Source: Gammaproteobacteria bacterium (GTDB taxonomy: Bacteria; Pseudomonadota; Gammaproteobacteria; Pseudomonadales; Azotimanducaceae). Taken from it: a stretch of 64,000 bases of DNA. Under the pieces are notes generated by a model that was given only the letters and a program-made list of their open reading frames with translations, made no database searches and was not told the DNA's origin. Numbering within the stretch: the stretch's first letter is position 1; every line of letters begins with the position of its first letter. Shown here one piece after another: positions 1 to 64,000 of the stretch. The position numbers and the translations under genes were made by a program. Location: positions 1 through 64,000 of the forward strand of contig JAPPHD010000191.1 in assembly GCA_028821125.1 (NCBI GenBank), read 5' to 3'.

Positions 1-92
1 GAAATCTACAACTTCAAACCGGTGGATCTGATACAAGTTCACGCCGTTGATAGCATCCGTGCGATTGGCAAGAGGCTCCATTCGGCAAGCTT

Positions 93-729
93 ATGGCAAT
101 TCCGAAGAATGGGAAGCCAGTGATCAAACACACAACACTTGATGACGGATTTGTTCAGGTAGCGAAAGCGGTACGTCAGGCAGCGCAACCATTCACCAAT
201 ACCGCTCCCGCACCGGCAAACCGGACCCACGTTCGACCCCACGCCGCCGCAACTCAGACCAATCCCTCCCCCAGCGATCCACGATCCGGCAACCTCAGCG
301 TCCCGAAGGAGTTCACCGACCGCGAACGGGATGCGTTTCTGACGGGAGCTTTCGAGTATCTCGCGCGCTACTTCGAGAATTCACTCAAGGAACTTCAATC
401 CCGCAACGAACACGTTGAAACTGAATTCCGACAGATAGACGCCAACCGTTTCGAAGCCGCTGGCTATGTAGCAGGTCGAGAACAAGGTCGATGCGGAATC
501 TGGGTCTCTTCTAGCCAGCACATGGGGTGCCAAGGGAATCTTCTTCTCGCACGCCGGACTTGGCGATGGCAACAGCTACAATGAGTCCATGTCGGTAAGC
601 GACGATGGCTTCACCCTTCACCTCGAGCCGCTAGGTTTCTCAAACCTAAGCCACCAAGAAAACCGGGCACTCACCTTCGAAGGCGCCGCCGAATACTACT
701 GGGCGCTCTTCATCGATCGACTCAGGTAA
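93..729 (+). pseudogene. Hypothetical protein, apparently frameshifted near nt 475
   Basis: ORF 93..584 is open to about nt 475; the natural continuation (VENKVDAESGSLLASTWGAKGIFFSHAGLGDGNSYNESMSVSDDGFTLHLEPLGF...YYWALFIDRLR*) runs in another frame to a stop at 729. Confidence 0.5.
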
Positions 730-859
730 CGGACCTGCTCTCTATCAAGACTACGAAGGAAGCACGGAAGCTCGTAACCGTTCCGTCGTCCCGAGAGATT
801 GGCGCTAAAGCTCGCTGTTGCTGACGCACCAACTGCCGAGTTCGGCAAGCTGTTGCACG

Positions 860-1897
860 TCAATCGGACTTGTCCCGCCGTTTTAAGCCCCAGGTCGAAA
901 CGAATAGGCCGCTACGGAGCATCTCATCGTGCTCCCTTCGCAACGACGGACTCAGCCAGAGGACCAATCGATACATCCAGCTCATGACGATCCCGAGTCG
1001 ATGCTTCCAGCCAAGTGGATGTCGGTCGGGTGGATACTCGCGAGACTCGAATCCCTGCGGCAACGCGATGCCGGCCGGCTGGTCCACAACCGGGGTGAGA
1101 ACGTCACGGAGGCCGGCCAGTCGCCCGTCGAGTCGCGCAGGCATGGCTTCCAGACCGGGTGCTTCAAGGATGGCTGAGATGAGTTTCTTGCTGCCGCCGA
1201 CATACGTCACCTCCGCATCAATCTCCGTGGCAAGACACCAGCTCCGGTCTTCGGGCCAGGCCAGGTTTGCAGTCTGGTTTTCGAACCCATCCACGAAAGA
1301 CCGTTCGAGGTGATCGACGGGCGCGCGGAACAAGTGCCATCGCCGGCCGGGCGCTTCGATGGCAGGGGCGGCGCGTTGCGCCTGGGTCAGGTAGCCGAAG
1401 CCCTCCCAGATGCCGAACCAGCAAGGCACAGAATCCTCGGTCGCACGTGCGAGCACGCTTTGGAGCGTTCGCGCCAGATCAGGTTCGAGAGATCCTTCCC
1501 TTGGCCCCGTGATCCAGGCATCCCCGGGCCGCAGTACCGGGAGCAGTTCAGCTCCGGGCAGCTCATCGACAACCCAGTCGCCGTTTTGCAGGCGTCGATA
1601 CTGAGTGTTTCGACTTCGCGTGATCCGGCGCTTGGTGTAGAGAACATAACCGTAGACGACGGATACGTCCGACTCGGCGACTTCGGCCCAACGGACAGGA
1701 AGACCGCGTTCGTGCCCCGATTGCAGAACCGGGAGATTCTCCTCTGTGCATTCGCAACGCCAAGCCGGATGACGCACCGTCACGTAGGCGTCGAATCCTG
1801 ATGGGACGACGCCGGACACATGGCCCCATTCACCCTCACCGAGTGCCTTGGAAAGCCATTCGGCTTCGACTGCGCTGTTCGCCGCCTGGAAACTCAT
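860..1897 (-). CDS. Conserved hypothetical protein (345 aa)
   Basis: Long ORF with protein-like composition (WPEDRSWCLATEIDAEVTYVGGSKKLI...); overlapping + strand ORFs are low complexity. Confidence 0.65.
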   Translation of the reverse strand: MSFQAANSAVEAEWLSKALGEGEWGHVSGVVPSGFDAYVTVRHPAWRCECTEENLPVLQSGHERGLPVRWAEVAESDVSVVYGYVLYTKRRITRSRNTQYRRLQNGDWVVDELPGAELLPVLRPGDAWITGPREGSLEPDLARTLQSVLARATEDSVPCWFGIWEGFGYLTQAQRAAPAIEAPGRRWHLFRAPVDHLERSFVDGFENQTANLAWPEDRSWCLATEIDAEVTYVGGSKKLISAILEAPGLEAMPARLDGRLAGLRDVLTPVVDQPAGIALPQGFESREYPPDRHPLGWKHRLGIVMSWMYRLVLWLSPSLRREHDEMLRSGLFVSTWGLKRRDKSD

Positions 1898-2139
1898 ATC
1901 AACGTCGATGTTGCGTCATTCGATTGCCGGGGCCAAGGAGATTTCTTCCGATTGCTAAGATCAGCCCGCTCAACGGTTAGGACTTTTCCGTCACGCGCCG
2001 ACGGAACGCTTACGGAAGCTCATGAAGGCCCCGGTTTTGTTTTTCAGTCAGCCTCGATACACAATTGTGATAACAAAGATGATAGCCAATATGAAGATTT
2101 GGGATAAATCGTTCTAAAACAATAAGTTATATAAAATAA

Positions 2140-2153
2140 TGGCGGAGAGGGTG
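2140..2153. repeat. Direct repeat of tRNA-Ser 3' end (putative distal att site)
   Basis: TGGCGGAGAGGGTG, identical to 28230-28243 inside the tRNA-Ser 3' end; lies ~157 bp upstream of the integrase. Confidence 0.65.
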
Positions 2154-2309
2154 TCCGTCACCTTAAACTTTCAACTGCAACCCTGGGTGTTCTCAAAGTT
2201 ACATTAACATATTGATAAATAAAAGTTTATTGGTGCCATAAGCTATCTTGACCAATCACCAGTCCTCAGGCAAACTGAAGCCTTATCGGGTACGAATTGG
2301 GGTACGATT

Positions 2310-3458
2310 TTGGCAAAACTCACGGTACGTAGGATCGAGTCGGCGAAGGGGCCGGCGAAGTTGATGGACGAGCATGGATTATACCTCCGGGTTTCGCCAC
2401 GCGGCGCGAAGTCTTGGATCCAGAGGCTAAATATTCAAGGGCTGAGAACCGACAATTCTCTCGGCCACTATCCGTCGATGAGTTTGGCGGAGGCGCGCGC
2501 GGTAGCGTTCGAACGATGGAAGATTGCTAAAGCCGGAGGCGACCCGCGCCGGGAGGACGGCAAGACGGCGCTTGCGCCGACGTTCGCGGAGGCTGCCGAG
2601 GCGGTTATCACGATGCACCAACCGAACTGGCGCAGCCCCAAGTCCGGTCCGCAGTGGCGGGCTAGCTTAGAGACCTATGCCTACCCGAAGATCGGCAAGC
2701 TGCCCGTGTCGGAGATCACGCCAGCAAACGTCATGGCGGTGCTGCAACCCATCTGGAACGAGAAGCGGGAGACGGCGAGGCGAGTGAAGCAGCGCATCTC
2801 GGCGATCTGCCGGTGGGCTGTGGCACAGGGCCATAGGACGGACGACCCAGCAGGGATCATCATCGACGCGGCGCTACCGCGCAACGGCGTCGAGCGGCGG
2901 CATATGCCGGCACTTCCTTACGACAAGGTGGCGGAGTGCATAGAAAAGGTGAAGGCCAGCAGACGGGCAAGCGCGTCTTCGAAGCTTGCCTTGGAATTCC
3001 TGGTGCTGACGGCGGCGCGATCGTCGGAGGTGCGCAAAGCAACCTGGGAGGAAATCGACGTCGAGGGGGCGACATGGACTGTGCCCGCGGAGCGTATGAA
3101 AGCGAACCGTCAACACCGGGTACCGCTGTCTAAGCGAGCGCTAGAGATCCTGGCCGAAGCCACCGAATTGTCGGACGGCACCGATCTGGTCTTCCCTGGG
3201 ATGCGGCCTGGTCGTCCGCTAAGCGAGAACACCCACGCGAAAACGCTCCGGGAGTTGGGGTTCGATGCGGTGACGCACGGCTTCCGGTCGAGTTTCCGGG
3301 ATTATGCTGCGGAGCGCACGCACACCCCGCACGCCGTCATGGAGGCAGCGCTGGCGCACACGATCAAGAACAAGGCCGAGGCCGCGTACGCTCGTAGCGA
3401 TCTGTTTGAGAAGCGGCGTGCATTGATGGAGTCTTGGGCAGATTATCTCGCGGACTAG
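2310..3458 (+). CDS. P4-type tyrosine recombinase/integrase (N-terminal Arm DNA-binding domain)
   Basis: N-term LTVRRIESAKGPAKLMDEHGLYLRVSPRGAKSWIQRL; C-term HGFRSSFRDYAAERT...AALAHTIKNKAEAAYARSD; TTG start. Confidence 0.93.
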   Translation: MAKLTVRRIESAKGPAKLMDEHGLYLRVSPRGAKSWIQRLNIQGLRTDNSLGHYPSMSLAEARAVAFERWKIAKAGGDPRREDGKTALAPTFAEAAEAVITMHQPNWRSPKSGPQWRASLETYAYPKIGKLPVSEITPANVMAVLQPIWNEKRETARRVKQRISAICRWAVAQGHRTDDPAGIIIDAALPRNGVERRHMPALPYDKVAECIEKVKASRRASASSKLALEFLVLTAARSSEVRKATWEEIDVEGATWTVPAERMKANRQHRVPLSKRALEILAEATELSDGTDLVFPGMRPGRPLSENTHAKTLRELGFDAVTHGFRSSFRDYAAERTHTPHAVMEAALAHTIKNKAEAAYARSDLFEKRRALMESWADYLAD

Positions 3459-3481
3459 TCGGAGTTCGACCTGGATCCAAG

Positions 3482-6400
3482 TCAAGGCTCCTTGTCTCTA
3501 CGCCGCCGGAGAACTTGGTTCGCATGGTATCGGAATGGAGCGTGTGAGTCGCTGGACAAGACGTGGCCTAGACATAGGGCGTCGTCGGGATCGGAAAGTA
3601 GATGGGCATCGCCGGCGTGCAGCATGGCGAGAAGCAGGCTCCACTGACGACCTCGAGCAGCGGAGGGGAACGCGTCGAGAAGATCGACGACGCGCGCCTC
3701 TCGATCATGGGCTTCCAACGCGTCGCTCGCAGCTTTGCGCACTTCGGGAACACCGTCGGTGCTGGCGGAGTTCACCAGAGCTGCGTGAACGGTCGGATGG
3801 GGAATCCACGCGGCAAGTTGGGCTGCTTTGAGCCGTTCAGGCGCGAGCCCGGCGAAGCAGCCAACAAGTTCCGTGGAGACGCGTTCGGGTTCGAGTTTTC
3901 GCAATTCCCTGCCGATGGCGTTCCTCACGCGCTCCTGCTCGGTGGCAGCAGCCATCTGCATCAGTAGGTGAACAGCTTCTGAAGGGGCGATGCGGACGAG
4001 CAGGCGGCAGAGTCGCGAAGTCGAACGGGGAAAGGATTGAAGGAACGGGTTGCAGGCGGCGATGGCGCCTCCCATGTCGAACTTCGCGAGCCCTTCGATC
4101 GCGAGTAGTCGGCGGTTGGGCGAGATGGACTCGACCTCGAAAGCTGCCCGGCGGACGTTCTCACGGATTTTGGAGTCGGGAAACTCGGCGGCGATGTCGA
4201 ACGGAGCATCGTAGAACGGCTGGGTGCGAGCGCAGCGGTCTGCCGCCACATGGACGGCGCGCAACTTGGTGCGGGGATCGGAGTAAAGGGCGCTGATCGC
4301 CTCGTTCTCGGTAGCTCCATCGGGTGGGGAACTGCCTGGATCGGTCAGCCAATCGGCGATGAAATGTCGCCCTTGTTCGCCGATTCGCACCAGCGAACGG
4401 AGAGCCACCGACGAATTGGAGGAAGACCGAAGCAATCGGTCGGCCAGACCCGCAAACGAGTCGGAGTTATCCCCCAGGGAGTCGAGTGCGATGCAGGCGA
4501 AACGCGCGGCAAGGCTGTCCGCATCCGCATTTCGCAGAACGGATAACACTGTCGACACGAATTCCCTGTCGTTGCTGAGGTTCGCGACGATCAGCGCGAC
4601 AAGCAGTTCGTCGTTCCGCGAGTCGGCGGCGCCAAGTATCTGGCGTGCATGGGCCGTGAGTTGCCTCGGAATCCTGGTGCTTCCCGGGCGGAGCTGTGGT
4701 AGGTCGAGCGGGATGCCGTTCGGGCCAATGAACTCGATGGCTTCAACCATGGCTGCATCAGCACCCTGCACGGTCAGCAGTCGAACGGCCTGCATTCGCT
4801 CGAGCCGATCTTCGGAGGATTCGTCGGCAACATTCCCGGGGCGCGTGGCTAGGCCGAAGAGGCGATCGCGAATACCTCGGTCGCCGGGATGGAGAGCCGC
4901 CCAGTTGAGACCGCTGTGGCGTATCCAGTAGTACTCGGAGTCCAGTTCGCGGCTGAGCAGCGTGACGGCGCCCTCGCCTCCGATGAACTTTAGAACCACA
5001 TGCGCGCTGTCGCGCATGGTGTCGCGGGTCCGACTGTTCGAATCGAGTCTGCCGCAGGCGAGCTTCACGATCAGACGCTCTAGTTCTCCCCCCGCTTCGT
5101 GTTCGAATAAAGGGAGTAACTGCGGATTGGAGACGCGCGAAAGGAAATCGAGGATACGGCCGGCCCACGCGACTTCGCCAGCAGGGCGTTCGTCAAGTCG
5201 CGTGCGCAACCGACCTTTCAGATCCCGGAGTATCGCGAGAAGCAATGGCTCATCGATCTCATGGGGACGTTCCCAGAAGAGGTCAACGATTGAATTGCTG
5301 TCACCAAACGCCTCGGCAAGGTCAAGAATCCGCCGACGGGTCAGCTTCGCGTCGGCACGCAGCAGGACGGGAAGCCACTGGTTGCGTGAAACGTAGCGGT
5401 CGACATCGGCGACGTCCGCAAGGTGGTCAAGAGCGGCATCGGGATCGAGAATGGCGAGGGCGGTCAGGCTTGACCCGGCGGCGAAGTCCTGGGGGCGCGA
5501 GAGGTTGCCGATCACGAAATCGAGCTGGTCGCGGTCGCGGAAACGGGCGATGCATTGGATCAGGCAGCGCGGCTTTTCGCGCGGTACTGTCTCCATGAGC
5601 ACATCACCGACGTCACGCCAGATGGCTGGTGCGTTGGCGTAGTCCATCGCGCAGAGCAGATAGGCCAACTCGGAAGGGAACTGTGGGTCCGTCGCTGAGG
5701 CGCGGATACGTTGCGACAGCCATGCGGGATCGAGGACCACGGCGGCACGCATGGCCGAGAACGAGGTCTCGTAGTCCCCATACCGATTGGGGTAGGCGTT
5801 GTCGTTAAGCGATGCGGTTCGGTGGCGGTGAAGACCCCAGACAAGATCGAGCAGATTGGGCATGGGTGCGGCGGCAAGAGCCACCAACGCGACATTCTGT
5901 TTGTCTCGGACGCTGGATCTCAGCAGGGATTCGAGTTGGGTATCGAGTTCCACGGCGGCCTGCCTAGCGAGTGCCGCAAAGCCCTGGGCGATGTGGCCGA
6001 CCCTAATGTCGTCTGTCGCATCCGCCACAATTTCGTCAAGTCGCTGGCGGAGGATCGGTATAGCCCGTTGTCCGAGCGTTGGAAGAAGCTCGCCATAGAT
6101 GGCCTCGCCATAGTTCCGTGCATGTTGTTCGAGTCGAACCACAATCGGCGAGAGGTCCTTGGCGCGTAGTGGGTCGGCGGTAAGTTGCCAGAGAACGTCC
6201 ATGGGGACGTAGCCCAGATAACTGTCGAAGAGAGTGCGGTCACCATCTTCGCCCACGAGGATGTCGGCCAGTTGGTCACTGGAGACCTCGCCCGACTCGA
6301 AGCGCTGTGCGAGCGACTTGGCCGTGGCCCAGTTGAGCAGGCGGTCGTGGGTGAAGCCAATCTCGCCGGTTGCACCCGTCGTCACCCAGCCGGAAGCGAC

Positions 6401-8014
6401 AAGGCGCTCTAGGGTGGGCTCTGACACACCGGCGTCGATTGACTTGGACCGCGGCAACGGGTGGGCTCGTGCCTGGCAGATCTTGTCGGCAAGGGCCAGG
6501 ATCGAGCCGTAATCAGTGGGCTGGGCGTTGATTGCAATGCGCTCCCAGAAGGCATCGAAGATTTGATACTCCGTGTGGGGCGCGTCGATAACCGCGGAAG
6601 GCCGGAGGCGCAGGAAGATGCCCGCGAGGATCGGGTTGCGCAACAGCACCCGAAGGTCTCCGGCCAAGTCGCCGGTGCTGTACCCTTCGCGACGTAGCAG
6701 TTCGTCGAGTTGGTTCGGGGTGAAGTTTCCCAAGTAGAGGACATCCACTGCCTCCGCGTCGGTCAGCAGAAGCGACCGAGCGATTTCGTCGTTAACCGCC
6801 ATCGCCAGGCGCATGTCGAGATGGGCCCAGTCTTGGCGGACGAGCTGCCGCGCCACGTCGATGTCGGAAACATCGTCAACGGCTATGGTGAATACAGGTT
6901 GGGGCGCCTCGTGATCGATCTTCCGAAGGGTGTTCGACAGCGCGACAAGAGACATGTCGGTGGTCTCGCCGAGCCCGTGCTGCCAATAGTCGCGGGCGGC
7001 CTGGAAGAGAACATCTTGGGCTGTGGAAGCAGACTGTATCAATGTGGCCGCCAGGCGCCGTCGCGATGCGCCGGTCAAGACGCTGGCGAGTTGCCAGGTT
7101 TTGCCCGAACCGCTCGCGCCCGAGACGAGAAGCACGCGCTTGGACTCGGGCCATGAAGGTTGCGGGCGGACGTCAAGACGCGAAACGTAACGGTCTGAAA
7201 GACGGCCCTGAACGAGCGAATGCATGGTCTCCGCGATTCGCGTTAGTTTGCGAAGACGATTCGGGCTCAGCTTGGCCTCGACAAGTAGCGTATCGATTGC
7301 CTCCGCGTCAAGGTGTAGTTCGCCTATTGCGAGTCTCTCGAGAAGCAGGCCGACAAGCTGGTGTCGGACGTCGGCGGCCAAAAGTCCGGGGGGCGCGATG
7401 CTGCTCAGGAGTCGATCCAGGGATGCAGCGGTTGCGTCAGCGGTGATTTCGAAAACCATGTCGAAGTGGGCGAGGAGGTGGAATGTGGCCGTAAGGTGAT
7501 CCAGTGCTGCAGCCGACTGTTCGTCTTTCGGTGCTCGGGGCCGTGTCGCTACGTCGATGTGGTCGAGGAATTCGCGGTGGGTGACGGCGAGGCCCCTACG
7601 GAAGACACGCGTCGTGTGGCTGTCCAGATCGTCCGGTGTGCGGGCGGTTCTTACCGCTCGCAGGAATGCCTTGAAAGTGTCGAGCCTTCCCTGTTTGCCG
7701 TCTGTGACGAAGCGGTAGGAGGCGTTCTGGGGGAGGGACGGCGGTACGGATCTGCGCAGGTTGCGAAGGGCTGGCAATAGGTCAGCGAGCGACCAGGTTC
7801 GGGCTTGGCGGGTCTTGTATTGTTCGACTAGGTACGTCTCGCGTGTTTCGCCAACGGCGTCGCCGCCGCCCGGTGGCTCGAGGACGAGTGTGGCATTTGT
7901 GAGGCGATGGCCGTTCAGCGCACCGGCGAGCCGCGCTTGGGCTAGCCAGTCTATGTGGTGGAGTATTTGATAGAGGAATCCGTTTATGGCGGCGGGTCCG
8001 CCCGGTTGAGTCAC
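3482..8014 (-). CDS. Large multidomain protein: Cap4-like dsDNA endonuclease domain + STAND-type P-loop NTPase + HEAT-like repeats (Avs-like candidate)
   Basis: N-term GGPAAINGFLYQIL...LVLEPPGGGDA...YLVEQYKTR (E-D-ExK pattern); Walker A GASGSGKT; Walker B-like VFTIAVDDVSD; ~900 aa alpha-helical repetitive C-terminus. GTG start at 8014 preceded by GGAGAG. Confidence 0.75.
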   Translation of the reverse strand: MTQPGGPAAINGFLYQILHHIDWLAQARLAGALNGHRLTNATLVLEPPGGGDAVGETRETYLVEQYKTRQARTWSLADLLPALRNLRRSVPPSLPQNASYRFVTDGKQGRLDTFKAFLRAVRTARTPDDLDSHTTRVFRRGLAVTHREFLDHIDVATRPRAPKDEQSAAALDHLTATFHLLAHFDMVFEITADATAASLDRLLSSIAPPGLLAADVRHQLVGLLLERLAIGELHLDAEAIDTLLVEAKLSPNRLRKLTRIAETMHSLVQGRLSDRYVSRLDVRPQPSWPESKRVLLVSGASGSGKTWQLASVLTGASRRRLAATLIQSASTAQDVLFQAARDYWQHGLGETTDMSLVALSNTLRKIDHEAPQPVFTIAVDDVSDIDVARQLVRQDWAHLDMRLAMAVNDEIARSLLLTDAEAVDVLYLGNFTPNQLDELLRREGYSTGDLAGDLRVLLRNPILAGIFLRLRPSAVIDAPHTEYQIFDAFWERIAINAQPTDYGSILALADKICQARAHPLPRSKSIDAGVSEPTLERLVASGWVTTGATGEIGFTHDRLLNWATAKSLAQRFESGEVSSDQLADILVGEDGDRTLFDSYLGYVPMDVLWQLTADPLRAKDLSPIVVRLEQHARNYGEAIYGELLPTLGQRAIPILRQRLDEIVADATDDIRVGHIAQGFAALARQAAVELDTQLESLLRSSVRDKQNVALVALAAAPMPNLLDLVWGLHRHRTASLNDNAYPNRYGDYETSFSAMRAAVVLDPAWLSQRIRASATDPQFPSELAYLLCAMDYANAPAIWRDVGDVLMETVPREKPRCLIQCIARFRDRDQLDFVIGNLSRPQDFAAGSSLTALAILDPDAALDHLADVADVDRYVSRNQWLPVLLRADAKLTRRRILDLAEAFGDSNSIVDLFWERPHEIDEPLLLAILRDLKGRLRTRLDERPAGEVAWAGRILDFLSRVSNPQLLPLFEHEAGGELERLIVKLACGRLDSNSRTRDTMRDSAHVVLKFIGGEGAVTLLSRELDSEYYWIRHSGLNWAALHPGDRGIRDRLFGLATRPGNVADESSEDRLERMQAVRLLTVQGADAAMVEAIEFIGPNGIPLDLPQLRPGSTRIPRQLTAHARQILGAADSRNDELLVALIVANLSNDREFVSTVLSVLRNADADSLAARFACIALDSLGDNSDSFAGLADRLLRSSSNSSVALRSLVRIGEQGRHFIADWLTDPGSSPPDGATENEAISALYSDPRTKLRAVHVAADRCARTQPFYDAPFDIAAEFPDSKIRENVRRAAFEVESISPNRRLLAIEGLAKFDMGGAIAACNPFLQSFPRSTSRLCRLLVRIAPSEAVHLLMQMAAATEQERVRNAIGRELRKLEPERVSTELVGCFAGLAPERLKAAQLAAWIPHPTVHAALVNSASTDGVPEVRKAASDALEAHDREARVVDLLDAFPSAARGRQWSLLLAMLHAGDAHLLSDPDDALCLGHVLSSDSHAPFRYHANQVLRRRRDKEP

Positions 8015-8296
8015 GTTGACTCTCCTTGCTGAACGTACAGAGACGAGATAATCCACGGTCGAGGCGCAGCGTCACCCAAGACTGGATTGGTCATTGCCGA
8101 TCGGGTGTGGATTGCCAGCGGGCCGAGGCGATAGAGTGACAAGATAGCAAATGCTGCGAGCGGTGAAGGCTACGGTTTGCTTTTTCCACACGGCTCAACT
8201 TGACTACGCGGTCGTGATTCGCGGGCGAATTCGGTGTTCCAGCGTGACAGATTATTTCGATTTGTCAGCACAAGTGCAGGAGGGCAGGCAAGGGTT

Positions 8297-11215
8297 TTAG
8301 AGATCTTGTGTCGTCTGTGGTGGAGCGGTGCTCTTGCCGCCGTGGACCGAAGGTTCGCTGCACCACTGCTGACGGAGATTGTCCAGGGGACTAAGCACGT
8401 CGCATGGTAGATCGAGTAAGTCTATTAGAACCGCCCGGTCCAGGGCTTGGCGCGTGGCGTCGCGATAGGCTTCGTTTGCAGGCAACAGTGGCGTTCCCTG
8501 GAATTGTTGGAATAGTTCCTGAGCCTGCTGCAACTTGGCAGCAGACAGGCCGCGCGGATCTATAGTGGCCAAGCCCGGGAGGCCGCTAATTGTGAGTACA
8601 CTGCGGCCCTGCTGTTGGCGAGATCCGGACCACCAGAAACACATCAACCCGAGGGTGGAATTGGCCCAAAGAGCGAGAACCTCCTGCCATGCGGTGAGTG
8701 TTGGGCTAAAGTTGGGCCAAGCTCGACCTCCCAAGGTGACTTCAGGCGTCAGACATGCGGCAAGACTCTGAGAGTTGAGACGGAAGTCCCTAGTGAAGTG
8801 CAACCTGGTCGCGGTCTGCCAAGTTTCAATCGCGTGATCGTCGCAATCGGGACGAACGTCGCCCTCGGCGTCCGGTTGTACAAGGAGGAACCGTTCACGA
8901 CCGGCATCATGGCTCCAAAGTATGGGATAGCTGGCCGGACCTTGTAGGGGGCGAACAAGAAAGGGCCCGCGAAATGGCGGTTGGCCGACATTCTTGTTGC
9001 CTATATCTCGATCCACCAAGCCACGTTGTCCCACTTCACCCAGGGTGGTAATCGGAACGGCAGGACGAGGGCCATACCTGGGAAGCCTCAGTTCACCGTC
9101 GTTCAGGGCGATCATTGTTTTGGCCAGCACTGGCGCGCGTAATGCCGCGCATCCGCCTTCGGCGAGTGGAGCACGGATGTAGCTGCCAAGATGCTGATGA
9201 CCTGCTTGGATGTAGCCTTCGGTCGACGCGTTCGGCAATTTCGTCACAAGTTTCGCCGTTTCAGCCGCCTCAAGCAGATTGGACGGGCGCTGCAGCAGGT
9301 TTACGAATAGAGCGTCTGGTTCCAGCGGTGAATCGTGTAAACGTTTGGTCGCGATGATCAACGCCTCTGCCATGCCGGTATCGGCTGAAAACGCACGGTC
9401 ACGATTACCCGACGTGGCAATCGTCACTACGGTTAGATTCGTATAGTGGAGGTTCAGTAGATCCCTTGCTGGCTTCCAGGAAGTACCCTGTATGGCGGCA
9501 ATGGGCAGCACGAATGCGATGGTGCCGCCGGGCTTCACTTTCACATGAGCCAGATCCACGAAGTTGGAAGCGAGACCGGCATTGCCGTGGCCGGCTGGGA
9601 GGTCGATGGTTCTTCGTATACGTGCCAATCGGTCGGACATGGCGCGCTGTTCTTGGTCGCTAGTCCGAAATCCGGCGAAAGATGGCACAGGCACGTCTGC
9701 AACTTCGTGGTTGGTCGGTCGTGTGAACGGAGGATTCATGATGATGAGGTCGACAGACTCCTTGGGGAGGTTGATGTCACTGACCTCGACATCTCCTTGG
9801 GCGCCAGTCGCCTGGCGTTGTCCGGTCGTGAACAACGACAGCGTCTCGTCCGCATCGATCAGGTCCAGGGAGCCGATGGCGATATCGCGGTAACGCTCGT
9901 CCCCTGTTCCGGTCCCATAGGGCATTGTGTAGACACGGGTGTTGTCGAACGCGACTGTTGGGTGGACGCTGGACAACTGCGACGCGCAAAGGTGCGCCGC
10001 TGCAGGCATGATGTCGGCGGCTACGACGGCGCGTTCGATCATCGCTCGATGAACGTGCCTGTCATCACCGCCTGCATGGCGATATCGGGTGAGGACGGAG
10101 TGATACGCGGCGGAAAGCAGCGTGCCCGTACCGCATGACAGGTCGGCTATTTGAAGGTCGGGATAATGTTCCAGATCGCTCCAATTGGTCGACATCCGGT
10201 CGACGGCTATTTCGGCCAGTAACGCCGCGCTGGTGGGCAACGTATAGAAGGTAGCGAGGAACTTTCGGTCGATGATCAGATTCTGGAACATCCTGCCAGA
10301 GAGGTCGTGTCGAGTGGTCACGCCGATTGCTGCGAGTCGGTCGGCTGCGGCAACAAGCGCGTCGAGGATTTGTCGTGCAGTCGGGCCGCGAATCGGCGCC
10401 AGCAGGTCGGATGCGACCTTGAAGATCGGCCAGTAGTTAATCTCGTCGAGGATGCGTTGCCACGTGTCCAACAGTGAGAGCTGCATCGAGGCCGACCTGT
10501 CCGCGCGGAGCTGGGCGACCGAAGGAATGTGGTGTGTGCCGGCAATCGTCGAGTGGAACGTCAGCGCATTGGCGACAATCGTCATGGCCATACGGTTGGT
10601 CTGCTCGCCTGCGCGCTGATTGAGTACGGATCCCAAACCGCGTTCTACGTCCGTGAAGCCGCTCTCGACGGCATCGTGTATGGCCCTAGTTGCGATGCGA
10701 ACACCTTGTTCGAGGACCAACATGCTCTCGTCTACAAGTCGTTGCGAGACCATTGCGAATTCGATGCAGCGGACGATGTCGTCGATTCCGCCAGTTAGCC
10801 AACCCGTGGCTGGCATCCTTGTGAGTGCTGTCGGATTGCCGGAGAGAACGCAATAGTCGAAGTCGGCCGCGGCAATGCGTGCGGCCAGGTTCGCCTGATC
10901 CTGCCGCAACGAAACCGGTATGCGAACGGCAATGGTCTGTTCAATAGGATCGGGCGAGTTGAGTGGAGTTAGACCTAGCCGTGTTGCTGCGTCGTGCTCG
11001 ACGGTTGTCGCCGGCGCGTACTCGGTCTCGACAACTACGGGCTGGGCGTTCGGGGGCTGAATCAGGATGTCGGGCCTTAGGCGAGGTTGGGCGGGAAAGA
11101 CACCGGTCTGTTCTACATGGAGGTGTCTACGCCAGAGCGGGTGTTTTCGCCGCAGCACCTCTGCGAACTGCGCGTTTAGTGCGACCTCGCTAGTGCGCGG
11201 CATGCTCGGTAACAC
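8297..11215 (-). CDS. N6-adenine DNA methyltransferase with nuclease-like N-terminal domain
   Basis: Motif I IADLSCGTGTLLSAAY, motif IV DLIIMNPPFTRP; N-terminus RPDILIQPPNAQPVVVETEYAPA resembles a PD-(D/E)XK core. Confidence 0.8.
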   Translation of the reverse strand: MLPSMPRTSEVALNAQFAEVLRRKHPLWRRHLHVEQTGVFPAQPRLRPDILIQPPNAQPVVVETEYAPATTVEHDAATRLGLTPLNSPDPIEQTIAVRIPVSLRQDQANLAARIAAADFDYCVLSGNPTALTRMPATGWLTGGIDDIVRCIEFAMVSQRLVDESMLVLEQGVRIATRAIHDAVESGFTDVERGLGSVLNQRAGEQTNRMAMTIVANALTFHSTIAGTHHIPSVAQLRADRSASMQLSLLDTWQRILDEINYWPIFKVASDLLAPIRGPTARQILDALVAAADRLAAIGVTTRHDLSGRMFQNLIIDRKFLATFYTLPTSAALLAEIAVDRMSTNWSDLEHYPDLQIADLSCGTGTLLSAAYHSVLTRYRHAGGDDRHVHRAMIERAVVAADIMPAAAHLCASQLSSVHPTVAFDNTRVYTMPYGTGTGDERYRDIAIGSLDLIDADETLSLFTTGQRQATGAQGDVEVSDINLPKESVDLIIMNPPFTRPTNHEVADVPVPSFAGFRTSDQEQRAMSDRLARIRRTIDLPAGHGNAGLASNFVDLAHVKVKPGGTIAFVLPIAAIQGTSWKPARDLLNLHYTNLTVVTIATSGNRDRAFSADTGMAEALIIATKRLHDSPLEPDALFVNLLQRPSNLLEAAETAKLVTKLPNASTEGYIQAGHQHLGSYIRAPLAEGGCAALRAPVLAKTMIALNDGELRLPRYGPRPAVPITTLGEVGQRGLVDRDIGNKNVGQPPFRGPFLVRPLQGPASYPILWSHDAGRERFLLVQPDAEGDVRPDCDDHAIETWQTATRLHFTRDFRLNSQSLAACLTPEVTLGGRAWPNFSPTLTAWQEVLALWANSTLGLMCFWWSGSRQQQGRSVLTISGLPGLATIDPRGLSAAKLQQAQELFQQFQGTPLLPANEAYRDATRQALDRAVLIDLLDLPCDVLSPLDNLRQQWCSEPSVHGGKSTAPPQTTQDL

Positions 11216-11744
11216 GCAGGATTGGGAGGTGTACCAGCATGGTTACCTGACTGGCGGCGTAGGTGGTTGTCGTGAGCATAAACGACCTGAACTTTGGCTC
11301 CTGGGACCGCGCAGGCATAGCAAGTGGAGGCTTCGGTTGCGCGACTGCCCCCCGAAACGCTCTCTGCCTGGTTAGTCCTTGAAATACGGCGAAATCAGAG
11401 TCAACGGCATTCCGACATTGCAATTGTACACTGGCAAGGTGATGTGTTGGGCTTATCGCGCTACGTTTGAGAAACGTCACGTTTGGAGGCTACACGGGTG
11501 ATTGAGGCGTGCATACCGTGATCTTTGTTGGTCGAAATGTGCGGAACGTGGCCGAAAGACGGGAGTTAGGCGCACATCCATTGCTCCTGGGCAGGTGGCG
11601 AGGCCCTGAATTCGGCGACACCGCGGCGGAGGTGCGGAGACCCTGTCCGGGTTTCATCGACCACCTTCGGCAGCCGTTGCCCCGGCTATCCGGACGACCG
11701 GAGTCGACCTGCGCCGGTCAGGCGCCGGCGGGTCGGCAAGTTGG

Positions 11745-12150
11745 GTAGATGACCTTGACGCCGAGGACGAGGTTTGGGCGGTTCCGGCGTCGCGCATGAA
11801 GGCGGGGCGGGAGCATTTGGTGCCGCTCGGCAGTCGTGCAGCGGAGGTCCTGGCCGAGGCCGAGAAACTGCGGGAGAACGATCTGGTGTTCCCGTCTGCG
11901 ACGGTGCTTCGTATGAGCGACAACACGCTGTCAAAGCTGCTTAGCGATCTGGGCGTCGACGCGGTTTTGCACGGGTTCCGCTACAGCTTCCGCGACAGGT
12001 GCGGCGAGCGCGGGCAATCGCGTGAACTCTCCGAGGCGGCACTGACACTACGATCCGGAACAAGGCCGAGGCAGTCTATGCGAGGACGGATCTTGTGAAG
12101 CGGGGGGGACTGATGGAAGCCTGGAGTTCCTGTCTGGCCCTACGGTCGCG
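11745..12150 (+). pseudogene. C-terminal remnant of a second tyrosine integrase
   Basis: ORF 11796..12098 MKAGREHLVPLGSRAAEVL...HGFRYSFRDRCGERGQSRELSEAAL, then frame change into TIRNKAEAVYARTDLVKRGGLMEAWSS, matching the 2310 integrase C-terminus. Confidence 0.8.
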
Positions 12151-12233
12151 AACTGCAAGTAGCGCTACTGTCGGGCTGGTGTGTCGACAGCGGCCGTGTA
12201 GTGTGGCCATTGCTGTTTGGCGGTGCGTGAGAC

Positions 12234-13640
12234 CTAATCGGTGTCGGTATCTAGGGTCGCGTCGGGATGGGCGGCGACGCCAAGGAAGATGTCCGACCAT
12301 TTGGGAACGGGGCCGTGGTGGAGGAAGAGGAAGAGCGCTCGTCGGCAGAGGGCCTGGGCTTCAGAAAGCAACTGCAGGTTGTCGTTTGTGCGGTCGACGC
12401 TTCCGGTGTGGACCGCGCTGGAAGCAAGGTCGTAGGACTTCTGCATGATTTTCCAGATGCGGTCCCGGTCGGGACCGTCTCGGCCTAGAAGCCAAGCGGC
12501 TGAGATAGGGATCCGAAACCTGTATTCCTGCTGTGGGCGGTAGTCGAGAAACAGGGCTTCTAGCGCGATGCGCAGATCGATAAAGCGGGCGGCGAGACCG
12601 GCGTCTTGAGCTTGGGAACTGCACCATCGAGAAAGGCCGGTACGGAACCGCGGGTTGGCATTTGAGACTTGGGGCATTGCCACACCGACTTCGGTTTCGT
12701 CAAGGTTGCTCACTTGGTCACCGTCCGGGCGGAGGGTGGTGACGGAACGTTTGGTCTCGTAGGACGCGGAGGGTAGCGGTAGATTGTGTGCGGTACCGAG
12801 CACGGCTGTAGTGCCGGCGAGCGAGCCAAGGTCGCCGTAGTCGTCCCATTGCGGTCCGAACACCACTAGCGTGCCAGCCAGTAGCGAAAGTGCGTGGGGG
12901 ATTGCGGATAGGTCACAGCCGCAAACCAGTCGAGAGGTCAGGTCATTGGCGAGAGTCTGTCCGGGACGAAAAATCGCGGGCTGAACTGTAGCTTCGGCGA
13001 CGAGTAGCGTCTGTCCGAGGAATCTGGTCTCGGTATCCGGACGCGTGGGGAGGAAAGACGGGAGTTCGTCGGTCGCGAGAGGCAGCGGTGATAACTCTAC
13101 TCCGGGCATGGGTGACAGCTTCTGGTCGATGGTCAGTGACAAGACGGCATTGATTCGGTAGCAAAAGGGCTCGCCTGTTGCCCAACCCGCAAGAAGCTGG
13201 GCGGCACGGTCAGGGCCGAGCACTACGGCGCATCGGAATGTCCAGTCGAGAAAGTGGTCGAAAGACGACACGTTCACATGTTTGATGAACCGGTCTTCTG
13301 TTCCGGTGGTTACGCTGTCGACGTCGTGAGGTATGGGGATTGCGGTGGCGATGCGATCGGACACGACGTGCGGCTCGACAATGTTGCGGAGAGCATCCGC
13401 AAGCTCCGACCTAGCGGTAGGCCCGAGCATAATGCGAGCGCCGCGGGCGCGTCGGGATTCTTCCGGGGAGGCGCGGAGCATGGCGGCGAGGGCGTCGGAC
13501 CCGACTACCTCCCCCGGCCGAGCGGCGAAAGTGGTCGTAGTGTCGTGACCGTCTTGGTGTTCGGTGCGGCCGATGTCGAAGGTGGCGTCGGCGAGGGATC
13601 GAAGGAAGGCGTTTTCGAGGGGTTGTGCTGATGGAGTCAT
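12234..13640 (-). CDS. HEPN-like (ApeA/ApeH-type) domain protein
   Basis: C-terminal pattern RFIDLRIALEALFL...FRIPISAAWLLG...KIMQKSYDLASSAVHTGS typical of HEPN helices. Confidence 0.6.
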   Translation of the reverse strand: MTPSAQPLENAFLRSLADATFDIGRTEHQDGHDTTTTFAARPGEVVGSDALAAMLRASPEESRRARGARIMLGPTARSELADALRNIVEPHVVSDRIATAIPIPHDVDSVTTGTEDRFIKHVNVSSFDHFLDWTFRCAVVLGPDRAAQLLAGWATGEPFCYRINAVLSLTIDQKLSPMPGVELSPLPLATDELPSFLPTRPDTETRFLGQTLLVAEATVQPAIFRPGQTLANDLTSRLVCGCDLSAIPHALSLLAGTLVVFGPQWDDYGDLGSLAGTTAVLGTAHNLPLPSASYETKRSVTTLRPDGDQVSNLDETEVGVAMPQVSNANPRFRTGLSRWCSSQAQDAGLAARFIDLRIALEALFLDYRPQQEYRFRIPISAAWLLGRDGPDRDRIWKIMQKSYDLASSAVHTGSVDRTNDNLQLLSEAQALCRRALFLFLHHGPVPKWSDIFLGVAAHPDATLDTDTD

Positions 13641-14099
13641 GTCGTGTGATTTCCCGATTAACGCTAACCCGACTTCCGCAACTCAGCGCCAAAACGGGCG
13701 TAACTCGTTGATTTATGGTTCACAGGGGCAAAAGGTCGGCACTCTTATGGCCCACCCTTCGTCAAGTAGTCTGGAGGTTGTGATCAAGGCATCGATCAAT
13801 TTCCTTGCATTGTCCGATGAGAACATGGTGAATGAACGAACAGAACGTCGTGTCTTTCCAGCACGCCCAGGACGCGCTCAACTCTTATCCGGTTCGGGTT
13901 TCCGGCATCCAGCCGGTCCCGTGACCCCAATGCCACATTCAGGTGGTCCTGACGTTCCGGGAGGTGGGACCCATCTACAAGAACGGTGCCGATCGGCGAA
14001 CCCAGTGCCGACACGGTCTCACACCTTGTCCGATCTTCTCTTCGGCCGCTGTCGGCCGGCGTGGCCTGTTAACTTTGCCGAGGTTGCCGCCACGCTCTC

Positions 14100-15293
14100 T
14101 CAGCGCAGGATCGCGCCCGCAGGCACCCGCTCCAGGGTCGCATATCGCCAGAGCACGATCAGCAGCTTGCGCGCCAAGGCGACGGTAAGCCGCTTGCGCA
14201 GGCGTCGGTTGGCAAGCCGGTCGACGCCGAGGCGGTTTCGATACCACTGCGAGAGTTCGCTGTTGGGCTGATACTGCAACCAGCGCCAGGCCATCTGGAT
14301 CAAATGCTTGCGCACATGGGCCGGCCCGGCCTTGCTGATCCCCTGGTCATGATCGACACAACCGCTGCTCCAGGGGACCGAGGTCAAGCCCGACCATCCG
14401 CCCAACTCACGGCGGTTGCGGAAGTCCCGGCAAAACACCTCCGTGGCCAGCAGCACCGCATCGTTGTTGCCGATGCCCCGCAGGCGTACCAGCCGCGCCA
14501 TCATCGCCTGTACACCCGTGCCGTTCCGGCCAGCCTTTACCAACCGTGTCTTCTCCGCGTCCAGGACGGCGATCTGCGTTTTCACCAGGCTCAATCGCTC
14601 GACGGCGCGCTCAATTTCCGCACGCGCACGCGCCGGCAACGCGGTACCGTACCCGGTCCGCACCGCGGCGAGTTCCTCCAGAAACGTCGCCGCCGTCGGT
14701 GACAAGTCGAAAATGCCGTGCAGCCTGAGCAGCGCACCGATGCGGTTGCCGAGCCGGATCCGTTCGCAGATCAACGTTTCCCGCTCGCGCAACAGACGCC
14801 GCTCGTCCTCCTGCTCGACACTCGGTATGCGCACCCAGGACATCGCCTCCGAATCGCCCAAATCCCACGCCTTGAGCGCACGCACCATCTTGCGGACGTC
14901 GATCCGGTCGGTCTTCGCCTTCTTCGAGCGGCGATTGACCTGCAGGCTCGCCGGATCGTTGATGTAGACGGCAATCCCCGGATCGCGGCGCGCCAGGTCA
15001 CGCGCCAGCCAAAACCCTTCGTAGCCGGCTTCGTAGGTCAACACCACCCGCGGCTCGACCCCCTCAGCCCGGGAAACACGCGCGCGGGCGCGTTCCATCA
15101 ACTGCACCAAGGCGGCCGTGTCCGACGGCTTGACCGTATGCACAGCGACTGTGCCTCCGGTCTCCGGACAGTGCAGCGCGACCACCCAGGAAGACCGACT
15201 GACTTCCACCGCGACGTAAATCGTGCTATCTCTGACCGCCGTCGACACGGCCGTGTTTGAATCACTCATGTTAGGCACTCCGTTGTTGGCCAT
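14100..15293 (-). CDS. IS110-family transposase (DEDD / Tnp20)
   Basis: IYVAVEVSRSSWVVAL..., VLTYEAGYEGFWLARDL, KTDRIDVRKMVRAL, RLRGIGNNDAVLLATE, LGGWSGLTSVPWSSG...GISKAGPAHVRKHLIQMAW. Start at MANNGVPN (15293) or MSDSN (15269). Confidence 0.93.
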   Translation of the reverse strand: MANNGVPNMSDSNTAVSTAVRDSTIYVAVEVSRSSWVVALHCPETGGTVAVHTVKPSDTAALVQLMERARARVSRAEGVEPRVVLTYEAGYEGFWLARDLARRDPGIAVYINDPASLQVNRRSKKAKTDRIDVRKMVRALKAWDLGDSEAMSWVRIPSVEQEDERRLLRERETLICERIRLGNRIGALLRLHGIFDLSPTAATFLEELAAVRTGYGTALPARARAEIERAVERLSLVKTQIAVLDAEKTRLVKAGRNGTGVQAMMARLVRLRGIGNNDAVLLATEVFCRDFRNRRELGGWSGLTSVPWSSGCVDHDQGISKAGPAHVRKHLIQMAWRWLQYQPNSELSQWYRNRLGVDRLANRRLRKRLTVALARKLLIVLWRYATLERVPAGAILR

Positions 15294-15423
15294 GACCCTT
15301 CGGAGAGCAGGCCGGTGGCTTCGGTCTGCTCTCCGCATCACCCCGAGCTAATCGCAATTCACGTTCCCGGGCAACGCCATAGCATCTACAAGGTGCCGCT
15401 GGGGAAAGGCGTCAGGGATCCGT
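15270..15423 (-). ncRNA. Candidate IS110 noncoding end / bridge RNA region
   Basis: Noncoding stretch 5' of the IS110 transposase with a strong hairpin CGGAGAGCAG...CTGCTCTCCG. Confidence 0.3.
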
Positions 15424-17175
15424 CTAGGTCGAGATTCTCGGTAACGGCTGCTCCGACAAACGCAGTTTGAGTTGATCCAGCAACAGTTGGTGATCCGCGG
15501 TGGGCTGCGTGTAGCGTGGCAACGTCAGGTGCCGCCCATCGGTGGTCGGCAGGTGCACATCGACCATCTGAATCGTCGCGAACTTTTCCAGGATGGCCCG
15601 CGGCGTGAGTCCCGGGGCACAGGGTTTTGCCAGGTTTTTCAGCGTCACCTGCAAACAGTAGGCAATGAACGCCACGAAGATGTGCGCCTCTATCCGGTCC
15701 TCGCGTTGATGGAAGACCGGCCGAATGGCCAGATCGTGCTTGAGTTCCTTGAACGCCTGCTCAATTTCGGACAATCGCATGTAGTAACGCCACAGGGTGG
15801 CCGGATCCTCGCCGGTCAGGTTCGAGCGCAACAAGTAACGGCCTTCCCGGCGACGGGCTTGGCGCAGCCGGTCCCGGCGCAGGGTGAAGGTGAAGGTCTG
15901 TGGGGAAACCGCTTCCCCGACCTTGGGCAGGCGAATGTCCACCAGACGATAGGTGCGGCCCGCTTCGGTCTTCGCGGCGCCGATCTTCAACAGCAGCGCA
16001 TCCCGGCTCAAGCGTTGTCCCTGCAACTCGTGCAACCGCCGCCACAGTTTCTTCAGTTTGCGCCGGCGCATGCCGCGTTCCTTCAACACCCGCGCCCGGC
16101 TCTGCGCCAGGATGTAGAGTTCGCCGTCCTGGGCCACCAGCTTCACGTCGACGGCATCGCGCACCGCCCGCCAGGGCTGTCCGACAAACGCCTTCTCCAT
16201 CCGGCTCAGACGTCCCTTCGGGGTGCCGACCAGGTAGTGCACGGGCGGCTCGCTGGCGCGCATCGCCGTCAGCGTCGCTTCGGTGGGAATGCCCCGATCC
16301 ATGATCCAGACCCGATCCGAGTGCCCGTACTGTGCCTCGATCTTGTGCAGAAAATCGGCCAGCGTCGTGTTGTCGCTGGTGTTGCCGGGCATCACCTCGT
16401 AGGCCAACGGAAACCCCTGCGGCGTCACGATCAGGGCGATCACCACCTGGACGCAGTCGCTGCGCCGGTCCCGGCTGTAGCCGAACCGCCGTTTGTCCGA
16501 AAACACCGGGTCGCTCTCAAAATAAGTGGAGGTCAGGTCATACAACAAAACGTCGAAACGGGCGTCGAAGAGCGTCGTCCAGCGTTCCTTGAGAAACGAG
16601 AAAAAGGCTTGCTTATGAATGAGAAGCTTGTCCAGGCACCGATACAGCGTGTCGTCGGCAATGACCCCCATCGGACTGTCCAGCAGATCGCGCATGGCGC
16701 TGTGTTCGTACCAGTGCCGGTGCAGCCGCCACTCGCTGCCCGGGTCGATCAGCTGGTAGCACACCTGCGTCTTCAGCACATCCAGCCAGCGCGTGCCCTG
16801 CCGGCTTGCCGGCAACCGCGGTCCCCAGAACCGATCCAGGTCCAATCGGTCCCACAGCGACAGCGACAGCCAGCACGCGCCCCATTGTCGCGGCCGATGC
16901 AGGCTCAACGCACGCACGTCGATCTGCACGACTTCGCAGTCCAACTCCGGCGCTTCCCGGTCGTCGGCAAACAACGCCATCGGCGCCGGCCCGGAATCCC
17001 CCTTGAGCACCTCGATCGAGCGGCACCAGGCGGCGCGCTGGCTGTCGTTGATCTCGCCCAGATAGAGAAGCTGGCGCTGCACCACGCGGCCGTCGCGGTT
17101 GCGGCAGTTCTCCACCACGCTCCAGTAGCGGTGCTCCTTGCCGTCCTTGAATCGTCGCTTGGCGCGCACAAACAT
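15424..17175 (-). CDS. IS1634-family transposase
   Basis: MFVRAKRRFKDGKEHRYWSVVENCRNRDGRVVQRQLLYLGEIN...; DRGIPTEATL; EQAFKELKHDLAIRPVFHQREDRIEAHIFVAFIAYCL. Confidence 0.92.
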   Translation of the reverse strand: MFVRAKRRFKDGKEHRYWSVVENCRNRDGRVVQRQLLYLGEINDSQRAAWCRSIEVLKGDSGPAPMALFADDREAPELDCEVVQIDVRALSLHRPRQWGACWLSLSLWDRLDLDRFWGPRLPASRQGTRWLDVLKTQVCYQLIDPGSEWRLHRHWYEHSAMRDLLDSPMGVIADDTLYRCLDKLLIHKQAFFSFLKERWTTLFDARFDVLLYDLTSTYFESDPVFSDKRRFGYSRDRRSDCVQVVIALIVTPQGFPLAYEVMPGNTSDNTTLADFLHKIEAQYGHSDRVWIMDRGIPTEATLTAMRASEPPVHYLVGTPKGRLSRMEKAFVGQPWRAVRDAVDVKLVAQDGELYILAQSRARVLKERGMRRRKLKKLWRRLHELQGQRLSRDALLLKIGAAKTEAGRTYRLVDIRLPKVGEAVSPQTFTFTLRRDRLRQARRREGRYLLRSNLTGEDPATLWRYYMRLSEIEQAFKELKHDLAIRPVFHQREDRIEAHIFVAFIAYCLQVTLKNLAKPCAPGLTPRAILEKFATIQMVDVHLPTTDGRHLTLPRYTQPTADHQLLLDQLKLRLSEQPLPRIST

Positions 17176-17792
17176 GGACGGATAGCGTGCCCCAACGGGC
17201 CGTCAAATCAAGGGGCAAGGTCTGCACTACAGGCGGTTCGCCGTGGCTCAGACCAAGAAAATCAACACCTTAGATGACCCGCGACCGCCCAAATCGGGCA
17301 AAATTAGTTGAAATCAGGGTCGAGTTGCGGAAGTCGGGCTAAAGTAACCGGGGATTCTGTGTAGGTAGGCGTGGAGCGGCAAGGGTAAGGGGGCAACGGG
17401 GCGCCTGTCACTAGCCAGAAAGCGCGTTTGAGCGAATCGAAGAAGGGGCTCGCGGAAGGTTAGAGTGAGGCGGCGTCGTGGGTGCGGTCAGGGGCGACGG
17501 GGAAACGGGGCGTCGAAAACACTTCAGCGGGGACGCGCCGTTGGGGCGTCGTCTGCCTCGACCGACGCCCGTGGGAACTCGCGATTGGTTCGACCGGCGC
17601 TGTCCGGTATTGTCCGCAGCGGCGAACGGACAACGGCGAGAGCGAGTGGGAAACGAGGAACAGCGACGCTACGTCAGACTGGATCCGATGGACATCGGGA
17701 TGGAAGTCGATCTCGCAGTCGCGGCTGTGCGTTTTTTTTGGGACACACATCATTGAGATCACAGGGCTATATCGACAAGATCAGAATCGAGG

Positions 17793-17833
17793 ATCATTCC
17801 CCTTTGAGCCCGAAGGGCGAATAGGGGAATGAT
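17793..17833. repeat. Nested hairpin
   Basis: ATCATTCCCCT / AGGGGAATGAT 11-bp arms enclosing GCCC-GAA-GGGC. Confidence 0.5.
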
Positions 17834-17918
17834 TCGAGACCCCGCTTCCCGGCCCTTCGGGCGGATTCTGGGGGCTTCGCAGAGTTTTTGTGTTTAGCAC
17901 GCTGTAATTGCTATTCGG

Positions 17919-17993
17919 CGCGCCCGGGGAAATTCGAACTCCCATTTTCCAGCTTCTGAATGCCGGTGCCTTGTCCGATTAGACTACGGGCGC
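17919..17993 (-). tRNA. tRNA-like gene with 8-nt anticodon loop (identity uncertain)
   Basis: Reverse complement folds as cloverleaf: GCGCCCG/CGGGCGC acceptor, GTCT/AGGC D-stem, CCGGC(ATTCAGAA)GCTGG, GGGAG(TTCGAAT)TTCCC; 3' end GCCG rather than CCA. Confidence 0.6.
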
Positions 17994-18082
17994 ACCCCTT
18001 CTCCAATATGACGTCTGCAACACTTGCGATCTGCTAGTGGCGAAAGTACCCTCCGCCGAATTTCTGGAAGAGACCAAAACAC

Positions 18083-18376
18083 ATGGCCGACACTGTTTTT
18101 CGCCTTTCGAGATTAGTCACCGGCAAAATGGCTGAATTAGCGAATCGACAGCGTGAGCAGGAGAGGGTAGCTTCTGAGAAGGAGAGGCAGGAAACGGAAG
18201 CACGGCAATTGGCCGATAGTGTTGAATCTGTTCTCTCTAGCCAAATCAAAGGGACTCTATTTGTTGAGGCATTACAAGAACTTAACCAAGATGATCATTC
18301 AGACTTGAGCGAGTCGGAAAAAATGGCGTTACAGATCTTGTTTGATCGACATACCATCGAGAAGGCAATCCAGTAG
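18083..18376 (+). CDS. Small hypothetical coiled-coil protein (97 aa)
   Basis: MADTVFRLSRLVTGKMAELANRQREQERVASEKERQETEARQLADSV...; normal composition. Confidence 0.5.
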   Translation: MADTVFRLSRLVTGKMAELANRQREQERVASEKERQETEARQLADSVESVLSSQIKGTLFVEALQELNQDDHSDLSESEKMALQILFDRHTIEKAIQ

Positions 18377-18419
18377 TCCTGCCGCACACAGTAATCGAGA
18401 CGTAGTAAATCCCAATTTT

Positions 18420-18477
18420 GCGGTGCCGGTGGGATTCGAACCCACGGGCCTTGGCAGACCACCTCATTCGGCACCGC
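18420..18477 (-). pseudogene. Truncated tRNA-like remnant (T-arm plus acceptor stem)
   Basis: CCCGTGGGTTCGAATCCCACCGGCACCGC with 9-bp outer stem GCGGTGCCG/CGGCACCGC but no room for an anticodon arm. Confidence 0.4.
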
Positions 18478-18574
18478 TGCGCGAGAGCCCTTGCCAGCGG
18501 AACCCTGCCGGTCTGGTCGAGTATCGCGCGGCGCAAGTCAGCGAACTAGGTGGGTATCAACGTGGGGTTCGCTG

Positions 18575-18706
18575 CAAGTGTGCAAGTCGACTTTTCATCC
18601 AGTGGCATAGTCCATTTGTGGACTTGTGGACAAGTCGACTTCGTGACGAATGGACAAGTGTGCAAGTGGACAGGTGGTAAGGTGGACTTCTCGACTAGTG
18701 GACAAG
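18575..18706 (+). repeat. Short iterated repeats
   Basis: CAAGTGTGCAAGT twice (18575, 18655), AAGTCGACTT twice (18584, 18632), multiple GTGGACAAG-type words. Confidence 0.5.
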
Positions 18707-19415
18707 CCGGCGTCACCCTTGGTGAAACAATCCGGAATTTCTGGCTTTGTTCCGCCAGGACCGTCCGTTTGATGGAGAATGAATTCGGGAATAAGGCTGA
18801 GCTGCCAATCGGTCGATGTGAGAATCAGACGTGGACGCGCACGCACGGCAGCGAAGGGCAGCGTCTGGCGGGAGGCAAGCATTCAGACTGTTTGTAAGAA
18901 AGGGACTCGCATTCGATCGATGCTTGCGATCGATCGACGCTGAGCGGAATCGCGGGCCGAAGGTTTCCCGTGTCATCCTATTCGCACCCGTTTCGTCCTC
19001 GCGGACGGCGCCGGCACTGCTCTCGCGCTGTTCCTTTCGTCAGTGGAACCTCTGGCCCGCTTACTTGCGGACTCCCGTTTTGGTCAGCCGGAATTGCTGC
19101 GACCTGTAGCCCCTTTCGGAACCGGCCCCGCTGGATTGTTGCCTGCGGTCGCCGGTCGCCAGTCGTGGCCCGGATCGGGCGCCGTGCGGCGCGCTCCCGT
19201 ATTGGTCAGCCGGGGGTTTGGCTGGGTCCCTGCTTGGGACAGTTCCCCGTTGTTTTAATGGCGGGGCGCCATTTGCATACGCCCAGGGGGCGCTACGTAA
19301 CTGCGGGGCACCGTAGCAGGCCGACCTGGGGTGTCAAGGGCGCCGCATTCAGCAGAACTGCAGTATGCGTGGAGCCTGTGGGAGTCAAGATGTGCGCGAT
19401 TGGCAGTAAAGCGAG

Positions 19416-19464
19416 CCCCCACGCTGGGAACAGCGTCCGCTAGGACCTTTTCCCAGCGTGGGGG
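19416..19464. repeat. 15-bp perfect inverted repeat, 19-nt loop
   Basis: CCCCCACGCTGGGAA (19416-19430) / TTCCCAGCGTGGGGG (19450-19464). Confidence 0.6.
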
Positions 19465-19612
19465 CGCGCGTCGCACATGTGGCGGACGAGTGTCGTCTCG
19501 GGAGGTATCACGACACATGGCGCGCACGGCGGTTGCGGCGCCCCTGCCGAAGCGGCCCCTGCACTGCGACGGTGCGGGGTCGCGGCGAAACGCGGGACCG
19601 CGATGACGCGCG

Positions 19613-20155
19613 TCAACCCGGCGTCTTGCGTCTGTTCGGCGAGCGCTGTTTCCTGACCGGTTGATTACGGCGGGGCGGCAGCGTGAAGCCCTTCTTGCGC
19701 AGCGCCAGGCGCAGGCGCCTCTCCAGCGAGCCGAGGTCGTCGCTCGGCCGGGCGCGCAAGAGCGCCGCCTCGGCGCGGGCGGCGAGCTCCCGGTAGCGGT
19801 CGCGGGATCGCCTGACGCGCTCGATCATCTTCCGGGCGTTGTCGAGGCTGGCCCGGAGCGCGGCGTGCCGGGCGCGGTCGTTGCGGCGGTTGGCGCGCTC
19901 CGCCTGAAGCGCTTTCGCGACGCCGTCGCGCTCGCGGCGCATGGCGTCAAGTTCAATGCGGAGTTCGTGCTGCGCCCGCCGGAGGTTGGTCACATGTTCC
20001 GCGTGCCCGCGCACCTCGCGGGCGTAATCGAGGAGGAGTTGGCCGACGGTGTCGCGGGGATCTCGGTCCTGATGCCGGATGCCCTTGCGGTTAAGGAGCC
20101 AGTCGACGGTCTCCGCCTGGGCGTCTGTCAGGTTCAGCGTCAGCCGGGTCTTCAT
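19613..20155 (-). CDS. Coiled-coil hypothetical protein of recombinase module
   Basis: MKTRLTLNLTDAQAETVDWLLNRKGIRHQDRDPRDTVGQLLLDYAREV...; start overlaps the upstream stop (ATGA). Confidence 0.6.
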   Translation of the reverse strand: MKTRLTLNLTDAQAETVDWLLNRKGIRHQDRDPRDTVGQLLLDYAREVRGHAEHVTNLRRAQHELRIELDAMRRERDGVAKALQAERANRRNDRARHAALRASLDNARKMIERVRRSRDRYRELAARAEAALLRARPSDDLGSLERRLRLALRKKGFTLPPRRNQPVRKQRSPNRRKTPG

Positions 20156-21057
20156 TTTAAGTAGGTTAATGTAACGTCCCGGCGAAAATGCCCAAGCTCC
20201 TGGCTGACCACCTCCAGGGCATCGGCGCGGCGGAGCAGCCGCTGCAGTTCCCGCATCCTCTCCTGGGCATAGGCGTGCCTCATACCGTGGGCGCCCCGCG
20301 TCCAGCCCAATGCCCGGTTTGACGCCCCCGTAAAGCTGGCGCCCCAGGCGGTGCCGGCGGCGAGGTCGTAGCGCGAGTTGTAGTGGATGCCGCGGTCGGT
20401 GACGCGCACGGGTTCCTCCCGGCGGCACTCTTCCAGGCGCTCGGCCAGATCGTCCGGAATGCGCACCAGGCGGATCAGGCCGCCCTTGCCGATCACGGTG
20501 TAGTCTCGCCCCACCCTGCCGGCGAACTTCTCCGGGCGCGCGGGGCGAATGTCGGGCGGCTGCTCGTCGGGGCGGGCGAGCGTGAAAAGCTCGTGCGCGC
20601 GGAGTCCCGCCGCATGGGCGATGAGCGTCGAGAGTCCGTTGCGCGCATTCTGGGCGGCGGCCACCATGCGCACCTGCTGCGCGGTGTACGCCCGCCCTCC
20701 CCGGCGCCGGGGTTTTGAGGATCGCACGACGGTCAGCCGCTCGCCTTTCGGCAATCTCCCGGTGACGTGGACCAACATGGCCTGCAACGCCTGCCGGTGC
20801 AGGTCAAGCGCCTTCTGGCCGAGATCGGCGGTGCGGGTCCGCAGGTAGCCGACGGCGGACTCCGGTGTGAGATCGCGGAGTTGGCGTCCGTCGGGCGCGA
20901 TGCGCCGCGCGATCTGGAGCAGGCAGTCCCGGTAATTGGCGACCGTGCGCACGGATGCGGGCCGGCTCGGATTGCGGCGCAGTGCGCCGAGATTGACCAG
21001 ACGCCCGATCGCGGCGTTGGCCTGGCGCTCGGGGGAAGACTTGCGGAACTTCGCCAC
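20152..21057 (-). CDS. Tyrosine recombinase (divergent integrase)
   Basis: Core-binding-like N-terminus; HGMRHAYAQERMRELQRLL...VSQELGHFRRDVTLTYLK; GTG start just after the 21062 stop. Confidence 0.75.
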   Translation of the reverse strand: MAKFRKSSPERQANAAIGRLVNLGALRRNPSRPASVRTVANYRDCLLQIARRIAPDGRQLRDLTPESAVGYLRTRTADLGQKALDLHRQALQAMLVHVTGRLPKGERLTVVRSSKPRRRGGRAYTAQQVRMVAAAQNARNGLSTLIAHAAGLRAHELFTLARPDEQPPDIRPARPEKFAGRVGRDYTVIGKGGLIRLVRIPDDLAERLEECRREEPVRVTDRGIHYNSRYDLAAGTAWGASFTGASNRALGWTRGAHGMRHAYAQERMRELQRLLRRADALEVVSQELGHFRRDVTLTYLK

Positions 21058-21061
21058 GGCG

Positions 21062-21322
21062 TCAGCCGGCCAAGCGGCGCTTGAGCCAGCGGGCGACGGT
21101 GGAGTGGTGGACGCGGACGCGCCGGTCCGAAAGCCAGCGCTGCAGTTCGGCGGTCGTCGAGCCCGCGCCGTGCAGCGCCCGCAGTTCGAGGGCATACCGG
21201 TCGAGGCGGGAAACCGCCAGGCGTTTGCGCCGCCTAGCGCGCGTCTGTTCCCTCAGGGCGGCGGCCTCCGCGGCAGCGTCGAAGGTGTTTGCATGGCTCG
21301 GTGGGGGCACAGAGTCCGTCAT
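21062..21322 (-). CDS. Small HTH-like protein upstream of recombinase
   Basis: SRLDRYALELRALHGAGSTTAELQRWLSDRRVRVHHSTVARWLKRRLAG; tight spacing to 20152..21057. Confidence 0.55.
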   Translation of the reverse strand: MTDSVPPPSHANTFDAAAEAAALREQTRARRRKRLAVSRLDRYALELRALHGAGSTTAELQRWLSDRRVRVHHSTVARWLKRRLAG

Positions 21323-21847
21323 CGCAGGGGCCGCGAACGCGGGCGTCCGGCTGTGGAGAAGATCGACGGGACATGCATGGGAGCTATCGAAGCACAACGG
21401 CGGGTGCGGCTTCAATTACTCCCTATTTATCAGATGGTTAAGGGGCTGGTTGAGAGAAACGTACAGGCTCGCGCTGCCACGCTGTGCTCTCCGGTGATGC
21501 CGGCGTCATGCACTCGCCGAACGGGAGGGATGGCGCCCGTCGGGGTGAGGTCGCGCGCGAGTTTGCGTGAAGATGCGCAAATGTCGGGTCACGGGAGCGC
21601 GGTCGCAATCCGTACCGGCAGCATGAGGGCGTGTCGCGGCCCGTAACGGGCACGCTGCGCCGACGGTACCATCGGGGCTCCTGACGGCCAACACACGCCC
21701 CAGTCGTAGGGGCGCTATAGAGCGTCTGGTGCGGACCCGAGGCGCAGCCCGGAGAATGGAATCCGCGACCACGTGTGAACGCGGTTGCGTAAAAGGGGGA
21801 AGAAGGCGCGGCGAGCGGTGCCGCCGCAGCCGGACCGAGGCGGTTAT

Positions 21848-22072
21848 CTAGAACCAGCCGAGGCGGGCGGCGGCGATGTAGGCGAAGACCACCGCGGCGG
21901 CGATGACGGTCCACTTGACAGCGTCGAGCACGAGGCGGTGGCGGTCGCGGCGCATGCGGGCCTCGATAAGGTGGGTCTCTGCCTGCAACTTCCTGACCTC
22001 GAGGCGCTCGATCTGGTCTTCGAGGGATTCCGTCGGCTGTTGGTTTTCGGGTTGGTCGTTCATTGTTGTCAT
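21848..22072 (-). CDS. Small membrane protein
   Basis: MTTMNDQPENQQPTESLEDQIERLEVRKLQAE...LVLDAVKWTVIAAAVVFAYIAAARLGWF: coiled coil plus one TM helix. Confidence 0.5.
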   Translation of the reverse strand: MTTMNDQPENQQPTESLEDQIERLEVRKLQAETHLIEARMRRDRHRLVLDAVKWTVIAAAVVFAYIAAARLGWF

Positions 22073-22143
22073 CCTGTTGGTTCCGGTTGAAGTGCCGGGG
22101 CGCGCGACGGCGAATGGCCGCGCACGCCGGCGGCAAGGTGAAA

Positions 22144-22680
22144 TCAGTACCGGTGGTGCAGCCTCCCGTTCGCTAGAGACCAGCGCCAGAGCTGTTCCGA
22201 GAGCGGTTCGGGGTCGGGCAGCGGCGACCAGTAGGCTGCCGTCGCCTGCGGTCGCGGGCGGGCATTCCATGGGGAAATTCCGACGTCGAGGTTACTGGCG
22301 CGATGCGCTTTGTCGGGCTTGGCCGCGAACTCGTCGATAGCCGCCGCATCGATGGCGTCCTGCCGCTTCTGCGCGCGCTCACGGTCACGGTGTTCCCGGC
22401 ATCGCGCACAGAGGAAATCGCCCTGCAGCCGCTTGCGGTACGCGCAGCGCCTGCAACCGCCATTGGCGACAAAATGAGCACGCCTTCTGCGGCAACTGGC
22501 GGCGCGTCGTTCCAGACACGACTGGCACGACTTGGCCGGTTCCCCGTTCTTCTTGCGGACGGCTGGTTTTCGGCAGCCCCTTTGGCTACAGGTCGGCCAG
22601 TCCCGAGGGAGGCTGTTGGGGTCAACGACATCGGATGGAAGGGTGCCGCGCAACTGGGCGAGCATGTGATCGAGATTCAT
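22144..22680 (-). CDS. Cys-rich, zinc-finger-like hypothetical protein
   Basis: CSQRGCRKPAVRKKNGEPAKSCQSCLERRAASCRRRR...GGCRRCAYRKRLQGDFLCARCREH. Confidence 0.55.
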   Translation of the reverse strand: MNLDHMLAQLRGTLPSDVVDPNSLPRDWPTCSQRGCRKPAVRKKNGEPAKSCQSCLERRAASCRRRRAHFVANGGCRRCAYRKRLQGDFLCARCREHRDRERAQKRQDAIDAAAIDEFAAKPDKAHRASNLDVGISPWNARPRPQATAAYWSPLPDPEPLSEQLWRWSLANGRLHHRY

Positions 22681-23439
22681 GGTGGTCTCCGGTTGCGACG
22701 CGGAGTGCGTCGGTGCCCGGCAGGCGACACGCGCGCGCAGGACGGTCACCTCGCGCCAGCGAGGCCGGAGCGCCAGCGGAGGACCGGTACCGGTTGACCG
22801 CGCAAGCGCACGTGACACGCTAGGCCGGTGTCGACGGACGGAAAGCTGGGGATGGGATGGCGAGCGGCGACCGAGGGAAAGACCACCGCGCGCGGCGATT
22901 CAGGGTGTGGAGCGGATTACGGGGTGCAGGACGATTCAGGCTTCGGCCCGAGCGCGGACAATGCGAATCTGCGAATGGTCCGGGCGTCGGCCGCGGACGG
23001 CCTCCCCGGATTACCGAGAGTTTTCCGCTGGCGATGCGGCATCGGCAAGCGCAGCGCGCCAGGCGTCAGGGACCGTAACCCGAATGGGCCGAGACCCGCC
23101 CCGCGGGGCTCGGTCCGCCGAAGGCGGATAGGGCCCGGCCGAAGGCGACGCCCATCCATACCCAGCCCCGAAACACCCCAACGCACTCGATAAACGGCCC
23201 CGCCCTCCTATCCCTACTGGACGTAACCACTGGGATGCTAAGAGCAGCGCTTTTGCAGCCGGACCGGCCCGCCAAAGGCGGGGCCGGTCGAATCGCCCGC
23301 CGCAATGAGAATCGATGTATGGTCGGCGAGTCAATCCTTCTCGATGGCCCGGAGAACACCGGGGCCGGTCTCATCCGAGGCGATTGACGGTCGAGACGGT
23401 TGGTTCTAGATTGCCCGTTCCCTACCCGGACGCAATGCA

Positions 23440-23763
23440 ATGCCCAGCCCTCGATTGACCAGGTTTCGCGAAGCCGTGCTCAAACGCGTACAGGAAATAC
23501 CTTCCGGCATGGTGGTCACCTACGCGGATCTCGGAGACCGCAAGTGCGCCAATGTCGGCGGCGCGATGACGTATCTGGTGGACCACGAATACGCCGAAAT
23601 ACCTTGGCATCGCGTGGTCAAGAAGGGTGGCCGATTGTCCGACAAGGGCATGAGCGGCCAACAGGACCGATTGCTAGCCGAGGGGATCACGTTTCGCCCC
23701 GACGGAAGCGTCAACCTCGACCTGTTCGAATGGAAAGAGCATCACTGGGGACCAATCGACTGA
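23440..23763 (+). CDS. Alkyltransferase-like (ATL) protein, MGMT DNA-binding-domain family
   Basis: RFREAVLKRVQEIPSGMVVTYADLGD...VGGAMTYLVDHEYAEIPWHRVVKKGGRLSD; PWHR in place of the PCHR active site. Confidence 0.8.
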   Translation: MPSPRLTRFREAVLKRVQEIPSGMVVTYADLGDRKCANVGGAMTYLVDHEYAEIPWHRVVKKGGRLSDKGMSGQQDRLLAEGITFRPDGSVNLDLFEWKEHHWGPID

Positions 23764-24012
23764 GCTGATTGCCGTTCAACCGACAGGGCTCACCTCGATT
23801 GTGAAATTCCCAAAGTGCCACCCCTTTCTGGGCGAATCAGCGCCCGCAGTCCGGTCAGCGTAAGCGGCGGGACCGCCAGCCCTGGATACGCTGCCGCCTA
23901 GCTGACTCATCGATGAAAACCCCGGCAGTGGCAGGTGCCGACGGAACGGATTGCGGACGCACCATGCGACTGGCACGCTAATGCGCAGTCCCGACTGATA
24001 GGAGGTGATTCG

Positions 24013-24672
24013 ATGAACCAATCCCGGAGTTCGGCGGATGCCAAGAAACGCGTCGCGTCCATCGAGCGCGCAGTGGCGGCTGTCCGCAACGCCAGTCAGT
24101 GCGTATGCGAAGGCTGCGACGGTACGATCACTGGCAGCGGGTTCGTCGAAACGCCGTTCGACCCGCCGATGTGGCACGAGGAGTGCTTCGACAACCGGCC
24201 GATCCTGGACGTGCACCGCACACCGGAGGGCCACTACGCTTTCAGCCTAGTGCCCCCGGACGCAGGAGAAGAACTCATGGCCGTCCGAATCAGCGAATTC
24301 GCGACGATCCGAAATCCAACGTCAGGATCACCGACGCAGGACCCGGCCGCCGAACCCAGCCCGGACCCTCAGGATTCACCGTCGAAGACCTGGCGTACGG
24401 CTTTGGCGGAGGCATTGGCCAAGGCTGAACGCATCGGCGAGCAGCTTCGTCTTGCGTCGTTCGAGCCGTCAAACTGGCCGGTCAATATCTGGCCCGAGGA
24501 GGACCGTCGCGGCTTGTTGTTCGAGAGCCAGGAAGCGGCGGCGGAGTTACCGCGCGCGATTGGCGAGGTACTGCGTCTATTCGACGACGCATCGAAGGCG
24601 TGGAGACGGCGGCCCGACGATGTCACGAACCCCGAAAACGACAAAGCACTGAAAGGGCTCGGCCTGGACTGA
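24013..24672 (+). CDS. Hypothetical protein with N-terminal Cys/His motif
   Basis: ATG at 24013 preceded by AGGAGGTG; CVCEGCDGTITGSGFVETPFDPPMWHEECF. Confidence 0.55.
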   Translation: MNQSRSSADAKKRVASIERAVAAVRNASQCVCEGCDGTITGSGFVETPFDPPMWHEECFDNRPILDVHRTPEGHYAFSLVPPDAGEELMAVRISEFATIRNPTSGSPTQDPAAEPSPDPQDSPSKTWRTALAEALAKAERIGEQLRLASFEPSNWPVNIWPEEDRRGLLFESQEAAAELPRAIGEVLRLFDDASKAWRRRPDDVTNPENDKALKGLGLD

Positions 24673-24923
24673 ATGGAATCTCAAGCACGGCTCGCCCGTG
24701 GCGGCGGAAACCGCCGACCAAGCGCCTAAAAATGCTGGCGGCTCGCGGGACTTTCACATTGGTAAAATCGGACCAAACTGGCAGAACGGTGCGCCGAAGA
24801 ATCACCTCGAAAGGCTCGGCAAGGTGGGAAGTGTCGGTTCGGGGCCAGTTCTTGTGGGGAGAACAGGAGATCGTTGTTTCACGGGGCGCTGTCTGTCGAT
24901 ACCGGCAGCTTGCCGAGCCGGAA

Positions 24924-27833
24924 TTAAGTTGCTCGCTGTTTGTACCGCCGACGTTGATTGATTTCGCGAGTGTGATCGCAGTCAGGGTAGTTTGAACATC
25001 CAAGAAATCGTCCGTATTTGCCTATTCGCGGCCGCAGCCAGCCGTCGCATACGGGACAAGCCTCGACTGTTGCCCCGCAACCCTGACACCGGAACCGATC
25101 CCGATCCTTGACGAGGAGGCCAGCGTTGCAGACCGGGCAGGCTTGCTGGGTGTGGTCACAAAGGGGATAGTTGGAACAGCCGTAGAACGTTCTTCGGTTC
25201 CGGGCGTTGTCGCGTCGAACAAGGCGTCCCCTGACACATCGGGGACAGCTCACGTCTCGTTCAGGCGGCCTACCGAATACGGTAACGTCATACCTTTCCC
25301 GGATCAATTCCTCGACAAAAGCGGACGGAGGGCCTTCATCGGCAAGGAGATAAACTTGGCGCTTGGCTCTTGTAAGGGCAACGTAGAACAACCGCCGTTC
25401 TTCGGCGTTAGGGTGGTCCTCCGACTTCGCCAGCACCAAATCGAGCAGCGGATCGTCGGTGACTTCGGAGGGAAAGCCGTATCTGCCTGCACAGAGACCC
25501 AAAACCAAAACGTAGTCAGCCTGTGACCCTTTCGAACCATGGGCGGTCATAAAGGACAACCGGAGTCGGGGGTGTCGGTTTGCAAGATGGGCCAGATTCG
25601 TTGGGCGTTGGTGCCGGTACCGGCCCAGAAGCAGAACGTTGGATGGCTCGGGGTGCTTGGCCGCGTGTTCAGCCACCCTGTCCAACGCTTCGGCCAGGGG
25701 AGACGGGGATTCCTCGCCAGCGAGGCCGATGAATACGCTGGTGCCTTCCGCTGTGTGGACGGAACGGACGTTTTTTCGAATCTGGGATGGATTCCCGAGC
25801 ACGAATTTGGTCGCAACGTCGCTGATACGGTCGCAACAGCGAAAGGTCGTTTCCAAATCGATGCGCTCGCTGTCGCCAAAACAGTCTTCGAAATCACGCA
25901 TGATGGCGATGTCCGAACCTGCAAACCGAAATATTGCCTGCCAATCGTCTCCCACCGCGAATAGCTGTGCGTCGAGGCGCTGTTCCAGGAGGGCCTTGAG
26001 CAGCTTTGCCCTTGCGGGCGAGATGTCCTGAAACTCGTCGATCAGGATATAGCCGAACGGGCTACGATACCGGCCAGATGCGACGTGTTCGGTGGCCCTG
26101 GCGATCATGTCGTGAAAATCGATCTCGCCACGCCGACGGAGCGCTTCCTCATAACGCTCGAAAATGGGCCGAAACACCTGGAGGAAAGCTCGGGCCCGGC
26201 TGGAATCTCCGGATCTCCCGGAGCGCGCGGCCAACTCTTGGATCGTCAGCCCAGACCCCTTGAAATGTTGCAGGAACGTCGCCAGGAGTCTGGCGAACGG
26301 CCCGATCCGGTTCTGCTGATTCAGCGTCTCGAAAATTTTATCAGGCGTGATCGGAGAAAAGGTGACGCCGCGTGCTTTCAGCTTGGCCTCCAGGTTGCGG
26401 AGTAGCCGCCCTTCGGAGCGTTCGTGACTGAATGTCTCGATGAGAACCGTACCGTGTTCCTTGTGGAGGCTTCGTTTCCACTCCAAAGAGTCGACGTAGT
26501 CCTGCTGATTAATGAACCGCGGGGTGCGCCCCGATGCCGAGAGCGCCAAGTGCTCGATGTAGATGCCGGTCCCCGTCAGGTAGAAGTCAGGATGGTACTG
26601 ACGCTTCCGGGAAGTCGCGGTGTCGTGTTCGTAGCGAGGTTCGTATTCATACGGGATTCCACTGAGGAAAAGATAGTTGGCGATCTCACATTCCTCGAAA
26701 CTCTTGACTTCATCCCCCTTAAGCGAGCGGATTTCATGCTTCTGGATGTAGTTCCAGTAGTCGCCGTACGTCTGGAATTCGTCTTGGCTCTTGTAGGGGG
26801 CAAATTCGTCTCGAAACCACCGTGCAATCACTTGTCCCGTATTGGGGCTGGCGATCAGTTCGCCAACGGTTTGCTGCATCAGACGAGGCAAGGCGCCCCT
26901 TTCCTCGGCCACCTTAGCCAGTGTGGGCAATTTGCCTTCGGCTTCTCCAATAATCGACAGTCCCAAGCCGTGAAAAGTTCGAACCGCGATTTTCCGGGTA
27001 TCCTCCGAGCAGACGCGCGCAACGACACGCTCCCGCAGTTCTTCCTGCGCGTCTTTCGCAAACGCCAGCAAGAGGAGTTCTGACGGAGTTCGAAAGCCTC
27101 TCTGTACGAGCCAGGCGGCCTTGGCCACGATGACGGATGTCTTGCCGCTACCGGCTGCCGCAACTACCAGATTGTGTGCTTCATCGACTACCACTGCCCT
27201 GCGCTGTTCTTCGGTCAGGGGGAGGGTTTCGATGCGATCGAACAGCTCCTGTGACCGGATCATTTCGGTCTCAATGTAGGCCAAATTGACCTTACTCCGG
27301 AATCGAACAGTGTCTGCGAGGAAATCGCGAATCGCCATTAAAGAAAGAACCAGGGGATCCTGTTCAAGTTGATCCGGCCAGCGGCCCGGAAAGTGCTGGC
27401 CTAGCGAGTCTGCGTGCGACTGCAATGTCGAAATCTCGCCCTGCTTACGGTAGGCGGACGAGTCCGAGATTTCCTTGAGGGACGCTCCAACGTACTCGAT
27501 TGCGTCGGCATGGTGGCCCAATGTCTCCCGCCACCATCGGGTTCTGGCGCGTTTCAGCGCTTCGATCAGAGCGTTGGCGTCACGCCGAGAGAGTCCGGAG
27601 ATCGTCCTGTGTTGCCGGCCGAGGTGAATTCTGATCGTGCGCGACCGCCGAAAGGAACGTGTTTCGACTGCGCTGATTTCCCCAATCGGCACGTTTACCG
27701 TTCTGAGCGGATACACCAAAGACAGGACGTCTTTATGTAACGTAGCGGCGCGTGCGTGCCCCGGCCGAACGAGGGCGAGAATAGTTGACGCCAGTCCGCG
27801 GCGCTTGACCGTGAGTTGAATCGATTGAGTCAT
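24924..27833 (-). CDS. HelD-like UvrD/Rep-family SF1 helicase with nuclease-like insertion and C-terminal zinc ribbons
   Basis: AAGSGKTSVIVAKAAWLV; ILIDEFQDISPARAKLLKALLEQRLDAQLFAVGDDWQAIFRFAGSD; YHPDFYLTGTGIYIEHLAL insert; CPRCVRGRL...GCSNYPLCDHTQQACPVC. Confidence 0.88.
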   Translation of the reverse strand: MTQSIQLTVKRRGLASTILALVRPGHARAATLHKDVLSLVYPLRTVNVPIGEISAVETRSFRRSRTIRIHLGRQHRTISGLSRRDANALIEALKRARTRWWRETLGHHADAIEYVGASLKEISDSSAYRKQGEISTLQSHADSLGQHFPGRWPDQLEQDPLVLSLMAIRDFLADTVRFRSKVNLAYIETEMIRSQELFDRIETLPLTEEQRRAVVVDEAHNLVVAAAGSGKTSVIVAKAAWLVQRGFRTPSELLLLAFAKDAQEELRERVVARVCSEDTRKIAVRTFHGLGLSIIGEAEGKLPTLAKVAEERGALPRLMQQTVGELIASPNTGQVIARWFRDEFAPYKSQDEFQTYGDYWNYIQKHEIRSLKGDEVKSFEECEIANYLFLSGIPYEYEPRYEHDTATSRKRQYHPDFYLTGTGIYIEHLALSASGRTPRFINQQDYVDSLEWKRSLHKEHGTVLIETFSHERSEGRLLRNLEAKLKARGVTFSPITPDKIFETLNQQNRIGPFARLLATFLQHFKGSGLTIQELAARSGRSGDSSRARAFLQVFRPIFERYEEALRRRGEIDFHDMIARATEHVASGRYRSPFGYILIDEFQDISPARAKLLKALLEQRLDAQLFAVGDDWQAIFRFAGSDIAIMRDFEDCFGDSERIDLETTFRCCDRISDVATKFVLGNPSQIRKNVRSVHTAEGTSVFIGLAGEESPSPLAEALDRVAEHAAKHPEPSNVLLLGRYRHQRPTNLAHLANRHPRLRLSFMTAHGSKGSQADYVLVLGLCAGRYGFPSEVTDDPLLDLVLAKSEDHPNAEERRLFYVALTRAKRQVYLLADEGPPSAFVEELIRERYDVTVFGRPPERDVSCPRCVRGRLVRRDNARNRRTFYGCSNYPLCDHTQQACPVCNAGLLVKDRDRFRCQGCGATVEACPVCDGWLRPRIGKYGRFLGCSNYPDCDHTREINQRRRYKQRAT

Positions 27834-28229
27834 TTGAGCGACTGCTCCGTGATCAGGTCCACAAAACCGCGCGTGCTGGATGGCTCCTTTAGCGGGTCAA
27901 TGCGCTGGTTTCATGGCAGTGCACGCTAAGGAGATTCGCCAAGCGGTAAAGTCCATCCCAGAATTGGGAGTGGGAGAAAAATGATGCTTCTGTGGGCGTG
28001 CGTGTGGCCAGCCACTAAGGCAGGCAAAAAACTCGCAGCAATGCGAATGATAAATGGGAGAGGTTGCATGACGTCCATTGTCCGAACAATTGCGCCGATA
28101 GGCGGCTTCGGTGGCGCGACGAGCCTCGTGATATGAGCTGAATCGCCGAGAAACGCCGATTCAAGCCTTTCCTTTTTGTGGTACATAATGGGGTATAACT
28201 GACCTAAGTAACTGTTTTTATTATATTAT

Positions 28230-28317
28230 TGGCGGAGAGGGTGGGATTCGAACCCACGATACGTTTCCGTATACACACTTTCCAGGCGTGCTCCTTCGGC
28301 CTCTCGGACACCTCTCC
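28230..28317 (-). tRNA. tRNA-Ser(GGA)
   Basis: GGAGAGGTGTCCGAGAGGCCGAAGGAGCACGCCTGGAAAGTGTGTATACGGAAACGTATCGTGGGTTCGAATCCCACCCTCTCCGCCA; long variable arm, GGA anticodon, encoded CCA. Confidence 0.96.
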
Positions 28318-28608
28318 GCTAGAGGGCTGGACGACGGATTATGCTAGCCGCTGCGACGCGGCAGCCGCAAGCGGTACATCAAATCGCGGCCTGGCGAATC
28401 GAAACCGAACCTCAGCCCCACGGACAAAGCCACCCCGCAAGGCGACTGAGTACTTCGATGTGCTGCCGGAAGTCTGCGTAGAAACCATGCGCTCGATCGT
28501 GGGAATCGCAAGGTCGTTGTAGCCGCCTGCCGCGGTCTCTGGTAGGTTCCCGAAAGCCCGATGCGTCTATTGAACTGAGGGCGGTTTCAATCGGAGGGAG
28601 GATCAACC

Positions 28609-29799
28609 GTGCCCGGACCCTTGAACGGCATCCGCGTGCTCGACGTGAGTATTCTCATACAGGGCCCCCAGGCCGGCGCGCTGCTGTCGGACATGGGGGC
28701 GGATGTCATCAAGGTGGAGTTGCCCGGTGTCGGCGATCACGCCCGTTTGCTGCCGTTGTCGCCCGAAGACTTCCGCAGCCCCTGGTACATTGGCTGCAAC
28801 CGCGGCAAGCGGGGATTGACCCTCGACCTGCATCAGGCGGAGGGTGTCAGCGTGTTCCGCAAGCTGGCCGAGACCGCAGACGTGGTAATCAGCAACTTTC
28901 AGGCGGGCACGCTGGACGGCTGGGGGCTCGGCTACGATGCGCTTGCTGAACTCAACCCGGGAATCGTCTGGGCCGCGGGCAACACGTTCGGGCCCATCGG
29001 GCCAGACGCCAGACGAAAGGGCGCGGACCTTGCCGGCCAGGCCTCCGGAGGGCTTATCACGACGATCGGCCGCGACGGTGACCTGCCGTCTCCGGTGGGG
29101 GCGGCCATCGCGGACCACGTCGGCTCGCTGAACCTGGCAGCAGGTATCCTGGCCGCCCTGCACGCCCGGCAGCATACGGGCCGCGGGCAGCGCGTCGAGG
29201 TGTCGCTGCTCGGCGGCCAGATCTGGGCGCAGGCCAGCGAGTACACCGCGTTCTTCCTGAACGGCAAAATGCCCGGCCGTTCCAACTTCGGGCACTCTTT
29301 GCTCGTGCCGACGTACCGCATATTCGAGACCGCCGACGGCTGGCTCGCCCTGGTCGGCGTGGCGCCGGAGGACATGGACGCCTTCTTTATCGCCGTCGAT
29401 CGCCCGGACCTGGCCGTGGAGGAGCGCCTGCAGCCCATGACGGCGACCGCGGAGGACCTGGCCTGGCTGGCCGGGGAACTCGAAGCGACGTTCAGGACGC
29501 GCACCACGGACGAATGGTGCGCAGCGTTCGAGGGCATCGACGTGCGTTACTCCCCAGTGCGCGACTACCAGCAGGTGGTCGACGATCCGGGCGCCTGGGA
29601 AAACGGCTATTTTTCGGAAACGCGGGGCGCCGGAGGAAAGACGCACAGAACTGTGGGAGTGCCCATTCGGATGAGCGAGACACCGCTGACGGCGGGCGCG
29701 GTGGCGCCGGATCTCGGGGAGCACACCGATGAAATCCTGCATGAAGCAGGATATTCAGATGAGGAGATTGCGGCGTTTCGCAAGGCTGGCGTCGTTTGA
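28609..29799 (+). CDS. CaiB/BaiF-family CoA transferase
   Basis: LNGIRVLDVSILIQGPQAGALLSDMGADVIKVELPGVGD...NRGKRGLTLDLHQAEG. Confidence 0.93.
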   Translation: MPGPLNGIRVLDVSILIQGPQAGALLSDMGADVIKVELPGVGDHARLLPLSPEDFRSPWYIGCNRGKRGLTLDLHQAEGVSVFRKLAETADVVISNFQAGTLDGWGLGYDALAELNPGIVWAAGNTFGPIGPDARRKGADLAGQASGGLITTIGRDGDLPSPVGAAIADHVGSLNLAAGILAALHARQHTGRGQRVEVSLLGGQIWAQASEYTAFFLNGKMPGRSNFGHSLLVPTYRIFETADGWLALVGVAPEDMDAFFIAVDRPDLAVEERLQPMTATAEDLAWLAGELEATFRTRTTDEWCAAFEGIDVRYSPVRDYQQVVDDPGAWENGYFSETRGAGGKTHRTVGVPIRMSETPLTAGAVAPDLGEHTDEILHEAGYSDEEIAAFRKAGVV

Positions 29800-29850
29800 C
29801 CCGGGTCCGCGCGGCTGGCTGGGAACTCCACCCGGTGGGAAACCGATCTC

Positions 29851-31062
29851 TCAACGTTGGGCGTCTTCCCTTAGTTCATCGCGAAATTCCGGGGCGGCAA
29901 CGGCGATCAAGGCCTCAGCGCGAGCATTCAGCGGCAGGTCGCGCAGTTCGGCGACCCCGTACTCGGTCACGACGATGTCCACATCCGTGCGCAGCGCGGT
30001 CACCACCTCAACCCGGTGCACGATGCGCGATGCGGTTCCGCCGCGGGCCGTGGCATTCATGGCGATGATGGAGCGGCCGCCCTGGCTCAACCTGGCCGCA
30101 CGCATGAAATCGACCGATCCCCCAGTGCCGGAAATCTGCCGTCCCCCGGCGAATTCGGCATTGACCTGGCCCATGAGGTCGATTTCCACCGCCGAGTTGA
30201 TGGAGACGAACCCCGGCAACTGCCTGATGACGCTTACCTCGTGAGTGTGGTTGGCGCCCTTGAACAGAACCTCCGGCGTCTCGGCAAGCCAGTCCATGAG
30301 GGCCTGCGTGCCGATGGCCATGCCGGTGACGTGGCGCCCGGTGTCGACGGGTTTGTTGGCGCCGGTGACGTTGCCGTTCTCGATCAGCGCCATGCCGCCG
30401 TCGTCGACGATGCCCCCGTGCATGCCGAGGTCGTTCTTGTCCTGGAGGGCCAGGAGAATGGCGGCGGGGATGGCGCCGATGCCCGTCTGGATGCAGTCGC
30501 CGTCGCGGATGAGGCCGGCGACCCGCTCGCCGATGGCAATGGCGGCGCTATCCATGGCCGGCGCCGGAAACTCGTACAGCGGCCGGTTGGTGACCAGCAT
30601 GCCGTCGATGCGCGATTCGTCGATCAACGGGCATCCCGCGGGCGCGGCGAACGCCTCGTTCAGTTCCGCAAGCACGAAATCGGCGCAGGCGAGCGCTGCC
30701 CCCGTGAAATCGACGTTGGGCCCCAGGCGCAGCCGCCCGTCGCGGCCGCGGGCAACCTGTATCAGCGCCACATCGATGTCCCGGCTGAGATAGTCGTTAA
30801 TTGCCCGCATCTGCATCGGCACGAAGTGCAGGCGCGCCGGGTCCGCGTTGCGCAGGTTGGCGCCCATGAACATCGTCGTTGCCTGAAAGGTGGGGTGCCA
30901 GGCCGTGAAATCCGCTTGGTTGTAGCCGGAGAGAGGGAACTGGACGAAGTGCAGGCCTTCCGGCAGCGCCTCGGCCCGCAACGCATCGAGCAGCCCCTCG
31001 GGCTCGTTGCTCGAGCCGCTTACGAAGATGCGTTGGCCCGGCTTGAGGCAGGAAATGTCCAT
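29851..31062 (-). CDS. Acetyl-CoA hydrolase/transferase family (4-hydroxybutyrate CoA-transferase-like)
   Basis: DCIQTGIGAIPAAILLAL...NDLGMHGGIVDDG; VEIDLMGQVNAE; GTGGSVDFMRAA; VVTEYGVAELR. Confidence 0.9.
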   Translation of the reverse strand: MDISCLKPGQRIFVSGSSNEPEGLLDALRAEALPEGLHFVQFPLSGYNQADFTAWHPTFQATTMFMGANLRNADPARLHFVPMQMRAINDYLSRDIDVALIQVARGRDGRLRLGPNVDFTGAALACADFVLAELNEAFAAPAGCPLIDESRIDGMLVTNRPLYEFPAPAMDSAAIAIGERVAGLIRDGDCIQTGIGAIPAAILLALQDKNDLGMHGGIVDDGGMALIENGNVTGANKPVDTGRHVTGMAIGTQALMDWLAETPEVLFKGANHTHEVSVIRQLPGFVSINSAVEIDLMGQVNAEFAGGRQISGTGGSVDFMRAARLSQGGRSIIAMNATARGGTASRIVHRVEVVTALRTDVDIVVTEYGVAELRDLPLNARAEALIAVAAPEFRDELREDAQR

Positions 31063-31353
31063 TAACTTACGAGTCTCGTCACCAACAATCCTTCAACATC
31101 GAGGTTGGCCAGCAAATCCAGACATTGGTCGTTGAATTTCGACGCATTGATGGTTTTCATCCGATCCAACTCACCCAAAAGACTGCAGACCCATTATGAA
31201 CGGTCAAAGTCCTTCCGGCATTTGCTCCTGCTTGTCGAAGTGCCTTATTGCCGAACTGTAACCCCTCATTCGCCGGACGCGGGCCCATCCGGGTAAAATC
31301 GCGAATTCGCATCAGGATGGATTTCCCGTCGTAACCGAGAAGAGGCGCAAGCC

Positions 31354-32274
31354 GTGACAATGAAACTTGGGCTCGTCTATCCCCAGGCCGAGTTCGGGTC
31401 GGACCTTGGCCTGATCCGGAAATTCGCCGCTACCGCCGAAGAACTGGGCTATGAACAGCTCATCCTCTACGAGCATGTTCTGGGAGCCGACCCCGAGGTC
31501 CATGAGCTGAGCGGGCCCTATACTTGGGAAACCGAATTTCACGAGCCTTTCGTGCTGTTCGGCTACCTTGCCGCAATCACTTCACGCATCGAACTGGTGA
31601 CCGGAATCCTCGTGTTGCCGCAACGGCCGACGGCGCTGGTCGCCAAGCAGGCGGCAACCCTGGATTTCGTTTCCGGCGGGCGCCTGGTACTTGGCGTGGG
31701 CGTCGGCTGGAACCAGGTGGAATACATCGGGCTGGGGCAGGACTTTCACCGGCGCGGCGCGCGCATGGAGGAGCAGGTACCACTGTTGCGGCAGCTCTGG
31801 TCGGAGCCGCTGCTGGAATTCGATGGGACATTCGACCGGATTCCCGCCGCCGGCATCGCGCCGCGCCCGGACCGCTCCATTCCCATCTGGATGGGCGGCT
31901 GGGCGGATGCGGTGCTCGACCGCACCGGCCGCCTCGCCGACGGCTGGCTGACGGCGGCGGGAAGCCCGAAGCGGTGGGAGGACCCGAATCGCATCGTCAC
32001 GCCGGACGACCTTGCGCGGCGGCTGCGGCTCGTGCACGCGGCCGCCCACGGCGCCGGCCGCGAGCCGTCGGCCATTGCGGTGTCGATGCTGGTCAGCCTG
32101 ATCGGGTTCGATGGATTCGAGCGCTTCGATGCGGCCGCCTGGGCGGCGCGCGGGCGATCCTGGCGCGAGGCGGGCGCGACCCATATCGCGCTGTCGACCC
32201 TCGATCTCGGGTTGAGCCCTGCCGGGCACATGGACGCGATGGTGCGGTTCGCGGAGGCCTGGAAGCAAGGCTGA
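31354..32274 (+). CDS. LLM-class (luciferase-like) flavin/F420-dependent oxidoreductase
   Basis: LVTGILVLPQRPTALVAKQAATLDFVSGGRLVLGVGVGWNQVEY; GRLADGW. Confidence 0.92.
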   Translation: MTMKLGLVYPQAEFGSDLGLIRKFAATAEELGYEQLILYEHVLGADPEVHELSGPYTWETEFHEPFVLFGYLAAITSRIELVTGILVLPQRPTALVAKQAATLDFVSGGRLVLGVGVGWNQVEYIGLGQDFHRRGARMEEQVPLLRQLWSEPLLEFDGTFDRIPAAGIAPRPDRSIPIWMGGWADAVLDRTGRLADGWLTAAGSPKRWEDPNRIVTPDDLARRLRLVHAAAHGAGREPSAIAVSMLVSLIGFDGFERFDAAAWAARGRSWREAGATHIALSTLDLGLSPAGHMDAMVRFAEAWKQG

Positions 32275-32311
32275 CCGGCGCTCCGGTCGCCACCGCGCGA
32301 TCGCCGGGAGC

Positions 32312-32986
32312 TCAGTCCTTGCGCCCGACCAGCAGGGAATTCGGGCAGCGGCGCCAGATGCAATCCGCTTGGAATCCCGCCTCGCGCATCGCGGCCAGTT
32401 CGTCCTCCATGGGGAAGTAGGTATCCTCCTCCGCCCACTCGTCGAAGTGCCGCCATGCCTGCCGTTCCTCGATGCCGCAATTCGCCATGTGGTCCGCCCA
32501 CAGGCGGTAGGCGCGGTCCCGTTCCACCGGGTCTGCGCTGACCGTCACGTCCGCGTTCACGAATACGCCTCCCGGCCTCAATGCCCGGTAGATGCGCCGG
32601 AAGATTTCGCCTTTCGCCTCCATCGTCGGAACGTGATGCAGCGCCAGGGAGGCGGCCACCGCATCGCAAGGCGGGAGCGGCTCGTCGAACGCGCATTCGA
32701 GGAATCTTGCCCGGCCGCCGAAGCGCTCCAGCCGCGCGCGCGCCTGGGCCAGCATTTCAGGGTCTATGTCAATGGCTTCGAGCGCCTCGACACTGTCATG
32801 CTCCAGGATCGCTTCGCTCAGCGCACCCGTTCCCGCGCCCAGGTCGAGCACCAGGCCGGGGCGGACCGCGGCGATCTCCTGCGCGGCCCTTTTCAGCCCT
32901 TCTTCGTAACCGGGGATGAACCGGCGAATGGCCGCATCGTAGGCCTTGATTTCCAGCCGGAGATGGCTGCGAACCGAATGGCTCAA
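32312..32986 (-). CDS. Class I SAM-dependent methyltransferase
   Basis: VLDLGAGTGALSEAIL...ALEAIDIDPEMLAQAR; LHHVPTMEAKGEIFRRIYRALRPGGVFVNAD; TTG start overlapping the upstream gene. Confidence 0.85.
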   Translation of the reverse strand: MSHSVRSHLRLEIKAYDAAIRRFIPGYEEGLKRAAQEIAAVRPGLVLDLGAGTGALSEAILEHDSVEALEAIDIDPEMLAQARARLERFGGRARFLECAFDEPLPPCDAVAASLALHHVPTMEAKGEIFRRIYRALRPGGVFVNADVTVSADPVERDRAYRLWADHMANCGIEERQAWRHFDEWAEEDTYFPMEDELAAMREAGFQADCIWRRCPNSLLVGRKD

Positions 32987-33732
32987 CGATGGTCTTCCGC
33001 GGCATCCCGGGGCACGAATCCCACCGCTTCCTCGGCATGGGTCAGGTCGCGATAGCCCCAGCGGTTGCGCGAGTTCACGAAGAACACATCGAAGTGCAGA
33101 TCCAGCGGCGCTTCGACCGACAGTGCGATGGCCTCCGCAACGTCGCGCTGGGAGCACCACACCGAGTAGTGCCGCGGTCGCACCGGGCGGTCTTCGGCAT
33201 TGACGTAGCCTATGCGCAGGCACAGCACCGAGAGCGGTGACGAGTCGGCGGCATCTCGGCAGAGCGTCTCGCCCCACACCTTGGTGGCGCCGTAGATACC
33301 GCGCGAGCGCGTCGGCATGTCGTGGCGAATCATCGTCCAGGTGTCCGGAACATCGTCGTAACGGCCTTCCGCGAGAGCCTTGTACGGTTCGTCGTGTTCC
33401 CAGCCGGTCGTGGTGGCGCCGCTGCTCGCGAAGATGAGGCGTTTGCAGCCCGCTTCACGCGCGGCCTTCACCACGTTGCGCGTGCCGACCACGTTGGTGT
33501 ACAGCAGTTCGTCCCACGTAAAGTGCTCGCCGGGCTTGGCGGCCAGGTGCACCACCGTGTGCTGCCCGTCGAACGCCGGGCGGATGGCGTCGAAGTCGGA
33601 GAGATCGGCCCGGGTGGTGGGGATGCCTTCCACGTCGCTGCGATTCAGCGCGGAGAGGCGCGCGTGGGGCGCCAGCCGCTCACGCGCTGCCCCGCCGATC
33701 AAGCCGCTCATGCCCGTGATCAGGATGTTCAT
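32983..33732 (-). CDS. NAD-dependent epimerase/dehydratase (SDR)
   Basis: MNILITGMSGLIGGAARERL; VVHLAAKPG; GIYGATKVWGE. Confidence 0.9.
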   Translation of the reverse strand: MNILITGMSGLIGGAARERLAPHARLSALNRSDVEGIPTTRADLSDFDAIRPAFDGQHTVVHLAAKPGEHFTWDELLYTNVVGTRNVVKAAREAGCKRLIFASSGATTTGWEHDEPYKALAEGRYDDVPDTWTMIRHDMPTRSRGIYGATKVWGETLCRDAADSSPLSVLCLRIGYVNAEDRPVRPRHYSVWCSQRDVAEAIALSVEAPLDLHFDVFFVNSRNRWGYRDLTHAEEAVGFVPRDAAEDHR

Positions 33733-33809
33733 GCGGGCATTCTATAACGAGTGCGGCCGCCTCACCGAGGCCGCGCCGGAGCGGACATCGGATCGATGAC
33801 CAGAACATC

Positions 33810-34679
33810 ATGGCCGCGAACCACCACCCACCTCTCCTGACCCAACATCGGCAACGCAAACACCCGCAAGACGGCCCTCGTCGTATGGGACTTTCAATCG
33901 CTGGCCCGCATGGGACATCATGCCAACCGCTTCCGCTGCGAGCGCAGGACAGACGAAACTTGACCGAAGCAGACCTGATTCAAGCCCGATTCGATATCGG
34001 CGACGCCGTGACGTTCCGCGAACCAAACGGGACGGACGCGGCCGGCTTCATCGAGAAACTCAATCCCCGTACCGCAACGGTACGGCAAGGCCTGGTTACT
34101 TGGCGGGTGCCGTACGCACTGCTTGCGCTCCCGAACGGCGAGCTCCGCAATGGCCGCGTCGAACGCCTGCGCGAGGTAGCCAGGGAAGCCCGTGACCTCA
34201 TGGACAGGCACGGGCTCACGGACTGGGCATTCCGCTTCAGCGCCGCCCGGCGGACCATCGGCCTGTGCAAGGAGAAGGAGAGGGTCATTCAACTCGGCCG
34301 TCACCATGCCGCGAACGATGCGCCGCTACAGGTTACCGATACCATCCTGCACGAGATCGCCCACGCACTGGCCGGAACGGCCGCACGCCACGGCCCGGCC
34401 TGGCGCAGGATCGCATTGAGCATCGGCGCGACACCCAAGGCGAGCAAGGCGACCGACCCAGCAAGGGACGAGGCGATCAGGAATGGCCTGTATCCGGGCG
34501 CTACCATCGGGTTCCGCACCGGCAACGGCAGCGTGCTCAGGGGCACGGTCGTCAAGCTGAATCGCAAGACGGCGCGAATTACGTGCGGCAAACGAACGCT
34601 GCTTGTGCCCTACGGATGCGTTGTGGAAACGCCGGAGGACGGCGAACGATCGGCAAGGCCGGAGCGCGGGCCGGCGTAA
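33810..34679 (+). CDS. SprT-like zinc metalloprotease-domain protein (start uncertain)
   Basis: VTDTILHEIAHALAGTAARHGPAWRRIALSIGATPKA. Confidence 0.78.
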   Translation: MAANHHPPLLTQHRQRKHPQDGPRRMGLSIAGPHGTSCQPLPLRAQDRRNLTEADLIQARFDIGDAVTFREPNGTDAAGFIEKLNPRTATVRQGLVTWRVPYALLALPNGELRNGRVERLREVAREARDLMDRHGLTDWAFRFSAARRTIGLCKEKERVIQLGRHHAANDAPLQVTDTILHEIAHALAGTAARHGPAWRRIALSIGATPKASKATDPARDEAIRNGLYPGATIGFRTGNGSVLRGTVVKLNRKTARITCGKRTLLVPYGCVVETPEDGERSARPERGPA

Positions 34680-34973
34680 CCCCACCGCCCCCGATATACT
34701 CCGCGCCCGAGCCCGACCACAGCGTAAAGCAGCCCCCGTCACGTCCGACTGGACACCCGCCGTTCAAGGCGAAATCAGACAGTATCGATTGCAAAATTTA
34801 TTGACACGGGCAAAATTACAATATTTGATGTAATGCATTGCAATTAATGAGTCAAAAAAATCGAGCAGCGAATCAGCGCTTTGATCGTCCTGCCAATAGC
34901 AGTATTCGCAATGGGCAGATGGTTTCCGAAGTCCTGGTGATCTGTGTGGAAAAGCCCGCTTGAGGAGCAGATG

Positions 34974-36188
34974 ATGGAACCTGAACCAATCCAGGAATTA
35001 ACTCCCGAACAGTTCGCGGAGTCTCACTCGATACTTGCCCGCCCGACCGCGACGGGTGCGCAGATACTGGTGTTGAGGGAAGGCTTTGACGACACCGCCG
35101 CACTTGTGAACAGCGTATGCGCCGAGTATGGGGAGTACCGGGTCGCATCCGTTGAACCCGGCGCCGAATTGCCCCCGGACATCGGTCCCGTGTACGACGA
35201 GTTGGCCATAGCGGTGATAGACCATCCGGAACCGGGCGTTTCGGTCACCATAGCGGCCACGCTTGCGGCGCTTGACGAGGTCGAGGATCACCTGCCCGAA
35301 TTCTACGCGTTCGCCGACCAGGCAACCGGATACGTGAATGGTGCTGACACCTGGGGCCGCAAGGCAACGGGCGCCTCGACCTCTACTTACACCGGCGCCG
35401 GAATCCGCGTTGCAGTGCTCGACACCGGCATCGACCTGAAACATCCCGAGGTTTCGTCAAAGGTGGTTGCTTCGGCATCGTTCGTACCCGGGGAAGCTGT
35501 ACAGGACCGGCACGGCCACGGCACCCACTGCGCAGGAACGATTGCCGGCGAGCCGGGCATTACCGGCATTCCGGAATATGGCGTGGCGCCAGGTGTCGAC
35601 CTGCTGGTTGCAAAAGTGCTGTCGAACAGCGGTTCCGGCAGGCAGCGTGACATCGTCGACGGGATGCGTTGGGCAGTCAGCGAGGGCGCCAACGTGATTT
35701 CAATGTCACTCGGCCAGCCGGTGCCGGTGGGTGCGCCCCACAACCCCCTCTATGAGCGAATGGCGGCCTATGCGCTGGGCAAAGATTGTCTGGTGGTCGC
35801 GGCGTCCGGCAACGACAGCGCCCGGAGGTTCGGTTACGTGGCTCCGGCACGCGCTCCCGCAGACTCTCCTAGCGCCATGGCGGTAGCGGCGGTCGACCAA
35901 ACACTTACGGTTGCGGATTTTTCCAATGGCGGCATCAACCCCGGCGGCGGTGAACTGGACCTGGCCGCACCAGGCGTGCATGTTCTTTCGATCTGGCCAT
36001 TGCCACGCCGGCATCGATCGATCTCCGGAACAAGCATGGCCTGCCCCCACGTCAGCGGGGTTGCCGCTCTTTCGATGGAGGCAACCGGTGATAGCGGCGC
36101 AGCACTTCGGACGCGGTTGAATTCCAATGTGAGGGCACTCCCGGCACCGGCCAGCGACGTGGGTAACGGGCTGGTGCAAGCGCCATAG
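34974..36188 (+). CDS. Subtilisin-like S8 serine peptidase
   Basis: RVAVLDTGIDLKHPEV; HGHGTHCAGTIAG; VVAASGN; SISGTSMACPHVSGVAAL. Confidence 0.92.
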   Translation: MEPEPIQELTPEQFAESHSILARPTATGAQILVLREGFDDTAALVNSVCAEYGEYRVASVEPGAELPPDIGPVYDELAIAVIDHPEPGVSVTIAATLAALDEVEDHLPEFYAFADQATGYVNGADTWGRKATGASTSTYTGAGIRVAVLDTGIDLKHPEVSSKVVASASFVPGEAVQDRHGHGTHCAGTIAGEPGITGIPEYGVAPGVDLLVAKVLSNSGSGRQRDIVDGMRWAVSEGANVISMSLGQPVPVGAPHNPLYERMAAYALGKDCLVVAASGNDSARRFGYVAPARAPADSPSAMAVAAVDQTLTVADFSNGGINPGGGELDLAAPGVHVLSIWPLPRRHRSISGTSMACPHVSGVAALSMEATGDSGAALRTRLNSNVRALPAPASDVGNGLVQAP

Positions 36189-36291
36189 AATCGCATCTGT
36201 CGGGCTGTTGACGAGCGGCCGTTCAAGCCGATATCGTCGTAAAATCAGCCAATAGCGGTTGTTCTACCCGATGATGAGGGAGGCAACACAG

Positions 36292-36531
36292 ATGAGCAAA
36301 CGGACATTCGTCGTCCTCGCGGAAGATGATCCGGAGATTTTCGATTCACTTTGCGAACGTATCGAGGATCACGGATTCGAGATTGAGACAACCGTAGAGG
36401 CCGTGGGCATGTTGGTCGGCTCCATGGAGATTGGGCAGGTGGACGAGATCAGACACCTCAGCGGCGTTGCAAGCGTTACCGAGGAAATGACCGCCCACAT
36501 TCCCGCCCCGGATAGCGACGGCCCGTTCTAA
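36292..36531 (+). CDS. Standalone peptidase-inhibitor-I9-like small protein
   Basis: MSKRTFVVLAEDDPEIFDSLCERIEDHGFEIETTVEAVGMLVGSMEIGQVDEIRHLSGVASVTEE. Confidence 0.6.
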   Translation: MSKRTFVVLAEDDPEIFDSLCERIEDHGFEIETTVEAVGMLVGSMEIGQVDEIRHLSGVASVTEEMTAHIPAPDSDGPF

Positions 36532-36633
36532 CCCGACAGGATGAGACACTCCGGGCACCTGGGAAAACCGCACGGCGGTTCCTTGGGGCGAGCCTGACGG
36601 GCTGCCCGCTTTGCGCTTCAACATTCAACGTTG

Positions 36634-37923
36634 TCATTCCAGTTTGGACGGCCCCTGCCGTTTCAATTCAACACCGAATCCCCGGCCCACGTCGATGGCA
36701 CCATCGCCGAATTTCTTCCTTACAGCATCCATCACGGTTTCGATCATGCGGTCACCCGACCCGGCGTCACCGAACAGATCATCCTGAACGGTTTCTTCCG
36801 CCGCCGCCAGGCGCTGCGCCGCGACGCCGATCAGCCGGAAAGTCCGCCCGTCGGTCTGCCCGGCGAGCAACGGTTCGGCCGCATTGAAAAGGCCCTCCGC
36901 GGATTGGGTCGATCGCCGCAGCCGAACGTTCCGGGTGACGATGCGGAAATCCGCGGTCTTCAGCTTCAGCGCAACGCCCTCCCCCGCCACGCCCGCCTTT
37001 TTCATACGACGCGCCACCGTTTCGCAAAGACGCCACAGGATTGGCCTCAACTCGCTGAAGTTCGACAAGTCGCGGTCAAGGGTTATCTCTGAAGACAGGC
37101 TCTTGGCATCACCCCCGGGTTCGACAGCACGGCCGTCCTCACCGCGGGAACACATCGACAGCCGGCGGCCGATCTTTCCGTAACGGGCAACAAGCTCGGC
37201 TTCGTCGATCTGCGCCAGTTCACCGATGGTCGTGATGCCATCGCGGGCGAGCCGTTCAACCATGGCCTTGCCGACGCCCCACAGCAGACCTACCGGCCTT
37301 TTCGCCAGAAACGAACGGGCCTCGGCCCGGCCGATCACGCTGAAGCCGCGGGGCTTGTCCAGGTCCGAGGCGATCTTGGCAAGGAACTTGTTGTAGCTGA
37401 GCCCGATGGAAACCGTAATGGAAAGTTCGTCCTCGATTCTGCGCGCGAGCCCGGCCAGGGTCTCCGCCGCGCTCGCGCGATGCAGCGACCTCGTGCCGGA
37501 CAGGTCCATGAACGCCTCGTCGATGGAAAGTGGCTCCACCAGAGGCGTCAGATTCAGCATCATCGCGCGAACCTCCCGGCCTACCGCCACATATTTCTTC
37601 ATGTCCGGCTTGATGAGAGTGGCATGGGGGCACGCCCGCAACGCCTGAAACATCGGCATGGCCGAGTGCACGCCATAGGTGCGGGCTATGTAACAGCAGG
37701 CCGCCACAACGCCCCGGTGGCGGCCGCCCACGATTACCGGCACGTCGCGCAGTTCCGGCCGGTCGCGTTTTTCTATCGCGGCGTAGAAGGCGTCGCAGTC
37801 GAGATGGGCGATTTCCAGGTCGTGCAATTCCTCGTGCCGCGCCATACGGCCGGCGCCGCAGGCCGGGCAGGTTTCTGCATCAGGGGGCGGCCGGTGGCCG
37901 CATTCTCGGCACAGGGTTTGCAC
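36634..37923 (-). CDS. dinB: DNA polymerase IV with N-terminal zinc ribbon
   Basis: IAHLDCDAFYAAIEKRDRPELRDVPVIVGG; EPLSIDEAFMDLSGT; SIGLSYNKFLAKIASDLDKP. Confidence 0.95.
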   Translation of the reverse strand: MQTLCRECGHRPPPDAETCPACGAGRMARHEELHDLEIAHLDCDAFYAAIEKRDRPELRDVPVIVGGRHRGVVAACCYIARTYGVHSAMPMFQALRACPHATLIKPDMKKYVAVGREVRAMMLNLTPLVEPLSIDEAFMDLSGTRSLHRASAAETLAGLARRIEDELSITVSIGLSYNKFLAKIASDLDKPRGFSVIGRAEARSFLAKRPVGLLWGVGKAMVERLARDGITTIGELAQIDEAELVARYGKIGRRLSMCSRGEDGRAVEPGGDAKSLSSEITLDRDLSNFSELRPILWRLCETVARRMKKAGVAGEGVALKLKTADFRIVTRNVRLRRSTQSAEGLFNAAEPLLAGQTDGRTFRLIGVAAQRLAAAEETVQDDLFGDAGSGDRMIETVMDAVRKKFGDGAIDVGRGFGVELKRQGPSKLE

Positions 37924-38039
37924 AACGGAGGCATCATGCCAGATCGGAAGAACCGATACGCTGGTCTCCTCTCCTGCGCACTTCGGGCACGGCGTCGGGG
38001 TAGTGCTTGCCGATTACGTCGGGACGAACTGCCGCCGGC

Positions 38040-39716
38040 TCAGGTTGCGAAGAACGCCAGCACTGCGTCGACCAACTTGTCCCGGTCGCCTTGCGGCAGG
38101 TCGGCGACCTTGCAATTGGGAATACTCAACGCTGCTGCGCGGCGGCTCGCCCGCGACGACGGGCTTCCCAGCAGGATCGGGCACCAGACACCGGGCAGCC
38201 TCTGTTCCACCGGATATTCGAAGTGTGCTGCGAAGATGGCGCTGTAGCGATCCTTGCACTTGAGCAGGTCGAGCGTGCGCTGATGGACGACGTCAGGGCC
38301 GATGTCCGGCTCACGAGACCGAATGATGTTCGGGATTCTTTTCTCGAACCAGGGTGTGTAGAACTCCTGGTCGCGGATGAAATTCCAGGCCTGGATCAGA
38401 TGACCTCCAAATTCGTCAATAACGATCTCGGGTGCAAACCGCTCCAGATAAACCTGCCTGGTCGCGTCATCCAGGTAGATCAGGTTCGGGATCGCCAGAT
38501 GCTTGACCAGATCGGGTTGCCGGAAGGCGAGTTCGACGCCCACGGTTCCGCCTCCCCAATCACCGAAGAAATCGACTTTCGAGTAGCCCAGTTGCCGAAT
38601 CGCCTGGGCCAGGAATTCCGCCTGGCGCTCCACAAGCGGCTCGTCGTTTTCGATCAGGGCTTCGGACTCGCCGTTGCCGGGCAGATCGATTGCGACGACC
38701 GGACGGCGGCCGATGCAGCGCCGCATCAGAGGTTCGCACTGAAAGCTCGAGCCTGTCGATGCGTGCTGGAACACGATCGGCCGCCCGCCCGCATCGGTAT
38801 TGCGGCGTGCGTACAGATACCCGCCATCCACCGGGATCATCTCGGCCCGGATGCGCTCCTTGATCGCGCGGGTCGCTGCGACCGGCGGCGCCCTGTGCCC
38901 CGGATTGTCCCGCAGCAACCGCTCCAACAGGTCTTCGCTGTCCGCGTGGGTTTCGGGCTCGTGCACCTGCACGGACGGCGCTGGAGTGGGCATGCGCGCC
39001 ATGCCCGCATGAAGCATGTCTTCCTTCGAGGTCATCACCACCGCCGGCGCACTGGCCTGTTGCACGGCTTCGCCCGCGTTGAACGCGAAAGCGGCACGAT
39101 AGGGAGCGCGGTAGTGATCGCCCGCCCTGAGGATCTCCATCACGCGCCCGTGCAGATACTCGGGATCCGGCATGTCGCATTCCAGGCGCGAGGCAAGATC
39201 GGTACGAAACCAGGGAAAGAACAGGTACTGGCCACGCATGCGCGACCAGATCCAGGTGAGATGACTGCCGCTCCAGTCCACCGGCAGTTTCGCGAAATAG
39301 TTCGCGAGAATGTCATCGATATCGGCCGGTTCCATGTGCAGGTAACCGTTCGTAATCGTCATGACGACGCGGTCCGGGTGACGCCGCGCCAACTCCAGCG
39401 CGCAAAGGCCGCCGGTGTGATATCCATAGACCGGCGCCCGCTCGATGCCCAACTCGTCGAACAGGGCCACGAGAGCGTCGGCGAAGTCGGCCATTGCCGG
39501 CTCCTCGATCGGCAACGGGTCAGACAGGCCGTTGCCGGGCGTGTCCGGCGCGAACACCGTGTGATTCTTCGCCAGGCGCCGGATCAGCGGCACGTATTCG
39601 GTGGACGAGTTGGGCGATTGATGCAGCAGGAACACCGCAGGGCCATCGCCGGCCCGGCGGTAGTGAACCTGGCGTTGGCCGACGGTAGCGAAGTGGCGTG
39701 AGATCGGGAAGTTCAT
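38040..39716 (-). CDS. Tandem two-domain alpha/beta hydrolase
   Basis: Domain 1 VFLLHQSPNSS...PVYGYHTGGLCALELA; domain 2 PIVFQHASTGSSFQ...DLPGNGES...VDFFGDWGGGTVGVELA. Confidence 0.82.
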   Translation of the reverse strand: MNFPISRHFATVGQRQVHYRRAGDGPAVFLLHQSPNSSTEYVPLIRRLAKNHTVFAPDTPGNGLSDPLPIEEPAMADFADALVALFDELGIERAPVYGYHTGGLCALELARRHPDRVVMTITNGYLHMEPADIDDILANYFAKLPVDWSGSHLTWIWSRMRGQYLFFPWFRTDLASRLECDMPDPEYLHGRVMEILRAGDHYRAPYRAAFAFNAGEAVQQASAPAVVMTSKEDMLHAGMARMPTPAPSVQVHEPETHADSEDLLERLLRDNPGHRAPPVAATRAIKERIRAEMIPVDGGYLYARRNTDAGGRPIVFQHASTGSSFQCEPLMRRCIGRRPVVAIDLPGNGESEALIENDEPLVERQAEFLAQAIRQLGYSKVDFFGDWGGGTVGVELAFRQPDLVKHLAIPNLIYLDDATRQVYLERFAPEIVIDEFGGHLIQAWNFIRDQEFYTPWFEKRIPNIIRSREPDIGPDVVHQRTLDLLKCKDRYSAIFAAHFEYPVEQRLPGVWCPILLGSPSSRASRRAAALSIPNCKVADLPQGDRDKLVDAVLAFFAT

Positions 39717-39836
39717 CGATGGCCGATTCGCGTTACACGATGTTCATGGTAACGGTCAGAGCAGATCCGATGCTTCCCGATCCGGAACCGCTGGAAATCC
39801 GCGAAGGACCCCGATTGGCCGACAAGCGGTGACTGG

Positions 39837-41045
39837 TCAGATGATGCCCGCATCGCGCAGGGCGCTCACCTTCTCCTCGCTGTAGTTCAGCAACCCGCGA
39901 TAGACGTCCTCGTTGTGCTCGCCCAGCTCGGCGCCGCACCAGCGCACCGAGCCGGGCGTGGAGGAGAGCTTCGGGCAGACATTCTGCATGGCCAGCTCCC
40001 CGAAGCTTGGATGTGCGACCTTGATGATCGCTTCGCGCGCCTTGAAGTGGGCGTCTTGGAGCATGTCCGGCGCCGTGTAGATTTTTCCATTCGGTACCCC
40101 GTGCCGGTTGAGCAGCTCGCCGAGTGCATCCGATGAGAGCGTGGCCGTCCAGCCCCCGATCAGGTCGTCAAGCTCCGTCTGGTGTCTGCCCCTGGAGTTG
40201 TGATCCATGTAGCGTGTATCCGCTGCAAGTTCGGGGCGTTCCATGGCCTCGGCCAGGCGAGCGAAGACGGTATCCTGGTTGGCGGCGATGAGATGCTCGC
40301 CGTCGCTGGTGGGATAGACGTTGGAAGGCGCGACATTGGGCAGAATCGCCCCCGTCCGCTCGCGGATGAAACCCGTTTGATCGAACTCCGTAATCAGCGA
40401 TTCCATGACGTTGAGTACGGCTTCATAGAGGGCGGAGTCAACCACCTGTCCCCGGCCCGTCGATTGCCGTGCATGCAACGCGCACAGTGCGCCCACGCAG
40501 GAGAAACTCGCGGTGAGCGTGTCGCCGATGCTGATGCCCATGCGGCTCGGCGGCCGGTCCGGGCTGCCGACGACGTAACGCAGCCCGCCCATGGCTTCGC
40601 CGATCGCTCCGTAGCCGGCCCGGTACGCATACGGGCCGGTCTGGCCAAAACCCGTTGCCCTTATGAGAATCAGGCCGGGATTGACTTCCTTCAGCACCTC
40701 GTAGCCGAGGTTCCATTTCTCCAGCGTTCCGGGGCGGAAGTTCTCGATGAGGAAGTCGGATTGTGCAACCAGGTCCTTGATGATCTCCTGGCCCGCCGTC
40801 TCACGCGCATTGACGGTTATGCATTTCTTGTTGCGCGCCACCACCGGCCACCAGAGCGACTCACCGCCCGATTTCTCGCGCCCCCACTCGCGCATCGGGT
40901 CGCCGCGTCCGGGCTGTTCGATCTTGATAACCTCGGCGCCGAAGTCGCCGAGAAGCTGGCCGCAGAAAGGGCCCGCGATCAACTGACCCATCTCGAGGGC
41001 GCGCAACCCGTCGAGCGGGCCGGTATTGTCGGGTGGAGGCGCCAT
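39837..41045 (-). CDS. CaiB/BaiF-family CoA transferase
   Basis: LDGLRALEMGQLIAGPFCGQLLGDFGAEVIKIEQPGRGDPMREWG; RNKKCITVNARE. Confidence 0.93.
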   Translation of the reverse strand: MAPPPDNTGPLDGLRALEMGQLIAGPFCGQLLGDFGAEVIKIEQPGRGDPMREWGREKSGGESLWWPVVARNKKCITVNARETAGQEIIKDLVAQSDFLIENFRPGTLEKWNLGYEVLKEVNPGLILIRATGFGQTGPYAYRAGYGAIGEAMGGLRYVVGSPDRPPSRMGISIGDTLTASFSCVGALCALHARQSTGRGQVVDSALYEAVLNVMESLITEFDQTGFIRERTGAILPNVAPSNVYPTSDGEHLIAANQDTVFARLAEAMERPELAADTRYMDHNSRGRHQTELDDLIGGWTATLSSDALGELLNRHGVPNGKIYTAPDMLQDAHFKAREAIIKVAHPSFGELAMQNVCPKLSSTPGSVRWCGAELGEHNEDVYRGLLNYSEEKVSALRDAGII

Positions 41046-41121
41046 AGTCCTGATCCTGCTCCTGAGCAGCGTGTTTCGGGATTCCGATTGTATACAACTA
41101 GCGGTTTGGTAGGGACAGGGG

Positions 41122-41754
41122 CTAGAAGCGTTCGCGACAGATTCGATGTGCGGCGCGCAGGTGCGATGCCATGACGTTGCGTGCCCACTCCGGATCCCTC
41201 GCGCGGCAAGCCGCGACGAGTTCCTCGTGATGGCGATTGCTTCGCTTCAGGTCCTCATCGGCGTAATGCTTGAGTGTCTGCACCATTATCGGCGTGTAGA
41301 GCAGCGCGGGCACCAGGATGAGCAGCCTTTCGCTCTGTGCCGCGTCCAGCAACGTACGGTGAAAGCGATTGTTTGCCTCGAGGACGGCATCGTAGTCCAT
41401 GGGCGCCTGCAAGCTCCGGTCGATGTCGCTCACACATTGTTCGAGGCAGGCGATCTGTTCTTCGTCAATGCGTACCGCGGCCCGCTCTGCCGCATACCCC
41501 TCGAGAAGCACACGCAGGTTGAATATGTCGTCCACGGCGTCTGCGGACCAGTTGGCGACGTAGGCGCCCCGGTTGGGCAGGAACGTCACCATGTGCTCCG
41601 ACTCGAGCCGGCGCAGCGCTTCGCGGACCGGCGTGCGGCTTACCCCCGTCACTTCGGCGATCTTTTGCTCCGGGAGGTGATCGCCCGAGGCGAAACGCCC
41701 GGTCAGGATTTCGTCCCGGATGAGTTCATAGGCTCTCTCGTTAGCATTGCTCAT
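41122..41754 (-). CDS. GntR-family (FadR/FCD) transcriptional regulator
   Basis: AYELIRDEILTGRFASGDHLPEQKIAEVTGVSRTPVREALRRLESEHMV. Confidence 0.93.
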   Translation of the reverse strand: MSNANERAYELIRDEILTGRFASGDHLPEQKIAEVTGVSRTPVREALRRLESEHMVTFLPNRGAYVANWSADAVDDIFNLRVLLEGYAAERAAVRIDEEQIACLEQCVSDIDRSLQAPMDYDAVLEANNRFHRTLLDAAQSERLLILVPALLYTPIMVQTLKHYADEDLKRSNRHHEELVAACRARDPEWARNVMASHLRAAHRICRERF

Positions 41755-41964
41755 GAGCTTTTTCGCCTGTTACAAGCCCGCTGTTGTATACAAACCTGCC
41801 GAATCCCTGGCCGGGTCGGATGGAACATCCAAAGTTACTCCGAGATGGTAAAACAAATTGTTTCATCATTGCGGCACTCAAACTTTCAGCCGCGGATGCC
41901 GGGAAGGGTGCACCGCTACTTCCACCGCCACGTCGGGCGCGGGGTCGGAAGCAACGCTTGCCGA

Positions 41965-42987
41965 TTATTTCGGGATGAACTTCTGCACCTGACCGGTCAG
42001 TTGCGCCTGGAATACACCTCCGGATCGGGAAACGGTAACCCCGTGGCCTCCGGTTTCCACAGCCAGCCTTGTAACGACCGCGCCGTCGAGATCGCGCAGA
42101 ACGCCGCCGGTCCAGATTTTCCGGTCACGGGTCATGAACAGGGCAGAGACGGGACCCACCGCCGGCCACTGGGCCAGAAACGCGCCATTGGCATCGAATA
42201 CCTGGATCCTCCGGTTATCCCGGTCTGTCACGTACACGCGCCCCCGGGCATCGATCACCAGGTTGTGGGGGAGCCCGAACTCTCCCGGACCCGTTCCCCG
42301 GGAACCCCACTCCAGCAGGTAGTCCCCATCGCCCGAAAACTTGACGATCCGGGCATTCCCGTAGCCGTCGCTGACGTAGATCTCGCCGCCGGGCGCAAAG
42401 GCGACGTCGGTAGGAAGATTGAATCGGGCCCGTCCCGTTCCCGAAACGCCCTTTTCGCCGAGCCGCATAAGCACGCGGCCCTCTTCGTTCATTTTGTAGA
42501 CGACATGACCGCCCGCATCCACCACCCAGATGTGACCCCGCGGGCCAACCCGAATCGAGTGGGCGCCGCACGAATGGCAGCCGGCCGGCCCGTATACGGC
42601 CGCGTAACCGGACGCCCCGGAAGCACGATGTTCCGGCGCGACCAGCGTCACCTTGCCCTCGCTAATCAGGCCGTTGCCCCAGGCTCGCTGAAAGTTGCCC
42701 GCGGGGTCGAATTCCATGATGGGGTCGGCGCCCCGGTGCAGCAGGAGAATGTTGCCGCCGGCGGTGGTCGCAACGCCAACGACTTCACCCCAGTGCCAGC
42801 GTGAGGGCGAGCCGACCGCGGTCCGCGCCGGTTCCGGCCAGGCCACCTCGTCATACGCCTGCCGACAATGCCCGGATACTGCGCCAACCAGCAGAAATGC
42901 AGGTAGAACCAGGCGGGCAAACGCCGCTCTTCCGCAGCGCCGGAGGGCATCCGGAAAACGACGCCACTCCAATGGCTCAATCCTCAA
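41965..42987 (-). CDS. NHL-repeat / beta-propeller secreted protein (start uncertain)
   Basis: FNLPTDVAFAPGGEIYVSDGYGNARIVKFSGDGDYLLEWGSRGTGPGEFGLPHNLVIDARGRVYVTDRDNRRIQVFDANG; N-terminal hydrophobic segment. Confidence 0.82.
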   Translation of the reverse strand: MRIEPLEWRRFPDALRRCGRAAFARLVLPAFLLVGAVSGHCRQAYDEVAWPEPARTAVGSPSRWHWGEVVGVATTAGGNILLLHRGADPIMEFDPAGNFQRAWGNGLISEGKVTLVAPEHRASGASGYAAVYGPAGCHSCGAHSIRVGPRGHIWVVDAGGHVVYKMNEEGRVLMRLGEKGVSGTGRARFNLPTDVAFAPGGEIYVSDGYGNARIVKFSGDGDYLLEWGSRGTGPGEFGLPHNLVIDARGRVYVTDRDNRRIQVFDANGAFLAQWPAVGPVSALFMTRDRKIWTGGVLRDLDGAVVTRLAVETGGHGVTVSRSGGVFQAQLTGQVQKFIPK

Positions 42988-44836
42988 ACAACTGCACCCA
43001 ACGCCCATCGAACCCACCCTTTTGCTGCGCATACCAATCCAGCGCCAGCCACCGCCCGTACTGAAACTCCTCCGGCCCCCGCTGCCCGATATGCGCGAAG
43101 TAATCGTGCTGCCACCAGTAAGACCGATGCGAGTCCAGCCGCCCACTGGCGCTCCCCCGCGTGCCGCCCTGGTACGCCAGCGTGTTCCCCGTATACGCCT
43201 TCAGCTTCATGCTCCGGTGCCCGCCCCAGTCATAGGCCCCCCAGAACCACCCCTTGTACGGATACCCCTCCCGGTTTTCCCCTGGATCTTCGTCATCGAT
43301 GGCGAAGTAGTAAAAGTCGTGCCACCCCGCCTCCTGTTCCACGGCGCCGCTCTCATCCCGAATGGGCGATTCCAGGAGTATCGTATGGAAGGGCGGCTTC
43401 CAGTGCTTCTCATATCCCCCGGCGGCCGTGTGGGTCGGAAGGATGTCGGCAAGGTCCTGCAGCTCGTAGGTCACCCGCGGCACCTCATCCCACCGCACCT
43501 TCTCCCGCACGCCGGCGGTAAGCGCGCGCGCGTTGTCCCCGCCGATCGCCTTTGCCCCCCAATAGTCCACCGCCGACGACGAACAGTCGCACACGAACAC
43601 ATAGTTCACGTTCTTCTTCTCGCCGATGTCGATCACCTCGACCTCGGCATCCTCCGACGCCTCCACGTTCGAGGACAGGGTCGGCCACCCGTCCTCGACG
43701 AACCGCAACTCCGCCCGATTGGTCTCGAACACGCTGCCCGACCATTGCGCCTGCCACACCAGCACGTGCCTGCCGGTCTGGGTCTCCATGAAGTTGAGGT
43801 CCGGGTCCGGATTCCTTCTCGCCTTGTGGGTGCCGTGGTTGGTGACGACAACGTAGGTGAGTTGCTCGCTGCCCTGCCCGGGCGTGCCGTAAACATCGTC
43901 GATCCGCACCTCCACCCGCTCCCAGTCGTGAATGGAGCCGATCTGCTTCGCGTGGTACACGTGATACAGCATGATGATCGACTTGGTCTCGTCCGGCTCC
44001 ATGAACTCGATGAGGGCGGTGTAGAGCGTGGGCCGAATCCGCCAGTGTTCCACGTCCCGGTGCCCTTCGACGAACCGGTAGATCTGTTCCCAATGCCTCT
44101 TGTTGTTCGAGAACACGTAGTCCCGGTCGAAGTCGAAGTTGGTGACGAGGTCGAGGCCGCGCTGGTCGTGGCCGTCTTCGTTGGAGCGCTTGAGGATGAT
44201 CGGCGAGTAGTATCGCAGGTATGCCCGGCGCTCGTCGTTCGAGAGCGTCCAGTTCGGCGGCCGCTCAACCATTAGCGTGGCGGACGCGCTCGCCTCGCCG
44301 CCCGGGCCTTGGCAGGTCACGGTTACCGTCCAGTCGCCGAATTCGTCCCTTGTGTACGATCGCGAACCGCTGGTGTCGGTGGTGTCGCTCTCGGGAATGC
44401 CGCTGCAGCTATCGGTGTGACCGGAGTTCCAGGTCAGCGTCACGGTGCCTCCTTGGACGATCGACGGCGGGTCGAACGCCACTTCCACCCAGGGCGCATC
44501 GATGCCGGTGACATCCACCGAAGCGAGCGTTCGGCCGTCGAAGCTGTCTCCGTCCTTGAGTACGAAGGTGTTCGTACCGGCCGCTATGTCGACAGAGGCG
44601 GTGGAACCGATGCCGCACGCAAGACGCTCGCCCGCCTCCGTGAACACGCAGGCGCTGTCCGTATCGCTGCTCGACCAGGTGAGGGTCGAACTGCAGTGCG
44701 AGTCGCCCACCGCGATCACGCACGACTCGGGGGAGGCGGAAAGGGTGCCGGTCGGGTTTGGTGACGATGAACCCCCGCAGGCACCGAGCAGCAGACAGGC
44801 GGCGAACACCAGCGCCAGTTCGAGTGGTCGTTGCAC
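42977..44836 (-). CDS. Predicted lipoprotein of unknown function
   Basis: GTG start at 44836 gives MQRPLELALVFAACLLLGACGG lipobox; two Ig-like segments then a large conserved-looking C-terminal domain. The longer ORF start (44923) overlaps SRP RNA. Confidence 0.7.
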   Translation of the reverse strand: MQRPLELALVFAACLLLGACGGSSSPNPTGTLSASPESCVIAVGDSHCSSTLTWSSSDTDSACVFTEAGERLACGIGSTASVDIAAGTNTFVLKDGDSFDGRTLASVDVTGIDAPWVEVAFDPPSIVQGGTVTLTWNSGHTDSCSGIPESDTTDTSGSRSYTRDEFGDWTVTVTCQGPGGEASASATLMVERPPNWTLSNDERRAYLRYYSPIILKRSNEDGHDQRGLDLVTNFDFDRDYVFSNNKRHWEQIYRFVEGHRDVEHWRIRPTLYTALIEFMEPDETKSIIMLYHVYHAKQIGSIHDWERVEVRIDDVYGTPGQGSEQLTYVVVTNHGTHKARRNPDPDLNFMETQTGRHVLVWQAQWSGSVFETNRAELRFVEDGWPTLSSNVEASEDAEVEVIDIGEKKNVNYVFVCDCSSSAVDYWGAKAIGGDNARALTAGVREKVRWDEVPRVTYELQDLADILPTHTAAGGYEKHWKPPFHTILLESPIRDESGAVEQEAGWHDFYYFAIDDEDPGENREGYPYKGWFWGAYDWGGHRSMKLKAYTGNTLAYQGGTRGSASGRLDSHRSYWWQHDYFAHIGQRGPEEFQYGRWLALDWYAQQKGGFDGRWVQLFED

Positions 44837-44904
44837 TATTGGCGAGTTCCGGACAAAGAGGACTCCACCCTGCCGCGTGTCTGTGAGAAGAGCGGCGACC
44901 CTGA

Positions 44905-44996
<92 letters not shown>

Positions 44997-45132
44997 GCAG
45001 GGTCACCATCGTTCCCGGTAGTCGGAACGCAAATGGTACCGTCAATCGGTTCGCCGGGGCTACTTGCGCGGCTGCGGCGGCCGCATGGTCGTTGAATGGC
45101 GCCTCGACCCCGAGGGAGCGCCGTCATCGGGC

Positions 45133-46044
45133 TCACTGCCGCACCAGCCGCATCTCCGGCGCTGTAGCCGCATGGGTGGAACGAAACGGGTTGATGTCGA
45201 GCCCGCCCCGCCGCAGGAACCGGCCATATACGGTCAACTCGTCCGGACGGCAACGCTGCATGATATCGACGAAGATCCGCTCGACGGTATCTTCGTGAAA
45301 GGCCATGTGGCGCCGGTACGACACCAGGTAACGCAGGAGCCCTTCCGGGGCGATCGGCAAGCCCGTGTATTCCACCATCATCGATGCCCAGTCGGGCTGG
45401 CCGGTGATGGGGCAGATGCTGCGAAAGAGGTCGGTATGCCATGCCGCCGTAACACGTCCGGCGGGCAGCCCTCCCCGTCCCGCTTCCAGGCCTTCGGCCA
45501 ACGTCAGCAACTCCGGATTCCGCTCGTAGTCGTTCACCACAACCCGTAACGCATCCAGGCTCTCCCCCAGCATCCTGGAGGTGGCTCCCAGCCCGTCCGG
45601 TTCCAACACTTCAACCACGGGCGTCGCGCCAAACGCCTCCGCCAGGTCGTTCTCGAGTATCTCCAGTACGTCCCCCCGGCTTTCGAACCGCGTCTCGGCA
45701 AAGCCATTAAGGTAGAGCTTCATCGACTTGCTCTCGACGAGGTTCGTCGACGTGCAGGGAACCCGTACTCGCAGTCCGGCGGCAACCGGTTTGCCCACCT
45801 CGTTCAACCAGGAAAACTCGTAACCGGTCCACAAATCCTCGCCGCGAAACGGCAGTTCATCTGCAATGCCCAGCAGGGCTCGCGCGCGGGATCGGGCAAT
45901 ACCTTCCAGAAACTCGGGTACAAAAGCAGCGGCGTTGCCCACCCGCTTGACCGGGATTTCGTCCGACGACACGATGGTTCGCACCAAATAGAAGAACCTC
46001 ACTACAGCGGGGCCATCTCCGGATGTCAATCGCGGGGCAACCAT
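45133..46044 (-). CDS. queF: NADPH-dependent 7-cyano-7-deazaguanine reductase
   Basis: VPCTSTNLVESKSMKLYLNGF; ICPITGQPDWASMMVEY; ELTVYGRFLRRGGLDINPFRS. Confidence 0.93.
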   Translation of the reverse strand: MVAPRLTSGDGPAVVRFFYLVRTIVSSDEIPVKRVGNAAAFVPEFLEGIARSRARALLGIADELPFRGEDLWTGYEFSWLNEVGKPVAAGLRVRVPCTSTNLVESKSMKLYLNGFAETRFESRGDVLEILENDLAEAFGATPVVEVLEPDGLGATSRMLGESLDALRVVVNDYERNPELLTLAEGLEAGRGGLPAGRVTAAWHTDLFRSICPITGQPDWASMMVEYTGLPIAPEGLLRYLVSYRRHMAFHEDTVERIFVDIMQRCRPDELTVYGRFLRRGGLDINPFRSTHAATAPEMRLVRQ

Positions 46045-46068
46045 TGCCACACACTCCGCCGGCCGCAC

Positions 46069-47451
46069 ATGCCTGACCGGATCCAGGAGGCGGCAGCCAT
46101 CTTTGCCACCTACGCCTGGGGCCCCTGGCTGCTGGTGCTTCTGCTCGGCGGAGGCCTCTTCTTCCTTGCCTATTCCCGGGCCCTGCCCTTCCGCTACCTC
46201 GGCCACGCCTTAAGCCTGCTGCTCGGCCGCCACGACAGGGCTGACGATCCCGGGCAGATCAGCCATTTCCAGGCGCTCTCGTCGGCGCTCGCGGGCACTG
46301 TCGGCATGGGAAACATCGCCGGCGTGGCGCTGGCCATTTCCATCGGTGGGCCAGGCGCGATCTTCTGGATGTGGGTCACCGCCGTGGTCGGCATCGCCAC
46401 CAAGTTCTTCACCTGTTCGCTGGCGGTGATGTACCGCGGCCGCGACAGCGAGGGCGTGCTGCAGGGCGGCCCCATGTACGTCATACGGGAAGCTCTGCCC
46501 CGCCGCTTTCGGTTCCTGGCGTACCTGTTCGCCGCATTCGGGCTGCTGGGCTGCCTGCCGGTATTCCAGGCCAATCAGCTCACGCAGGTGTTGCGCGAGG
46601 TGCTGTTCATTGAACAGGGCTGGCTCGCCGCGGAAGCGAACCATTTCGCCTTCAACCTGACGGTGGGCCTCGGGCTGCTGCTGGTGGTGGCTCCGGTGGT
46701 TCTGGGCGGGCTGTCCCGGGTCGCGAAGGCCGCCGCCACGCTGGTGCCCCTCATGTCGGTACTGTACGTCGGCGGCGCCGTTGCCGCGGTATTGCTGAAC
46801 ATCGACAAGCTGCCCGGGGCAATCGCCCTGATCGTCACCGACGCCTTCACCGGCGAGGCCGTGGCCGGCGGCGCCCTGCTGTCGGTGATTCTCTACGGTG
46901 TGCAGCGGGGCGCTTTTTCCAATGAGGCCGGCATCGGCACCGAGGCGCTCGCCCACGGCGCGGCGCGCACCCGTGAGCCCATCCGGGAGGGCCTGGTCGC
47001 CATGCTGGGCCCCGTCATCGACACTCTGCTGGTGTGCTCCGCAACGGCGTTCGTCATCTTGATCTCGGGAACCTGGCAGTCGGAGGGCGCCAACGGCGTG
47101 ACCCTCACCGCCGCGGCCTTTCAGGAACTGCTCGGTCCGGCCGGGCTGGCCATCGTCTTCTTATCGGTCGTCTGTTTCGCGGCCACGACAATGTTCACCT
47201 ACTCGTTCTATGGCTCACAGTGCGCGAGCTTCCTGTTCGGCGCCGGCAGCCGCCGCTACTACGTCTGGGTCTACCTGGCTTTCATCGTGATCGCCGCCGT
47301 GGTCACCATGCAGGCGGCCATCGGCATCGTCGACGGCGCTTTCGCCATCATGGCAATTCCCACCATGGTCTCGTCACTGTGGCTGGCGCCCAGGGTGATG
47401 GCGGCCGCGTCGGACTATTTTGCCCGGCTTCGCGCGGGAAAAGCCGGCTGA
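46069..47451 (+). CDS. Sodium:alanine symporter (AGCS) family transporter
   Basis: QISHFQALSSALAGTVGMGNIAGVALAISIGGPGAIFWMWVTA; FSNEAGIGTEALAHGAA. Confidence 0.95.
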   Translation: MPDRIQEAAAIFATYAWGPWLLVLLLGGGLFFLAYSRALPFRYLGHALSLLLGRHDRADDPGQISHFQALSSALAGTVGMGNIAGVALAISIGGPGAIFWMWVTAVVGIATKFFTCSLAVMYRGRDSEGVLQGGPMYVIREALPRRFRFLAYLFAAFGLLGCLPVFQANQLTQVLREVLFIEQGWLAAEANHFAFNLTVGLGLLLVVAPVVLGGLSRVAKAAATLVPLMSVLYVGGAVAAVLLNIDKLPGAIALIVTDAFTGEAVAGGALLSVILYGVQRGAFSNEAGIGTEALAHGAARTREPIREGLVAMLGPVIDTLLVCSATAFVILISGTWQSEGANGVTLTAAAFQELLGPAGLAIVFLSVVCFAATTMFTYSFYGSQCASFLFGAGSRRYYVWVYLAFIVIAAVVTMQAAIGIVDGAFAIMAIPTMVSSLWLAPRVMAAASDYFARLRAGKAG

Positions 47452-47546
47452 ACGACCTTGCCTGCCTCGCACCGAAACCGTTCCGGGGCTCGTGTAGAAT
47501 CCGGCCCGGTTCCGCGGGGTGGCCCGCTATCGGATGAGGTTCAAAG

Positions 47547-50027
47547 ATGCGGGTAGCTGTAACACGCGCCCTGTTGCCAGTCTGCCTGCTCGCATGGGTC
47601 GCAGGCTGCTCGGGAAACGGGGCGCCGCCCGACCCTCCGCCACCGCCACCCACCGCCCCGGCGCCGCCGGAAACCACTTTCCAGGCCGAAATCCGCCGCA
47701 CCGAATACGGCATACCGCACATCAAGGCCGATGACTGGGGCAGCCTCGGCTACGGCTACGGCTATGCCTACGCCCAGGACCGGTTCTGCGTGGCCATGGC
47801 GGCCATCGTCTTCGCCACGAGCCGTTCGGCGGAACTGCTGGGCGAGCAGCACGGCGACATCACGGCCGATTTCGTACTGCGCTACCTGCTCGGTACGAAG
47901 GACGAATTCCGCGAAAAACACCTTTCGGACCCAAACGACGAGGTGATCCGGCTCGCAGAGGGATTCGCGGCGGGCATGAACCGCTATCTCCGGGAAACCG
48001 GCGTGGAAAACCTCCCCGGCGGCGACCAGGGCTGCCGGGGCGCGAACTGGGCCTACGAGATCGATGCGGCGGATGTCTCGATGCACATCGCCCGGGTGCA
48101 GCTCTCCGGCAGTTCCGACCAGAGCATCGTGCGCCGGGCGATCTTCGCGCCGGAAGGGCCCGACGGCACCGCCCCCGTCGGCTACAGCGACGCCGAACGG
48201 CACGAACTCGAGCGCGCGCTGGCCCGGGACGCCCACCCGTTCGGCTTCGGCGGCGACGGCAGCAACGCGCTGGCCGTGGGCCGGGACCTGAGCCAGACCG
48301 GCAAGGGGCTGCTGCTCGGCAACCCCCACCTGAGCTGGAGCGGCCCGCGCGGCTTCCACCAACTGCACCTGACCATACCGGGCGATTACGACGTGGCCGG
48401 CGCCGCCCTGCACGGCGTGCCCTGGGTGGGCATCGGCTTCAACGGCGACCTCGCGTGGACGCACACCACCTCCTTCGCCACCCGATTCACCCTGTACGAA
48501 CTGGAACTGAACCCCGAGGACCCGCTGCAATACCGCTACGAGGACGAGTGGCGCGACATCGTCAGCAAGGAGGTCACCATCCTGGTCAAGTTGGAGGACG
48601 GGTCACTTGAGGAGCGTACGCACACCTTCTACCGCTCGCATTACGGGCCCATCGTCAGCCTGGGAGAAGTCAGCGATCTGCTCGGCGGCTGGCCGCTGCC
48701 GAACGGCAACCTGTTCACCATGCGCGACGCCAACGCGCTGAACGACCTGCGGGCCGTAAACCAATACCTGGACATGGGCCGGGCGCACACCGTCGCGGAG
48801 TTCACGGAGGCGCTGAAGCGCATCGGCATCCCCGTATTTCACGTCTTCGCCGCCGACCGCGACGGCGAGGCCTTCTATGGCGAGATCGCCGGGATACCGC
48901 ACGTCACACAGCAGCAGCTCGACGACTGCGAAACCGAACTCGGCCGCCTGATCGCTTTCGGCACCAACGACGCGGTGCTCACCCTCGACGGCAGCAGCGC
49001 CGCATGCGAATGGGGCGAAGACCCCGACAGCCCGCCCGGCACCAACCTCTACGGCTACGAGGCGCGCCCGAAACTGCAGACCACCGACTACGTCGGCAAC
49101 GGCAACGACAGCTACTGGCTCAGCAACGCCGACAACCCGCTCACCGGCTTTCCGGTGGTGTTCGGCTGGCTCGGCCACGAGAACAAGCAGCAGTCGCTGC
49201 GCACCCGCATCGGCCACCTGATGGTGCGGGAACGGCGGGAAGCCACCGACGGGCTGGACGAAGCCCCGGGCTTCACCCTCGACTCGATGAAGGCATTCAT
49301 GTACCGCAACCGGATGTACGGCGCGGAAATCGTGCTGGATGACGTGCTGGCGATCTGCGAGGGGCTGACCGGCGTCGACGCGAGCGAAGAACGGGCCATG
49401 CCGGCCTGTGCGGCATTGACGGACTGGGATCGCAAGGTCGATCCGGAAAGCCGCGGCGCACAGGTCTTCACGGAATTCTGGCGTGCCGTTCGCCGGGAAC
49501 TCGGCAACGATTTCAACCTGCTCATCGAGAGCCGGTCGTTCTGGGCGGTGGACTTCGACCCGGCAGATCCGCTCAATACCCCGCGCGGCATCGACCGTTC
49601 ACGGTCCGGCAACCGGGAACTCGTGGTCTCGGCCTTGAGCGATGCGGTTGTGAATCTCGAGCAAGCCGGGATCGCTCTGGACGCCCCCTGGCGGGAGGCG
49701 CAGTTCGTCACCCGCAACGGCGTACGCATCCCCGTACACGGCGGCGACCCGGAAGCCGGCGTCTACGGCGCCATCTCCGCCAGGCTGAACGACGGAGGCT
49801 ATACCCCCCGCTCCGGCAACACCTACATCCAGGCAGTCACCTGGAACGACACCACCTGCCCCATCGCCGACGCCATCCTGGCGCCGTCACAGTCCATCGA
49901 CCCCGAATCGCCCCACTACGTCGACCAGACGGAACTGTACAGCCGCAAGGAGTGGGTGCGGTTTCCGTACTGCGAGGAGGAAATCGAGGCGGCGCAGATC
50001 GGGGAAACGGTGGTCGTGGAAGAGTAG
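47547..50027 (+). CDS. Penicillin acylase/amidase family lipoprotein
   Basis: LLAWVAGCSG lipobox; TEYGIPHIKADDWGSLGYGYGYAYAQDRF; GSNALAVGRDLSQTGKGLLLGNPHL. Confidence 0.92.
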   Translation: MRVAVTRALLPVCLLAWVAGCSGNGAPPDPPPPPPTAPAPPETTFQAEIRRTEYGIPHIKADDWGSLGYGYGYAYAQDRFCVAMAAIVFATSRSAELLGEQHGDITADFVLRYLLGTKDEFREKHLSDPNDEVIRLAEGFAAGMNRYLRETGVENLPGGDQGCRGANWAYEIDAADVSMHIARVQLSGSSDQSIVRRAIFAPEGPDGTAPVGYSDAERHELERALARDAHPFGFGGDGSNALAVGRDLSQTGKGLLLGNPHLSWSGPRGFHQLHLTIPGDYDVAGAALHGVPWVGIGFNGDLAWTHTTSFATRFTLYELELNPEDPLQYRYEDEWRDIVSKEVTILVKLEDGSLEERTHTFYRSHYGPIVSLGEVSDLLGGWPLPNGNLFTMRDANALNDLRAVNQYLDMGRAHTVAEFTEALKRIGIPVFHVFAADRDGEAFYGEIAGIPHVTQQQLDDCETELGRLIAFGTNDAVLTLDGSSAACEWGEDPDSPPGTNLYGYEARPKLQTTDYVGNGNDSYWLSNADNPLTGFPVVFGWLGHENKQQSLRTRIGHLMVRERREATDGLDEAPGFTLDSMKAFMYRNRMYGAEIVLDDVLAICEGLTGVDASEERAMPACAALTDWDRKVDPESRGAQVFTEFWRAVRRELGNDFNLLIESRSFWAVDFDPADPLNTPRGIDRSRSGNRELVVSALSDAVVNLEQAGIALDAPWREAQFVTRNGVRIPVHGGDPEAGVYGAISARLNDGGYTPRSGNTYIQAVTWNDTTCPIADAILAPSQSIDPESPHYVDQTELYSRKEWVRFPYCEEEIEAAQIGETVVVEE

Positions 50028-50164
50028 CCGGAAACGGACCCTCAGGTATCTTCGGCAAAACGCCGGGCAAGACGGTTGTTGGCTCCCACTGGGGCAACCG
50101 AATGAAACAATGCAGCGGCGGCCGCCCGTTCCCGGACTCGAAACCGCCGCTCCATAGGCAGCTT

Positions 50165-50315
50165 CTAGCAGCCTGTCGGACTTAGAAACACGATTCTTGT
50201 AAGTCTTTGTTTTTGTTGTAAATTTTTTATGTAGAATCTCTTATGTATCATTGAAATTAGTATATATTTCAATAAGTTATGAGTTTTCCAGTGCCTAAAC
50301 CCGACAGGCTGCTAG
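50165..50315. repeat. MITE-like element: 15-bp perfect terminal inverted repeats around AT-rich core
   Basis: CTAGCAGCCTGTCGG (50165-50179) / CCGACAGGCTGCTAG (50301-50315). Confidence 0.65.
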
Positions 50316-51829
50316 CGCGTCAATTCGTACATTGCGCCCAAGCTGATTTCGTTTACCTCCCTGGGGAGGACGGCGAGGACGATCGCGCGAGTGCCCATAC
50401 CCGGCATATCGGACGGGTCCATGACGCTCATGAACATTTCCACTTCGTCTTCATTGCCTTCGCCGCCGAAGGCGAGCAGGTCGCAATCGATTACGGGTCT
50501 GGTATAGAAGGAGTTGAACGCGGGATTGACGGCAGCGATTGTGCCGGTGAACTTGCAGTCGAGTTCTCCAAGGTCCGATTGGACAATCAAATTACCGACG
50601 AACGCGCCATGCTCGTCGGTCTCAAACATGGCGGGCAGATCGGCCATATCACCCAACGTCGGCGCCCATGCGCCCTGGATGCTCGCAGTCGAGCCGCCCC
50701 GCTCATAACCGGTGAACGCCCATCCCCGAAAGTCGCGCGCCGCCTCCCCCGCAATCTCATAGCTGCCGTCAATCCAGTCACCGCTTCGGAACATCGCGGA
50801 CAAAGAGACATCCTCGGTACCTCCAACGGGAGTAAGGCCGTCCAATTCGATCAATCCGGATACATAGACCACCCCTTGTGCGTCAACAGTGCCTTCACCT
50901 GAATTGAAGCTTCCACGAGCGACATGATTGGTTTCCGGATCGTTTGCGTTCGGCAACCAGGCGTACATCCTGCTGTCCGGCAACAGGACGAGGATGCCGT
51001 CGTCGCTCATGCCGTCGTCGAACGAAATGTGCCAGAGCCCCGCCGCCCCGCGGTACTCCCGCCTGCCGGCGGAAAGGTTGGCGAGGTGCCCGCTGGGCGT
51101 GTCCATCAGGCTCATCACCTGGATGGGCTGGTCCGACATCACCATCAGCGACCATTTGCCCGCGCCGTCACCCAAGCCCATGTCCTCGACATCCGCGGCG
51201 CTTATGGAGGTGGCGCCATTCGCGGGCACAGTGGCGCTCATGCTGTTGTCACCCGCCGCGCCCATGTCATCGACACCGGTAATCGTGAGGTTGGCCATAG
51301 CATCGCCGAGATTGATCACCCGCAACGAACTCCGCTGATTGGGGTTGTCGCCCGGGTTGAAGATCGGCACCCGGTGCATCATGCCCTCGCCGCTCACAAT
51401 ATCGTGCACGCTGATGAGCAGGCCGTCCCCTTTCGTACGGACATAGGCCAGCGGTTCGATATCGATCTCGTCGCTGGCGAGCACCAGGCGCCAGTTGCCG
51501 CTGCCATCGCCGATCCCGCCCGGGAGGCCCTTGTTTTCGTTGCCGTTCTCCACGTCCCCGGAGTTGACATGAACAGTCTCGTTCGCGCCGATGGACAACA
51601 TGGCTGTCTCCGACATCATGCCCATGTCATCGTAACCGGAGATCCGCACCATGCCGGCCCAGTCGGAATGATTGATTATCCTGAGGAACCCCTGCTGCTG
51701 ACCCGCAGCACCGGTCGACGGGGCATCGTTCGGCACGAACAGCGGAATGACGTGTTCACGCCCATGATCCGAAAACCCGGCCTGACTCCACCCCAGCAGA
51801 ATCGCCATAGCCAAAAACCTGAACTTCAT
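50312..51829 (-). CDS. Secreted protein of unknown function
   Basis: MKFRFLAMAILLGWSQAGFSDHG signal peptide; two related segments (FLRIINHSDWAGMVRISGYDDMG / SLRVINLGDAMANLTITGVDDMG). Confidence 0.75.
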   Translation of the reverse strand: MKFRFLAMAILLGWSQAGFSDHGREHVIPLFVPNDAPSTGAAGQQQGFLRIINHSDWAGMVRISGYDDMGMMSETAMLSIGANETVHVNSGDVENGNENKGLPGGIGDGSGNWRLVLASDEIDIEPLAYVRTKGDGLLISVHDIVSGEGMMHRVPIFNPGDNPNQRSSLRVINLGDAMANLTITGVDDMGAAGDNSMSATVPANGATSISAADVEDMGLGDGAGKWSLMVMSDQPIQVMSLMDTPSGHLANLSAGRREYRGAAGLWHISFDDGMSDDGILVLLPDSRMYAWLPNANDPETNHVARGSFNSGEGTVDAQGVVYVSGLIELDGLTPVGGTEDVSLSAMFRSGDWIDGSYEIAGEAARDFRGWAFTGYERGGSTASIQGAWAPTLGDMADLPAMFETDEHGAFVGNLIVQSDLGELDCKFTGTIAAVNPAFNSFYTRPVIDCDLLAFGGEGNEDEVEMFMSVMDPSDMPGMGTRAIVLAVLPREVNEISLGAMYELTR

Positions 51830-52115
51830 CACGTCCCTCCTTGATCTTTCGCGCCAACCACGCGTTGACGCCGTTTGCCAAAGGCTACCGCCATCGACCA
51901 CGACCCGACAATCGATTCGCATCGATCCGATTGTAACCCGATTTCTCCGGTCGTTAATTTTTTTAATGGATGTGGCACAGACACGACAATTCATTCAAAT
52001 TCGGGCCCGCTCGTCCCGCTTTCGACAGTCTCCTGAACGATCCGGAATGCAGTGATGCGACCGGGACCGCCACCCGGCTACTCGGCGGCAGCTCCCAGCC
52101 CTGCAACGGGTGAGG

Positions 52116-52775
52116 CTATCGTACCAGCCGCTTCTCTTTGAACGCGGCAACACCCCTGTCTGCCCGCCTGACCGGTTCAGGCAGCCGGAACCCTCCTCCG
52201 CAGCGCAGCACCAGCTCGATGGCGCCCGGGTGATCGCAACGATGGCCCGGACTCACGAACACCGGTTTGACGCCGGTTCGCGTTCTGAGCACGGTACCCA
52301 CCCGCTCGTCCTGGTAGCGCAGGTGGGCGATGGCGCCGCGCGCGGGGCCCGGTTGCGCATGCTCCCCTACCAGCCGCGACTTGGCGCATCCCACGGCCGG
52401 CTTGTCCAGCAGCACGCCCAGGTGGCACGCGAGGCCCAGGCGGCGCGGATGGGCCAGCCCCTGGCCGTCGCAAAGGATCGCATCGAAGGGCGAGCGCACC
52501 CGGCGCAGCACGGCCATGAGCGCCGGCGCTTCGCGGAACGACAGCAGGCCGGGAACGTAGGGGAACTGGAGCGGCCGGCTCAGCGAGCGGGTTTCCATGA
52601 CTGCGCCGCCATCGACATCCCAAACCACCGCCGTGGCGAAGATCTGCTCTTCCCCGAACGCACAATCCACGCCGACAACCGTCGAAACCGGAGGCAGCGG
52701 TTCGATGCTGACCTTGCCGCGCAGCTCGTTCTGAATCTCCACCGCGCGCCGGGGCGCAACCTTCCAACGATGCAC
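52116..52775 (-). CDS. nfi: Endonuclease V
   Basis: VVGVDCAFGEEQIFATAVVWD; FPYVPGLLSFREAPALMAVL; CDGQGLAHPRRLGLACHLGVLLDKPAVGCAKSRL. Confidence 0.93.
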   Translation of the reverse strand: MHRWKVAPRRAVEIQNELRGKVSIEPLPPVSTVVGVDCAFGEEQIFATAVVWDVDGGAVMETRSLSRPLQFPYVPGLLSFREAPALMAVLRRVRSPFDAILCDGQGLAHPRRLGLACHLGVLLDKPAVGCAKSRLVGEHAQPGPARGAIAHLRYQDERVGTVLRTRTGVKPVFVSPGHRCDHPGAIELVLRCGGGFRLPEPVRRADRGVAAFKEKRLVR

Positions 52776-52927
52776 GTCAGTCCACTACCGTAAACACCCG
52801 TGGCAGCGTACAACACCGGGACGAGGATGTTCGACGGCGGGTGGGACGGATCGGGTCCGTTCATTTCCGGTTGCGTTGTGGCCGACGCGGTTTTTCATGT
52901 TGAAGACGGGTTTGCTATCTTCGGGCC

Positions 52928-54439
52928 ATGAACGAGCATGCCTCGGCGGCCGAAGGCATCATGAATCGGGTGCGGCTGGAATACCGGCCGGCGCCCGGCA
53001 TCTACGACGAGGTGCTGGATACCGACGGCACACTTCGCCCGCGCTGGGCGACGCAGATTGACCAGTTCCTCAACTTCCAATCGGACAGCCGCGGCGACGA
53101 TGCCGGGCCCGCGCACTTCGATCCGTTTCCCTACATCTTCGACACCGGCGAATGGCGCGCCATCGAACAGGGCCTGCTGCAACGGTCACGCCTGCTCAAT
53201 GCCCTGGTCGCCGACTTCTACGGTCCGCAAGCGCTGCTGCGACGGCACGGCCTGCCCGCGGCGCTCCTGTTCGCCAATCCACGTTACCTGCCGCAGTGCC
53301 GCGGTTACCAGCCGCGCGGCGGGGTCTTTCTGAATCAGGTGGCTTTCGACCTCGGCCGTCCGCCCGACGGCCAATGGCGGGTGCTCGCGAACCGGTCCGA
53401 TACGCCGTCCGGCCTCGGATATGCACTGCGGAACAGGCTTGAGACCGACCGGGCGCTTCCCGGCGCCCTCGACCGCGCCGGGGTGGTACCGCTGTCCGGT
53501 TTCTTCGACGAGTTCGCCAATCGGCTCGAAGTACGGGATTCCGCCCCCGAAGATGGCGTTTGCATCATTCTCTCCGGCGGCCCGCACCACGCCAACCACT
53601 CGGACCACGCCTTCCTCGGCAGGCAACTGGGAATCGCGGTGGCCGAGGGCCATGACTTGAGGGTGCGGCAGGACGGGGCGCATCTGGCGACACAGGCAGG
53701 ACTGAAGCCGCTGCGAACGATCGTGCGTCAAATCGAATCGGCCTCGTGCGACCCGCTGGAACTGTCCACAGATGCCTTGGGCGGCACACCCGGTCTGCTC
53801 GCCTGCGCCGCCGGCGGCCGGCTTGGGGTCGAGAACGCCATCGGCACCGGGGTGACGGAAAGCGCGGCGCTTTCGGGCTTTCTGCCCGGGCTTTGCCGTA
53901 CGCTGTTCGATGAGCCGCTCATGCTGCCGGACCTGGCAACCTGGTGGTGCGGCCAGGCCCGGGAAGCCGGCCATGTGGCCGCCAATCTCGAATCTCTCGT
54001 GCTGAACCGCGCTTTCGAACGGGACTCCAGCGGGGGCGGCGACGTGGCCGCAGGCCTGCTGCCGGAATCCATCACGCTCGATGCCGGCGTGTTCCGCGAG
54101 GAATTGAAATTGCGGCCCTACCATTACGTGGCACGCGAGCCCATGCTGCTGTCGACCATGCCCCATCGGGAGCGGGGCGGCCGGCTGCGGCCGGCGCCAC
54201 TCAGCCTCCGTCTGTTCGTTGCGGCAAGCCCGTCTGGCTATCGCGTGATGCCTGGCGGTCTGGCGCGCGTTGCCACTCGCAGCGGCATCGTGTTGAAGGA
54301 TGTCTGGGCAATCGACAGCCAGGGGTCGGCGGAGCCCGGCCGTGATTCTGGAACAGGCGCCACCAGGCGCGACGCGTCGGCAACAGGATTCGAGACGCGG
54401 CAGGAAACGGCTCCGGCGACAGGCGGCGACCGGCGGTAA
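52928..54439 (+). CDS. Circularly permuted ATP-grasp-like protein (DUF404/DUF407 type)
   Basis: YDEVLDTDGTLRPRWATQIDQFLNF...WRAIEQGLLQRSRLLNALVADFYGPQALL. Confidence 0.82.
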   Translation: MNEHASAAEGIMNRVRLEYRPAPGIYDEVLDTDGTLRPRWATQIDQFLNFQSDSRGDDAGPAHFDPFPYIFDTGEWRAIEQGLLQRSRLLNALVADFYGPQALLRRHGLPAALLFANPRYLPQCRGYQPRGGVFLNQVAFDLGRPPDGQWRVLANRSDTPSGLGYALRNRLETDRALPGALDRAGVVPLSGFFDEFANRLEVRDSAPEDGVCIILSGGPHHANHSDHAFLGRQLGIAVAEGHDLRVRQDGAHLATQAGLKPLRTIVRQIESASCDPLELSTDALGGTPGLLACAAGGRLGVENAIGTGVTESAALSGFLPGLCRTLFDEPLMLPDLATWWCGQAREAGHVAANLESLVLNRAFERDSSGGGDVAAGLLPESITLDAGVFREELKLRPYHYVAREPMLLSTMPHRERGGRLRPAPLSLRLFVAASPSGYRVMPGGLARVATRSGIVLKDVWAIDSQGSAEPGRDSGTGATRRDASATGFETRQETAPATGGDRR

Positions 54440-54441
54440 CG

Positions 54442-55314
54442 ATGCGCCTGCAGTTCTCCCACCTGACGCGATTCACGTACTCGAAACCCGTCACCAGTTC
54501 GCACAAGCTGCTCCGGCTCACCCCAAGGGCATACGACAGGCAGCGCGTGCATGCATCCGGCATCGAGACCGTCCCGGCCCCGGCCGGCACCCGGGTGCGC
54601 CGGGATGCGCACGGCAATACCCTGACGGAGGTATTCGTCGAGGAAGAACACCGGGAACTGTCCGTTCACGCCCTGGCCGAAGTGGATGTTGCCCCGGCGC
54701 ACACCACCGATTCAGACCGAAGCCCGGCCTGGGACGAATTGGCGGTGCGCCTGCAGGCTCCGTGGAACGAGGACGCCTGGGAAGCAATACCATTCTGCTT
54801 CCCTTCGCCCCGGGTCGCGCTGGACGGCGCCCGGGATTTCGCAGCCCCGGTTTTCGAACCCGGGGCGCCCCTGCTGCACACGGCGGCTGCACTTGCGACG
54901 CGCATCTGTTCCGAGCTCGAATACCAGGGAGGCGTGACCGACGTGCATACACCAGTGGCAGACGTACTCAAGGCGGGACGGGGCGTGTGCCAGGACTTCA
55001 CCCACCTGGCCATAGCGTGCCTGCGGGCGTACGGCTTGCCCGCACGCTACGTCAGCGGATACCTGCTGACCGACCGCGACGGGGCCGGCACCGGGCTCAC
55101 CGGCGGCGATGCCTCGCACGCCTGGTTCTCGGTCTGGTGTTCCGAGTTCGGCTGGGTGGATTTCGACCCGACCAACGACCTGATGCCAAGCGACGAACAC
55201 ATCACCCTGGCCTGGGGCCGCGACTACGGCGATGTGAGCCCCACCACCGGATTCCTTCGGGGCGGCGGCGAGCAGGTGCTGGAGGTGGATGTGCGGGTAA
55301 TGCAGGCAACATAG
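54442..55314 (+). CDS. Transglutaminase-like family protein
   Basis: LKAGRGVCQDFTHLAIACLRAYGLPARYVSGYL; SHAWFSVWCSEFGWVDFDPTNDLMP. Confidence 0.93.
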   Translation: MRLQFSHLTRFTYSKPVTSSHKLLRLTPRAYDRQRVHASGIETVPAPAGTRVRRDAHGNTLTEVFVEEEHRELSVHALAEVDVAPAHTTDSDRSPAWDELAVRLQAPWNEDAWEAIPFCFPSPRVALDGARDFAAPVFEPGAPLLHTAAALATRICSELEYQGGVTDVHTPVADVLKAGRGVCQDFTHLAIACLRAYGLPARYVSGYLLTDRDGAGTGLTGGDASHAWFSVWCSEFGWVDFDPTNDLMPSDEHITLAWGRDYGDVSPTTGFLRGGGEQVLEVDVRVMQAT

Positions 55315-55395
55315 ACGCCGCCCCGCGCCGGCGCGCGGGGGCGGCGTACATCGTTGCAGCGGCGGCCCGCCTTTCGGGCCGCCAATACAGGGCAA

Positions 55396-55845
55396 TCAGG
55401 CGGCGGCTTTCTTCTGCGCCTCGAACTGCTCCTTCATGCGCTCGAGCTCTTCCCAGCCCAGGTAGTCGGTGAACCCGTTCTCGTCGAAGAACAGCACCGG
55501 GCCGTCGCACAGGAAGAGGTAGATCGTGTCTTCCAGCGCCGTCGTCGCGCCGTGCAGCATGCCGTTCGGCTCGTAGACGAAGTCGCCCTCGTTGAAGACG
55601 CCGTCCCTCACCTGCAGCTTGCCCTTCATCACGAATGCGAACGCGCCGCTAAGGTGCTTGTGCGCGCGGGCGACAAAGCCCTTGTCCCACTTGAACAGGC
55701 AGACCCAGCGGCCGGTCTCGGCGCCCGTCCAGAGCACCTTGAGCGCGCCGCCCGGCTCGTACTCGATCCAGTCCATCTGCGAGGTGGATGTGATCGTGTC
55801 CATCATTTCGCTGTTCAGCGGGGAGATGTCCTGAGGTAATGCCAT
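55396..55845 (-). CDS. Cupin-domain protein
   Basis: GFVARAHKHLSGAFAFVMKGKLQVRDGVFNEGDFVYEPNGMLHGATTALEDTIYLFL. Confidence 0.82.
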   Translation of the reverse strand: MALPQDISPLNSEMMDTITSTSQMDWIEYEPGGALKVLWTGAETGRWVCLFKWDKGFVARAHKHLSGAFAFVMKGKLQVRDGVFNEGDFVYEPNGMLHGATTALEDTIYLFLCDGPVLFFDENGFTDYLGWEELERMKEQFEAQKKAAA

Positions 55846-56038
55846 GTGTTTACCTTCCTTCCGGTTTTACCGGTTGCAACAGAAACCGGCCGGTTTTACC
55901 ACGAATGGCCTCGGCAGACACCTTTTGCCCCCATTTGACCACCCTGGCCTTCTCTATACGGTGTGGCGCCGCATTACCCGCACCGTTTCGCCGTGAGGGT
56001 CGACGATGCCCAGAACGGCAACGGGCTCAAACAAGGAA

Positions 56039-57112
56039 TCACGCCCCTCGGTGGGCGCCGACCTGACCGCGGTGGCGCAGCAGGTGATCCATCAACACCA
56101 GTGCCACCATGGCTTCGGCGATGGGCGTGGCGCGGATGCCCACGCAGGGGTCGTGGCGGCCCCTGGTGACCACCTCGGTCTCGTTGCCGTCGATGTCGAT
56201 GGTCCTGCCCGGCGTGGTCAGGCTGGAAGTGGGTTTCAGGGCGATGCGGGCGACGATGTCCTGGCCGGAGGAGATGCCGCCGAGCACGCCGCCGGCGCGA
56301 TTGCTCAGGAAGCCTTCCTTCGACATTTCGTCCCGGTGCTCCGTGCCGCGCTGGCCGACTACCGCGAACCCGTCCCCGATGCCCACGCCCTTGACCGCGT
56401 TGATGCCCATTAGCGCGCCGGCGAGTTCGGAGTCGAGCTTGGCGAACACCGGCTCGCCGAGCCCGACGGGGACGCCGCTGGCGACGACCGTGATTTCAGC
56501 GCCGATGGAGTCGCCCTCCCGGCGCAGGCGGTCGATCAGAGCCGCGATCCGGTCCACCGCCTCGGGGTCGGGGCAGAAGAACGGGTTTTCCTCCACCTCT
56601 TCCCAGGATTTCCACGCCGGCACGATGTCGCCGATGCGGGACAGGAACCCGCGCACCCGCACGCCGGCATCGCTCGACAGGTATTTCTTGGCGATAGCGC
56701 CCGCCGCCACCCGCATGACCGTCTCCCGGGCCGAGGCGCGGCCGCTGCCGCGGTAGTCGCGGATGCCGTACTTGTGATGGTAGGTGAAATCCGCGTGGGC
56801 GGGCCGGAACTTGCGCTTGATGTCGTCGTAATCCTTGCTCTTCTGGTCGACGTTGCGGATAAGCAGCCCGATGGCCGTGCCGGTGGTCTTGCCCTCGAAC
56901 ACACCGGAGAGAATCTCGACCCGGTCCGTCTCCTTGCGCTGGCTGGTGTACTTCGAGCGGCCGGGGCGGCGGCGGTCGAGATCCGGCTGCAGGTCCGCCT
57001 CTGACAGCGGCATCCCCGGCGGGCAGCCGTCGACGATCGCCCCGAGGGCAACGCCGTGGCTCTCCCCGAAGGTGGTCACCGTGAACAGTCGACCGAAAGT
57101 GTTGCCGGACAT
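56039..57112 (-). CDS. aroC: Chorismate synthase
   Basis: [87 protein letters not shown]. Confidence 0.97.
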
Positions 57113-57190
57113 GGGATGCTCGGCTCCCGCGAACTGAAAGCCCCGCAGTATGGTCTGCTGTGGGAGAGTGTCAAACGGTTGGAGGCTGAC

Positions 57191-57709
57191 TTACACGTTC
57201 CGATCTTCAGACCCGACCGATTGCGAGGTCGACCCCCGATCCGGCTCAACGGCCACGGCCCCGATGCGGGACTCGACGGCGGACAGGCGTTCCCGGATGG
57301 CGTCCTGGCCGGCCTCGATGGCGTCCTGGCCGACCTCGACGGCGGACAGGCGTTCCCGGATGGCGTCCTGGCCAGCCTCAATGGCGCCCTGGCCGACCTC
57401 GACGGCGGCCAGCCGTTCCCGGATGGAGCCCTGGCCGGCCTCGACGGCGGCCAGCCGTTCCCGGATGGAGCCCTGGCCGACCTCGACGGCTCTCAGGCGC
57501 TCCCGGATGTCGACTTGGCCAATATCGATCGCTTCGACCTTCCCACGCAGGTCGCGCATGTCAGCACGTTGCCAGTCGGCGACTGTCAGGATCAACGAGG
57601 CGATGGCGATCATCGAGGCAACCAGGGAGGCGAACAGCGCGACTCCCGTGCCGATAACGGCCCAGAACTCGGGACTCATTTTGCGGGGGGTTTCCGCTTG
57701 GTCAGCCAT
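57191..57709 (-). CDS. Membrane-anchored heptad/tandem-repeat protein
   Basis: N-terminal TM; tandem VGQGSIRERLAAVEAGQ / VGQDAIEAGQDAIRERLSAVE repeats. Confidence 0.6.
   Translation of the reverse strand: MADQAETPRKMSPEFWAVIGTGVALFASLVASMIAIASLILTVADWQRADMRDLRGKVEAIDIGQVDIRERLRAVEVGQGSIRERLAAVEAGQGSIRERLAAVEVGQGAIEAGQDAIRERLSAVEVGQDAIEAGQDAIRERLSAVESRIGAVAVEPDRGSTSQSVGSEDRNV
57280..57505. repeat. Intragenic minisatellite
   Basis: Iterated CGTTCCCGGATGG(C/A)G(T/C)CCTGGCC(G/A)(G/A)CCTCGA... units. Confidence 0.75.
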
Positions 57710-58197
57710 GTTCGAATCCCACTTCGCGCCAAAACCGCTAACGTGAAGTCAAGATCGATTCTATTCTCCCAAGCTTGTGAAAACTACCGACACTCTCGCT
57801 TTAGCTTGTAAGCGATCGCTGATATCGGCTGCAGCCTATGCAGCCACGCTTCACACTCTCGCGGAACAGATTTTCGACCAATAGACAAATGGTATTTTTT
57901 GGACTCGGCAGTTTGATTGATTGCTTCGATCGGACACCGAGAGCAGGTATGCGGTACGGGTATCCGGCACGGCAAATGGCACACCAAGCGGGAGTCCCTT
58001 GTTTGACAATACTGGCTGTTCGACACCCGGCCCCGCAACCAGTTGCGGGGCGTCTCCACCTGCCGAAGCGGTGCTTCGGCTCGGGCTGCGCCCGACCGAT
58101 GGCGACCCCGTACCGCACACCTACTCTCTTCCAGCGGATTTCTATTCCTTGCGCGTCCTCGTCCCGGCGCGCCGGGTTCGCGACTTCAATCGATCGC

Positions 58198-59079
58198 TCA
58201 GGGCGCATCGTCGGCATGCAGCAGGAAAACCCCGGTGCCGCCGGCGGGAAGGTCCGGCCAGAAAAACGGCACACCGGGCCAGCGCGCCTCCAGCCGCCTC
58301 GCCCCCTCGCCCACTTCTCCGATCAGGATGCCTTGCCCGGCCAGGAATGCGGATGCGTCGCCGATCACGCGGTTCATGAGCGCCAATCCATCGCTGCCGC
58401 CGTCGAGTCCCAGTGCCGGTTCGAGAGCGAACTCCGGCGGCAAGGTTTCCATGCTGTTGGCGTCGACGTAAGGCGGGTTGCAGAGGATCAGGTCATACCG
58501 CGCGCCGGTGGCGCTTCCGCCGGCGTGCAGGCCGCAGAACAGGTCGGACTGCAGCGCCTCCACCCGGTGTTCGAGGCCATGCGCCGCCACGTTGCGCCGC
58601 GCCGTCGATACCGCCAGGGGATCGATGTCTGCGAGCACGACGCTCGCGTTTGGGAAGCGCTTGGCGGCGAGGATCCCGAGGCAACCGCTGCCGCAACAGA
58701 GATCGAGGATGCGCGCAGGGGATTCGACCCAGGGCCGCAGACCGTCCGTGAGCAACGGGCCGATCGGCGATCGGGGCACAACGATGCCTTCCGGCACGTG
58801 GAAAGGTTCGCCGCAGTAGGGTGCCCTGCCCAACAAGTAGGCCAGTGGCCGGCGTTCCTTCACCCGGCGCTCGGCAAGGTTCCGAATCGTGGCCGCCTGT
58901 TCTTCTTCCAATCGCGCATCGAGGGACGATCGCGCGTCCCGCAATCCCGTGACGCCCAGGATGAGCGCGACCGCCTCGTCCCAGGCGTTCCCGGTGCCAT
59001 GGCCATAGCTCAGGGGCGCGGCGGCAAAGCGCCGGTGCACGTCACGCAGCACCGATGCAAAGCTGGTTTCCTGTTCCAT
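58198..59079 (-). CDS. prmB: 50S ribosomal protein L3 glutamine N5-methyltransferase
   Basis: ILDLCCGSGCLGILAAKRFPNASVVLADIDPLAV; YDLILCNPPYVDANSMETLPPEF; adjacent to aroC. Confidence 0.9.
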   Translation of the reverse strand: MEQETSFASVLRDVHRRFAAAPLSYGHGTGNAWDEAVALILGVTGLRDARSSLDARLEEEQAATIRNLAERRVKERRPLAYLLGRAPYCGEPFHVPEGIVVPRSPIGPLLTDGLRPWVESPARILDLCCGSGCLGILAAKRFPNASVVLADIDPLAVSTARRNVAAHGLEHRVEALQSDLFCGLHAGGSATGARYDLILCNPPYVDANSMETLPPEFALEPALGLDGGSDGLALMNRVIGDASAFLAGQGILIGEVGEGARRLEARWPGVPFFWPDLPAGGTGVFLLHADDAP

Positions 59080-59137
59080 CGTGTTCCATGGTTTCGCCGC
59101 ATCGTACGAAGCCCGCCGTACGGCGGCACCCGTCGGG

Positions 59138-60175
59138 TCAGTCCCGTTGCTGGCGGTGCGGCAGTACCAGTTCGATGCGCGACGCCGCGCCGCCCTGCCG
59201 GGGCATCAGCGGGCCGGCGCCGAACGAGATCAGCTCCGGGCCGCCATCCGGGGGCAGGCCGCCTCGCAGTTCCGCGGCGGCCGCCTGCGCGCAAGCTCCG
59301 GCACGTTCAAGGAGTACTTCGCCGGATTCCGGCCCGTACAGGTGGCACACCACGTACAGGCTCTGGCGTTCGAATATGCGCAGTTGCGGAGCGATGTCCC
59401 CGAGCAACCGCACCCCGTCGTCGGGGATGGTGCCGTCCCGGCGCGGCCGTACGCCGCCGATGACGGAGAAGCCGTCGCCGGCAAGCCGCTCGGTGAGCTT
59501 TGCGTTGACCGTGGCGCTGACCGCCTCCTCCGGCTGCAGAACCTCGATGTGGGCATAGACACGGCGGTTGCCGCGCTCGATCACATAGGCTGAAACAAGC
59601 CGGCCGTTGCGGTCTGCCGCGATGTAGAACTGATTGCGGTCGGGCCCGTAGAGCAGCGCCTGCCCGTATACCTGGCTCGCCCAGGCATTGCTGCGTCCGC
59701 AGTCAAAGCCCTCGCAGGAAAAGAGCGCATCCGCGCCGAGCGCACGGCGGTAGTGGCCGGCCACCTCGTCCCGCGGCGTTCCGGACGGCACCTGGTAGGT
59801 CACCTTGAGGGCGGTGGCGTCGACCCGGAGCTTCTCGTCGATGCGCAGTTCCCGGCGGATCTTCTCCACGGCACTGATGATGAATTCCCTGGGGACGAGG
59901 TTTTCTTCCTCTTCGAAGAACACCACCCAGGAGCGGGGAAATCGGGGGATGCCGTCGGGGTCCCGGGCGCCGGGCAGGTCTGTCTGTGCCTGAGCGGTTG
60001 CCGGCATTGCGACGAGCCAGGCGAATGCGCAAAGCCAGCCCACCTCCGGCAAACGCCCGCTCCATGCCGCGCGGCCGACTCCTGCCCGGCAACGGCCCGC
60101 GATCTCACGGGCGCTGCGCGGGAACCTGCCCCGGCGAGGATGTCTGCGGAAATCGGGTACGGCCCCCTCCTGCAA
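59138..60175 (-). CDS. DUF4892-like exported protein
   Basis: Signal-peptide-like segment; GADALFSCEGFDCGRSNAWASQVYGQALLYGPDRNQFYIAA. Confidence 0.75.
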   Translation of the reverse strand: MQEGAVPDFRRHPRRGRFPRSAREIAGRCRAGVGRAAWSGRLPEVGWLCAFAWLVAMPATAQAQTDLPGARDPDGIPRFPRSWVVFFEEEENLVPREFIISAVEKIRRELRIDEKLRVDATALKVTYQVPSGTPRDEVAGHYRRALGADALFSCEGFDCGRSNAWASQVYGQALLYGPDRNQFYIAADRNGRLVSAYVIERGNRRVYAHIEVLQPEEAVSATVNAKLTERLAGDGFSVIGGVRPRRDGTIPDDGVRLLGDIAPQLRIFERQSLYVVCHLYGPESGEVLLERAGACAQAAAAELRGGLPPDGGPELISFGAGPLMPRQGGAASRIELVLPHRQQRD

Positions 60176-60196
60176 TGCGGCGCCACCGCCGCAATG

Positions 60197-62095
60197 CTAA
60201 TCCGACAGCAGTTCCAGCAGCAAACGGTTGATGCGGCCGACATAGGCCGGCACGTCCGTCAGCCCGCCCCCTTCGGCCAGCGAGGCGTGCTCGAACAGCA
60301 CCATCACCAGGTCGGCGAAGCGGTCTTCATCGGCCTCGTCGTTCAGCCGCTGAAGCAGGGGATGGGCGGCGTTGTACTCGAAAATAGGCTTGGAATCGGG
60401 CATTTCCTGGCCGGTCGCCTCCATGATGCGGCGCATCTGGGCGCCCATGGCGAACTGGCCGAGCACCAGGCAGGCCGGCGAGTCGGTGAGCCGGTTCGAC
60501 TTGCGCACGCCTTCCACGCGCTCCGCGAGCACGCCCTTGATGCGCCCGGTGAGCGGATCGTCGTCCTCCTTCTCCTCGTCTTCCTGAGACTCGTCCTTTG
60601 ACTCACCCGGCATCTTCAGGTCGGCGCGCATGACGTCCTGGAACGACTTGCCGTCGAACTCGCTCAGGTGCGACATGAACCACTCATCGATGCGGTCGGA
60701 GAGCAGCAGCACCTCGATGCCCTTGTCGCGGAAGGCTTCCAGGTGCGGGCTCGCGGCGGCGTTCGCGTGGGTGTCGGCCACCAGGTAATAGATGGAGTCC
60801 TGGCCGTCCACCATGCGGCCGGCATACTGTTCCAGGCTGACATTCCTGGCCCCGTCCTCGCCCGCCGTGGAAGCGAAACGATAGAGCTTCAGGAGTTGCT
60901 CCCGGTTCGCGAAATCCTCGCCCGCGCCTTCCTTGAGCACCTCGCCGAACTGGTCCCAGAAACCCTGATAGTCGTCGGGCTCCTTGTCGGCCATGGTTGC
61001 CAGCCGGGACAGCACCCGCTTGGTGAGGGCGGTGCGAATGCGCGAGACGCGCTGGTCCTCCTGGAGGATTTCGCGGGAAATGTTCAAAGGCAGTTCGCTG
61101 GAGTCGACGACGCCCTTTACCCAGCGTAGGTAGAGGGGCAGGAACTGCTCCGCATCGTCCATGATGAACACCCGCTGCACGTAGAGCTTCAGGCCGCGCG
61201 GCGTTTCCCGGTTCCAGAGGTCGAAGGGCGCGCGCTTGGGCAGGTAGAGCAGGCTCGTGTATTCCAGCTTGCCCTCCACCCGGTTGTGGCTCCAGGCCAG
61301 GGGATCGTCGAAGTCGTGGGAGATGTGCCGGTAGAACGACTTGTACTCGTCGTCGCTGACTTCGGAGCGGGAGCGGGTCCACAGCGCCTTGGCTTCGTTG
61401 ACCGTTTCCAGTTCCGATTGCGCCTCGCCCCCGGCCTCGTCATCGTCGTCCTCGGCCGACGCTTCCTTGGGCATGCGTACCGGCACGGCGATGTGATCGG
61501 AGTACTTGCGCACCAGGTTGCGCAGGCGGAAGGAGTCGGCGAAATCCAGAGCATCCTCCCTCAGATGCAGGACGACCCGGGTGCCCCGCCCGGTATCGGC
61601 ATCCTCCACCGTGAAATCGTCCTCGCCGCCGGATACCCACCGTGTGCCCTGGCCCGAGCCGGCCGCGCGGGTGAACACCTCCACCTCGTCGGCCACGATG
61701 AAGGCGCTATAGAAGCCGACGCCGAACTGGCCGATCAGGTGGGCGTCCTTCTGCTGGTCGCCGGTGAGCTGGGAGAGAAACTCGGCGGTGCCCGACTTGG
61801 CGATGGTGCCGAGCTGCTCGATGGACTCCTCCCGGGTCATGCCAATGCCGTTGTCTTCCACCGAGACCGTCTTTGCGTCCTTGTCGAAACGGATGGTGAT
61901 GGTGAATTCCTCGCCGGCGGCCACCAGGTCCGGCTCCGCGATGGAGCGGAAGCGCAGCTTGTCGATGGCGTCGGAGGCGTTGGAGATCAGCTCGCGCAGG
62001 AATATCTCCCGGTTGGAGTACAGGGAGTGGATCATCAGCTTGAGGAGCTGCCTGGCCTCGGTCTGGAAGCCGTGGGTTTCCGCTTGTGCCGTCAT
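60197..62095 (-). CDS. htpG: Molecular chaperone HtpG (Hsp90)
   Basis: [75 protein letters not shown]. Confidence 0.98.
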
Positions 62096-62186
62096 GGGTA
62101 TGGTCCTTCCTGGGATAGCGCTACGTTTGGAGGATGCGCAATAGATGAGGTCGCGGTCGGAGATTTCAAGCCGGTCTTAACAGCGC

Positions 62187-62291
62187 GTTCGCATGCGGCG
62201 CTTCCCTTTCGGCGCACGGCCACAACGTCCTGCGGTGTTCGAGGCTTTCGGACGAGCTTAACGCGCCGAAAGGGAAGCGCCGCATGCGAAC
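62187..62291. repeat. Large palindromic element, 29-bp perfect arms, 47-nt spacer
   Basis: GTTCGCATGCGGCGCTTCCCTTTCGGCGC (62187-62215) / GCGCCGAAAGGGAAGCGCCGCATGCGAAC (62263-62291). Confidence 0.85.
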
Positions 62292-62459
62292 TCTTTCCCG
62301 AGATTCTGCGCTGTTCCTCCCACGTTCGCGCCACGGCGCGCCGGGTTCCCGACTCGCATGGAAACAATTTTCAACTCATTGTTTATAATGGATATTTTAT
62401 GTTGCAACTGAATTTGGGACAGTTCCTTCGATTCGGCTCCGAGAGCAGGTACGCGGGAT

Positions 62460-63335
62460 TCAAGCCCAGCCCGTTGCCTCGGCCAGTGCGTTGCCGATGC
62501 CGGCCAGGCTGCGGACTGTCTTTACGCCGGCTTCTTCCAGCGCCTCGAACTTTTCGGCCGCCGTGCCCTTGCCGCCGGCGACTATCGCACCGGCGTGTCC
62601 CATGCGTTTGCCGGGCGGGGCGGTGACGCCGGCTATGTAGGCGACAACCGGTTTGGTGACGTGCTCGCGGATGAAGGCCGCTGCCTCCTCTTCCGCCGAA
62701 CCGCCGATTTCGCCCACCATGACGATCGCTTCGGTGTCCGGGTCCTGCTCGAAGAGCGCCAGGATGTCGGTGAACTGGCTGCCGGGGATGGGGTCGCCGC
62801 CGATGCCGACGCAGGTGCTCTGGCCGAAGCCCGGGTCGGTGGTCTGCTTGACGGCTTCGTAGGTCAGGGTGCCAGAGCGCGAGACGATGCCGACCTTGCC
62901 GGCGCGGTGGATTTCGCCGGGCATGATGCCGATCTTGCACTCGTCCGGGGTGATCACGCCCGGGCAGTTCGGGCCGATGAGGCGTGCGCCGGTGATGTCG
63001 AGCCTGGCCTTGACGGCCAGCATGTCCAGGGTGGGGACGCCTTCCGTGATACAGACGATCAGTTCGATGCCGGCGTCGAGGGCTTCGAGGATGGAGTCCT
63101 TGCAGAACGGCGCGGGTACGTAGATGACCGAGGCGGTGGCGCCGGTTGCCTCGACGGCCGCCGCCACGGTGTCGAACACGGGCCGGCCAAGGTGGGTGGC
63201 GCCGCCCTTGCCGGGCGTCACGCCGCCGACGAGTTGGGTGCCGTAGGCGATGGCCTGTTCGCAGTGCAGGGTTCCCTGGGAGCCGGTGAAGCCCTGGCAG
63301 AGGACGCGGGTGTTGCCGTCGACCAGGATGCTCAT
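62460..63335 (-). CDS. sucD: Succinate-CoA ligase alpha subunit
   Basis: [78 protein letters not shown]. Confidence 0.96.
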
Positions 63336-64000
63336 GAGCGATCCCCCGCGCCGGTGTCGGAGCCGACGGTTGCCGCGCCGCCGCTCGCTGCCGCGGCACG
63401 GGCCGCTTCCGCCCCGGGGGCCGTTGATCCACCTGCGGCCGCGATCGACTTCAGCGCCGCTTCCTCGAGCGAGGCCGCGGCGATGATGTTGAGCCCGCTT
63501 TCCGTCAGTATCTCCCGGCCGCGGGCCGCGTTGTTGCCCTCGAAACGCACGATGACGGGTACCGATACCCCTACCTCTTCCACGGCCCCGACGATACCTT
63601 CGGCGATGATCGCGCAACTCACGATGCCGCCGAAGATGTTGATCAGCACCGCCTGCACGGCCGAATCGGAGAGGATGATCTTGAACGCTTCCGACACCGC
63701 CTCGCGGGTGGCGCCGCCCCCCACGTCCAGGAAGTTGGCCGGGCTGCCGCCGTATACCTTGACCAGGTCCATGGTGCCCATGGCGAGGCCGGCGCCGTTC
63801 ACCATGCAGCCGATGTTGCCGTCGAGAGCCACGTAATTGAGGCCGAACCCGGCGGCCCGGGCTTCCCGCTCGTCCTCCTGGGAGGGGTCGCGCAGGTCCG
63901 CGAGCCGCTTCTGGCGGTGGAGGGCATTGCCGTCGACGTTCATCTTCGCATCGAGGCAGTGCACCTGGCCGTCCGTGGTGACGACCAGGGGATTGATTTC
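63332..64000 (-). CDS. sucC: Succinate-CoA ligase beta subunit (C-terminal part, runs off window)
   Basis: [27 protein letters not shown]...[42 protein letters not shown]...NIFGGI; overlaps the sucD start. Confidence 0.95.

What the first reader, a model, noticed from the sequence alone, without database searches (positions are those of the whole stretch)
3482..11215. Candidate two-gene defence system: nuclease-like N6-methyltransferase followed by Cap4-like/STAND/HEAT giant protein
Two same-strand large genes ~280 bp apart. The downstream ~1510-aa protein has an E-D-ExK Cap4-like N-terminus, GASGSGKT P-loop and a long helical-repeat C-terminus, the layout of Avs-type STAND antiviral sensors. 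The upstream 972-aa protein has SAM-MTase motifs (LSCGTG, NPPF) and an RPDI...VETEY nuclease-like N-terminus. I do not know a described system pairing these; a modification enzyme beside a STAND nuclease would suggest self/non-self discrimination by methylation coupled to abortive cleavage. The link is inference.
Basis: partly seen in the sequence, partly recalled or inferred. Interest (0 to 1): 0.8.

Follow-up and report, generated by a model that had tools for sequence, protein, structure and literature searches.

The report
Two unlinked anti-phage genes side by side
Two large genes that look like independent anti-virus defences, a restriction enzyme that also marks DNA and a nuclease-armed alarm protein, lie next to each other in a mobile-DNA hot spot, but their relatives elsewhere were never found as neighbours, so they are very unlikely to be one new two-gene system.

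Summary
Both genes are real and the domain reading is largely right, but the "two-gene system" is not supported. The upstream gene (972 aa) is a gamma-class N6-adenine methyltransferase with an N-terminal PD-(D/E)XK-like domain and a C-terminal specificity domain; its predicted structure (pLDDT 90) matches the Type IIG restriction-modification enzyme BpuSI best, and relatives show sharp swaps of the specificity domain. The downstream gene (about 1510 aa, start at 8014) is a Cap4-like nuclease + STAND NTPase + HEAT protein, built like Avs sensors but outside every PADLOC Avs model. None of 80 loci with a relative of the methyltransferase carries the STAND gene (58 have at least 5 kb downstream). 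Of 50 genomes with the methyltransferase one has the STAND gene, 0.9 Mb away. Five STAND relatives have no methyltransferase beside them. In the window the pair sits between an intact integrase and a decayed one, so adjacency is best explained as accretion of two solo defence genes in an integration hot spot. Side result: the methyltransferase family spans 11 phyla, up to 12 matches per genome, mostly in apparent sponge-symbiont bins.

The parts
8297..11215 (-). 972-aa solo Type IIG-like restriction-modification enzyme candidate: N-terminal PD-(D/E)XE-like domain (aa 5-150), helical connector (151-340), gamma-class N6A methyltransferase (341-625), specificity domain (626-960)
10835..11188 (-). 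coding stretch of the PD-(D/E)XK-like core, about aa 10-127, with D49, E63, E65
   Evidence: motif conservation; alpha-beta-beta-beta-alpha-beta order; weak fold hits to PD-(D/E)XK nucleases
3482..8014 (-). 1510-aa Cap4-like nuclease + STAND NTPase + HEAT-repeat protein (Avs-like layout); the frame itself opens at 8056
8015..8296 (.). 282-nt intergenic gap between the two genes; no promoter- or terminator-like site was scored in it
2310..3458 (+). intact tyrosine integrase (Arm-DNA-bind_3, Phage_int_M, Phage_integrase), convergent with the STAND gene
11715..12139 (+). [quoted passage not shown]

Best explanation
Two independent, single-gene defence modules that came to lie side by side as cargo of integrase-bearing elements. 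Module 1 (8297-11215) is a single-chain Type IIG-like restriction-modification enzyme: its C-terminal domain recognises a DNA sequence, the gamma-class domain methylates an adenine in it on self DNA, and the N-terminal D49/E63/E65 domain cuts unmodified incoming DNA. Module 2 (3482-8014) is an Avs-like STAND sensor: the HEAT-repeat C-terminus binds a trigger (probably a phage protein), the NTPase oligomerises, and the N-terminal Cap4-like nuclease (D66, Q79-x-K81) degrades DNA and stops the infection. Shown here: domain anatomy, conservation, lack of linkage, specificity-domain exchange in relatives. Inferred: cutting, methylation target, trigger and defence phenotype.
For: Independence: no STAND relative in any of 80 methyltransferase loci by tblastn or by a profile of six STAND relatives with positive controls found (58 loci have at least 5 kb downstream, so linkage above about 5% is excluded at 95%); 1 of 50 methyltransferase genomes has a STAND relative, 0.9 Mb from the methyltransferase, against 2 of 398 clear full-length relatives in a background sample (Fisher p = 0.30). 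Five STAND relatives have other neighbours. The methyltransferase has no recurrent close neighbour except copies of itself. Island: intact and decayed integrases on either side. Type IIG: model pLDDT 89.9, pTM 0.92; best PDB fold match BpuSI, E 2e-16, then PglX, with DrdV also high; archaeal-virus relatives annotated 'type IIG restriction modification enzyme'; specificity-domain swaps, e.g. tandem copies in L072 identical over about 1800 nt then about 40-75%. STAND: Cap4-type residues in 6 of 6, LmuA (Lamassu nuclease) profile match in 3 of 6 N-termini, best 1.2e-5; D-x12-QxK is the arrangement found in AbpA (D45/Q58/K60), where Q58 and K60 were mutated to test defence (PMC10732053).
Against: No activity of either protein is shown. 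In the methyltransferase the usual Lys is Glu; BamHI also has Glu there (PMC4081073), but a dead nuclease is possible, and the N-terminal model alone had no PDB fold match at E <= 0.001. The window STAND protein itself matches no PADLOC profile. Only six STAND proteins were found, so a rare linked lineage could be missed; no genome of a close relative of this organism was available.
Confidence: 0.75

Rival explanations
1. A true two-gene system: the methyltransferase marks host DNA and the STAND nuclease attacks unmarked DNA or is licensed by the mark.
For: Same strand, 282 nt apart, inside one integrase-flanked segment.
Against: No linkage in 80 methyltransferase loci or five STAND loci; the methyltransferase carries its own nuclease-like domain; the STAND protein carries its own sensor-like repeats.
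Confidence: 0.04
2. The methyltransferase is a modification-only enzyme (orphan or anti-restriction methyltransferase of mobile elements, or an epigenetic regulator), with a structural rather than catalytic N-terminal domain.
For: Lys replaced by Glu in nearly all members; some distant relatives lie on plasmids beside transfer genes; strong fold similarity to solo methyltransferases such as CamA and to BREX PglX.
Against: D49, E63 and E65 are each kept in at least 79 of 82 members from 11 phyla, on the expected strands; up to 12 matches per genome and specificity-domain exchange fit restriction-modification better.
Confidence: 0.25
3. The STAND/HEAT protein has another cellular role (for example DNA repair or regulation) rather than phage defence.
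For: Window protein matches no known defence profile; HEAT rather than TPR C-terminus.
Against: Cap4/LmuA-like N-terminus, P-loop region similar to Avs2 in relatives, sporadic distribution beside integrase or recombinase genes.
Confidence: 0.12

Closest known systems
Type IIG restriction-modification enzymes (RM.BpuSI, Eco57I, MmeI/DrdV)
   Same: Single chain of nuclease-like, gamma-methyltransferase and specificity parts in that order; about 970 aa (Eco57I 997 aa, PMC3874165); best PDB fold match; multi-copy and specificity-swapping
   Different: Only 10-13% identity; D...ExE in place of D...ExK; no characterised member found; no companion methyltransferase gene
BREX PglX/BrxX
   Same: Fold of methyltransferase and specificity parts; weak sequence match
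   Different: Stands alone with no recurrent partner genes
MADS MAD2
   Same: Best PADLOC match of the methyltransferase, E 1.1e-7
   Different: NCBIfam score 16 against a cut-off of 720; partial coverage
Avs (AVAST) sensors, nearest Avs2
   Same: Nuclease + STAND NTPase + helical repeats in one chain of about 1500 aa
   Different: Window protein has no hit to PADLOC Avs profiles; relatives match only around the P-loop; HEAT rather than TPR repeats
Cap4 / LmuA / AbpA nuclease domains
   Same: D-x12-QxK motif and an LmuA profile match in relatives
   Different: Fused to STAND and HEAT instead of SAVED, or with partners in separate chains

Membership tests
Type IIG restriction-modification enzyme | One chain with N-terminal cleavage domain, gamma-class methyltransferase and specificity domain | tested here: met
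   Order of domains in a model of pLDDT 89.9; BpuSI best match, E 2e-16; cleavage activity of the first part itself is the next row
Type IIG restriction-modification enzyme | N-terminal PD-(D/E)XK nuclease | tested here: inconclusive
   D49/E63/E65 kept in 79-80 of 82, expected strand order, best weak hits mostly PD-(D/E)XK nucleases including DrdV, but none at E <= 0.001; Lys is Glu as in BamHI
Type IIG restriction-modification enzyme | Exchangeable target-recognition domain | tested here: met
   Tandem copies in L072 with 100% identity up to about nt 1800 then a sharp drop; the same trend in L051/L059; seen in relatives, not in the window copy
Type IIG restriction-modification enzyme | SAM-dependent methylation and cleavage at a fixed distance | not testable with these tools
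   needs biochemistry
Avs (AVAST) STAND sensor | Tripartite effector-NTPase-repeat chain | tested here: met
   layout as described in PMC12931631
Avs (AVAST) STAND sensor | Sequence match to a named Avs family | tested here: not met
   0 PADLOC hits for the window protein; relatives only P-loop hits at 4e-4 to 4e-3
Avs (AVAST) STAND sensor | Activation by a phage protein | not testable with these tools
   needs phage experiments
MADS (MAD2) | MAD2 equivalog score | tested here: not met
   16.1 bits against cut-off 720
A two-gene methyltransferase-STAND defence system | Conserved adjacency across genomes | tested here: not met
   0 of 80 loci; 1 of 50 genomes, 0.9 Mb apart
BREX (PglX) | Accompanying BREX core genes | not tested
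   no dedicated search for pglZ, brxC and others; no recurrent close neighbours of any kind were seen in relatives

The most novel reading that the evidence does not exclude
In this one lineage the two genes have been recruited into cooperation, the methyltransferase protecting the cell's own DNA from the neighbouring Cap4-like STAND nuclease.
Probability: 0.04. Interest if true: 0.75.

Novelty: new member of a known kind. Interest (0 to 1): 0.33.

Why it matters
It removes a tempting but false new defence system and replaces it with two testable solo modules: an unnamed Cap4-STAND-HEAT family outside current Avs models, and a large, apparently unnamed Type IIG-like family that is rare in a sample of ordinary Pseudomonadota but present, often in many copies and with swapped specificity domains, across 11 phyla of apparently mostly sponge-associated bacteria, where restriction-modification genes are reported as enriched and laterally transferred (PMC8163846).

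Tried and rejected
Two-gene system: rejected on co-occurrence. MADS and BREX membership: MAD2 score far below cut-off; PglX similarity only in methyltransferase sequence and overall fold. Sequence search of PDB with the STAND N-terminus and with the methyltransferase gave nothing strong. Viral-contig scans for the STAND protein found none, phage records none; four viral-contig relatives of the methyltransferase. No clean att-like direct repeat around the pair was found: the only long direct repeat is the homologous integrase ends. The comparison of STAND frequency (1 of 50 against 2 of 398) is not significant.

Full report
WHAT IS THERE. Two minus-strand genes: a 972-aa methyltransferase gene at 8297-11215 and a STAND/HEAT gene at 3482-8056 by the longest frame. 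Relatives of the second protein begin at M[TS]QxGGPAAING, and in the window AAGGAG precedes GTG 8014; the gene is therefore most likely 3482-8014, 1510 aa, 282 nt from the methyltransferase. A terminator/promoter consensus scan of 2000-12300 finds fewer sites than shuffled DNA and none in the gap, so an operon is neither shown nor excluded.

METHYLTRANSFERASE. Pfam gives only weak methyltransferase matches and PADLOC a weak MAD2 match; NCBIfam's MAD2 equivalog scores 16 against a cut-off of 720. A genome scan found 523 relatives; the best 80 loci were kept. In an alignment of 82 full proteins CGTG and NPPF are invariant, and D49, E63 and E65 are present in 79, 80 and 79. AlphaFold2 on this alignment gave pLDDT 89.9 and pTM 0.92. 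Foldseek against PDB gave 84 matches at E <= 0.001, best the Type IIG enzyme BpuSI (E 2e-16), then BREX PglX, Type ISP LlaBIII, DrdV, CamA. The N-terminal 186 residues folded alone (pLDDT 93.8) show a helix-strand-strand-strand-helix-strand order, with D49 just before a strand and ExE in the next. No PDB match of this part reaches E 0.001, but the list of best weak hits is rich in PD-(D/E)XK nucleases (by my knowledge of these names: R2 endonuclease, Cas4-like SSO0001, DrdV, AdnA/AdnB, Exo5, McrC, Card1/Can2). Glu in place of the motif Lys is known in BamHI (PMC4081073). Type IIG enzymes are described as gamma-methyltransferases with N-terminal cleavage domains, Eco57I being 997 aa (PMC3874165). 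Relatives on haloarchaeal viruses are annotated as type IIG enzymes.

SPECIFICITY EXCHANGE. Among tandem copies in locus L072, two genes are 100% identical in DNA for about 1800 nt (except the first block), through the nuclease-like, helical and methyltransferase parts, and then drop to about 40-75% in the specificity part. Two copies in the Synechococcus spongiarum SH4 genome show a milder form of the same. This is the behaviour of restriction-modification specificity domains. Caution: L072 is from a metagenome bin, and near-identical repeats can be misassembled.

STAND PROTEIN. HEAT_2 matches all six relatives, AAA_22 is weak in four. The same D-x12-QxK spacing is in AbpA (D45, Q58, K60), where the nuclease domain is required for defence (PMC10732053). 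The N-termini of three of six match the LmuA profile of Lamassu, best 1.2e-5. Walker A, VD[DN] and HDR[LV]LNW motifs are conserved. PADLOC's Avs2 profiles match relatives only around the P-loop, and the window protein not at all. Its layout is that of Avs-type STAND proteins (effector, NTPase, repeat sensor; PMC12931631), but by sequence it belongs to no named Avs family in that library.

ARE THEY A SYSTEM? tblastn with three STAND proteins finds none in 1.42 Mb around 80 methyltransferase relatives; a profile of six STAND proteins also finds none while recovering its controls. 58 of these loci have at least 5 kb downstream, which puts the 95% upper bound for linkage at 5%. In 50 genomes that hold the methyltransferase, one has a STAND relative, at 1.876 Mb against 0.974 Mb for the methyltransferase. 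STAND relatives in Rhizobium and Sphingomonas plasmids and in three genomes have other neighbours; two of those genomes, searched whole (one only 76% complete), lack the methyltransferase altogether. The methyltransferase has no recurrent close neighbours apart from copies of itself and orthologous loci of close relatives; one relative sits beside a cytochrome-oxidase-like gene cluster. So the pairing is private to this locus, as far as could be seen.

WHY ADJACENT. An intact tyrosine integrase (2310-3458) ends 23 nt from the end of the STAND gene, and a frameshifted C-terminal remnant of a different integrase (about 11715-12139, 50-65% identical) lies upstream of the methyltransferase; two transposase genes follow. 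Accretion of cargo at an integration hot spot explains the adjacency (inference).

DISTRIBUTION (side result). The methyltransferase family is found in 11 named phyla, and its tree mixes phyla: the window copy is nearest to an Acidobacteriota and to alpha- and gammaproteobacterial copies. Of 37 genomes searched, many have several matches, two have 12 (some are fragments at contig ends); in a sample of 398 other Pseudomonadota one genome had a distant match. Bin names (RHO, COS, CAR, STY, APA; Ca. Synechococcus spongiarum) point to sponge symbionts; that reading of the bin codes is inference from the sponge species in PMC8163846, which reports restriction-modification genes as enriched in sponge bins and laterally transferred. 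The host of the window's own organism is not known here.

VERDICT. Observation confirmed; joint interpretation not supported. Each gene is a new member of a known kind (Type IIG-like enzyme; Avs-like Cap4-STAND-HEAT sensor). Defence function of either is inference.

Noticed in passing
window 12234-13640 (-): 468-aa protein with no Pfam, PADLOC or NCBIfam hit; its C-terminal part matches phrog_28161 (unknown function, 1.1e-6) and by eye resembles an ApeA/HEPN-type domain; possible further defence cargo.
   Followed up: partly
L072 10007-12901 and 13023-15920: Tandem Type IIG-like genes identical in DNA for about 1800 nt with a sharp break at the specificity domain; the same genome has 12 matches to the family.
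   Followed up: partly
L023-L102: Type IIG-like family concentrated in apparent sponge-symbiont bins of 11 phyla, with near-invariant D...ExE instead of D...ExK.
   Followed up: partly
L011 and L017 (Nitrosospira plasmid pNRS527-2): Distant methyltransferase relative, not listed as a gene in the table, followed across the record start by an ATP-binding protein and an S8 peptidase gene.
   Followed up: no
window 13652-17354: IS110-family transposase (14100-15341) and a DDE transposase (15424-17175) enclosed by 33-nt inverted arms 13652-13684 / 17322-17354, 79% complementary.
   Followed up: no
L113 7732-13291: STAND relative with, next to it, a gene whose C-terminal part looks like a TIR domain by eye, and an integrase; may be a defence island.
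   Followed up: no
window 17917-17993 (-): tRNA-like call with a four-base anticodon (tcag), near the transposases; perhaps a decayed tRNA gene.
   Followed up: no
G000:C43:37056-37307 (L003): Decayed second copy of the methyltransferase C-terminus (50% identity, one stop) elsewhere in the same genome.
   Followed up: no
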